Shown here in pieces: positions 1-26,378 of a DNA stretch of 26,378 nucleotides. The notes beneath the pieces were generated by a model. The model saw nothing but the letters and a program-made list of their open reading frames with translations, ran no database searches and had not been told where the DNA came from. Each line of letters begins with the position of its first letter. The first letter of the stretch is position 1. Origin of the DNA: a virus; the IMG/VR virus record IMGVR_UViG_3300035070_002725, positions 1 through 26,378 of that record, one strand, 5' to 3'. The position numbers were made by a program, and so were the translations under genes.

Positions 1-72
1 AGCAACCGATTTTTTTTACACGTTAAAACAAACGACAACATTACTGACCTATCTAGTAATAATTATTAATTA

Positions 73-117
73 ATGTCTCCTGTGGGTGGTATGCCAGATG
101 TTAGCGGAGGCATTTAA
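73..117 (+). other. 14-codon frame ahead of MuF, possible remnant of portal C-terminus
   Basis: A short frame reads MSPVGGMPDVSGGI and its TAA overlaps the MuF start codon (TAATG). The same frame is open from the window edge to a TAA at 67-69, so the 14 codons are cut off from whatever lies upstream. A Gly/Pro-rich tail like this would suit the C-terminus of a portal protein, the gene normally found just before MuF. It could be a separate mini-ORF, the downstream piece of an interrupted gene, or chance. The region 1-72 is AT-rich and otherwise holds nothing I recognise. Confidence 0.25.
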
Positions 118-1202
118 TGGCGAGTGATTCCGCATTAATCGCTGTTGAGGTTGGACATCAGGTCGACCTTATCCGCTTTTCTAACTCAATGGGTGCGGCG
201 GTTAATCCGCACCTAACCAATATCTCCAAGTACGTTCGTGAGGTGCTTTACCGGTGGGAGAAGTTAGAAACCAAAAAGGATATGGACGAGGCTGTCAGGT
301 TGATATCTGAAATGATGACGGTTGAGCTTGGTGAGTTTACGGGTGAGTTTGAATCCGATGTTAGCGCGTTAATTAAGGAAGAGATCGACTTCCAGTATGG
401 TGTGGCAAAGTCTGCTATTGGCGCTGGAACTGCAGTAGCTAGGCCGACAGTTAAAGCTACCACTCAATTAATTAACTCCATCCCAATGGTGCTAAATGGC
501 AATGCAATTACAGTCGACCAATATATCGGTGATTACACGCCTAATCAGATTGCAAAGGTTAAGCAGAAGATAGTCGCGGGATGGACTGATGGACTAACAA
601 CTCGAGAGATTGCGCAAAGCATAACTGGCACAAAGTCAGTTAAAGGTGTTATTCAAACCTCACAACGTAGCGCTTATATGATGGCCAAGGATGTATCCAC
701 TCACACTAGCTCCCAGACAAAGGCGAGAGTTTGGAGGGATAATGACGACTTGATAATAGGAGAAAAGACAGTTACAACCCTAGACTCAAGGACTTCAGAT
801 ATTTGCAAGTACTACGGAAGTCAGGATGGTGGCGGTAAGGAGTGGCTGTACTCTGAGTACGGGTACAATTTCCCTAGGCCAGGATTTCACCCGAACTGTA
901 GGAGTACTAACGTGCCAATTCTAGCTAAGGAGTATAGAGAAATTGCAGAAGAGGGAAGGGAGAGACCAGCAGTAATTGACGGAAAGGCTGAAACCGTTCC
1001 AGCAACCACAAACTGGTATGACTTAGCAAAAGAGAATTCAATTCTTGCCGAGCAATCACTTGGTGCAAGTAGGGCTAAATTATTAAGTGAGATGAGCACT
1101 AAGGAGTTTATCGATACGGCTTACACTAGACTTGGTACATCTCTAACTCTTGAAGAAATGAAGAAGAAGAACCCGAAGGTTTTATCTATTCTTGATAGTT
1201 AA
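117..1202 (+). CDS. MuF-type phage head morphogenesis (minor head) protein
   Basis: This 361-residue protein has the C-terminal signature of the Phage_Mu_F family (SPP1 gp7 / Mu gpF). A TLDSRTSDIC segment (residues 221-230) is followed by RPGFHPNCRST (254-264), the Cys/His pattern that ends the MuF domain. The N-terminal ~200 residues are helical and polar, as in other members. MuF proteins are minor capsid components bound near the portal and are thought to act in head assembly or DNA ejection. Start choice: ATG at 117 has a GGAGG Shine-Dalgarno at 106-110. A position between portal and scaffold is the usual one, though the portal gene itself lies outside or is interrupted upstream. No toxin domain is fused at the C-terminus, unlike in some polymorphic MuF proteins. 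The last 17 bases overlap the 3' end of the antisense HNH gene. Confidence 0.9.
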   Translation: MASDSALIAVEVGHQVDLIRFSNSMGAAVNPHLTNISKYVREVLYRWEKLETKKDMDEAVRLISEMMTVELGEFTGEFESDVSALIKEEIDFQYGVAKSAIGAGTAVARPTVKATTQLINSIPMVLNGNAITVDQYIGDYTPNQIAKVKQKIVAGWTDGLTTREIAQSITGTKSVKGVIQTSQRSAYMMAKDVSTHTSSQTKARVWRDNDDLIIGEKTVTTLDSRTSDICKYYGSQDGGGKEWLYSEYGYNFPRPGFHPNCRSTNVPILAKEYREIAEEGRERPAVIDGKAETVPATTNWYDLAKENSILAEQSLGASRAKLLSEMSTKEFIDTAYTRLGTSLTLEEMKKKNPKVLSILDS

Positions 1203-1866
1203 TTCCCTTGTTTATATTCTCTTGCCTCCATAGGACTTGAAGGTTGCTTAGGGCATTTACGACAGATGGATCAGTTACTCCCTGCTTTAAAAATAATGAA
1301 ACTGGCTTGATGTGGTCTATATGCCATAGCGATCGCTCATCCCAGTTCATTCCATCTTTAAATTGTGATTCTATGTGAGATATCAATTCATCCCTTGTGT
1401 ATCCAAGTATAGCTTCATTCTTAGGAACGCTAACTCCAACCTCAAGCCTGTATAGTGACTTCCTTACGTTCGAGTTTTCTGGATTTCTAGACCTCCAGTC
1501 TCTCTGGAGATTTATCATGTAATCTCTATTTTCATTCCTGTACTTCCTTGATTTTTCTGCGAGAATCTCCTTGTTTTCATTTCTGTACCTTGCGTTTGAT
1601 GCATTTACCTTTTCTTTGTTTTCTTCCCTGTATATCTTTGATTTTAGTTTTTCCTCATCCTGATTTGCGTAGTAATACTCCTTTCTTTTTACCCTGAAAT
1701 ACTCCCTGCGCCCATCGGCCTCTCTTTTTGTCTTTATGCTAGTACAATCACAGCACGACCCATTGGATGTGGTTCTTTCCCCTGCGTGCCCTCGCTTGCA
1801 AAGCTTGCCAGTGTAGTACCTAATCAAGCCAAGCGATTTTGCTTCCTGTCTGGTGATTATCTTCAT
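1186..1866 (-). CDS. free-standing HNH homing-type endonuclease
   Basis: This 226-residue protein has a C-terminal HNH nuclease motif: WHIDHIKP (residues 181-188; His182 and His185), the ALSNLQVLW segment (205-213) and the asparagines of ENINKG (216-221). It matches the family pattern GYT..ELISHIE.QF..GMNW.....WHIDH seen in many phage HNH proteins. The N-terminus holds a likely zinc-binding unit (Cys23, His27, Cys38/39, Cys41). Between the two lie lysine/glutamate-rich repeats of the form YRxENKE (~79-115), probably a DNA-binding linker. The start ATG at 1866 has GGAG about nine bases upstream. The gene is antisense to its neighbours and sits alone between MuF and scaffold, which is typical of mobile free-standing endonuclease genes rather than head genes. 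The product would cut DNA at a site in related phages and promote spread of its own gene. Confidence 0.92.
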   Translation of the reverse strand: MKIITRQEAKSLGLIRYYTGKLCKRGHAGERTTSNGSCCDCTSIKTKREADGRREYFRVKRKEYYYANQDEEKLKSKIYREENKEKVNASNARYRNENKEILAEKSRKYRNENRDYMINLQRDWRSRNPENSNVRKSLYRLEVGVSVPKNEAILGYTRDELISHIESQFKDGMNWDERSLWHIDHIKPVSLFLKQGVTDPSVVNALSNLQVLWRQENINKGINYQE

Positions 1867-1952
1867 TGATTACTCCAATTGCCTTTAAAAACCAAGAGTA
1901 ACATCAACCATACAATGTGACAATCGTTATTTATAGCAAGAATAACTGGTAT

Positions 1953-1982
1953 TTGTCCCATTGAGTGGGATTGGTGTATAAT
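1953..1982 (+). promoter_or_regulatory. sigma-70-like promoter for scaffold/capsid operon
   Basis: TTGTCC (1953-1958), an 18-base spacer and a perfect TATAAT (1977-1982) lie 51 bases before the scaffold start. The -10 sits inside a short dyad (TGTATAATACA, with GATTG/CAATC further out), and a small TCCCA/TGGGA hairpin lies in the spacer. Because the HNH gene runs the other way, the downstream head genes need a promoter here or readthrough from MuF. Assignment is by consensus only. Confidence 0.6.
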
Positions 1983-2033
1983 ACAATCAAGTGCTCAGGA
2001 GAGCGTTTAAGGCTAACTAATTAGGAAATTAAT

Positions 2034-2711
2034 ATGCCATCACTAGCGTCACTATTAAAAGCTGAGGGTCTGGAGATTTCACCAGAGCTTGAAGCTAAAC
2101 TGCCAACACTAACCGAGGCTTCTGATGAGGTTCGCGGATTAGTAACAACCAAAGATGAGCTTCACAAGTGGAAGCAAGACAACTCTGAAAAGGTTGCTGG
2201 CTTTGATGATATTCAAGGAAAGTACCAGCTAGAGCTTGATGAGCGTGAAAAGCTAGCTATTGCAAATAAGGACTTTGAAGAACAAATCAAAATCCGCGAT
2301 GAGCGCGCAAAGGCTCAAGATGAGATCATTAAATCTGGTCGAGAGCGTACACTAGCATCAGTTCGAGATAGTAATGAGTCACAAATCGCAGCTATGTTCT
2401 CAGACCAATTCCAAGGTCAGTTGATCGCTAAGAATCTATCTAGCTCAACAATTAATGAGAATGGTGATGTTGTAACTTCATTCAACCTAAACGGCGAAGT
2501 CTTTAGTACCATTGAAGAACTAAAGGGTGCGGCAAGTAAGAATGAGTCACTGGCTAAGTTAATGGCTGGCCCTCAATCTAACGGCCCATCAGGAAAAGGT
2601 GGAAAAGGTAGCGGCGAACCTAGCGACACAAATAAAAACGCAGACGATGCGAAAGCTAAAGGTGACGGCATTGGCCACCTGAATGCTCACTTCGCTCAAT
2701 CATTTAAGTAA
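2034..2711 (+). CDS. capsid scaffolding protein (putative)
   Basis: This 225-residue polar protein is predicted by its composition to be mostly helical. Charged heptad-like stretches run from about residues 45 to 110 (KWKQDNSEK..., LDEREKLAIANKDFEEQIK). The C-terminal tail after ~185 is Gly/Ser/Lys-rich and likely disordered. That profile, together with its place directly before the major capsid gene (16-base gap), fits a scaffolding protein that templates procapsid assembly and then leaves the head. The N-terminal LKAEGLEISPELEAKLP resembles the start of other phage scaffolds. An AGGAAATTAAT stretch supplies the ribosome binding site. There is no protease motif, so it does not look like a fused protease-scaffold. 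The role rests on context and composition more than on sequence family. Confidence 0.72.
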   Translation: MPSLASLLKAEGLEISPELEAKLPTLTEASDEVRGLVTTKDELHKWKQDNSEKVAGFDDIQGKYQLELDEREKLAIANKDFEEQIKIRDERAKAQDEIIKSGRERTLASVRDSNESQIAAMFSDQFQGQLIAKNLSSSTINENGDVVTSFNLNGEVFSTIEELKGAASKNESLAKLMAGPQSNGPSGKGGKGSGEPSDTNKNADDAKAKGDGIGHLNAHFAQSFK

Positions 2712-2727
2712 TATAAGGTAAATCAAA

Positions 2728-3879
2728 ATGAGTACAGTAACTTCAGGCACTCTAGCCGCAGCACTAAACCACAAAATCATTCAGGAGCAGTTTGATATTG
2801 TTCGTCCTGAAATTAACGGCCTTATTGCACTTGCAAGTATGGGTACAGCAACACAGCCATATGAAGGCTCTAAAATCTCATGGCTAAACATGGGCGTTGG
2901 CGCAGATACCGTTTACTCTAGCGCTGCTTATGATGACGCTGTAACAACGATCGTGCTAACTGAGGCTAAGGCCCGCCCTGGCATGCTTCTTTTAACTCCT
3001 AACAACGAGTTTATTTACGTATCAGCAGTTAACGGTGCGTCTCTAACTGTTCAGCGTGGTGTTGGTGGTTCAACTGCCGCAGCTATTGCGCAAGACGCCG
3101 CGATGAGTGTTGAGTCAGTATCTCGTGAAGAAAACTCAGGCACAGAAACTGATTACATCTACCAGCCTGAAGATGTAGAAAACTACTTCCAGACAATGGA
3201 TACAGCAATTGGAATGTCTCGTCGTGCTCTTGCTACATTGCAATACGGCAATACTAACGATCTTTCATTTCAGGTAAACGAGCGAATTCGCCAGTTGGCT
3301 ATCCAGATGAACAAAACGCTTATGCGTGGTCGTAAGATGGAAATCGGCACAGGTAAAGATAAGCGAACATTCACCGGTGGTCTGGGTTACTTCTTCGATC
3401 AACCTGATGCAATCTCAGTTGATAACGCGGCTGGTGCATTGACTCTTTCGGCAATCAACAACCTTCAAGCTGAAGTTAAAAAGCGTGGTGGTACTGTTGA
3501 TTCAATCGTTGTTTCAATTGAAATGGCTCGTAAGCTTCAAACTCTAGTTAATGCTGAGTACCAATCTCAACGCCTAGGCGATTTCGTATCTGACCAAGGC
3601 GGTCTAGTTCGCCTGCCTTCTGACCTTCCTCAGATTGGCGGTGCGTCTCAAATCGTTATCGATACAGCGATGCGTGATGATGAGCTATACCTAGTTAACG
3701 CTATGCGCATGACTATCGTACCTATGGCTAACGGTAATGCTGCTGATTCTGGCAACTGGCGCACACTTGACGCAACTCAGCCAGGCCAAGACGGTCAAAC
3801 GGCGCGTATCATCGGTGACTTTGCTATGGAAATTCGTGATAGCAACACTCACTTTGCTCGTCTAACTAACATTGCTTAA
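2728..3879 (+). CDS. major capsid protein, SU10/DUF5309-like (HK97 fold)
   Basis: At 383 residues and flanked by scaffold and head genes, this is the major capsid protein. The segment from about 140 to 220 (IYQPEDVENYFQTMDTAIGM, then RRALATLQYG..., KTLMRGRKMEIGTGKDKRTF) resembles the SU10 major capsid / DUF5309 family. In that family a conserved YxQ-F start is followed by a helix of the backbone domain and a K-x-L-x-x-G loop. The C-terminal part has the usual alternating strands ending in IGDFAMEIRD. The family builds the icosahedral shell with the HK97 fold. Codon use shifts toward GGT/CGT/GCT compared with neighbours, as expected for the most highly expressed gene. It is translated from an AAGGTAAATCAAAATG context. 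Confidence 0.9.
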   Translation: MSTVTSGTLAAALNHKIIQEQFDIVRPEINGLIALASMGTATQPYEGSKISWLNMGVGADTVYSSAAYDDAVTTIVLTEAKARPGMLLLTPNNEFIYVSAVNGASLTVQRGVGGSTAAAIAQDAAMSVESVSREENSGTETDYIYQPEDVENYFQTMDTAIGMSRRALATLQYGNTNDLSFQVNERIRQLAIQMNKTLMRGRKMEIGTGKDKRTFTGGLGYFFDQPDAISVDNAAGALTLSAINNLQAEVKKRGGTVDSIVVSIEMARKLQTLVNAEYQSQRLGDFVSDQGGLVRLPSDLPQIGGASQIVIDTAMRDDELYLVNAMRMTIVPMANGNAADSGNWRTLDATQPGQDGQTARIIGDFAMEIRDSNTHFARLTNIA

Positions 3880-3888
3880 GGTGGATAG

Positions 3889-4158
3889 ATGAAATTTAAA
3901 TCATTCAAAGGCAAAAAGGTAATGGCTGGTAAGAAGGTCATTGAGTTCAAGTCTGATGTTTATGAAACGACTGATGAAGTTGAAATCGAAGCGCTAATGA
4001 AAGCTCGAAATGTAAGCTATGAAGATCCAGTTGAGGATGATGAAGAGCTTGAATCACTACGGGCTGAGTATAAAGAGCTATCAGGTGAGGATGCCCACCA
4101 TCGTTCCGGAGTTGAAAAACTCAAAGAAGATATCAAGTCTTTGAAGGAAGCAAAATAA
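3889..4158 (+). CDS. small head-region protein with C-terminal HeH/LEM-like motif
   Basis: This 89-residue protein starts nine bases after the capsid stop, preceded by AGGTGG. The N-terminal half (residues 1-45) looks like a small beta unit and is followed by an acidic linker (EDPVEDDEELE). The C-terminal LRAEYKELSGEDAHHRSGVE (about 56-75) and the lysine-rich helix after it match the pattern of phage HeH/LEM or SAP-like helix-extended-helix motifs. Such motifs occur in many small phage proteins between capsid and connector genes, where their role is not settled; DNA or protein binding during head completion is usually suggested. It is the last gene before a strong terminator. Confidence 0.75.
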   Translation: MKFKSFKGKKVMAGKKVIEFKSDVYETTDEVEIEALMKARNVSYEDPVEDDEELESLRAEYKELSGEDAHHRSGVEKLKEDIKSLKEAK

Positions 4159-4164
4159 CAAACC

Positions 4165-4193
4165 AAGCCTCGCCAAGTGCGGGGCTTTTCTTT
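4165..4193 (+). terminator. rho-independent terminator after head operon
   Basis: A 9-bp stem AAGCCTCGC/GCGGGGCTT (one G-T pair) with a CAAGT loop is followed by TTCTTT. It lies seven bases after the stop of the LEM-like gene and closes the scaffold-capsid transcription unit. Confidence 0.88.
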
Positions 4194-4214
4194 GCCTGTT
4201 GTTAGGCATATACT
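4186..4214 (+). promoter_or_regulatory. possible promoter for 4305-5134 genes
   Basis: TATACT at 4209-4214 lies just past the terminator, with only a weak TTTTCT 17 bases upstream. It is the best candidate for re-starting transcription into the next two genes. Evidence is position plus a moderate -10 match. Confidence 0.35.
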
Positions 4215-4229
4215 GAACACGTGGCAGAA

Positions 4230-4280
4230 TTAGAGAGCTGTCATATGTCTGCGCAGACAAACTCTCTAAGGAACTCTCTA
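4230..4280 (+). promoter_or_regulatory. leader stem-loop with alternative pairing partner
   Basis: TTAGAGAG (4230-4237) can pair with CTCTCTAA (4262-4269) and encloses a perfect 12-base palindrome GTCTGCGCAGAC (4247-4258). The right arm is directly repeated: AACTCTCTA occurs at 4260-4268 and again at 4272-4280. The left arm could therefore pair with either copy. The structure sits in the 5' leader of the 4305 gene, upstream of its AAGGA ribosome binding site. Confidence 0.55.
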
Positions 4281-4304
4281 GTAATTTGATGTAAGGAATG
4301 CATC

Positions 4305-4538
4305 ATGGCTAAACAGCGCTTTACAGATACGCAGGAAATCTCTTTCCAATCATTGCGTGAATCAAGAAACATATCTAATACGGGCACTCTTACGGTCTCA
4401 GTGTGGACTGGTAATGAGTACATCCAAGCAGACACGCTCCCAGAAGGCTCCCGCGAATACTTCACTCAAGGTCTTAGGTTGAAGTTTGAAATCACCCTTG
4501 GAGATTACTACTACATCGAGCGAGGTGAGCAAAAATGA
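4305..4538 (+). CDS. hypothetical small structural protein
   Basis: This 77-residue protein has no domain I recognise. Its sequence alternates hydrophobic and polar residues (TLTVSVWTGNEYIQ, LRLKFEITLGDYYYIE), which suggests a compact beta fold. The start ATG at 4305 has AAGGA upstream, and the stop overlaps the next gene by four bases (ATGA), so the two are translationally coupled. The pair forms its own unit between two terminators, directly after the capsid genes. A capsid decoration or head-fibre base role is plausible but unproven. Confidence 0.65.
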   Translation: MAKQRFTDTQEISFQSLRESRNISNTGTLTVSVWTGNEYIQADTLPEGSREYFTQGLRLKFEITLGDYYYIERGEQK

Positions 4539-5134
4539 GCCTAGTTAGAAATAGAGGTGGAAGCGGTGTCGGCGGTGTTCAGTCGGTATCTGGATCAAGA
4601 GTTGACAACACAGACCCATCAAACCCAGTCGTTGGTGTTGCATTGCACTTCGGCGCTTACACTGTCGACCCGATACCGGTCAGCACTGACCCTAACGCCC
4701 CGACATATCTAACAGGCGTTGCGCTATTCCCTTCATCATCACCAGAGTTTACGGTTTTGGACGCTGCTACAGGCCTAATCAAAAACACATCAACCAAAAC
4801 CTTTTCAATGCAAGGCACAGCTACCTATCAGATAGTTCAAGGCGCTGGTGGTGCTGGTAACTTACAGTTATGGTCGGAAAGAAGTAATGATGATGGCGTG
4901 TCGTTTACTGAAAACCTATTCTCACTGCGAACGAGTGAGGTACCAAATAACTCAGATAACAGTCAAACCAAATCATCAGGGGTTGATACTTGGAGTCCTG
5001 GTGAGTCAATCAGATGGGCTATGTATAACTCTGGAGCTGGAGCGGTAACGCTTTCCCCTCCATCGGATGCTGTTAATAACGGCAATATCGTTAATGGATT
5101 AACATTTTACTGGCAACTAAACGCAACCAACTAA
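4535..5134 (+). CDS. putative head fibre / decoration protein
   Basis: This 199-residue protein has a glycine-rich start (SLVRNRGGSGVGG) followed by a VDNTDPSNPVVG segment, a linker motif common at the base of phage fibres and adhesins. The rest (about residues 65-199) is strand-rich, with regularly spaced aromatic and polar residues, and ends in FYWQLNAT. This fits a small jelly-roll (TNF-like) domain such as those that decorate capsids or tail fibres. It overlaps the upstream 77-residue gene by four bases and is followed at once by a bidirectional terminator. The position in the head cluster favours a head fibre or capsid decoration over a tail part. Confidence 0.55.
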   Translation: MSLVRNRGGSGVGGVQSVSGSRVDNTDPSNPVVGVALHFGAYTVDPIPVSTDPNAPTYLTGVALFPSSSPEFTVLDAATGLIKNTSTKTFSMQGTATYQIVQGAGGAGNLQLWSERSNDDGVSFTENLFSLRTSEVPNNSDNSQTKSSGVDTWSPGESIRWAMYNSGAGAVTLSPPSDAVNNGNIVNGLTFYWQLNATN

Positions 5135-5139
5135 CAAAA

Positions 5140-5167
5140 AGCCCCGACATGTGCGGGGCTGGTTTTT
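5140..5167. terminator. bidirectional rho-independent terminator
   Basis: The 7-bp stem AGCCCCG/CGGGGCT with loop ACATGTG has T-runs on both sides: GGTTTTTATTT on the + strand and, on the - strand, TTTTTGTT from the AAAAA before the stem. It can stop the rightward head unit and the leftward small-gene operon, whose last stop codon (5166-5168) sits in its tail. Confidence 0.9.
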
Positions 5168-5351
5168 ATTTCAGTCCGTTAACCATCACGCACTGGTATT
5201 TTATGTTGCTTTTAAAAAGTGGAGTATGCCTATTTGCAGCCTCCTTAAGTTTTTCACCAGCAATTGCGCATGATTTCTTATCTGCAAACTCAATGGTCGT
5301 CATTGAGCCCTGATTATGACTCATTATGGTTAATAGCAATATCCATCCCAT
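5166..5351 (-). CDS. small secreted-type hypothetical protein
   Basis: This 61-residue protein starts at ATG 5351 with AGAGGT just upstream; a GTG one codon earlier is less likely. The first ~15 residues (GWILLLTIMSHNQG) form a short hydrophobic segment that could be a signal peptide or membrane anchor. It is followed by MTTIEFADKKSCAIAGEKLK and a second cysteine near the end (YQCV), so a disulfide is possible. Small exported proteins of this pattern (TxIEF...C...C) are seen in several phages without a known role. It is the last gene of the leftward operon, ending in the bidirectional terminator. Confidence 0.62.
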   Translation of the reverse strand: MGWILLLTIMSHNQGSMTTIEFADKKSCAIAGEKLKEAANRHTPLFKSNIKYQCVMVNGLK

Positions 5352-5365
5352 CACACACCTCTAAA

Positions 5366-5550
5366 CTAAAATAATTCATCACCACTCTTAACAACAGTCA
5401 CCTTCGAATTACTCATCCGGCCAACTATCACAGAGTCCTTTAATATCGCCTGTAGCTTTCCTGCCGCGCTTGCAGGAGATGGATGCTCTTTTGCAGTTCG
5501 GTGTAAACTAGACTGCCTTTAGCGTCTGTTACAGTGCGTTTAATTGGCAT
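5366..5550 (-). pseudogene. frameshifted small gene (or programmed -1 frameshift)
   Basis: A frame starts at ATG 5550 (TGATG overlap with the gene before) as MPIKRTVTDAKGSLVY and stops at 5440 after 36 residues. A different frame, open after a TAA that overlaps the AAAGG of the first frame, reads RQSSLHRTAKEHPSPASAAG and continues to KSGDELF with a stop at 5366. It has no start codon of its own at the upstream end. A single -1 step at the AAA of GCTAAAGG joins them into one ~61-residue protein of normal composition. Either one base has been lost in this genome or assembly, or the shift is used on purpose. The function is unknown. Confidence 0.5.
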
Positions 5551-5735
5551 CAGCTAACATCCTCTATATTGCCGCCTTTCATATCATCCCAACCAAGACC
5601 GTTGCTAACCATAAACTCCAGCCTCTTTATCTTCTGCTCCATAGCTTCATATTCAGAGGAAACAACGCTGATTGATTCATTAAGGATTAACACCTCTTTC
5701 TTTAGCTTCATGATTACTGCAATCTCATTACTCAT
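5550..5735 (-). CDS. hypothetical small coiled-coil protein
   Basis: This 61-residue protein starts at ATG 5735, sharing ATGA with the stop of the 25-residue ORF before it; a start further upstream would run inside that ORF. Residues 5-45 (IMKLKKEVLILNESISVV..., YEAMEQKIKRLEFMVSNG) have heptad spacing and probably form a coiled coil. The tail is GLGWDDMKGGNIEDVS. No family is recognised. It belongs to the coupled leftward operon of small proteins. Confidence 0.6.
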   Translation of the reverse strand: MSNEIAVIMKLKKEVLILNESISVVSSEYEAMEQKIKRLEFMVSNGLGWDDMKGGNIEDVS

Positions 5736-5809
5736 CGCTTCTTCCCCTTCAATTCCCACACTTTACCGTAGGCCCTGATAATTGGTTGTTTAACTGGTAT
5801 TAGTTTCAT
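5732..5809 (-). CDS. 25-residue micro-ORF, paralogue of the one at 6121-6198
   Basis: The frame encodes MKLIPVKQPIIRAYGKVWEL followed by KGKKR. Its ATG overlaps the stop of the upstream gene (ATGA) and its stop overlaps the next start, so it is tightly coupled on both sides. It is the same length as the ORF at 6121-6198 and similar to it (MKL...IIR.YGKV..L..KK). The basic, partly amphipathic peptide has no known match that I can name. Duplication plus conservation of the frame supports translation. Confidence 0.5.
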   Translation of the reverse strand: MKLIPVKQPIIRAYGKVWELKGKKR

Positions 5810-6117
5810 GACTCACCCCTCATGAACTTCTCTAAACTAGAAATACTCACCATCTTAGCTTTAGTCTTACCTATCATTTCTTTGTTATCTTCTAGGTAGT
5901 CGGAGATGGTTGGTTGTTGCTCAGATTCCCTTAAATGATAAAGAGAGTTATGCATTACTATCATCCTATCAATCGCATCACCAAGCAAATCAACAAACTC
6001 ATCGCATGACCATGAATCAACACTTACATTGCCATTTACATCTAAGTAATTGGATACATCAACACCAAGCTCCTTTAGGGCTTCTATATTCTCAACGTGA
6101 CTAGGGAAACTACTCAT
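5806..6117 (-). CDS. hypothetical protein
   Basis: This 103-residue acidic protein starts at ATG 6117, with GGGGTGAG about ten bases before; a GTG one codon earlier is possible. It contains ALKELGVDVSNYLDVNG, DSWSCDEFVDLLGDAIDRMI and YHLRESEQQPTISDYLEDNK, suggesting a helical fold. No family is recognised. The gene lies between the two 25-residue micro-ORFs and overlaps the second by four bases, as part of the leftward operon from the 6568-6597 promoter. Confidence 0.62.
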   Translation of the reverse strand: MSSFPSHVENIEALKELGVDVSNYLDVNGNVSVDSWSCDEFVDLLGDAIDRMIVMHNSLYHLRESEQQPTISDYLEDNKEMIGKTKAKMVSISSLEKFMRGES

Positions 6118-6120
6118 CAC

Positions 6121-6198
6121 TCACCCCTTCTTCTTGTTAACTAAATCATACACTTTACCGTACGTCCTGATTATCTTTGATGTGTTGACCAATTTCAT
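6121..6198 (-). CDS. 25-residue micro-ORF, paralogue of the one at 5732-5809
   Basis: The frame encodes MKLVNTSKIIRTYGKVYDLV followed by NKKKG. The start overlaps the stop of the 6195-6536 gene (ATGA), and the stop lies three bases before the next ATG. The DNA also keeps a shared block with the other copy (CACTTTACCGTA plus TTTCATGACTCACC around the start), showing a recent local duplication of the start region and middle. The predicted peptide is basic. Confidence 0.5.
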   Translation of the reverse strand: MKLVNTSKIIRTYGKVYDLVNKKKG

Positions 6199-6536
6199 GA
6201 CTCACCTCGTGCTTTTGCCAGTAGGTCTTTAATGTCTTTAGCTATCAACTCGCTCTCGTAATCTCCAAAGCTAAGCTTGACCATTGCATCGTTAAGAATT
6301 GAGTACATTTCCGGAGCTGATGCGATTAGATACATGTTTGCGTTAGATTCAACCTTTGCCTTATCTCTAGCTGACTTTGTTCTATCTCGCATGTCAATCC
6401 AGCTTTCGCCATCTAACCTTGATTCGTCAATCCTAATAACACTCGCAGATGTTAAAAATCCGTGAGGGTAATAAACCTTTGCATCATCGCTCCCCACTCT
6501 TACTAACCACTCACCCTTTGTAAATTTAGCTTCCAT
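6195..6536 (-). CDS. phage hypothetical protein with LIASAPEMY-type C-terminus
   Basis: The 113-residue frame from ATG 6536 reads MEAKFTKGEWLVRVGSDDAK. GTG codons at 6548 and 6545 could add up to four residues; GGTGAAG before the ATG is the likely ribosome binding site. Near the C-terminus, NANMYLIASAPEMYSILNDA matches a motif (A.LIAAAPE.YEAL) found in many phage early proteins of unknown function that begin with a KW/GEW segment. It is the first gene of the leftward operon, 25 bases or so downstream of the predicted start of a near-consensus promoter. Confidence 0.75.
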   Translation of the reverse strand: MEAKFTKGEWLVRVGSDDAKVYYPHGFLTSASVIRIDESRLDGESWIDMRDRTKSARDKAKVESNANMYLIASAPEMYSILNDAMVKLSFGDYESELIAKDIKDLLAKARGES

Positions 6537-6567
6537 CTTCTTCACCACTCTGTTGTTTGATGTGGCT

Positions 6568-6597
6568 ATCTTAGCCTTAACTTGTTTGCACTGTCAA
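6568..6597 (-). promoter_or_regulatory. leftward sigma-70 promoter of the small-gene operon
   Basis: On the - strand TTGACA (complement of 6592-6597), 18 bases and TAAGAT (complement of 6568-6573) form a strong sigma-70-type promoter. Transcription would start near 6561, just before the 6536 gene. Its -35 overlaps a 13-bp AT-rich palindrome (AAATAAATTATTT, 6596-6608) shared with the divergent promoter, a possible operator. Confidence 0.75.
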
Positions 6598-6610
6598 ATA
6601 AATTATTTAC

Positions 6611-6639
6611 TTGCGCTCGTATATTTTATCCATTATAGT
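6611..6639 (+). promoter_or_regulatory. rightward sigma-70 promoter of the HTH operon
   Basis: TTGCGC (6611-6616), a 17-base spacer and TATAGT (6634-6639) lie 27 bases before the HTH gene. It is back-to-back with the leftward promoter, with the two -35 boxes only 13 bases apart. This arrangement is typical of a phage regulatory switch, and the HTH product is the natural candidate regulator. Confidence 0.68.
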
Positions 6640-6665
6640 TACCTCAACTTAACGAAAGGACGGAA

Positions 6666-6875
6666 ATGATGGTTAGTTTAAATAGAGCGTTTGATGTGGC
6701 AATTGCCAAGAGTAAATACAAGAACCAAACTGAGTTCTGTTCACTTAATGGCATTAGCGCATCAACACTTCAATCAATGAAGAAGGAATCCCCTCAAACG
6801 CAGTGGGGAACGATAGTAAAAGTTTGTGAAAAACTTGGCGTATCTGTAGTTGACTTCATTTCTGGTGGTGAATAG
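6666..6875 (+). CDS. Cro/CI-type helix-turn-helix DNA-binding protein
   Basis: The 69-residue protein (or 68 from the second ATG at 6669) has the layout of a small XRE-like single-domain repressor. KNQTEFCSLNGISASTLQSM (about residues 19-38) fits a helix-turn-helix with the usual Gly at the turn. It is followed by a helix with WGTIVKVCEKLGVSVVDFI, matching the ...I.KIC..LGVS...L pattern of Cro/CI families. AAGGACGG gives the ribosome binding site. It is the first gene after divergent promoters, so it probably controls the 6549-6665 region. No partner CI with a cleavage domain is present in the window, which argues against a full lysogeny switch here. Confidence 0.78.
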   Translation: MMVSLNRAFDVAIAKSKYKNQTEFCSLNGISASTLQSMKKESPQTQWGTIVKVCEKLGVSVVDFISGGE

Positions 6876-7207
6876 TGAATGTAGAAAGACTGGTCAGTGA
6901 CAACCCAAACCTATCCACTACCGCGCTATGCAATCTAACTGGGCTAACAGTGTGGGCTATAGAAAAACTTAGAGTTAAGCCAGTATGGAGGCATAAGGGA
7001 TCTGGAGTTCCGTTTATGTGCTTCGTTAACAGAAAGGAGCAAGCATGCCATCAGGTATCAGTTAGGGGTCGATTGGTATTTAACGGGTTGCTAAGCGAGG
7101 CTCTTGAGTATGTAGACCGAGTTATCTTCTGCCTAGAAAACAACAACGGAAAGTTGCCACCAACATTAAGTGAGTGGTCACTATCGGATTTAGAGTTTAT
7201 TAAATAA
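6875..7207 (+). CDS. hypothetical protein, possible DNA-binding N-terminus
   Basis: The gene begins with GTG at 6875, overlapping the stop of the HTH gene (TAGTG), so translation is coupled. The 110-residue product starts with LSTTALCNLTGLTVWAIEKL (about residues 13-32), which has the spacing of a helix-turn-helix. A basic stretch (RVKPVWRHKGSG) follows. The C-terminal half (YVDRVIFCLENNNGKLPPTL) is unrecognised. Its place next to the regulator suggests an early regulatory role, but this is only context. Confidence 0.6.
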   Translation: MNVERLVSDNPNLSTTALCNLTGLTVWAIEKLRVKPVWRHKGSGVPFMCFVNRKEQACHQVSVRGRLVFNGLLSEALEYVDRVIFCLENNNGKLPPTLSEWSLSDLEFIK

Positions 7208-7217
7208 GGAAAGAGTG

Positions 7218-7595
7218 ATGATTACTTTGCACAAAAACACCAAAGAAGAGTTTGAAGCTGAGTTTGTAGTTAGACGCAAAAAGATGCGCTCAATAGCCAC
7301 CAAGCAACTTTTATCAACTCTCTATACCAATGCACTAGCTGACGTAAACACAACAGTTGCAGAGCTTGCTAGAGAGATTGGAACCACATCCGACGACATC
7401 ATTAAAAAGGTTTCTAACTTAAACACGATTCACGGCATTAGAATCCTGAACAAGTCGAACAACAAATCAAGCTACAAGCTGGTTGGCTTCTTCACGCCTC
7501 GCAAGCGCAGTCGCAGTAAAAAGAAACCAGTCGAAACGGTTCGCATCTATCAGGCAACTGGCAATGACAAACTACTTAATCAGGTGTTCCGATGA
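7218..7595 (+). CDS. winged-helix-like early protein
   Basis: The start is ATG 7218, with AAGGAAAG about eight bases upstream; GTG one codon earlier is the alternative. The 125-residue protein contains TTVAELAREIGTTSDDIIKK (about 44-63) followed by VSNLNTIHGIRI and SSYKLVGFF. This pattern fits a winged helix: recognition helix, then a two-strand wing. The C-terminus is highly basic (RKRSRSKKK). It probably binds DNA and belongs to the rightward early operon. No specific family is assigned. Confidence 0.6.
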   Translation: MITLHKNTKEEFEAEFVVRRKKMRSIATKQLLSTLYTNALADVNTTVAELAREIGTTSDDIIKKVSNLNTIHGIRILNKSNNKSSYKLVGFFTPRKRSRSKKKPVETVRIYQATGNDKLLNQVFR

Positions 7596-7762
7596 AAGAC
7601 ACATACAGCTTTAGAAAGAGTTCAAAGACAATGAAGCACGTTATCGATGTCATTGAAACATACGGCAATAAAGCCACATTCAAGCATCGAGGATTAACTT
7701 GGCGCATTGTTGATATAAAGCCGAAAGGTGAATATGAAATGTTAATGTACTTGGAGATTTAG
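7592..7762 (+). CDS. hypothetical 56-residue protein
   Basis: The frame starts at ATG 7592, overlapping the upstream stop by four bases (ATGA), and ends at 7762, two bases before the next gene. The product begins MKDTYSFRKSSKTMKHVIDV and contains KATFKHRGLTWRIVDIKPKG. It looks like a small alpha/beta protein with a positive charge. Continuous coupling on both sides supports it as a real gene. No family is recognised. Confidence 0.62.
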   Translation: MKDTYSFRKSSKTMKHVIDVIETYGNKATFKHRGLTWRIVDIKPKGEYEMLMYLEI

Positions 7763-7764
7763 AT

Positions 7765-7968
7765 ATGAGTTACGTAGACGGCAAATACATCCCAGACCCA
7801 TTCAAACCTAGACATGAAACTAAAGACCGCATGAGTAAGGGTAAACTGGTAGCTGTGAGAGAAAAGCGCGTGTTTCTAGAGAAGCTAGACGACTTCATGG
7901 CTGCTGTTAGTGGTGAAATGAAGGGTAACATGCGTACAGTTCATAACCGTAGTTTGGCGTGTAAGTAG
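7765..7968 (+). CDS. hypothetical 67-residue basic protein
   Basis: The gene starts at ATG 7765 with GGAG about nine bases before. The product is strongly basic (DPFKPRHETKDRMSKGKLVA, VREKRVFLEKLDDFMAAVSG) and without hydrophobic segments. No domain is recognised. It is in the middle of the rightward early operon. Confidence 0.58.
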   Translation: MSYVDGKYIPDPFKPRHETKDRMSKGKLVAVREKRVFLEKLDDFMAAVSGEMKGNMRTVHNRSLACK

Positions 7969-7976
7969 GAGTTAAT

Positions 7977-8249
7977 ATGAGATTTAATATTAAAGATTTA
8001 ACTGGTTGGGGAATTCACTCTGATGAGCATGTTTTCAAATACAAAGATGTGTTTATTCACACAACAAAATACACAGATAATTGTGGTGCGTTTTACTGGA
8101 GATTCTACACATCTCTAAGGGGCGACAGAAAGGATAGTGGATACCTATGGAGAGATAAGAACCCTAGAGGTAGAAAGTTCGAGTCAAGATTCTTCACAAC
8201 GAAAGAAGAAGCAATGGATAAAGCAAAGTCTGAAATAACAAGTGAATAA
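7977..8249 (+). CDS. hypothetical 90-residue protein
   Basis: AGGAG five bases before ATG 7977 supports this start. The product is rich in aromatic and charged residues (FYWRFYTSLRGDRKDSGYLW, KFESRFFTTKEEAMDKAKSE), consistent with a small compact alpha/beta protein. No family is recognised. It precedes the proteasome-like gene by about 20 bases in the same operon. Confidence 0.6.
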   Translation: MRFNIKDLTGWGIHSDEHVFKYKDVFIHTTKYTDNCGAFYWRFYTSLRGDRKDSGYLWRDKNPRGRKFESRFFTTKEEAMDKAKSEITSE

Positions 8250-8270
8250 CTATTTAACGGAGAGTGTGTG

Positions 8271-8717
8271 ATGACAACAATAGCTTACCATCATAAAGAT
8301 GGATGCATAGCCTACGAATCAAGGTTAACTAAAGGCGGAACCATTTGTACTGACTCATTTGAAAAGATGAGGGTGAAGGGTGGTGAAAAATTTATACTTT
8401 GTGGAGTTGAGTCTGATTGCCAATCTTTCATTAATCACTACCCTGAATTTAAGCCCGAACACTCGTATAGGTGCAGTGGTGTAATAGTTAGGGATAAAAA
8501 GGCGTACAGCTTTTGCTTCAATCAAGAAGGCGAGTACGAAGAGTTCGAGTTAACATTTAATGAAGCGTGGGGAAGCGGTCAAGACCATGCGCTTACAGCT
8601 ATGGACTGTGGATTAATGGCTAAAGAAGCTGTAGCTATGGCAATTAAAAGAGATTCGGCGAGTGGTGGTGAGGTGCATAATATTTTTGTTAGAGGCGATT
8701 CTGAGTTGCCACTCTAA
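8271..8717 (+). CDS. proteasome beta-subunit-like (Ntn-hydrolase fold) protein
   Basis: From ATG 8271 (GGAG upstream; a GTG one codon earlier is possible) the 148-residue product begins MTTIAYHHKDGCIAYESRLT, then TICTDSFEKMRVKGGEKFIL. This is the start of the 20S proteasome/HslV-like family: removal of Met would leave Thr2 as N-terminal nucleophile, Lys32 stands in the place of the catalytic lysine, and FILCGVESDC matches the following strand and turn. The usual AADSR is here AYESR, with Glu16 at the Asp17 position. WGSGQDHALTAMDCG (about 101-115) fits the helix after the central strands (family pattern GSG...A...l). Similar small genes occur in other phages, with unknown substrate. Activity is not certain because of the Asp-to-Glu change. 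Confidence 0.78.
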   Translation: MTTIAYHHKDGCIAYESRLTKGGTICTDSFEKMRVKGGEKFILCGVESDCQSFINHYPEFKPEHSYRCSGVIVRDKKAYSFCFNQEGEYEEFELTFNEAWGSGQDHALTAMDCGLMAKEAVAMAIKRDSASGGEVHNIFVRGDSELPL

Positions 8718-8721
8718 ACCA

Positions 8722-8758
8722 AACCCCATTTGCTAACGTAAGCGGATGGGGTTATAAT
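8722..8758 (+). promoter_or_regulatory. hairpin plus sigma-70 promoter for the 8765 RNA region
   Basis: TTGCTA (8730-8735), exactly 17 bases and TATAAT (8753-8758) form a near-consensus promoter with a predicted start near 8765. Both boxes are part of a hairpin: AACCCCAT (8722-8729) pairs with ATGGGGTT (8746-8753), and the pairing continues through two G-T pairs and GCT/AGC around loop AACGTA. There is no real T-tract after the stem, so it is a poor terminator on its own. It may attenuate transcripts arriving from the proteasome-like gene while the promoter starts a new one. Confidence 0.65.
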
Positions 8759-8764
8759 TAAGCG

Positions 8765-9145
8765 TCCTTGGCGGGATAGTTACACATTTTGGAGGCGGTT
8801 CTCTTTTCTAGCTCACCTAGAGCGAAAGATTCCCGCCAAGACTCTCGAAGAGCCGCCTACCAAAGTGTGTAACTAAAAAGAAAAAGCAAAAATTCAATTC
8901 GGCGTTTTCTAAAAGTTTTCCCATTCTTAAACCGTCAAGACCACAACTTTTTATCTATCTAAGCTTAAGCGGCGATAAATGTTCACGTTATTGGTGGTAG
9001 TAAGACAGTTTTCACCCGATGGTCACGCATCACACAAAAGGGTTGTCTAATACGGTCTGGGGAGTCCTAAACTCTCGTGGCAATACTTGATAGATAAATA
9101 CTATAACTTTAAATCTAGAGAATGGGTCTATATACCACCCACGCT
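8765..9145 (+). ncRNA. putative large structured RNA (or long structured 5' leader)
   Basis: There is no gene in 8718-9171, yet the region is full of compensating arms. Domain 1: CTTGGCGGGA (8767-8776) pairs with TCCCGCCAAG (8831-8840). 8778-8802 pairs with 8849-8874 as 9 + 6 + 9 bp, including AGTTACACA/TGTGTAACT, interrupted by a small internal loop. The two helices interleave (A-B-A'-B'), giving a pseudoknot or two exclusive folds. A small hairpin lies at 8803-8828. Domain 2 is closed by 8950-8963/9086-9098 (TTTATCTATC/GATAGATAAA plus AAG/CTT) and holds hairpins 8973-8978/8988-8993, 9003-9017/9040-9048 (containing GATG/CATC) and 9062-9065/9071-9074. A last hairpin is TGGGT/ACCCA (9123-9141). 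The predicted start of transcription falls two bases before the first helix. There is no terminator before the metallophosphoesterase gene, so it may be that gene's leader. The family is unknown to me. Confidence 0.6.
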
Positions 9146-9171
9146 TAGATTGTACTATTGAGAAAATAAAC

Positions 9172-9669
9172 ATGACTAGACTAATGATTACAAGTGACCT
9201 TCACCTTGGCCACAAAAACATTCACAAATTCAGGGGTGAATTTTCATGCGCAGAAGACCATCACGAATTTATGTTTGAACAATTAGCAATGAACATCCAG
9301 AAGAGGGACTCACTATTTCTACTTGGTGATATTGCATTTGATAAATACTGGCTTAATAAGTTGAAAGAAATTAAGTGCGTAAAGAAAACTCTAATCCTTG
9401 GTAATCACGACACGGAAAACGGGATCAGGTTTAGTGACTTTGTTGGAGTGTATGATGATGTTCATAGTCTTTTCGCAAAGCGCAATATCTGGTTTAGCCA
9501 CTGTCCAATCCACACTAGTCAGTTCAGAGGTAAGAAGTTAAACATACATGGACACCTTCACGATAAAAAAGTAATCGGTGATATGCACGAAGACTATCGA
9601 TACCTAAACGCTTGTGTTGAGCATACAGATTACAAGCCAATTAGCTTTGCGGACTTGATTGATGGCTAA
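9172..9669 (+). CDS. calcineurin-like metallophosphoesterase
   Basis: All metal-binding motifs of the family are present in this 165-residue protein: DLHLGH (residues 9-14; Asp9, His11), LLGDIAFD (Asp53), LGNHD (76-80), WFSHCP (His110) and NIHGHLH (124-130). The short length and the GNHD...FSHCPIH...HGHLH spacing match the small phage and bacterial phosphoesterase group, which acts on phosphomonoesters or phosphodiesters with two metal ions. The natural substrate in phages is not known. It is the first gene after the structured 8765-9145 region and lies in a unit ending at the terminator 10045. The ribosome binding site is modest (GAGAAA), which leaves room for control by the structured leader. 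Confidence 0.92.
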   Translation: MTRLMITSDLHLGHKNIHKFRGEFSCAEDHHEFMFEQLAMNIQKRDSLFLLGDIAFDKYWLNKLKEIKCVKKTLILGNHDTENGIRFSDFVGVYDDVHSLFAKRNIWFSHCPIHTSQFRGKKLNIHGHLHDKKVIGDMHEDYRYLNACVEHTDYKPISFADLIDG

Positions 9670-9862
9670 CAACAAAACCCTACTAACCGCTATAGAAAGA
9701 AAGCGAAACCAGATAGCAAAGCAACAACGCAAACTAAAGAATGCCAAGTCAGAAGTTGATAGAGACTTGGCGCGAGATGAAATTAAAAGGCTACAAACTG
9801 CGATGCTTAACATGCAGAATCAGATTAAGATGAATCATGCTATGGGAGATAACAAATGCTAA
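9662..9862 (+). CDS. hypothetical coiled-coil protein
   Basis: The start ATG 9662 overlaps the end of the phosphoesterase gene by eight bases. The 66-residue product is almost entirely charged and helical (TAIERKRNQIAKQQRKLKNA, KSEVDRDLARDEIKRLQTAM) and probably forms a coiled coil. No family is recognised. Its stop codon is overlapped by the next small frame. Confidence 0.6.
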   Translation: MANNKTLLTAIERKRNQIAKQQRKLKNAKSEVDRDLARDEIKRLQTAMLNMQNQIKMNHAMGDNKC

Positions 9863-9939
9863 CCCTACTACAAATCATAAACCCTCGTGACCATGATTGG
9901 GATTGGTCTAGTTACGTAGCGTATGGAAGAATTATTTAG
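9856..9939 (+). CDS. 27-residue micro-ORF
   Basis: The frame MLTLLQIINPRDHDWDWSSY followed by VAYGRII overlaps the upstream stop (ATGCTAA). It ends just before a strong AGGAGA ribosome binding site of the next micro-ORF. Support is coupling and position only; no function can be inferred. Confidence 0.38.
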   Translation: MLTLLQIINPRDHDWDWSSYVAYGRII

Positions 9940-9948
9940 GAGATAGTG

Positions 9949-10038
9949 ATGGAATTTGAGAGAAATCGACCTTATATGAACTGGTATCCAAGATTAACAA
10001 TACTAACTTGCGCTATAAGAATGGCCATTACAGCTTAG
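9949..10038 (+). CDS. 29-residue micro-ORF
   Basis: ATG 9949 is preceded by TTAGGAGATAGTG, a near-ideal ribosome binding site. The product is MEFERNRPYMNWYPRLTILT followed by CAIRMAITA, with a hydrophobic C-terminal half that might insert in a membrane. It ends seven bases before the terminator stem. No family is recognised. Confidence 0.45.
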   Translation: MEFERNRPYMNWYPRLTILTCAIRMAITA

Positions 10039-10044
10039 TCATGC

Positions 10045-10074
10045 AATCCCTCCATAGTGAGGGATTTTTTCTTT
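10045..10074 (+). terminator. strong rho-independent terminator
   Basis: The 8-bp stem AATCCCTC/GAGGGATT with loop CATAGT is followed by TTTTTT and CTTT. It ends the 8765-10038 unit and insulates it from the neck/tail block, whose first promoter-like box starts at once after the T-run. Confidence 0.93.
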
Positions 10075-10106
10075 GTGGTATAATCAACAAAAAGAGGATT
10101 ATACCA
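10075..10106 (+). promoter_or_regulatory. late-type promoter inside an inverted repeat that reaches the start codon
   Basis: GTGGTATAATC (10075-10085) is an extended -10-like box without a -35 match. TGGTATAATC (10076-10085) is the exact inverse of GATTATACCA (10097-10106), with an 11-base spacer that holds AGAG of the ribosome binding site. The right arm ends in the A of the start codon. A transcript entering from upstream would form this 10-bp hairpin over the start. A transcript begun here (start predicted near 10091) lacks the left arm. Confidence 0.65.
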
Positions 10107-10618
10107 TGCCACTAACAGTCCAGACACCCACAGCGCCGATTGATAACGCCAACTCCTACCTTTCATTGGTAGACGCTAGAGCATTGGCTGGCCAGTACGC
10201 CTACGAACTACCTGTAAACGATGTAGACGCAGAGAAAGCTTTGATTAAGGGCTTTAGATACATTGAGTCATTTGAAGGCTCTATGTGCGGTGAACGAGCA
10301 ACCACCACGCAAAATAGTGCATATCCACGCTCAGGTGTAACCATTCGATGTCAACCACTCCCTGACGATGCATTTCCACAAGAGTTATTAATCGCTCAGG
10401 TTATCGCAGCGCAGTATCAAGGTAGCGGTACGGATGTTAGTGGTGGTGTGGATGATGGTAAGTCAATCGCATCTGAGCAGGCTGGTAAAGTGTCAATCTC
10501 ATACTTCGACAATGGCAAAACTGGAACAGATGTTAGCATTCCAGAGTTTGATTCAACAATGAAACCTTTGCTGTGCAAGTCTGCAGATGGTATGCAGTTT
10601 ATGGTTTATCGAGGTTAA
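10106..10618 (+). CDS. head-tail connector, DnaT-like phage family
   Basis: The start is ATG 10106 (GAGG upstream); an in-frame codon further left lies before the predicted transcript start. The 170-residue protein contains ANSYLSLVDARALAGQYAYE (about residues 14-33), ALIKGFRYIESF, NSAYPRSGVTI and FPQELLIAQVIAAQY. This is the pattern of the DnaT-like family found at the start of phage neck modules, with the conserved YL....A..ya, L..A..yiE and W/YPR motifs. These proteins act as connectors between portal and tail rather than in replication. It opens the neck gene series, and its stop is two bases before the next gene. Confidence 0.82.
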   Translation: MPLTVQTPTAPIDNANSYLSLVDARALAGQYAYELPVNDVDAEKALIKGFRYIESFEGSMCGERATTTQNSAYPRSGVTIRCQPLPDDAFPQELLIAQVIAAQYQGSGTDVSGGVDDGKSIASEQAGKVSISYFDNGKTGTDVSIPEFDSTMKPLLCKSADGMQFMVYRG

Positions 10619-10620
10619 CT

Positions 10621-10794
10621 ATGGCTAAGAGTGTAATGATATCTAACGACATCTACGAAAAGGTTTGTGACTTACTTCAAATTCCAGATGGTGAGCGTAG
10701 AAATGTAACCGACATGAAGATTCACCTTCCGCTAGATGGTGCTGTTACTTACACAGTAGAAAAGCAAGTAATTGCAGATATTGGTGAGGATTAA
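10621..10794 (+). CDS. small neck-region protein
   Basis: This 57-residue protein begins MAKSVMISNDIYEKVCDLLQ at ATG 10621, two bases after the connector stop. It contains IPDGERRNVTDMKIHLPLDG and looks like a short helix-strand unit. No family is recognised. Its position between connector and head-closure genes is typical of small completion proteins. A longer frame reaching back into the connector gene is not credible because it has no ribosome binding site. Confidence 0.68.
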   Translation: MAKSVMISNDIYEKVCDLLQIPDGERRNVTDMKIHLPLDGAVTYTVEKQVIADIGED

Positions 10795-10796
10795 CT

Positions 10797-11159
10797 ATGC
10801 CACTAGACCTATCAAGCACAGCCAATAAGCTCCTACTCAAACTTTGTGACTCTACAGATTACGCGGTTATCTACGAGACTGGTGGTAGTAAAGACCCAGC
10901 AACCGGCAAGTGGACGCCCGGAACTGAAGTCACTGAGCAATTAGATTCAGCGCTAGAAGATACCGCGTCATTCGGATTGGTTAATGGTGAGAATATCCGA
11001 GCGGGTGATATCTTTCTTATGGTACCGCCTAAAGTAACGCTACCTAGCGACCCGTTTGTAGTTTCAGTTCGAGGTAAGCGCTACACGGTAGAGGCTAACC
11101 TTCCTTTTGTTAATGGTGGTATTTTGCAGTACACCGAACTTCAGTTGCGCAGCCAATGA
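10797..11159 (+). CDS. putative head-closure (stopper) protein
   Basis: The 120-residue, mostly beta protein has an internal YETGGSKDPATGKWTPGTEV loop, IRAGDIFLMVPP (~62-73) and VSVRGKRYTVEANLPFVNGG near the end. That layout of a small beta barrel with a late 'rG..Y.V.' strand is the one seen in phage neck head-closure proteins (e.g. HK97 gp10-adjacent genes). GAGG precedes ATG 10797. The stop overlaps the next gene by four bases (ATGA). Assignment rests on fold pattern and gene order. Confidence 0.65.
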   Translation: MPLDLSSTANKLLLKLCDSTDYAVIYETGGSKDPATGKWTPGTEVTEQLDSALEDTASFGLVNGENIRAGDIFLMVPPKVTLPSDPFVVSVRGKRYTVEANLPFVNGGILQYTELQLRSQ

Positions 11160-11611
11160 GTTTCGAGAAGGAGTTTAACCAAGAGCGTCTAGCAGTTAAA
11201 AAAGCGCTTGAGGAAACTGTTAGGGTTACGGCTATAAGCCTATTTAGTGGCGTGATTACATCGAGTCCAGTAGGTAATCCATCTTTATGGAAAAACCCAA
11301 AAGGCGCAGCTCCTGGTTATTCTGGCGGTCAATTTAGATCTAACTGGTTTCTGTCTTTAGGCGCTCCTTCTACAAAGATTACAGAAAGCACCAAAGAAGA
11401 AAATCAGCGTATCAGTGAAGTTAACTCGATAGCTACCAGTAAATACTCAAGCGTTTACGCCCTTACAAATAACCTTCCCTACGCACAAAGAATAGAGAAC
11501 GGCTGGAGCTCTCAATCCGAAAGCGGTGTAGTGGCTCCAAACGTATCAAGGGTTAATAGCCAGCTACCAAAGATAGCAGCAGTCAGTAATAAAAAATACG
11601 GGGTTCAATAA
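11156..11611 (+). CDS. neck / tail-completion protein, HK97 gp10-like
   Basis: This 151-residue protein starts with a helix and then has RVTAISLFSGVITSSPVGNP, GYSGGQFRSNW (~54-64) and YSSVYALTNNLPYAQRIENG (~97-116). The 'sPv.tG.lr.sw' turn followed by 'i.n..pYa..iE.G.s' is the signature of HK97 gp10-like neck proteins that join head and tail. It overlaps both neighbours (ATGA before; TAATG after). Confidence 0.82.
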   Translation: MSFEKEFNQERLAVKKALEETVRVTAISLFSGVITSSPVGNPSLWKNPKGAAPGYSGGQFRSNWFLSLGAPSTKITESTKEENQRISEVNSIATSKYSSVYALTNNLPYAQRIENGWSSQSESGVVAPNVSRVNSQLPKIAAVSNKKYGVQ

Positions 11612-12027
11612 TGTATTCTGGATTCAACACCATAATCCGCACAAAACTAAACGCGGCATCATTCGATTACAATGGCAATCAACTACCGATTTACTTTAGT
11701 GGTGAATGGGAAAGCGATGATGGAGCACACATTCGCACTCTAGTATTTAGTAATGAGCCCGAAGCAACAGAGGTAGGGTTTAGTGCTCCTGAAAACGTGA
11801 CTGGTTACGTTCAGTTGGGGGTCTTCTTGCCAGCCACCGATAAAGGGCTTGATTACTCGCTTAATGAATTAGCGTCTCAAGTTCATGCTGAGTTCCAGCG
11901 TAGTAGCTTTGTTGATGGTAACTTCAAGGTTGAATGGCTAAATGTTCAGCGTGAAAACTTAATTCGTGTGGATGGCCACATGACGGTAACCTTAAGGGTT
12001 AACTATCGATACTTCCACTGCAATTAG
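11611..12027 (+). CDS. tail terminator protein (DUF4128-like)
   Basis: The 138-residue protein has PIYFSGEWESDDG early and GYVQLGVFLPATDKGLDYSL (~66-85) in the middle. It ends with NFKVEWLNVQRENLIRVDGH and TVTLRVNYRYFHCN. This alpha/beta pattern and its place directly before the tail-tube gene fit the DUF4128 tail-terminator group (gpU-like), which forms a ring capping the tail tube. TAATG overlap couples it to the neck protein. It is the last gene before the 12044 promoter-like box. Confidence 0.75.
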   Translation: MYSGFNTIIRTKLNAASFDYNGNQLPIYFSGEWESDDGAHIRTLVFSNEPEATEVGFSAPENVTGYVQLGVFLPATDKGLDYSLNELASQVHAEFQRSSFVDGNFKVEWLNVQRENLIRVDGHMTVTLRVNYRYFHCN

Positions 12028-12043
12028 TGCCTTTTGCGCTTTA

Positions 12044-12054
12044 GTAGTATAATC
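12044..12054 (+). promoter_or_regulatory. late-type promoter box before tail-tube gene
   Basis: GTAGTATAATC matches the GT[GA][AG]TATAATC box found at 10075, 16084 and 20161. There is no -35 match at 16-18 bases. It is 36 bases before ATG 12091, which has a full AGGAGG ribosome binding site, suiting a gene made in many copies. Confidence 0.6.
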
Positions 12055-12090
12055 AATCACGACTAGTCAATAAATTTAGGAGGGCTTAAA

Positions 12091-13287
12091 ATGCCTTTGT
12101 GTAGCGTCCCATTAAATAGTAACAACGTAAAGGTTTCGTATTCATTCCAGGATGATTGCGAAAAACTAAACGACAACCCTGTTTTTAAACCGCTATCTTT
12201 TACTGGTGGCGTTCCTGCTATCACTCGTGATGTCCTTCAGTCTGCTGAGCTTGATGGTACGTCAGAAATTACAAATATCCGACTCGGCTCTTTTGCCGTT
12301 GCTGGTGATAGTAACGTTGAGCTCAAGGCAGGTGTTCATGACGATATGCTTGAGGCTTGTATGCAGTCCGCTTGGATTGCTGGTGAGACTCTAGCATCTG
12401 CAACTGTAACTATTGATGCAGATCTGCAAACAGCAACAATCACAGGTGTGGACATTACCTCTCAAGTTAATGTTAATGATTATGTAGCGTTTACTGAATT
12501 AACAGGATACAACTCTCAAGCGCATCTAGTAACTGCAATCACGTTCTCAACTGACACTGTAATTACATTCGGAGCTGCAAAAGTAGCTAACCCTCAAACC
12601 GGTCGAGTTGGCCTTACTGACGAATCAGCAGCGTCTGTAGGTAAGACAAGTGATTACATTAACGTTGGCACTCAGCGCAAGCCTTTTGCAATGCTTATTG
12701 AGCACAAAGACCTCGACGACACAGACCGATACGTTTTAATTATGGATTGTGAAGTGACTCAATTCTCATTCAATCCTAGCGTAAACTCAAACATCACCGG
12801 AGCATTCTCAATCATTGGTAAAACAATGGCCTCAGGCATCCCGCTACCTGCCGGTGCAACGTTTGACCCGCAAACAGCCAAGAAGCCTCTTACTGGTATT
12901 GATGGTTCGATTGTTAGTGCTGGAGCTCGAATTGCGTTTAGTGAGTCAATGACATTTAGCTTGAACCGAAACGGCGAGGCATCTTACGAGATTGGCTCAA
13001 AGTACATGGCGTTTATCGATTACGGCAAGGCAACCAACGAAGTTTCAATCACATCTAAGTTTGTAAACTTTGACATTCAGCAAAAGTTCGAAGCTGAAAC
13101 CAATGTTGACTACTCGTTCGCTGCTGCTTTGGATGGTGACTTATTGGCATTCCAGTGGCCTAACTGCTTGCTAACTGGTGTTGATCGCACTATTGGTGAA
13201 GGTGTTATTCCTCAAGAGCTTACAATCTTCCCTTACAAGCCTGCTGGCTCAACATCATCACTAACCATTCGACGTATGGCGGCATAA
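12091..13287 (+). CDS. major tail tube protein
   Basis: The 398-residue protein follows the tail terminator and precedes the chaperone pair, the fixed place of the tail tube gene. Strand-rich segments such as RDVLQSAELDGTSEITNIRL, GSFAVAGDSNVELKAGVHDD and EALMQSAW-like CMQSAWIAG match the Phage_tube_2 group. In that group RS.EI...R......G..... segments alternate with G.l...l.p....lL...l.. units. About residues 105-170 look like an inserted Ig-like or beta domain (ATVTIDADLQTATITGVDIT...). A second tube-like half runs from ~180 to 398. Strong ribosome binding site and own promoter box agree with high expression. Confidence 0.85.
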   Translation: MPLCSVPLNSNNVKVSYSFQDDCEKLNDNPVFKPLSFTGGVPAITRDVLQSAELDGTSEITNIRLGSFAVAGDSNVELKAGVHDDMLEACMQSAWIAGETLASATVTIDADLQTATITGVDITSQVNVNDYVAFTELTGYNSQAHLVTAITFSTDTVITFGAAKVANPQTGRVGLTDESAASVGKTSDYINVGTQRKPFAMLIEHKDLDDTDRYVLIMDCEVTQFSFNPSVNSNITGAFSIIGKTMASGIPLPAGATFDPQTAKKPLTGIDGSIVSAGARIAFSESMTFSLNRNGEASYEIGSKYMAFIDYGKATNEVSITSKFVNFDIQQKFEAETNVDYSFAAALDGDLLAFQWPNCLLTGVDRTIGEGVIPQELTIFPYKPAGSTSSLTIRRMAA

Positions 13288-13667
13288 TGATTGAACTAAA
13301 AACATTCGATTACGATAAGACGACTCTGGAAGTTTCATCAAATGGTGAGGCTTTTAGTATTGGTGTGCTTTCTGCAATGTCGGTTGAATCAATTAGAGCA
13401 TCAGCGGTTTTTGATGCTCAAGTTGAAGCTGCGCGAGAAGGTAGCATTGAGCTTTTTGATATTGTTAAGGTTGGCGAGATTGAAACCAAAACACCAAACA
13501 AGCAATACAATATGATCAACGCAATGCTTAGTTGCGCGCTAGTCTGTGACTGGCCTTTTGAAGAAGACATGAACGAAACGCTTATTGAAAACCAAGTGTT
13601 AGCAAATGTCATCCAATCAAAAGCTAAAGAGTTAGCGGCGGAGTTTAATAAAAAAAAAGCCAGTTAA
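13287..13667 (+). CDS. tail assembly chaperone, short form (gpG-like)
   Basis: This 126-residue protein starts one base before the end of the tail-tube gene. It contains a beta-rich N-terminus (LKTFDYDKTTLEVSSNG), a helical middle and LSCALVCDWPFEEDMNETLI near the C-terminus. It then ends in the slippery stretch FNKKKAS. The size, place before the tape measure gene and A9 run make it the lambda gpG-type chaperone that binds the tape measure protein and tail tube during tail assembly but is absent from the finished tail. Confidence 0.85.
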   Translation: MIELKTFDYDKTTLEVSSNGEAFSIGVLSAMSVESIRASAVFDAQVEAAREGSIELFDIVKVGEIETKTPNKQYNMINAMLSCALVCDWPFEEDMNETLIENQVLANVIQSKAKELAAEFNKKKAS

Positions 13668-13990
13668 TGCATAACTGTGCGGGGGAGTTTAACTTAATGA
13701 AGCAATCAACCAACGGAAAGCGCACCAAGCGTCAAGAGTTGGAAGCCTATCAGGATATGAGCGGCGAGATTGAGCCAGAGTTAAACTTCCCCTCAATCCC
13801 TCCTGAACTGTCTCACGTAGTGGCAATTTACAACCAGCTTGGTTCGCTCCACTTTAATGAGCTTGAGTCCTATCAGTCTGTTTACGGTGTAACACTTAAG
13901 CGCTTTGAAATTGACGCAATGCTTGCAATAGAGTCCACAAAGACAAAGGTCTTTAATGGTGCATCACTAAAAGATTTTGAGGTTTACTAA
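13287..13990 (+). CDS. tail assembly chaperone, -1 frameshift long form (gpGT-like)
   Basis: A -1 slip at the A9 run (13650-13658) joins the first 124 codons to the overlapping frame, which re-enters as SQLMHNCAGEFNLMKQSTNG and ends at 13990, giving ~234 residues. The added part contains LHFNELESYQSVYGVTLKRF followed by EIDAMLAIESTK, which resembles gpT-type extensions. The extension frame has an ATG at 13667, overlapping the short-form stop, so weak independent starts cannot be excluded. The frame layout is the classic one for siphovirus chaperones, where a few per cent of ribosomes shift. Confidence 0.85.
13650..13658 (+). promoter_or_regulatory. programmed -1 ribosomal frameshift site
   Basis: Nine consecutive A residues read AAA AAA AAA in the zero frame, giving A AAA AAA heptamers. 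The zero-frame stop follows nine bases later. No strong downstream pseudoknot is obvious; CAGTTAATGCATAACTG (13661-13677) is a short perfect arm pair (CAGTTA/TAACTG) immediately after the run and may act as a stimulator. Confidence 0.82.
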
Positions 13991-16059
13991 TGGCACGCTT
14001 AACCGTAGAAGTAACAGAGAAAGGCATAAACCAAACCGACACTAAATTAAAAAAGCTTGGTCAAACAGCCTCGAAAACAGAAAAGCAAACTGACAAGTTA
14101 GAGGATGGATTCAAGTCATTCAGTAAAAATGCCGGCGCTGCAATCGCAGCAGTTGACGGTCCTCTTGGTGGTATATCATCAAGGGTGTCTTCTCTTACTA
14201 CACTATTTACAACTGGTGGGTTTGCGGTAACTGCTTTCGCAACAAGCATCACGGCGGTAACGGCAGGTTTAACACTAGGAATCACCGCCCTTGATGAGTA
14301 CGAGGTTAACCTTAAGCGCCTAGATGCAACAATTAGAGCTACCGGAGAGGGTGTTGGCTTTACTGCTGAGCAACTTCAAGAACAAGCCAGACAGCTTGCT
14401 TTTGCAACATTAACAAGCACCCAAGAGGTTCAAAAGGCACAGGCAAAACTAGTAACATTTAACCGCGTACTTGGTGCGGAGTTCGAGAGAACAATAAGAT
14501 TGTCTCAAGATCTTGCAGAAGCTGGTTTTGGTGACATTATCGGTAACGCAAACCAGCTAGGCAAGGCGCTACAAGATCCGATTGCCGGATTGAGCTCGCT
14601 GACTGAGGTCGGCGTAACCTTCTCGTCAGTCCAAAAGCGGCAGATAGATGATGCCATTCGAGCTAATGATGTTTTTGAGGCTCAAAGAATTATCCTTGAT
14701 GGTGTAGCGAGCCAAGTTGAAGGCGTTGCTGCTGCCGTAGCTAGTGGGACTCTTACAGGTTCAATTGATACACTTGGTCAAAGTTTTACCGAGCTTGCAA
14801 TAGAGGCTGCGAGAGCATCTGGAGCAATGGAGGTTGTCGTTGATGTTATCGATCAAATCTCAAAAGGGATGCAAGTAGCAAGAGAGACAATCGTTGAAAC
14901 CACAACGGCAGCAACGCTTTTTGATGAGGCACTGCAAAAGACCTTTGAACTAAGAGGGGCTGAGTCGTTCCTTGGGACTCTTGAGAAAAACAGCGCTGAG
15001 TACAACACTCAGATAGCACTTATCGCAAGACTAAAGGTTGAGCAGAGCGAACTTCAATCAGCATCTAAGGCGGCAGCTGAGAAAGAAAACGCAGCAAGAA
15101 AAGCTGCTGGTGATGCTCAAATAAAAGAGCTGGAAAGACGCAAAGCTGTAGAAAAGGAGCTAAGGAATGAGCAGTCCGCAGCTCTTGAAGAGGAAAGGCA
15201 GAAGCAAGCTCTTATTGATGACACCGCATTTGCAACAGATATAGAAGCAAGAAGAAAGCACTACGAAGAGCAAACGGAGCTTTTCAACACATACAGAACA
15301 GGCATAAACACAATTGAGGCTGAGCAGTCTGCTATACAAGCTGAGATAATGCGCGAAAACATGGCGCTTGCCAATGCCTCAATTCAAAGCGCCGGCAATG
15401 CACTGTCAAGCTCGCTTTCTAGTGGTATCGTTGCACTAGCCAATGGATCGAAAGACGCTAAAGATGTAATGCTAGATGTCGTTAATGCTGTTGCTACATC
15501 TGTCATTCAGGCTGGTATTGATATCTTGGTTCAGAAGACAATTACAGACAACATAGCAAAAGCACTTCTCGTTACTCAGACGACATCTGATGTTGCTCGT
15601 GGTGTATCTCTTGCTAGTTTGAACGCTTTCGCATCTACGGCGGCAATTCCAGTTGTAGGCTTAGCGGCAGCTCCAGCAGCGGCAGCAGCGGCAGCAGCTT
15701 CTGCGTCTGCCATTGGCGCTCCAGCTATCGCAGCGGCTGGTGCTCGCTTTCAAGGTGGTATGGGTTCGGCAGGTACGGCTTATAAATTCAACGAGCGTGG
15801 TGATGAGGCTTACGTACCAAAGGTTGATGGTAAGTTTATATCAGCAAATGACCTAAAATCATCAGTTGGAAATGGTGTCGGTGGTAATGTCTACATCACG
15901 AATAACACACCGGCAAAAGTTGAGGCAACTCAAGATAAAGAAGGAAACACATACGTCACCATCGAAGAGCTTGACTCACTAATAGGTGCCTCTCTATCAA
16001 ATCCAAATAGCGAGGGCTATCAAGGCCTGAGTTCAGTGGCTAGCCTCCAGAGAAGTTAG
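13990..16059 (+). CDS. tail tape measure protein
   Basis: This 689-residue protein starts on the overlapping TAATG of the chaperone frame. The N-terminal ~45 residues are a Lys/Thr coiled coil (GINQTDTKLKKLGQTASKTE). Hydrophobic segments follow at ~75-100 (FAVTAFATSITAVTAGLTLG). The region 110-260 is helical and resembles tape measure proteins of the Phage_tail_L / lambda gpH class (AFATLTSTQEVQKAQAKLVT). A long charged coiled coil covers ~330-450, and an Ala-rich stretch lies near 555-580. The glycine-rich end carries FNERGDEAYVPKVDGKFI, the typical C-terminal motif. With about 1.5 angstrom per residue, the tail would be about 100 nm. No lytic domain is visible. Confidence 0.92.
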   Translation: MARLTVEVTEKGINQTDTKLKKLGQTASKTEKQTDKLEDGFKSFSKNAGAAIAAVDGPLGGISSRVSSLTTLFTTGGFAVTAFATSITAVTAGLTLGITALDEYEVNLKRLDATIRATGEGVGFTAEQLQEQARQLAFATLTSTQEVQKAQAKLVTFNRVLGAEFERTIRLSQDLAEAGFGDIIGNANQLGKALQDPIAGLSSLTEVGVTFSSVQKRQIDDAIRANDVFEAQRIILDGVASQVEGVAAAVASGTLTGSIDTLGQSFTELAIEAARASGAMEVVVDVIDQISKGMQVARETIVETTTAATLFDEALQKTFELRGAESFLGTLEKNSAEYNTQIALIARLKVEQSELQSASKAAAEKENAARKAAGDAQIKELERRKAVEKELRNEQSAALEEERQKQALIDDTAFATDIEARRKHYEEQTELFNTYRTGINTIEAEQSAIQAEIMRENMALANASIQSAGNALSSSLSSGIVALANGSKDAKDVMLDVVNAVATSVIQAGIDILVQKTITDNIAKALLVTQTTSDVARGVSLASLNAFASTAAIPVVGLAAAPAAAAAAAASASAIGAPAIAAAGARFQGGMGSAGTAYKFNERGDEAYVPKVDGKFISANDLKSSVGNGVGGNVYITNNTPAKVEATQDKEGNTYVTIEELDSLIGASLSNPNSEGYQGLSSVASLQRS

Positions 16060-16063
16060 CAAC

Positions 16064-16117
16064 TTATCCCCTATTTCTTTACTGTGATATAATCTAGTAA
16101 ACGATTTAGGGGAATAA
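16064..16117 (+). promoter_or_regulatory. late-type promoter box inside a hairpin that masks the ribosome binding site
   Basis: GTGATATAATC (16084-16094) is the box. Around it, TTTACT (16078-16083) pairs with AGTAAA (16096-16101). Further out, TTATCCCCTA (16064-16073) pairs with TAGGGGAATAA (16107-16117, one bulged A), and this right arm is the ribosome binding site of the 16120 gene. A readthrough message from the tape measure gene would hide the site. A message started from the box would begin near 16100 and lack the left arms. Confidence 0.65.
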
Positions 16118-16119
16118 CT

Positions 16120-16605
16120 ATGCTTGTTGGTTACACTGACGATCTCGATCGCTTCCAGTATGGGGGCAAGATGAAACTTCCAGAACAGAGCTCATATAGC
16201 GTAACAACGTCTGATGGCTCTGTTGTTTCCTCAGTTGCTGGTGGCTTAACAAAAAGCCAAATCCAGTATTTCGACCAGCCATACCAAACCAAGGTTAACT
16301 ACATTGCCAAGGATGGGTTTGAAGCTGCTTACATTTCAAACTTCCTAGCGCTTCATAACGGTCAAAAGTTCATTGCTGAGTTGTTGGTTGGTGGTACTGA
16401 GACTGAAGAGTTTGTTGTTATGTACCTTGGTGACACCACAGGCTCACTTACAGGCTTTAATGGTAGTTTTCCAGTTACGCTAATTGTAGAGCCCGGCATC
16501 GATCGCTGCTTCCAGCAAGTTATTCAGGATTGGGGAGAGTGTGCAGGATCGGATACCTGCGACATATGGAATAACGCAGATAATGCAATTAAGGCCTTAC
16601 CATGA
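16120..16605 (+). CDS. minor tail (tail-tip) protein
   Basis: The 161-residue protein is the first after the tape measure gene, the slot of lambda gpM. It contains GKMKLPEQSSYSVTTSDGSV, the segment QIQYFDQPYQTKVNYIAKDG and FIAELLVGGTETEEFVVMYL, a beta-sandwich-like pattern ending in a cysteine-containing tail (CFQQVIQDWGECAGSDTC). Its start has AGGGG, potentially masked by the hairpin described at 16064-16117. Overlap with the next gene is four bases. Role by synteny: tail-tip initiator or distal ring component. Confidence 0.7.
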   Translation: MLVGYTDDLDRFQYGGKMKLPEQSSYSVTTSDGSVVSSVAGGLTKSQIQYFDQPYQTKVNYIAKDGFEAAYISNFLALHNGQKFIAELLVGGTETEEFVVMYLGDTTGSLTGFNGSFPVTLIVEPGIDRCFQQVIQDWGECAGSDTCDIWNNADNAIKALP

Positions 16606-17126
16606 TTTCATACACTGACCAACTCAAGACTGTAATTGCGTCATTTGTTACAAGTAAGGGGGAGTGTGAAGTCGTTCGCATCTCTCACCCCTTAATCCAG
16701 ACGCTTTACCTAACATCACAGTTAGCAAATAACACGGAAGTATATGATGAAAATAACCAGATCCAAACCGTTATGGCTGTGCCTATGTCTCTTACTGATG
16801 AGTCTAGTGGTAGCCTACTTCTTAATGAGCGAACTCTAACCCTGCAAGGTATTAATGACCTAGTAGCCAGCGAGGAAGATAAGATCCCACTATATGAGGA
16901 TGATTTAGAGAAAGTTAAAATCGATGTAATGACATACGTTGCGGATATTGATGGAACTCTATCTAAGATTGCATTAGGCCCAATCCGTTACTTTATGCAG
17001 AAGTCAGCGTACAGTCAGAAGAATAACAACGCATCGCTAACCATGAGCACATCACCAACAAACAAAAGCGAGACTGGTGAGAAAGCCACAAAGGCTAAGT
17101 TCCCAACGCTAAGCGGCGCTCTCTGA
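16602..17126 (+). CDS. tail-tip protein, DUF1833-like (gpL-type position)
   Basis: This 174-residue protein contains ECEVVRISHPLIQTLYLTSQ (residues ~22-41), then MAVPMSLTDESSGS and LTLQGINDLVASEEDKIP. The 'E..HP.....yl.n....v' start and later 'f.i..p......' segment fit DUF1833, a family found next to NlpC/P60 and gpJ-like tail genes. It overlaps the upstream gene by four bases and the downstream gene by one (TGATG). Confidence 0.72.
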   Translation: MISYTDQLKTVIASFVTSKGECEVVRISHPLIQTLYLTSQLANNTEVYDENNQIQTVMAVPMSLTDESSGSLLLNERTLTLQGINDLVASEEDKIPLYEDDLEKVKIDVMTYVADIDGTLSKIALGPIRYFMQKSAYSQKNNNASLTMSTSPTNKSETGEKATKAKFPTLSGAL

Positions 17127-17464
17127 TGATTCATTGGTCACGCAGATTTAACTGTGCATCATGGGCAATTGAAAGGCTTAATGAGCTACACGGGTTAAAC
17201 ATTAAGGTTTCACCTTTCGACGAATGGCAGTCGCAGTTCATTCCATTTATGCGAAACCTATTCAAACCAACTGATAGACCGGTTGATGGCTGCCTTGTTG
17301 TGATGAAGGGTCTAGATGGAGCGATGCACTTAGGTGTCTACGAAGATTACATGGTTAGACACAACTACAAAGCTTACGGCGGTGCTGGCTCACTTATAGC
17401 ATCAGATCTTGGTACAATACGCGCTGAATTTGATAAGAGAATAAGATTCTATGTGGTTAATTAA
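17126..17464 (+). CDS. NlpC/P60-like tail protein (gpK-type position)
   Basis: The 112-residue product keeps the core of the NlpC/P60-type cysteine peptidase fold. RFNCASWAIERL puts Cys10 at the start of a helix, and DGCLVVMKGLDGAMHLGVYE puts His68 in the following strand. VRHNYKAYG then provides polar residues (His79, Asn80) near the third catalytic place. Members in phage tails cut peptidoglycan peptides near the tail tip during DNA entry. The protein is short (one domain only, no JAB partner). Activity is likely but not certain, as the usual Asp-Cys is here Asn-Cys. Confidence 0.72.
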   Translation: MIHWSRRFNCASWAIERLNELHGLNIKVSPFDEWQSQFIPFMRNLFKPTDRPVDGCLVVMKGLDGAMHLGVYEDYMVRHNYKAYGGAGSLIASDLGTIRAEFDKRIRFYVVN

Positions 17465-20150
17465 AAAGATTGATGAAGATTTTAACGAGGAGCTGATCGA
17501 GGTTGCTTGCATTAAAACCTACGTGCAACTAAACATTGAGCTATTCAAGCAAGGATGGCGATTCTACGTTAATGACAAAGACATCACAGAGGACGCGTGG
17601 GCTTTAGCTGACAATCGCAACCTTACAATGATGCGACCAGCTCAAGGTCCAATCGCTCCGTTAATTCCATACATTGTTGGAGCTGTAGTTGCTGCTGTCG
17701 CTGTTGTTGCATTAACCCCTAAGCCAGAAGCTCCAGCAACTTCTAACCGCTCCCAAGAATCAGCGACCAACTCACTTGGTGCGCGAAACAATGAGTTTAA
17801 CATTGGAGGGCGAATAGATGATATCTGGGGGCGAGTTAATAACCACGTTCCACGATTGCTTCAAGTTCCACACTTTCGCTTTGTTGATAACGTAGAGACT
17901 GAAAACTTCGCCCTATACATTTCTCAGGGTAAAGTTGATATGCAAAATGTTCGAGATGGTGATACTGATTTCAGCTCACTCCCTAACGGACAGTTTAATG
18001 CATGGTGGCCTGGCGGCAATCCAAACAGCGGTTCTCAACCGGATTACAATGTTGGCACTGTAATTAATCGACCTCTAGTTAACGTTACCCAGTCGCGTGA
18101 GTTGCAGTCTGCTGAACTACTTCCTCCAAACGACCTTTACGTTGGCGGAACTCCTATATGGCGTGTAACTTCAAATGGTTCGGTTGGTACAATCACACTA
18201 TCAAATCCAGATGAAGTTGAAACCGATTTAACCGAACACTTTGCGGTAGGCTCTGATGCAGTTCTATTTGAGTGCACAGTTTTGTATAACACAATAGCTA
18301 CAGACCTTTATTACGATGAAGGCGGAACTGGCACTCCACAAAGTTTCGCATTATTTGACGGTATCGATGCTATTGATGGGACTTTTGAAATTACCGGCGT
18401 GACATCATCATCAATCACTCTCGATGTGTCAGGTAAGGGCTGGAATACCTATACAGACAAGCCATTACTAACGACTTTCTACGGATTTCAACGTCAAAGC
18501 GGATTTGCATCAAGCACTGAAGACGCTCAGATTAATGATCGCACTTGGTACGCAGACTCTGGATTGACAGACTTAATCACGGTCACTAGCACAGAAACAA
18601 AAGTCCCAAATATTGGGCAAGCGTTTGATTCAGCAATAGGCCCAATTAAAGTTAAGGATTTTACTGATACCATTTCATTAAACTTCGTTGCCGATAACGG
18701 GTTTTATAAGTACGTAGACAACACAGAAACAAATATCAATGGAACCATTGAGGTGCGCATACTTCAGACCGATGAGCTTGGCAACGTAACTGGAATTGAA
18801 ACTATTCAAGACGTTCCATTTAACACAAACGCATCAAGCAAGACGAGGCAGGCCGCAATAACGGTTGATATTAACAACCTTTATGATTATGCAATTATAT
18901 TCTGCCGAAGAACAACAGAGAGAGATAAGGCTGATAACGTTCAGAATGTTGATAAGGTATTCTGGCGTGACTTGTATTTCTACGACAATATTGGAAATCA
19001 AGACTATGGAAATGTAACAGTTGCGCAAGTTGTTATCCCTTCATCAATCGCAGCTCAAGGTATAAAAGAGCGCCAAGTAAACCTAGATTGCACCCGATAC
19101 ATTCAACCTTACATTGGAAACGGTAACTTTGGCGCGGAGTCTCCAGTTGAGACGGTTGCGGAGGTAGTAACCGCTTTGTCACTGGATAAACTAAACGGGC
19201 GCTTAACTTTAGATGAAATAGATGCTGACTTGTTCCTCGATGTTCAGTATCAGTTAATTAGCTATTACGGGACTGTTGACGCGGTTAAGGTTGGTTATGA
19301 TATCGACTCAACCAAGCTTAGATTTCAGGAAATATTCTCACTATTCTGGGATGCTGTTAGATGTAACGCTTACTCACAAGGCGCTGTTTATCGCGTATAC
19401 CCAAACATCGCACGCAGCACTCCTAGTAAGCAGTTTACGCACCGGAATAAGATAATCGGAACTGACACGAAGGAGAGGCTATATGACATTGAGAATGATG
19501 GTGTAGAGCTTACTTATCGAAGTAATGCAACAGGTCAGTTTGAGACAGTGATTAAGCATGTTAACGGAACTGATTCAGTTAACAGATTAAAGGTTGAGTT
19601 AAGCGGTGCGACACAAGCTATTCAAGCTGAAACACGCGCCAATTATGAGTTAAACAAAATCAAATACCAGAAGTATAACTTCACATTCGAAGCTGATGGC
19701 ATTGCAAGATTAACAGTGCCGGGTGAGCGAGTTACTAACGTTGACCAAACTCGAATTGTTAAGCGTGAAAATAACCTTAACACCTACAACATTTATGATG
19801 GTCTTGTGGTTTCGATTGATGGATTGATTGCTGAGTTATCTCAACCCGTATTATTTGAATCGGGTAAGACCTATAGCATTAGATTTACCAACTCAAAAGG
19901 CGAGCTACTAGAGGCTATTGGGTGCTCTGCTGGTGCGTCTAAGTACCATGTAGTTTTAGATTCGACACCAAGTGAATCTTTATACACTGGCTACAAGATG
20001 GAGAAAACAAACTTCACCTTAGCTCCAGATAATGAGCGTGATGGAATGGATGTTTTAGTTTTAGGAACCAAGGCTAAGCAGTCGAAAGGACTTAAAACAA
20101 GGCAATTAACATGCATCAACTACTCTCCTTTGTACTACCAAAACGACTAA
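17451..20150 (+). CDS. tail-tip central protein with gpI-like N-terminus and gpJ-like body
   Basis: This 899-residue protein starts 14 bases inside the preceding gene. Residues 1-65 resemble the ubiquitin-like start of lambda gpI proteins. A glycine/alanine hydrophobic stretch (IAPLIPYIVGAVVAAVAVVA, 68-87) follows, the hallmark of gpI. In lambda gpI and gpJ are separate; here the chain continues through NEFNIGGRIDDIWGRVNNHV and PRLLQVPHFRFV, the usual start of gpJ-type hubs. Later segments (YRVYPNIARSTPSKQFTHRN, then VELTYRSNATGQFETVIKHV and YQKYNFTFEADGIARLTVPG) suit baseplate-hub domains. The product is probably the central tail tip contacting host receptors together with the tailspike. Confidence 0.8.
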   Translation: MWLIKKIDEDFNEELIEVACIKTYVQLNIELFKQGWRFYVNDKDITEDAWALADNRNLTMMRPAQGPIAPLIPYIVGAVVAAVAVVALTPKPEAPATSNRSQESATNSLGARNNEFNIGGRIDDIWGRVNNHVPRLLQVPHFRFVDNVETENFALYISQGKVDMQNVRDGDTDFSSLPNGQFNAWWPGGNPNSGSQPDYNVGTVINRPLVNVTQSRELQSAELLPPNDLYVGGTPIWRVTSNGSVGTITLSNPDEVETDLTEHFAVGSDAVLFECTVLYNTIATDLYYDEGGTGTPQSFALFDGIDAIDGTFEITGVTSSSITLDVSGKGWNTYTDKPLLTTFYGFQRQSGFASSTEDAQINDRTWYADSGLTDLITVTSTETKVPNIGQAFDSAIGPIKVKDFTDTISLNFVADNGFYKYVDNTETNINGTIEVRILQTDELGNVTGIETIQDVPFNTNASSKTRQAAITVDINNLYDYAIIFCRRTTERDKADNVQNVDKVFWRDLYFYDNIGNQDYGNVTVAQVVIPSSIAAQGIKERQVNLDCTRYIQPYIGNGNFGAESPVETVAEVVTALSLDKLNGRLTLDEIDADLFLDVQYQLISYYGTVDAVKVGYDIDSTKLRFQEIFSLFWDAVRCNAYSQGAVYRVYPNIARSTPSKQFTHRNKIIGTDTKERLYDIENDGVELTYRSNATGQFETVIKHVNGTDSVNRLKVELSGATQAIQAETRANYELNKIKYQKYNFTFEADGIARLTVPGERVTNVDQTRIVKRENNLNTYNIYDGLVVSIDGLIAELSQPVLFESGKTYSIRFTNSKGELLEAIGCSAGASKYHVVLDSTPSESLYTGYKMEKTNFTLAPDNERDGMDVLVLGTKAKQSKGLKTRQLTCINYSPLYYQND

Positions 20151-20160
20151 TTGAAAGGTT

Positions 20161-20176
20161 GTGATATAATCACACT
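20161..20176 (+). promoter_or_regulatory. late-type promoter box with overlapping palindrome
   Basis: GTGATATAATC (20161-20171) is identical to the box at 16084. It is embedded in the palindrome TGTGAT-ATA-ATCACA (20162-20176 is mostly covered, starting one base earlier at T20160). TTGAAA at 20151 is only eight bases away, too close for a -35. It lies 30 bases before the tailspike ATG. The palindrome may bind a regulator or simply be part of the promoter class. Confidence 0.62.
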
Positions 20177-20201
20177 AACAGATAACTGATAGGAATTTAA
20201 A

Positions 20202-22358
20202 ATGTCATGCAACGGCTTCCCTACCAAAGATAGCTCAAAGCGATTTGAGAATAATGCGATATCAGCAAATGAATACGTCACATCACCTCTTGATACTTTT
20301 ACCGATCAAGATGGAGGCGTTCACCTAACTATTGAAGGTCAGATATCAAGAACAGAAAAAGCAATAGAGGACACTATTGCAAAATCAAACATTGGAGTTT
20401 GGGCCGTTGGTGTAACAACATTCAACTTTATGAATGAGTACGCTGAATTTAATGGTGTGGCGTATAAGCCAAAAAGTGGAATAACCCTTCCATATGTCGC
20501 ACAAACATCTTCACCACTAACCCCTCCAGATAGTGATAACGTCGAGCCATTTAGTGACATTAACAGCTCAAACCTACCAGGTTATACGGATTTAAGATTC
20601 GCGACTGTAGCTGATGTTTTGTCTGGAACTACTATTGGTGGGATCTCTGTATCTCTACAGGTTGGAGATAGAATTGTAATTGAAGAAAGAGCTGGTCAGG
20701 ATTTTATATGTGGCTCTCTTGCTGCTAATGGATTTAACATTCTGCAGACTTCAACCCCATCAGTAACCGCCGAGCTAATAAACAAGAGTGGTGAATACAT
20801 TCTTGAAGCTTGGGGGGTTGACCTTTCTGGCGCGTCTGATAGTTCGGATGCGTGGCAAGCTCTTGTGTATGGGATAGAAAATTCAGTTCCTGCAAACACA
20901 AACGCATACAGTGGATCGATGATAGGTGGTAGAGGTGAAATTAAGCTAACCAAGCCAATTCTATTTAAGCAGCTTGACGGCATATCATTTAAAGGCGCTG
21001 GCAAAAGGGGTACTGGTATTATCTGCGATGGTGCTATGACTCCGGTTTTAGATTCGTTCTTTTCCTCAATAAACGGAACCGGCGGCAGAGGGTACACTTA
21101 CGATCAGCCTTGTGCATTTATGTTTGCAGCAAGCAGAAAGGTTGGTGGCGCTAATGGATTTGACGATCCATCAGGCGGAAATGTGACAAGTAATAATGTG
21201 GCTGCATGGTTTTTTGAGTGGTCTGATTTTTATATAAAAGGAGCACCTGACACCATAGACTTAGGCACTTTAACAGTTAACGCTTTCTTTGGCCCAACTT
21301 TTGCTCACGGCCTTTTTAGGAATATCGACTTTCAATTCCTGAGAGCCCCAATAATGGTTAATGATATTTACAGAACCAGGATTGCTGATTGTGATATCAG
21401 AAACTGTAAGTACCCATTTGATCACGCAACATTAAACGGATTCACGCCTCAAGGTACAAGCTTAACAATTGAAAACACTGGCGCGTCGAGAACTATTTTT
21501 GGTTGGAAATTCTTTGGCCTTTCTTACTCATCAATAGATGCAGCAATAGACGACTGGGGATTTGGTTTAACCTCTGGCGTTACTGAATATGCTTATGACT
21601 TTGAAACATGTATGGGCTTAACTCTTATATCGTCAGGTTGCGAGAGCTCACAAGCACTAGCCGCCCCTAGAATATTGAGGTTGGCTGGCACTCAAGCGGT
21701 AGATGTTATAGGGCTAACAGCTAAGATATTCAACTACGACAACGCAGCAAACACAGAGCTATACACAATAGACGGGTGTAATGTTAACTGGAAGTCAGGC
21801 CTGCCAACTGGCGGATTCAATGCCACAAAATACATTGGAATCACTGGTTTCAGCAGAGTTAATTTTGAGTCAAACTGGAAGTCTACAGGCGAAAATATTA
21901 TAGAAAGGATAACATCTGATGCATTCGCTAACATAAATGTAGACCCATACGATGAGCCTTATGTTTTGCTATTTCAGGGCGCAAGTGATAGCGGACCCAT
22001 ACCAACAGCAACCGCGCTAACTGGATTCCCAAGGGTTGAGACTAATACCACATGGGGCAACTCATCTGGCATTGATAACGGGGATATGGTTAGCACATAT
22101 GAGATTCGAGTTTCCGGATCTGTATCAGGTCAAGGTTGGGATAGGATCGAGCTTAATTATGGAGGTGTTGGCTCAAATGTCATTCGATGCTGGTTAGACC
22201 AAAGCATTACTGGCCCTCAAACAGTTAGTATTAACTCTGAAATAATTGTTCAGCCAAATGAAGATGTTAGGGTGTTTGCTTATAATTCATTTAGCACCGG
22301 AATACTTCTTTCAGGGTTCACCATAAGCATAAGAAGAATAACCGGAAGAACTTTATAA
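20202..22358 (+). CDS. tailspike / receptor-binding protein with beta-helix
   Basis: The 718-residue protein is the last gene of the tail block. Residues ~1-125 form an anchor region: a polar start, then NIGVWAVGVTTFNFMNEYAE and FNGVAYKPKSGITLPYVAQT, a pattern common to particle-binding domains of tailspikes. LEAWGVDLSGASDSSDAWQA (~205-224) is the classic entry to a pectin-lyase-like right-handed beta-helix (GV..dG..D...A...A). Coils follow with repeats such as ISFKGAGKRGTGIICDGA, LFRNIDFQFLRAPIMVNDIY and RIADCDIRNCKYPF. From ~590 a separate strand-rich C-terminal domain (YEIRVSGSVSGQGWDRIELN ... FTISIRRI) resembles a small jelly roll for trimerisation or binding. A polysaccharide lyase or hydrolase activity is plausible; the catalytic residues are not identifiable by eye. 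Confidence 0.85.
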   Translation: MSCNGFPTKDSSKRFENNAISANEYVTSPLDTFTDQDGGVHLTIEGQISRTEKAIEDTIAKSNIGVWAVGVTTFNFMNEYAEFNGVAYKPKSGITLPYVAQTSSPLTPPDSDNVEPFSDINSSNLPGYTDLRFATVADVLSGTTIGGISVSLQVGDRIVIEERAGQDFICGSLAANGFNILQTSTPSVTAELINKSGEYILEAWGVDLSGASDSSDAWQALVYGIENSVPANTNAYSGSMIGGRGEIKLTKPILFKQLDGISFKGAGKRGTGIICDGAMTPVLDSFFSSINGTGGRGYTYDQPCAFMFAASRKVGGANGFDDPSGGNVTSNNVAAWFFEWSDFYIKGAPDTIDLGTLTVNAFFGPTFAHGLFRNIDFQFLRAPIMVNDIYRTRIADCDIRNCKYPFDHATLNGFTPQGTSLTIENTGASRTIFGWKFFGLSYSSIDAAIDDWGFGLTSGVTEYAYDFETCMGLTLISSGCESSQALAAPRILRLAGTQAVDVIGLTAKIFNYDNAANTELYTIDGCNVNWKSGLPTGGFNATKYIGITGFSRVNFESNWKSTGENIIERITSDAFANINVDPYDEPYVLLFQGASDSGPIPTATALTGFPRVETNTTWGNSSGIDNGDMVSTYEIRVSGSVSGQGWDRIELNYGGVGSNVIRCWLDQSITGPQTVSINSEIIVQPNEDVRVFAYNSFSTGILLSGFTISIRRITGRTL

Positions 22359-22360
22359 TA

Positions 22361-22393
22361 AAACCCCCAGCTAATCACTGGGGGTTTATTTTT
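22361..22393. terminator. bidirectional terminator between tail and lysis blocks
   Basis: A 10-bp stem AAACCCCCAG/CTGGGGGTTT with loop CTAATCA is flanked by ATTTTT on the + side and, on the - strand, by TTTATTATAAAG. It lies three bases after the tailspike stop and touches the holin stop, so it serves both converging units. Confidence 0.92.
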
Positions 22394-22763
22394 ACTTCTT
22401 AAACGAGTTCATAGTTCCAATCACAAAGTAGAATCCAATGATTAGGTTAAATGGCTCTCTTATTAAGTCGGCCATTATCATCTTCATATCCTTGGCAATC
22501 ATCAATACTTCGGGACTTCCAAGCAAGTTACCAGCAATGTAAGACAGTGCCATAGATACCACTAGCAATACCCAAACAGCGGTAACGCACAGAGCAATGA
22601 ATCGCCTAGCTGGTGATTGATGCTTAGTTGACTCTTGGAAGTTCAGGATAAAGTCAGCCTTATCTTTCGGAGTCCAATCAGTACCGGCGATTTTATCCAC
22701 TATCTTGGTTGCGGTATTAACTACTGAGTCAGCAGCAAACAATCCCTTTATAAAGTTAAGCAT
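22392..22763 (-). CDS. holin, GTA/3TM-like
   Basis: The start ATG 22763 shares one base with the amidase stop (TAATG), so the two are coupled. The 123-residue protein has an amphipathic N-terminus (LNFIKGLFAADSVVNTATKI) and a charged region with TPKDKADFILNFQEST. It then has hydrophobic segments at ~53-79 (RRFIALCVTAVWVLLVVSMA...) and ~104-119 (FNLIIGFYFVIGTM). The layout (soluble helical start, 'ARpfia....w', then a second hydrophobic helix at the C-terminus) matches holins of the GTA_holin_3TM type. It would permeabilise the inner membrane to release or activate the amidase. Confidence 0.82.
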   Translation of the reverse strand: MLNFIKGLFAADSVVNTATKIVDKIAGTDWTPKDKADFILNFQESTKHQSPARRFIALCVTAVWVLLVVSMALSYIAGNLLGSPEVLMIAKDMKMIMADLIREPFNLIIGFYFVIGTMNSFKK

Positions 22764-23224
22764 TAGTAACACCAGTCATTTAGTTTAGATCTCACATCGA
22801 AGCACGGGCATTCCTTTAGCCAGTCTCGACTATCAACAACACCATCCCCGTTATTGTCACCAAACCAATCACGATGGCCTTTTACGTCTTCGTCTTTTAT
22901 TCCGTAATTACTCTGCATCTCAGTTATTACGTAACGCAGCTGATCCATTTGAGCTTCAGTAAAGTTATCCTCAGCCTTTCCTGTATCGTCATTTAAGCCA
23001 CCTTCAAGGCAAATACCTACGTTATCCTTATTATGACCACCAACGTGTGCGCCTTGCTTGTTTAATGGCCGGCCAGCGCTCATATTGCCATCGCGGGTAA
23101 TGTAGAAGTGATACCCAATTCCACTCCATCCGTTAGCCAAGTGCATAGCGTTAACATCTTCAGCACTACACGGGTTTTTAGGTCGAGTTGCTGAGCAATG
23201 CACCGTGATATATTTAGGAGTCAT
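22763..23224 (-). CDS. endolysin: N-acetylmuramoyl-L-alanine amidase (T7 lysozyme-like)
   Basis: From ATG 23224 (TGATG overlap with the upstream stop) the 153-residue protein shows the amidase_2 zinc site and catalytic residues: His9 (VHCSAT), Tyr38 (GIGYHFYI), His117 (KGHRD), Lys137 and Cys139 (LKECPCFDV), matching His17, Tyr46, His122, Lys128 and Cys130 of T7 lysozyme. Between His117 and Lys137 lies DNNGDGVVDSRD (123-134), which has the acidic spacing of an EF-hand loop and may bind calcium. There is no signal peptide, so it needs the downstream holin. It cuts the bond between muramic acid and L-alanine. A few related phage endolysins share this loop. Confidence 0.95.
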   Translation of the reverse strand: MTPKYITVHCSATRPKNPCSAEDVNAMHLANGWSGIGYHFYITRDGNMSAGRPLNKQGAHVGGHNKDNVGICLEGGLNDDTGKAEDNFTEAQMDQLRYVITEMQSNYGIKDEDVKGHRDWFGDNNGDGVVDSRDWLKECPCFDVRSKLNDWCY

Positions 23225-23475
23225 CACTTATCCTTTAAATTATCAAAATGCAAAATATCGCCATTACTTAACGCGCATGATGTGTAGCTGAAGAACTTCT
23301 CAGGATTGGTGATTTGAGCGTAATCAACTTTAATACCACCGACTGATTGATCGCTAATGAATCTAACAAAACACTCACCAATCAAATCCCACTTACACGT
23401 ATCGCATTTAGCATCGCCCTCATCGAACCACCAGCAAACGAACTCATGGCCGGTTTGTAGTTTATCTAAAGCCAT
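23224..23475 (-). CDS. hypothetical cysteine-containing protein
   Basis: This 83-residue protein begins MALDKLQTGHEFVCWWFDEG at ATG 23475, with GAGG in the upstream gene. Cys14, Cys24, Cys27 and Cys35 (VCWW, KCDTCKW, GECF) could bind zinc. It has no membrane segment. It is coupled to the amidase by a TGATG overlap and overlaps the small membrane protein before it by ten bases. No family is recognised; a spanin is unlikely because there is no signal or lipobox. Confidence 0.62.
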   Translation of the reverse strand: MALDKLQTGHEFVCWWFDEGDAKCDTCKWDLIGECFVRFISDQSVGGIKVDYAQITNPEKFFSYTSCALSNGDILHFDNLKDK

Positions 23476-23612
23476 GGTCGAATTGCCTCATATAAAACAT
23501 AACCAATCACCATTGCACACCCAGCAAACTGCGCCATAAACTTGACCGTAGGAAGAGACTCACTCGCACGTTTATCCTCCCAGTTTTCAGGCCAAGTTAA
23601 TTGCTCAGCCAT
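23466..23612 (-). CDS. small single-pass membrane protein in the lysis cluster
   Basis: The 48-residue frame starts at ATG 23612 (MAEQLTWPENWEDKRASESL) and ends in TVKFMAQFAGCAMVIGYVLY with EAIRPWL. One transmembrane helix lies at about residues 25-43. The polar N-terminal half with Trp/Asp/Glu precedes it. Its place near holin and amidase allows a second holin, antiholin or pinholin role, but this is only context. Overlap with the next gene is ten bases. Confidence 0.6.
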   Translation of the reverse strand: MAEQLTWPENWEDKRASESLPTVKFMAQFAGCAMVIGYVLYEAIRPWL

Positions 23613-23619
23613 TGAATAT

Positions 23620-23769
23620 TTATTTATCACGATTTTCACCATTCTTTTTTAATTTATCTTGCTGCCTGTGCCAATGCGCCTTGCATTTATCGTCATGGAA
23701 CAACCTTCGACTAGTTCCGTAGAAAGTGCGATCGCAACCGCACTTGCATTTCTTTTGCTCGATAGGCAT
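23620..23769 (-). CDS. small zinc-finger-like protein
   Basis: The 49-residue product starts on the TAATG of the Nmad5-like gene, with AGGAGG nine bases upstream. CKCGC (residues 8-12) and FHDDKCKAHWHRQ (24-36) place Cys and His residues as in small treble-clef or CxxC...CxxH zinc units of the 'cpCG..F.......FCs..C....' type. It is strongly basic at the C-terminus and is likely a DNA- or RNA-binding accessory protein. Confidence 0.65.
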   Translation of the reverse strand: MPIEQKKCKCGCDRTFYGTSRRLFHDDKCKAHWHRQQDKLKKNGENRDK

Positions 23770-24401
23770 TAGCCCTCCTTTGGCAGGTTGAGCATAACGT
23801 TTAACTTACCAACATCAGCAACAACCGCAGTTGATGTTGCTCGCTCCTCTTTTGGAAGTAAGTCTTTAGCTTCAGGCCATATTTCAAGAAGCTTTTTAAC
23901 TGTTGTAACACTACCTACCATTGCTGTTACTTCTGACTTAACTTGAAGGTATAGGTCGTTTATTGTTCTCTGCTCCAACTCTATCGCATCGAACTCATCA
24001 TTAAGTTTGTTATCCGCAGTAATAACAACTCTAGAGCCATTGACGTAATTCTTACGTACGTATTCTACTTCTCTTGTATTTGTTTGCTGACCGTTAAAGT
24101 AAAGTCGAACAGATCTACCTGCAAAGTTGCAGTCAATATCGTAGTCACATCTTGGGTTTACGTAATCTGCATAAACAAAAAGGTTGTTATCTAGGCTTGA
24201 TAGTTGTTTCTTTATCTTTTTAAACTGCGCATCAAGTTCTTTTTCTACATCCACACCACCGATATTAATAAGTCTCACATCGTCGGCTAATTTAGCTCTT
24301 CGCGCTATTAGCATTTCATTTCTAGATGTATACCCTGATGCGTCGATTGCATTCTTAATAACACCTTCGCGAATTGCTTTATTTAGTCTGCTCATTTTCA
24401 T
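23769..24401 (-). CDS. Nmad5-like putative nucleotide-modification-associated protein
   Basis: The ~210-residue product starts at ATG 24401 or the second ATG 24395. The order of motifs is suggestive of the Nmad5 family: a helical N-terminus (LNKAIREGVIKNAIDASG), ARRAKLADDVR (~34-44), a beta-rich middle (CDYDIDCNFAGRSVRLYFNG), then a helix with VTTVKKLLEIWPEAKDLLPK and the ending VADVGKLNVMLNLP. Nmad5 proteins were predicted from phage genome context to be linked with modified bases; no activity has been shown. It is the first gene after the dyad-embedded promoter. No modifying enzyme is visible in this window. Assignment from memory of the family's C-terminal pattern. Confidence 0.5.
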   Translation of the reverse strand: MKMSRLNKAIREGVIKNAIDASGYTSRNEMLIARRAKLADDVRLINIGGVDVEKELDAQFKKIKKQLSSLDNNLFVYADYVNPRCDYDIDCNFAGRSVRLYFNGQQTNTREVEYVRKNYVNGSRVVITADNKLNDEFDAIELEQRTINDLYLQVKSEVTAMVGSVTTVKKLLEIWPEAKDLLPKEERATSTAVVADVGKLNVMLNLPKEG

Positions 24402-24425
24402 CACTCACTCTATTAATTAGTTATC

Positions 24426-24473
24426 CCGTTTGGATGTACACATAGTACGATACTGCGTACTATGTGTAAACGG
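24426..24473 (-). promoter_or_regulatory. leftward promoter embedded in a 13-bp dyad operator
   Basis: TACACATAGTACG (24437-24449) and CGTACTATGTGTA (24456-24468) are perfect inverted repeats around ATACTG. CCGTT/AACGG extends the dyad outside with a small insertion on the left. On the - strand TTTACA (complement of 24465-24470), 17 bases and TACTAT (complement of 24442-24447) form a promoter with both boxes inside the arms. Start is predicted near 24435, 34 bases before the Nmad5-like gene. A dimeric repressor or activator on the dyad would cover the promoter fully. Confidence 0.7.
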
Positions 24474-24493
24474 AAATAAATCGATTGATATAC

Positions 24494-24604
24494 TTAATTT
24501 ACTATCAAAAAAGCGATTAACCCAAACTCACCAACCGCAAACCACAGCGCAAGGATATCTAGCTTATCCTCGCATGTTAGCCAGCGCTTTGCGTACCAAG
24601 CCAT
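24494..24604 (-). CDS. 36-residue membrane micro-protein overlapping ruvC-like gene
   Basis: A frame from ATG 24604 reads MAWYAKRWLTCEDKLDILAL and continues WFAVGEFGLIAFLIVN. It begins inside the 3' end of the RuvC-like gene in another frame and runs past it, which accounts for most of the otherwise gene-free gap before the operator. The C-terminal half forms one hydrophobic helix (~17-35) after a positively charged start, the usual pattern of a small inner-membrane protein. The ribosome binding site is weak. It may be translated by coupling. Confidence 0.45.
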   Translation of the reverse strand: MAWYAKRWLTCEDKLDILALWFAVGEFGLIAFLIVN

Positions 24605-25026
24605 CCGAAGTAAGCCGCGCTTCTGGTATCTTCGTTGCTTCTTCCAATCCATCCTGTCACCTTTTCAAATTGCGCCTTGCCGTTCTCTTTCTTCCAGCAC
24701 TTTGATGCTCGATGCTTAACTGCCTCAACATCGATGTAAGCGCACATGCGTTCAACCTCAACTTGCGACCACTTACACAGTGCAACGTTTTGAGATGTCT
24801 TGCCGTAAGCTTCTTTGGATTGTTTTTTACCATGCCACACAGCCTTCTGAGCCATGACATCTTCAATGTGTACAATCACACTGCCTGATTGTTTAAGAGT
24901 GGTTAGAAGTGAGTGCAGGGGCATTAACTCCGACATTTCAATGTTAACTAACTTGCCATCCTCATAAATTGCAACTCCATGGCCTTTTGTTGAGCCAGGA
25001 TCGATGCCTATTACGTACTTAGTCAT
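24577..25026 (-). CDS. RuvC-like Holliday junction resolvase
   Basis: This 149-residue protein begins TKYVIGIDPGSTKGHGVAIY, with Asp9 in the first RNase H strand. VIVHIEDVMA carries Glu55, and SNEDTRSAAYFGW near the C-terminus carries Asp133, completing the acidic cluster of RuvC-like nucleases. The middle helix KTSQNVALCKWSQVEVERM fits the family's substrate-binding helix. Phage RuvC homologues resolve branched DNA before packaging. AAGGA precedes ATG 25026, which overlaps the upstream stop by eight bases. Confidence 0.87.
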   Translation of the reverse strand: MTKYVIGIDPGSTKGHGVAIYEDGKLVNIEMSELMPLHSLLTTLKQSGSVIVHIEDVMAQKAVWHGKKQSKEAYGKTSQNVALCKWSQVEVERMCAYIDVEAVKHRASKCWKKENGKAQFEKVTGWIGRSNEDTRSAAYFGWLGTQSAG

Positions 25027-25372
25027 TAAAAAAGTCCTTTAGCTCATGGAACCACTCGGGCATATCCAACTTGTTAGTGTCAATCACGCCGTGCGCATGC
25101 AGAGCTAAAGCCGTCTCTGTAACCATTACCTTCTGGCATATCTCATATTTATCTTCAAATACCTTCCATCCGTGACGGTGAATTTCATCATGCAAAGTAT
25201 GCGTCATTGCCATTTGGAGAAAGTCTGGCGCTTTAGTTCCTGTACCAGAATATCCATGGCCAATAATATGATGATTAACCACTGCATAAGTCGACCCTGT
25301 AATGCAGCAAGCAACCTCGCCGCTACGGATAAACTCACCAATCTTTTTGTTCCTATAGACTCTACTCGCCAT
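25019..25372 (-). CDS. HNH-like DUF968-type recombination nuclease
   Basis: The 117-residue protein carries CCITGS (22-27), VVNHHIIGHGYSGTGTKAPD (31-50) and MTHTLHDEIHRHGWKVFEDK (56-75). The Cys pair, HHI and the later H..LH.E.H residues make a zinc-dependent beta-beta-alpha metal nuclease site. The 'HHI.G.G.sGtGtK.pD....pLt...H.elH..g...fe' pattern is that of DUF968 / phage Nin-region nucleases. It lies directly before ruvC-like, in keeping with a recombination or DNA-processing set. Confidence 0.78.
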   Translation of the reverse strand: MASRVYRNKKIGEFIRSGEVACCITGSTYAVVNHHIIGHGYSGTGTKAPDFLQMAMTHTLHDEIHRHGWKVFEDKYEICQKVMVTETALALHAHGVIDTNKLDMPEWFHELKDFFND

Positions 25373-25850
25373 TTTGCTTCCTCATCAGGTCTGTATACTC
25401 ATTCCTATCTGGAATGCGGATTGGTATTGCATGTTCCAGACAGTGCTCGTGAAACTTCTGCATTGCCCTAAGTTTTCTACCCAAACCAGCCGTTACTCTA
25501 TCCTGGTATTTGTCAGTGTTAACTGCCCAGCTATATCGAACTCCTCTTTCATCACACCCAAGGCATAAATACGTATAAGCCTCGTGAGCGTCCTCAGCGT
25601 TGAATTTACGCTGACCTATGTGATTGCCTTGCTCATCTATGTAAAGTGGCATTACGGAGCCTCTAGCGGCTTTAAACGCTGCAATATCGCTCATCCACAT
25701 TCGCCATAGCTTCAGCATTGGAATTGTCCCGTTACTTTTCTGTGTAGCGACAAACTTTAACGGCTTGTCGCTAACTTGAAAGTGGTCGTGCGTGTAGCTG
25801 CTTATTGCGTGTAAATCATCAGTGCTATAAACATCAAACTCACTAGCCAT
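25362..25850 (-). CDS. phage early protein, possibly recombination-associated
   Basis: The 162-residue protein starts MASEFDVYSTDDLHAISSYT at ATG 25850 with GAGGTAAG upstream. It contains KPLKFVATQKSNGTIPMLKL WRMW-type segment (~28-51), QRKFNAEDAHEAYTYLCLGC and RVTAGLGRKLRAMQKFHEHC. I do not recognise a family with certainty; the 'K.W..M..dIA.......' stretch recalls NinB-type proteins only loosely. Its stop overlaps the DUF968-like start by 11 bases, so the two are coupled, and the operon context suggests DNA metabolism. Confidence 0.55.
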   Translation of the reverse strand: MASEFDVYSTDDLHAISSYTHDHFQVSDKPLKFVATQKSNGTIPMLKLWRMWMSDIAAFKAARGSVMPLYIDEQGNHIGQRKFNAEDAHEAYTYLCLGCDERGVRYSWAVNTDKYQDRVTAGLGRKLRAMQKFHEHCLEHAIPIRIPDRNEYTDLMRKQNGE

Positions 25851-25986
25851 TACTTACCTCTGCATCCTCCAGGTTTTCATTTAGACATCGAAGCGCATAA
25901 TCACAAGCTTCATCCCTATCCATGCCGCAATCAACAATGCAGCAAATCATTTCTTCTAGTAGGTCTTTGCTAATTTCAAATTTCAT
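25843..25986 (-). CDS. hypothetical 47-residue acidic protein
   Basis: The frame from ATG 25986 reads MKFEISKDLLEEMICCIVDC and continues GMDREEACDYALRCLNENLE. It has five cysteines and a helical character. A GAGGTAAG ribosome binding site lies five bases before the start. It overlaps the following gene by eight bases (ATGGCTAG). No family is recognised, although the layout recalls a small UBA-like three-helix unit. Confidence 0.6.
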   Translation of the reverse strand: MKFEISKDLLEEMICCIVDCGMDRDEACDYALRCLNENLEDAEVSNG

Positions 25987-25987
25987 A

Positions 25988-26182
25988 TTACTTACCTCGC
26001 AGTTGGTCGGCGGTTAGTGAGACTTTCTTTTTGCTTAGTGAGCAAAACTGTTCAATATCCAATTCACAATTCCAAACCGTTAGCATTGGGAAGTCAAACT
26101 CAACAATGGAATGCACATCATCTAGGAATTTATTCTTAAAAAGCTGAACTGCCATTTGATTCTTTACTTGTTTATTCTTCAT
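25988..26182 (-). CDS. hypothetical 64-residue protein
   Basis: ATG 26182 is preceded by AGGTGATGAG. The product MKNKQVKNQMAVQLFKNKFL begins with a basic helix and continues with DDVHSIVEFDFPMLTVWNCE. No domain is recognised. The stop is one base from the next start, in the leftward early operon. Confidence 0.58.
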   Translation of the reverse strand: MKNKQVKNQMAVQLFKNKFLDDVHSIVEFDFPMLTVWNCELDIEQFCSLSKKKVSLTADQLRGK

Positions 26183-26197
26183 CTCATCACCTGTCTG

Positions 26198-26362
26198 TTA
26201 TAAATCATCAATTCGAGTCATGGTGTTTGTTGTCGCGGTAAATTGAACCTCGCCGAGATTCCACACTCGCCAAACCCAGGACTCGCCCGCGTGGTACATG
26301 TACCAATTAAAGTATTTGTTTTTACCCTTGCTAATAATTATTTCTAAGTGCCCGTTATCCAT
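26198..26362 (-). CDS. hypothetical small protein (start uncertain, may continue beyond window)
   Basis: The frame from ATG 26362 reads MDNGHLEIIISKGKNKYFNW and continues through YMYHAGESWVWRVWNLGEVQ to IDDL, 54 residues. GAGG lies about ten bases before this ATG, but the frame stays open to the window edge (AEVVE before Met), so a longer form is possible. Aromatic residues suggest a small beta-sheet protein. No family is recognised. Confidence 0.5.
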   Translation of the reverse strand: MDNGHLEIIISKGKNKYFNWYMYHAGESWVWRVWNLGEVQFTATTNTMTRIDDL

Positions 26363-26378
26363 CTCCACAACCTCAGCA

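Follow-up and report, generated by a model that had tools for sequence, protein, structure and literature searches.

Specificity segments that diversify within a structured RNA are familiar from the C4 antisense RNAs and the RNAI-type immunity or incompatibility RNAs of phages and plasmids. Large structured phage RNAs are, to our knowledge, few, and their functions are unknown. GOLLD, a large ornate RNA whose function is likewise unknown, has a variable 5' part and a conserved 3' part and is associated with tRNA genes that are sometimes located in its linker, and ROOL is a large pseudoknotted phage RNA found near tRNA islands (PMC12286853). The Vibrio phage ICP1 produces an abundant orf-less noncoding transcript of about 800 nt (PMC7567579).

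The whole stretch of DNA analysed here (the window) comprises 26,378 nucleotides of the IMG/VR virus record IMGVR_UViG_3300035070_002725, and its gene-free plus-strand part 8760-9171 probably encodes a large folded RNA, one version of a previously uncatalogued family of large modular structured RNAs that many marine bacterial viruses carry. The related RNAs are mosaics of a 5' clamp (module 1), a middle segment in which tRNAs can occur, and a 3' domain (module 2). RNA structure at this locus is well supported, and 8760-9171 as a whole folds better than shuffled sequence (z -3.7), as the original prediction of a structured RNA required. We regard a new tRNA-associated large structured phage RNA, which would have its own promoter and be co-transcribed with any downstream gene, as the best explanation of the locus, and hold this reading with moderate confidence. 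A coding reading was discarded, since one-base indels in 1.071 and other relatives interrupt the open frame annotated in phage K68.

Comparison with the described systems places the family beside them rather than within them. A cmscan search of 4227 Rfam 15 families gave no match to the window region at E<=5, in agreement with the earlier failure to assign it to a known family, and the relatives yielded tRNA plus sub-threshold matches only. The GOLLD model RF02032 matched none of eight records at E<=10 and was also absent from the cmscan results; the ROOL model RF03087 matched none of eight records in a search run without a positive control, and cmscan was silent here as well. By these models the RNA is a member of neither family. 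It resembles GOLLD as a large ornate RNA with a variable 5' part, a conserved 3' part and tRNAs in or next to it in relatives (1.110, L064, L067, L074, 1.085 and Seahorse, and not the window), but is shorter, precedes exchangeable genes and has a hypervariable 5' clamp. With ROOL it shares large size, pseudoknotting and a link to tRNAs, but no model match. The ICP1 transcript is, by its description, likewise a large noncoding Vibrio phage RNA, but ICP1 has no tRNAs. The C4 and RNAI-type RNAs differ in that the Rfam scans gave no C4 match and no antisense target has been identified for the present family. No published description of the family was found in the literature searched, subscription papers and preprints being outside its reach.

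The element is preceded by a putative promoter that overlaps an inverted repeat:

8722-8753, plus strand: 13-bp dyad with arms 8722-8734 and 8741-8753, overlapping the promoter
8730-8758, plus strand: sigma-70-type promoter TTGCTA-17-TATAAT with 10 of 12 consensus matches; relatives have TTTGCA...TATAAT before different 5' domains

The promoter proposed in the original prediction is retained for its conservation in front of different 5' domains; as a scan result it stands at chance level, shuffled sequences yielding as many sites. Transcription would start just after it. The dyad covers the -35 box and the spacer, its arms diverge in relatives yet remain complementary, and it may represent an operator or the end of an upstream transcript.

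The 5' module contains the following pairing segments:

8764-8777, plus strand: 5' hairpin GUCC-UUGGCG-GGAU of 4 bp, with the core of arm A as its loop; relatives have GUUC-UUGACG-GGAC or GCGG-N8-YCGC
8767-8776, plus strand: arm A, pairing with 8831-8840 (10 of 10)
8778-8802, plus strand: arm B, the 5' strand of the long helix, with its partner at 8849-8874
8831-8840, plus strand: arm A', located in the apical loop of helix B
8849-8874, plus strand: arm B', with 25 of 25 pairs intact in every sequence
8932-8939, plus strand: A'' (CCGTCAAG), an alternative nested partner of A, with 8 of 8 pairs in all nine phages

The two long interleaved pairs in the order A-B-A'-B', which formed the core of the original prediction, were confirmed, A being complete and B consisting of 25 pairs with a single bulged base (8859). 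The fold energy of 8762-8880 is -48.6 kcal/mol compared with -28.9 +/- 3.6 for shuffled sequences (z -5.5). When the segment between the B arms was shuffled, chance produced a partner for A of equal length in 5 of 5000 mononucleotide shuffles, and one of equal strength in 0.25% of shuffles that kept the dinucleotides. Both helices are conserved across 83 Vibrio phage records, and the only arm substitution that breaks pairing occurs in isolate 14E30.2; the original prediction passed the test of compensatory change. In nine aligned sequences (8 distinct), 98.8% of the cells of helix A are paired, with one double change, and helix B is 100% paired, with two double changes and four one-sided changes to or from G-U; sliding the partners reduces the pairing of A/B from 99.6% to 35-50%. 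These nine sequences are 95% identical and many isolates are near-identical, so the pairing evidence from close relatives alone is modest. The one-sided changes pass through G-U on the plus strand and would be A-C on the other strand, which makes the plus-strand RNA the likely functional form.

Two features of the module, the 5' hairpin 8764-8777 and A'', had not been listed before. The A-A'' helix, with two one-sided changes among the nine phages, both via G-U, nests around helix B, whereas A-A' crosses it. Strand A is able to pair with A' or with A'' in all close relatives; the two pairings are mutually exclusive and both are conserved. The 5' module would therefore not need the complete 10 + 25 bp H-type pseudoknot: of the pseudoknot or two-fold switch suggested earlier, the interleaving stands and a second partner has been added, and judging from the relatives the A-A' contact may be loop-loop.

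The relatives extend this picture. BLAST with the window region found matches in Vibrio phages only, 17 records covering at least 80% of it, and module 1 (8717-8900) was found in 83 Vibrio records, many of them near-identical isolates. Other phages, such as jenny 12G5 and 1.135, carry the 3' half alone, which indicates a modular region with a border near 8942. By BLAST with the relatives' own leaders and by IMG/VR sequence patterns, we reached more distant Vibrio phages (NF, 1.122, 1.275, 1.054, 1.110, 1.085, 1.189, 2.095.A, 1.177, 1.003, vB_VnaS-L3 and Seahorse), Pseudoalteromonas phages (HS1, HS5, HS2, BS5 and Pq0) and uncultured contigs (L063-L065, L067, L070-L074, L076, L077, L089, L090, L092 and L093). 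Their gene-free leaders span roughly 440-740 nt and usually have a TATAAT box in front. Stricter IMG/VR patterns returned nothing beyond contig L016, the pattern GCGSSGATAAATNTTCACG gave only chance matches in viral and bacterial genomes, and plasmids gave no match to the element. Matches in 3 of 395 host genomes of the sampled order lay in coding-like sequence and were taken as chance.

Most relatives share a short hairpin (GCGG-loop-YCGC, the counterpart of GUCC-UUGGCG-GGAU in the window), after which comes a longer one of about 18-30 pairs. Part of the apical loop of the longer hairpin can pair with the loop of the short one: the downstream segment contains the 6-mer complement of its own loop in 20 of 21 relatives, and the complements of foreign loops in 23 of 370 cases. 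In a second type, the pairing segments match perfectly in 8 of 8 own combinations and in 0 of 52 foreign ones; the segments were picked by inspection, so the former figure arises partly by construction and the latter is the informative part. This loop-loop arrangement eases the strain that the original prediction had raised for two complete helices. The module would fold as a short hairpin and a 25-bp hairpin, with the loop of the former pairing with the apical loop of the latter into a clamp or pseudoknot in which the crossing helices presumably coexist, and strand A would alternatively pair with A'' further 3'. In the 1.122 type, several segments run as a, b and c on one side and, in unchanged order, as a', b' and c' on the other, so that coexistence of all pairings cannot be assumed, and sequential refolding during transcription is possible. 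The distant contig L092 has the order a-c-a'-c' with a 13-bp a-a' helix, matched by 0 of 5000 shuffles, and also a U-run. Its region 535-980 combines this perfect crossing helix and the same RNA architecture with an otherwise different gene content, which suggests that the family reaches well beyond vibriophages.

A U-run lies directly after c' in most relatives other than the window, as expected if the element were a conditional terminator, in which the long helix and the U-run stop transcription and release a 5' RNA of roughly 130 nt while the earlier a-a' pairing delays the stop. The order of synthesis would suit such a device, a and a' being transcribed before c'. We consider it improbable, as the window and its close relatives carry an A-run at this position and no terminator was detected there; the GC-rich stem with a U-run that marks an intrinsic terminator or attenuator was not found in the window. 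The loop of the long helix is too long for the simple terminator scan, so that the scan of L013 weighs neither for nor against this reading.

In several relatives the middle of the element contains tRNA genes or presumed tRNA remnants. The tRNA genes lie inside the element in 1.110 (Met), L064 (Arg), L067 (Val), L074 (Rfam tRNA, 40 bits), 1.085 (Trp, Arg) and Seahorse (Trp, Arg, Gly); no tRNA gene was found in the window's own copy. In L067 the tRNA begins immediately after the U-run, and at its position NF, 1.122, 1.275 and 1.054 have a GUAUCUG/CAGAUAC stem that is probably a decayed tRNA. The window copy has neither the tRNA nor the U-run seen in most relatives and could be a reduced version.

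The 3' module, a conserved domain, lies directly upstream of the next gene:

8944-9100, plus strand: 3' domain (module 2), closing stem 8950-8959 with 9089-9098
9004-9048, plus strand: internal helix of 9004-9010 with 9041-9048, partial covariation
9060-9076, plus strand: hairpin of 9060-9065 with 9071-9076, changes on both sides in 5 of 6 pairs
9123-9141, plus strand: hairpin TGGG...CCCA before the start codon, conserved in close relatives

The proposal that this second domain is structured draws its support from covariation, nine pairs of the window-type module showing double changes; its energy is weak evidence taken alone (z -1.6, with 13 of 200 shuffles as good). The module occurs without a window-type module 1 in jenny 12G5, 1.135, NF, 1.122 and 1.275. 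Helix P3 of the HS5 and K30 types, with arms chosen by inspection, pairs with its own partner in 9 of 9 cases and with foreign ones in 0 of 108, nine of the twelve module 2 sequences being counted. Shared motifs suggest that all module 2 types are homologous.

The modules have been exchanged between phages: 1.054 combines the promoter and middle segment of jenny with the 5' domain type of NF, and K30 joins the window's 5' domain to a 3' domain of the type found in 1.189.C and BS5. Such recombination of modules and downstream genes, together with the HNH genes adjoining the RNA in K30 and 2.095.A, would also follow if the inverted repeats acted at the DNA level as a recombination or homing site and the RNA fold were incidental. 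This explanation is very unlikely, since substitutions pass through G-U pairs and keep the helices in the RNA sense, a promoter precedes the module, and tRNA genes lie inside the element in relatives.

The genes behind the RNA vary in kind. In the window they are:

9172-9669, plus strand: downstream variable gene, calcineurin-like phosphoesterase (Metallophos_2 E=1.6e-4, a match that falls short of the Pfam cut-off; annotated phosphoesterases matched by BLAST)
9665-9862, plus strand: coiled-coil-type small gene, behind the variable gene in many relatives, no Pfam match

The position of the variable gene is taken by a C5 methyltransferase in 1.137, 1.122 and 1.275, a D12 methyltransferase in 1.119 and 1.127, another methylase in 1.071, 1.144, jenny, 1.135 and HS5, and an HNH nuclease in K30 and 2.095.A; hypothetical genes also follow the window-type RNA. 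In BS5, L073 and Pq0 the RNA is followed by a head gene or by a small gene before the head genes. The small gene and a 71-base noncoding stretch after it (9868-9938) recur in relatives, so that the flanks of the cassette are conserved on both sides; the noncoding stretch is found in phage 1.054.O at 82%.

The RNA had been proposed as a dedicated structured RNA or a long leader of the metallophosphoesterase gene, and a tie to that gene is too narrow a reading. The gene does follow it here, and a cis-regulatory 5' leader, acting for example by A switching between A' and A'' or by the 3' domain gating ribosome access, would suit the position of the start codon directly adjacent to the RNA in every case, the end of window-type module 2 about 70 nt before the start codon with no terminator between, and the two conserved, mutually exclusive partners of A. 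We nevertheless consider it a doubtful, if serious, alternative: the same RNA precedes unrelated genes elsewhere, including those of BS5, L073 and Pq0, and no consistent class of regulated gene, as expected for a leader or riboswitch, was found downstream. As the RNA is tied to no single gene, we prefer an autonomous RNA, although the data leave the choice unsettled. With no terminator in between, the gene is probably co-transcribed with the RNA. The RNA persists where the gene has been exchanged or is missing, which makes the RNA, and not the gene, the most likely target of selection. The action of this autonomous RNA would most likely resemble that of GOLLD and ROOL, the phage RNAs with a similar link to tRNAs.

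Several other arrangements were noted around these genes. On the minus strand of contig L016 (5665-4180), a methylase frame of only about two dozen codons comes next after the RNA, and then a nuclease-like ORF and another methylase; this looks as if the gene behind the RNA had recently been replaced. In HS5 and HS1 (L055/L056, 2941-3584) the annotation divides the methyltransferase that follows the RNA into two successive ORFs, perhaps a broken gene. Elsewhere in the window, a minus-strand ORF (1186-1866) with an HNH-like motif recognised by eye (HIDHIKPVS) and no Pfam match is opposed to the flanking plus-strand head-region genes.

The 5' clamp is hypervariable. In two pairs of phages, sequences that are 98% identical just 3' of the clamp have nearly unrelated clamp sequences with similar folds. 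Phages jenny 12G5 and 1.135 show 96.5% and 98.0% identity on the flanks of module 1 and 99.6% in the next genes, but 56.6% within module 1 (shuffles 44-53%); between 1.122 and 1.275, identity is 56.2% in module 1 and 97.7% in the part behind it. The window and 2.095.A share 76% in the upstream gene, and their 5' modules are 48.8% identical, no better than shuffled. The sequence of the 5' module is thus swapped wholesale and its fold is retained, a hypervariability that is unexpected for a simple leader and may reflect diversifying selection imposed by something with which the module interacts. Speculatively, this partner could be a host defence or a rival phage.

We tentatively suggest, with less than even confidence, that the family represents a novel class among the large RNAs of phages, associated with tRNAs, in which the pseudoknotted 5' domain is a hypervariable specificity module, whose alleles are exchanged with the fold kept, making it an RNA analogue of immunity or counter-defence determinants. 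The family occurs in many cultured vibriophages, with V. crassostreae, V. lentus, V. natriegens and V. parahaemolyticus among their hosts, and in several Pseudoalteromonas phages, and so is amenable to RNA-seq and deletion. Phages jenny 12G5 and 1.135, a natural pair differing mainly in the 5' module at this locus, provide a ready comparison of alleles for what the module recognises.

Follow-up and report, generated by a model that had tools for sequence, protein, structure and literature searches.

A putative internal promoter inside a hairpin predicted to mask the ribosome site of a tail gene in a marine siphophage

An internal sigma70-type extended -10 promoter appears to be enclosed in a hairpin that masks the ribosome site of a tail-tip gene, and the two together probably constitute a two-message switch, as judged from sequence and from modeled RNA folding. 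The element lies in an IMG/VR virus record that is 26,378 bases long and is related to Vibrio siphophages (this whole stretch, as analyzed, is referred to as the window), where it occupies the 60-nt gap from the tape-measure gene (stop 16059) to the tail-tip gene (ATG 16120). A readthrough message from the tape-measure gene would carry both arms and fold, and the tail-tip gene would be initiated poorly on it. A message from the enclosed promoter, beginning at about 16100, would lack the left arm, have a 20-nt leader with a free Shine-Dalgarno sequence and be translated well. The first of four overlapping tail genes would thus receive its dose mainly from its own promoter and be insulated from upstream readthrough. 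Insulation or dosage control is favored as the purpose of this arrangement over early/late timing.

Gene organization around the element

The source of readthrough messages would be the tail tape-measure gene (13990-16059, plus strand; phrog_1538, E 2.4e-38; Pfam TMP_2 above cutoff), which ends in TAG at 16057-16059. The last 300 residues of its product group with phage LP.2 (63% identity), and the last 12 residues together with the hairpin match phage 1.236.O instead; by these similarities the gene is of mosaic origin, with a junction near its end. The masked gene (16120-16605 by its ORF coordinates, plus strand) encodes a 161-aa virion (tail-tip) protein (phrog_384, E 1.7e-12) with homologs in 52 Vibrio phages, for which no solved structure or Pfam match was found. 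It is the first in a run of four genes that overlap end to start; the ORF list gives three more plus-strand tail genes downstream (16602-20150), namely 16602-17126 (a phrog_396 minor tail protein), 17126-17464 and 17451-20150, each overlapping its predecessor by 1-14 nt. Because the four genes overlap in this way, masking of the first start could affect the whole tail-tip block. Elsewhere in the window, an Endonuclease VII-like gene (phrog_1035; 1186-1866, minus strand) is situated between structural genes and is likely another mobile insertion.

Predicted folding and masking of the ribosome site

The sequence agrees with the description in the earlier note: TTATCCCCTA lies at 16064-16073, TTTACT at 16078-16083, GTGATATAATC at 16084-16094 and AGTAAA at 16096-16101, with the pairing partner TAGGGGAATAA at 16107-16117, and the ATG follows at 16120. 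All parts of the element are on the plus strand. The outer left arm, TTATCCCCTA, faces the outer right arm UAGGGGAAUAA (16107-16117), which includes the Shine-Dalgarno sequence AGGGG (16108-16112); the outer pairing leaves one unpaired A on the right side, and in the minimum free energy structure 16067-16073 pair with 16107-16113. Inside it, the fold joins the inner left arm UCUUUACU (16076-16083) to an inner right arm in the AGUAAACGA region (16096-16105). Folding of 16050-16135 as RNA gives -24 kcal/mol (z = -3.2; 1 of 200 shuffles as good). The window has no second site at which the two outer-arm cores are found together.

The earlier note had proposed that a readthrough message hides the ribosome site and a short one does not, and both the predicted opening costs and the comparison of phages bear this out. 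Opening of the ribosome site in the window is predicted to cost 15.5 kcal/mol on the readthrough message versus 4.4 on a message from about 16100, and any start from 16097 to 16102 gives 3.8-4.5 kcal/mol. When the 5' end is trimmed in the model, the cost is still 15.1 kcal/mol with an end at 16066 and falls to 3.6 with one at 16072, which in the model shows the left arm to be the switch. By sequence, the promoter message would lack the 5' strand of the helix, since the -10 lies at 16088-16093, the inferred start at 16100 and the left arm at 16064-16083. When the gene starts of each genome were scored with a fixed 20-nt short leader, the long-versus-short difference of this start ranked first among 41 starts in the window, 66 in 1.236.O and 74 in jenny 12G5. 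Shuffling of the leader upstream of the ribosome site reached the observed masking in 1 of 1000 trials for the window, 1 of 1000 for 1.236.O and none of 1000 for jenny 12G5. An intrinsic terminator was rejected as a reading of the hairpin, there being no stem with a T run here on either strand; nor does any terminator pattern lie between the tape-measure gene and the next gene. An Rfam search of the window gave no match at the gathering score.

The enclosed promoter box

The box TGTGATATAAT (16083-16093) is, by sequence, a perfect extended -10 promoter, with TATAAT at 16088-16093 placed in the loop and inner stem; it is identical in 1.236.O and jenny 12G5. From promoter spacing, transcription would start at the 7th base after the -10, position 16100. 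No recognizable -35 is found at this box, a promoter listing gave no promoter there, and a scan of viral contigs for the exact promoter consensus found no match. The TGTGNTATAAT form of the box occurs three times in the window, always on the plus strand and always 15-45 nt ahead of a start codon, and a reversed-pattern control gave none; across five related genomes there are ten forward copies, no reverse copy and no reversed control.

The same TGTGATATAAT also stands at 20160-20170 of the window, ahead of a spike-like gene (20202), and this copy is conserved in four relatives, where it is followed by TTCACAAAAC; it looks like a family promoter consensus without a -35. At these spike-gene promoters the predicted opening cost is low (4.2 kcal/mol in the window; 1.0, 2.1, 1.8 and 3.4 in the relatives), and promoters of the same class taken together (five of spike genes and one after an HNH gene) give 1.0-5.3 kcal/mol, without strong masking. 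Since the spike-gene promoters carry the box without a strong mask, a promoter of this type does not bring the hairpin along.

Conservation of the hairpin in related phages

Vibrio phages 1.236.O and jenny 12G5 have the same 60-nt gap between the two genes. Across the three diverged hairpin phages (the window and these two), the 11-base promoter box is constant, as are the outer arms TATCCCCT/AGGGGAAT; one A-U pair of the outer stem has become G-C, and both partners differ in two pairs of the inner stem. The earlier expectation that the arms are kept as pairs in related phages is upheld in this sequence comparison, the outer arms being constant and the inner stem being re-lettered yet still pairing. 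The inner stem TTTACT/AGTAAA itself is present in the window, but its letters are not conserved, and the relatives build their inner stem from others. When the partners are slid by 1-3 columns, the pairing is lost. Covariation counted on the RNAalifold structure was equaled in 39 of 500 shuffles and, in an alignment of three rows, is not significant. The predicted opening cost of the long message versus that from the phage's own promoter is 15.1 versus 2.0 kcal/mol in 1.236.O and 16.5 versus 1.7 in jenny 12G5. A CRP-like reading of TGTGA-N6-TCACA in these two phages was set aside, since its TGTGA half is the extended -10 motif itself and the window does not keep the right half.

The hairpin arrangement is present in three of the eight phages of the clade; in the remaining five, the gap is occupied by an HNH gene. 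In distant relatives (L008 and L012-L017) the two genes abut, with neither gap nor hairpin; the element is therefore not needed for this gene order. Protein and alignment searches of viral and genome contigs returned one truncated locus (L009) or none.

HNH cassettes in place of the left arm

In five phages (1.265.O, 242E40-1, 1.178.O, 1.198.A and 1.135.O), an antisense HNH endonuclease gene lies between the same two genes; four of them match HNH families, and that of 1.198.A was assigned by position and annotation. All five keep TGnTAyAAT 26-28 nt ahead of the ATG and lack the left arm, and in all five the predicted masking is gone, with an opening cost of 1.5-3.4 kcal/mol when 85 nt upstream are included; one of them reaches 7.0 kcal/mol with 200 nt. 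The closest pair of alleles is that of 1.236.O and 1.265.O, which are homologous up to CAAT, immediately ahead of the left arm, and again from GTGATATAAT, placing the cassette exactly where the left arm would be and leaving the promoter and ribosome site in place. In a tree built from the masked gene, the hairpin phages each have HNH phages as their sister group (support 100/99, 99/99 and 99/99), and the states have thus changed at least three times. In the HNH phages, the tape-measure message crosses about 600 nt antisense to the HNH gene before the tail-tip gene, so masking is perhaps unnecessary there.

The antisense HNH gene of 1.265.O (L002 1675-1694) overlaps the final 20 nt of the tape-measure gene, whose opposite strand thus encodes the last codons of the HNH gene. 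In OX241574 (L003 1640-2401), a gene annotated as "putative portal protein" matches HNH endonuclease families (phrog_953, 2.7e-64). Another antisense gene of the same annotation lies between the neck and tail-completion genes of 242E40-1 (L024 22684-23488), and TGTGATATAAT follows this insert, ahead of the next gene. Inserted antisense cassettes look as if they supply, or preserve, a promoter for the gene that follows.

Similar sites elsewhere

A scan of IMG/VR with a pattern of both arms around TATAAT matched two loci. One of them, in an unrelated phage (L010 1820-1879), is a further good case, 5 nt ahead of the ATG of an unrelated early-region gene. Its arms (1820-1885) are CCCC/GGGG and GTGTGTT/AACACAC around TATAAT, the 7-pair inner stem was not demanded by the pattern, and the predicted opening cost is 12.1 versus 1.7 kcal/mol; it is plausibly an unrelated case of the same device, with a promoter that is less certain because TATAAT lacks the TGn extension. 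The other match (L011) lies inside a long ORF and is a chance match. From a second pattern scan, three loci (L025, L026 and L028) were rejected because they look like ordinary -35/-10 promoters beginning CCCCTTGACA; a fourth (L029), also set aside, is ahead of an SmpB-like gene and has a competing stem. A long perfect palindrome around TGTGATATAAT at an IMG/VR contig end (L027 1-180) is probably a fold-back assembly artefact.

Within the window, the segment 10074-10108 reads TGTGGTATAAT; its GGTATAATC (10077-10085) pairs perfectly with GATTATACC (10097-10105), which abuts the ATG at 10106. Here the left arm is itself the -10 box and would therefore be missing from the gene's own message, and the predicted opening cost is 7.5 versus 2.4 kcal/mol for the long and short messages. 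Immediately ahead of this promoter is a hairpin that resembles a terminator and has a T run. In jenny 12G5 (L022 274-351, with a copy before 40353), a strong hairpin, AAAGCCTC...GAGGCTTT, contains the start of a gene annotated as "regulatory protein", and TGGTATTAT lies in its loop or beside it, making this site a further candidate for a promoter in a masking hairpin.

Alternative explanations

The strongest alternative, to which we give a substantial but somewhat smaller weight, is translational coupling. On the operon message, the tail-tip gene would be kept silent by the hairpin unless a ribosome that ends translation of the tape-measure gene opened the left arm, and the promoter would add uncoupled expression. 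Between stop codon and left arm lie 4 nt in the window; in 1.236.O and jenny 12G5 the distance is about 3-4 nt, and in the distant relatives the two genes directly abut. Unfolding of RNA by an upstream ribosome is also an accepted model, including for phages f1 and MS2 (PMC12548453). When a ribosome is simulated as covering the message to 15 nt past the first base of the stop codon, the three hairpin phages all show a fall in opening cost, from about 15 to 1.9-3.6 kcal/mol (3.6 in the window, with the left arm covered to 16071), and the long message therefore need not be silent. However, the effect depends strongly on the assumed footprint, as with 12 nt covered the cost is still 7.4-10.4 kcal/mol, and the ATG lies 60 nt beyond the stop, and coupling drops with distance (PMC12548453). 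Coupling also leaves the perfect promoter in the loop unexplained. Coupling and masking are not exclusive; they can coexist, and the confidence placed in one overlaps with that in the other. The hairpin may exist for the sake of coupling, or coupling may be a leak on top of masking. A broader reading, possible but distinctly doubtful, joins these elements: the site would be a combined insulator and coupler and the empty allele of a homing-endonuclease site, the tail-tip operon would require either its own promoter or ribosomes that finish the tape-measure gene, and HNH cassettes would replace the left arm and convert a masked into an open promoter, with at least three changes of state in the clade.

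The two-message switch is also preferred to the other explanations. The earlier note had carried over the temporal logic of T4, and a strict gate of that kind, in which early readthrough is silenced and a phage-modified late polymerase uses the enclosed promoter, would fit an anatomy like that of T4 e, soc and I-TevI. This part of the proposal does not hold up well: the box is a host-type extended -10 and shows no T4 late-promoter sequence, and relatives carry similar boxes ahead of late genes as well as ahead of the replication operon, those at the replication operon being nearly identical. Given that a late structural gene lies upstream and that the box resembles host promoters, the timing part of the T4 story is not carried over, and a strict gate seems unlikely. 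RNase III-type processing sites are known in lambda and T7, and a stem of about 18 pairs between late genes might be such a site, or another kind of processing site, cut on long messages to free the ribosome site, with the likeness to TATAAT incidental. Such processing is just as improbable, because the 11-base box is identical in the three hairpin phages, is retained where the left arm is lost and stands ahead of spike genes without any such stem, and the stem itself has internal mismatches and is short for RNase III. That the invariant outer arms form a palindrome around the promoter could further point to an operator or an invertible promoter acting as DNA, with RNA folding as a by-product. 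This is very improbable, as the outer-arm cores are paired only at this site of the window, the inner stem keeps its pairing with changed letters, the promoter has the same orientation in every phage seen, and a repeat of 7-9 bp around about 35 bp is small for an invertase.

Comparison with known systems

The closest counterparts are the leaders of T4 e, soc and 49, in which the ribosome site is paired on long messages, one or more promoters lie in the region of the 5' strand and the short messages lack this strand (PMC3014915). For T4 e, translation of the long messages is lower by about 100-fold, and the late promoters within the 5' strand give messages that avoid this silencing (PMC3014915). 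In the window, the Shine-Dalgarno sequence is likewise predicted to be paired on the longer message (15.5 kcal/mol, z -3.2), and the arrangement is conserved in related phages. In contrast to the T4 leaders, where phage late promoters are used and early messages are silenced, a sigma70-type extended -10 is found here between two structural genes; by its sequence it is not a middle or late phage promoter distinct from that of the long message. The element is accordingly filed as a variant of the T4 leaders, as it would work in the same way but lacks the late-promoter feature. A promoter in a hairpin that hides the ribosome site has also been described for I-TevI, segB and Aeh1 mobE, and the group of I-TevI, I-TevII, I-TevIII, T4 segB and Aeh1 mobE shares with the element a promoter in or at such a hairpin (PMC2988022). 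There the masked gene is a homing endonuclease; in the window a tail gene is masked, and in relatives an HNH gene takes the place of the left arm.

Coupling by unfolding, as in phage f1 VII/IX and MS2 coat/lysis, likewise involves an inhibitory structure at the downstream ribosome site near the upstream stop (PMC12548453). In the window the upstream stop is similarly near the structure, ending at 16059 with the arm beginning at 16064. We know of no f1 VII/IX or MS2 coat/lysis coupling structure that encloses a promoter. In the protection of IS10/Tn10 from external promoters, readthrough messages fold and hide the start, and the element's own messages do not. That system differs in that it guards the transposase of a mobile element and not a phage structural gene. 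Ribosome-site-masking hairpins with an enclosed promoter have been described chiefly in T4-type phages, in which lysis and homing endonucleases are timed by them. That such a hairpin is conserved between structural genes of a small marine siphophage, with a host-type promoter, suggests that the device can set the dose of one gene block in a long operon, and the natural alleles that have the left arm can be compared directly with those that lack it to learn what masking is worth to the phage.
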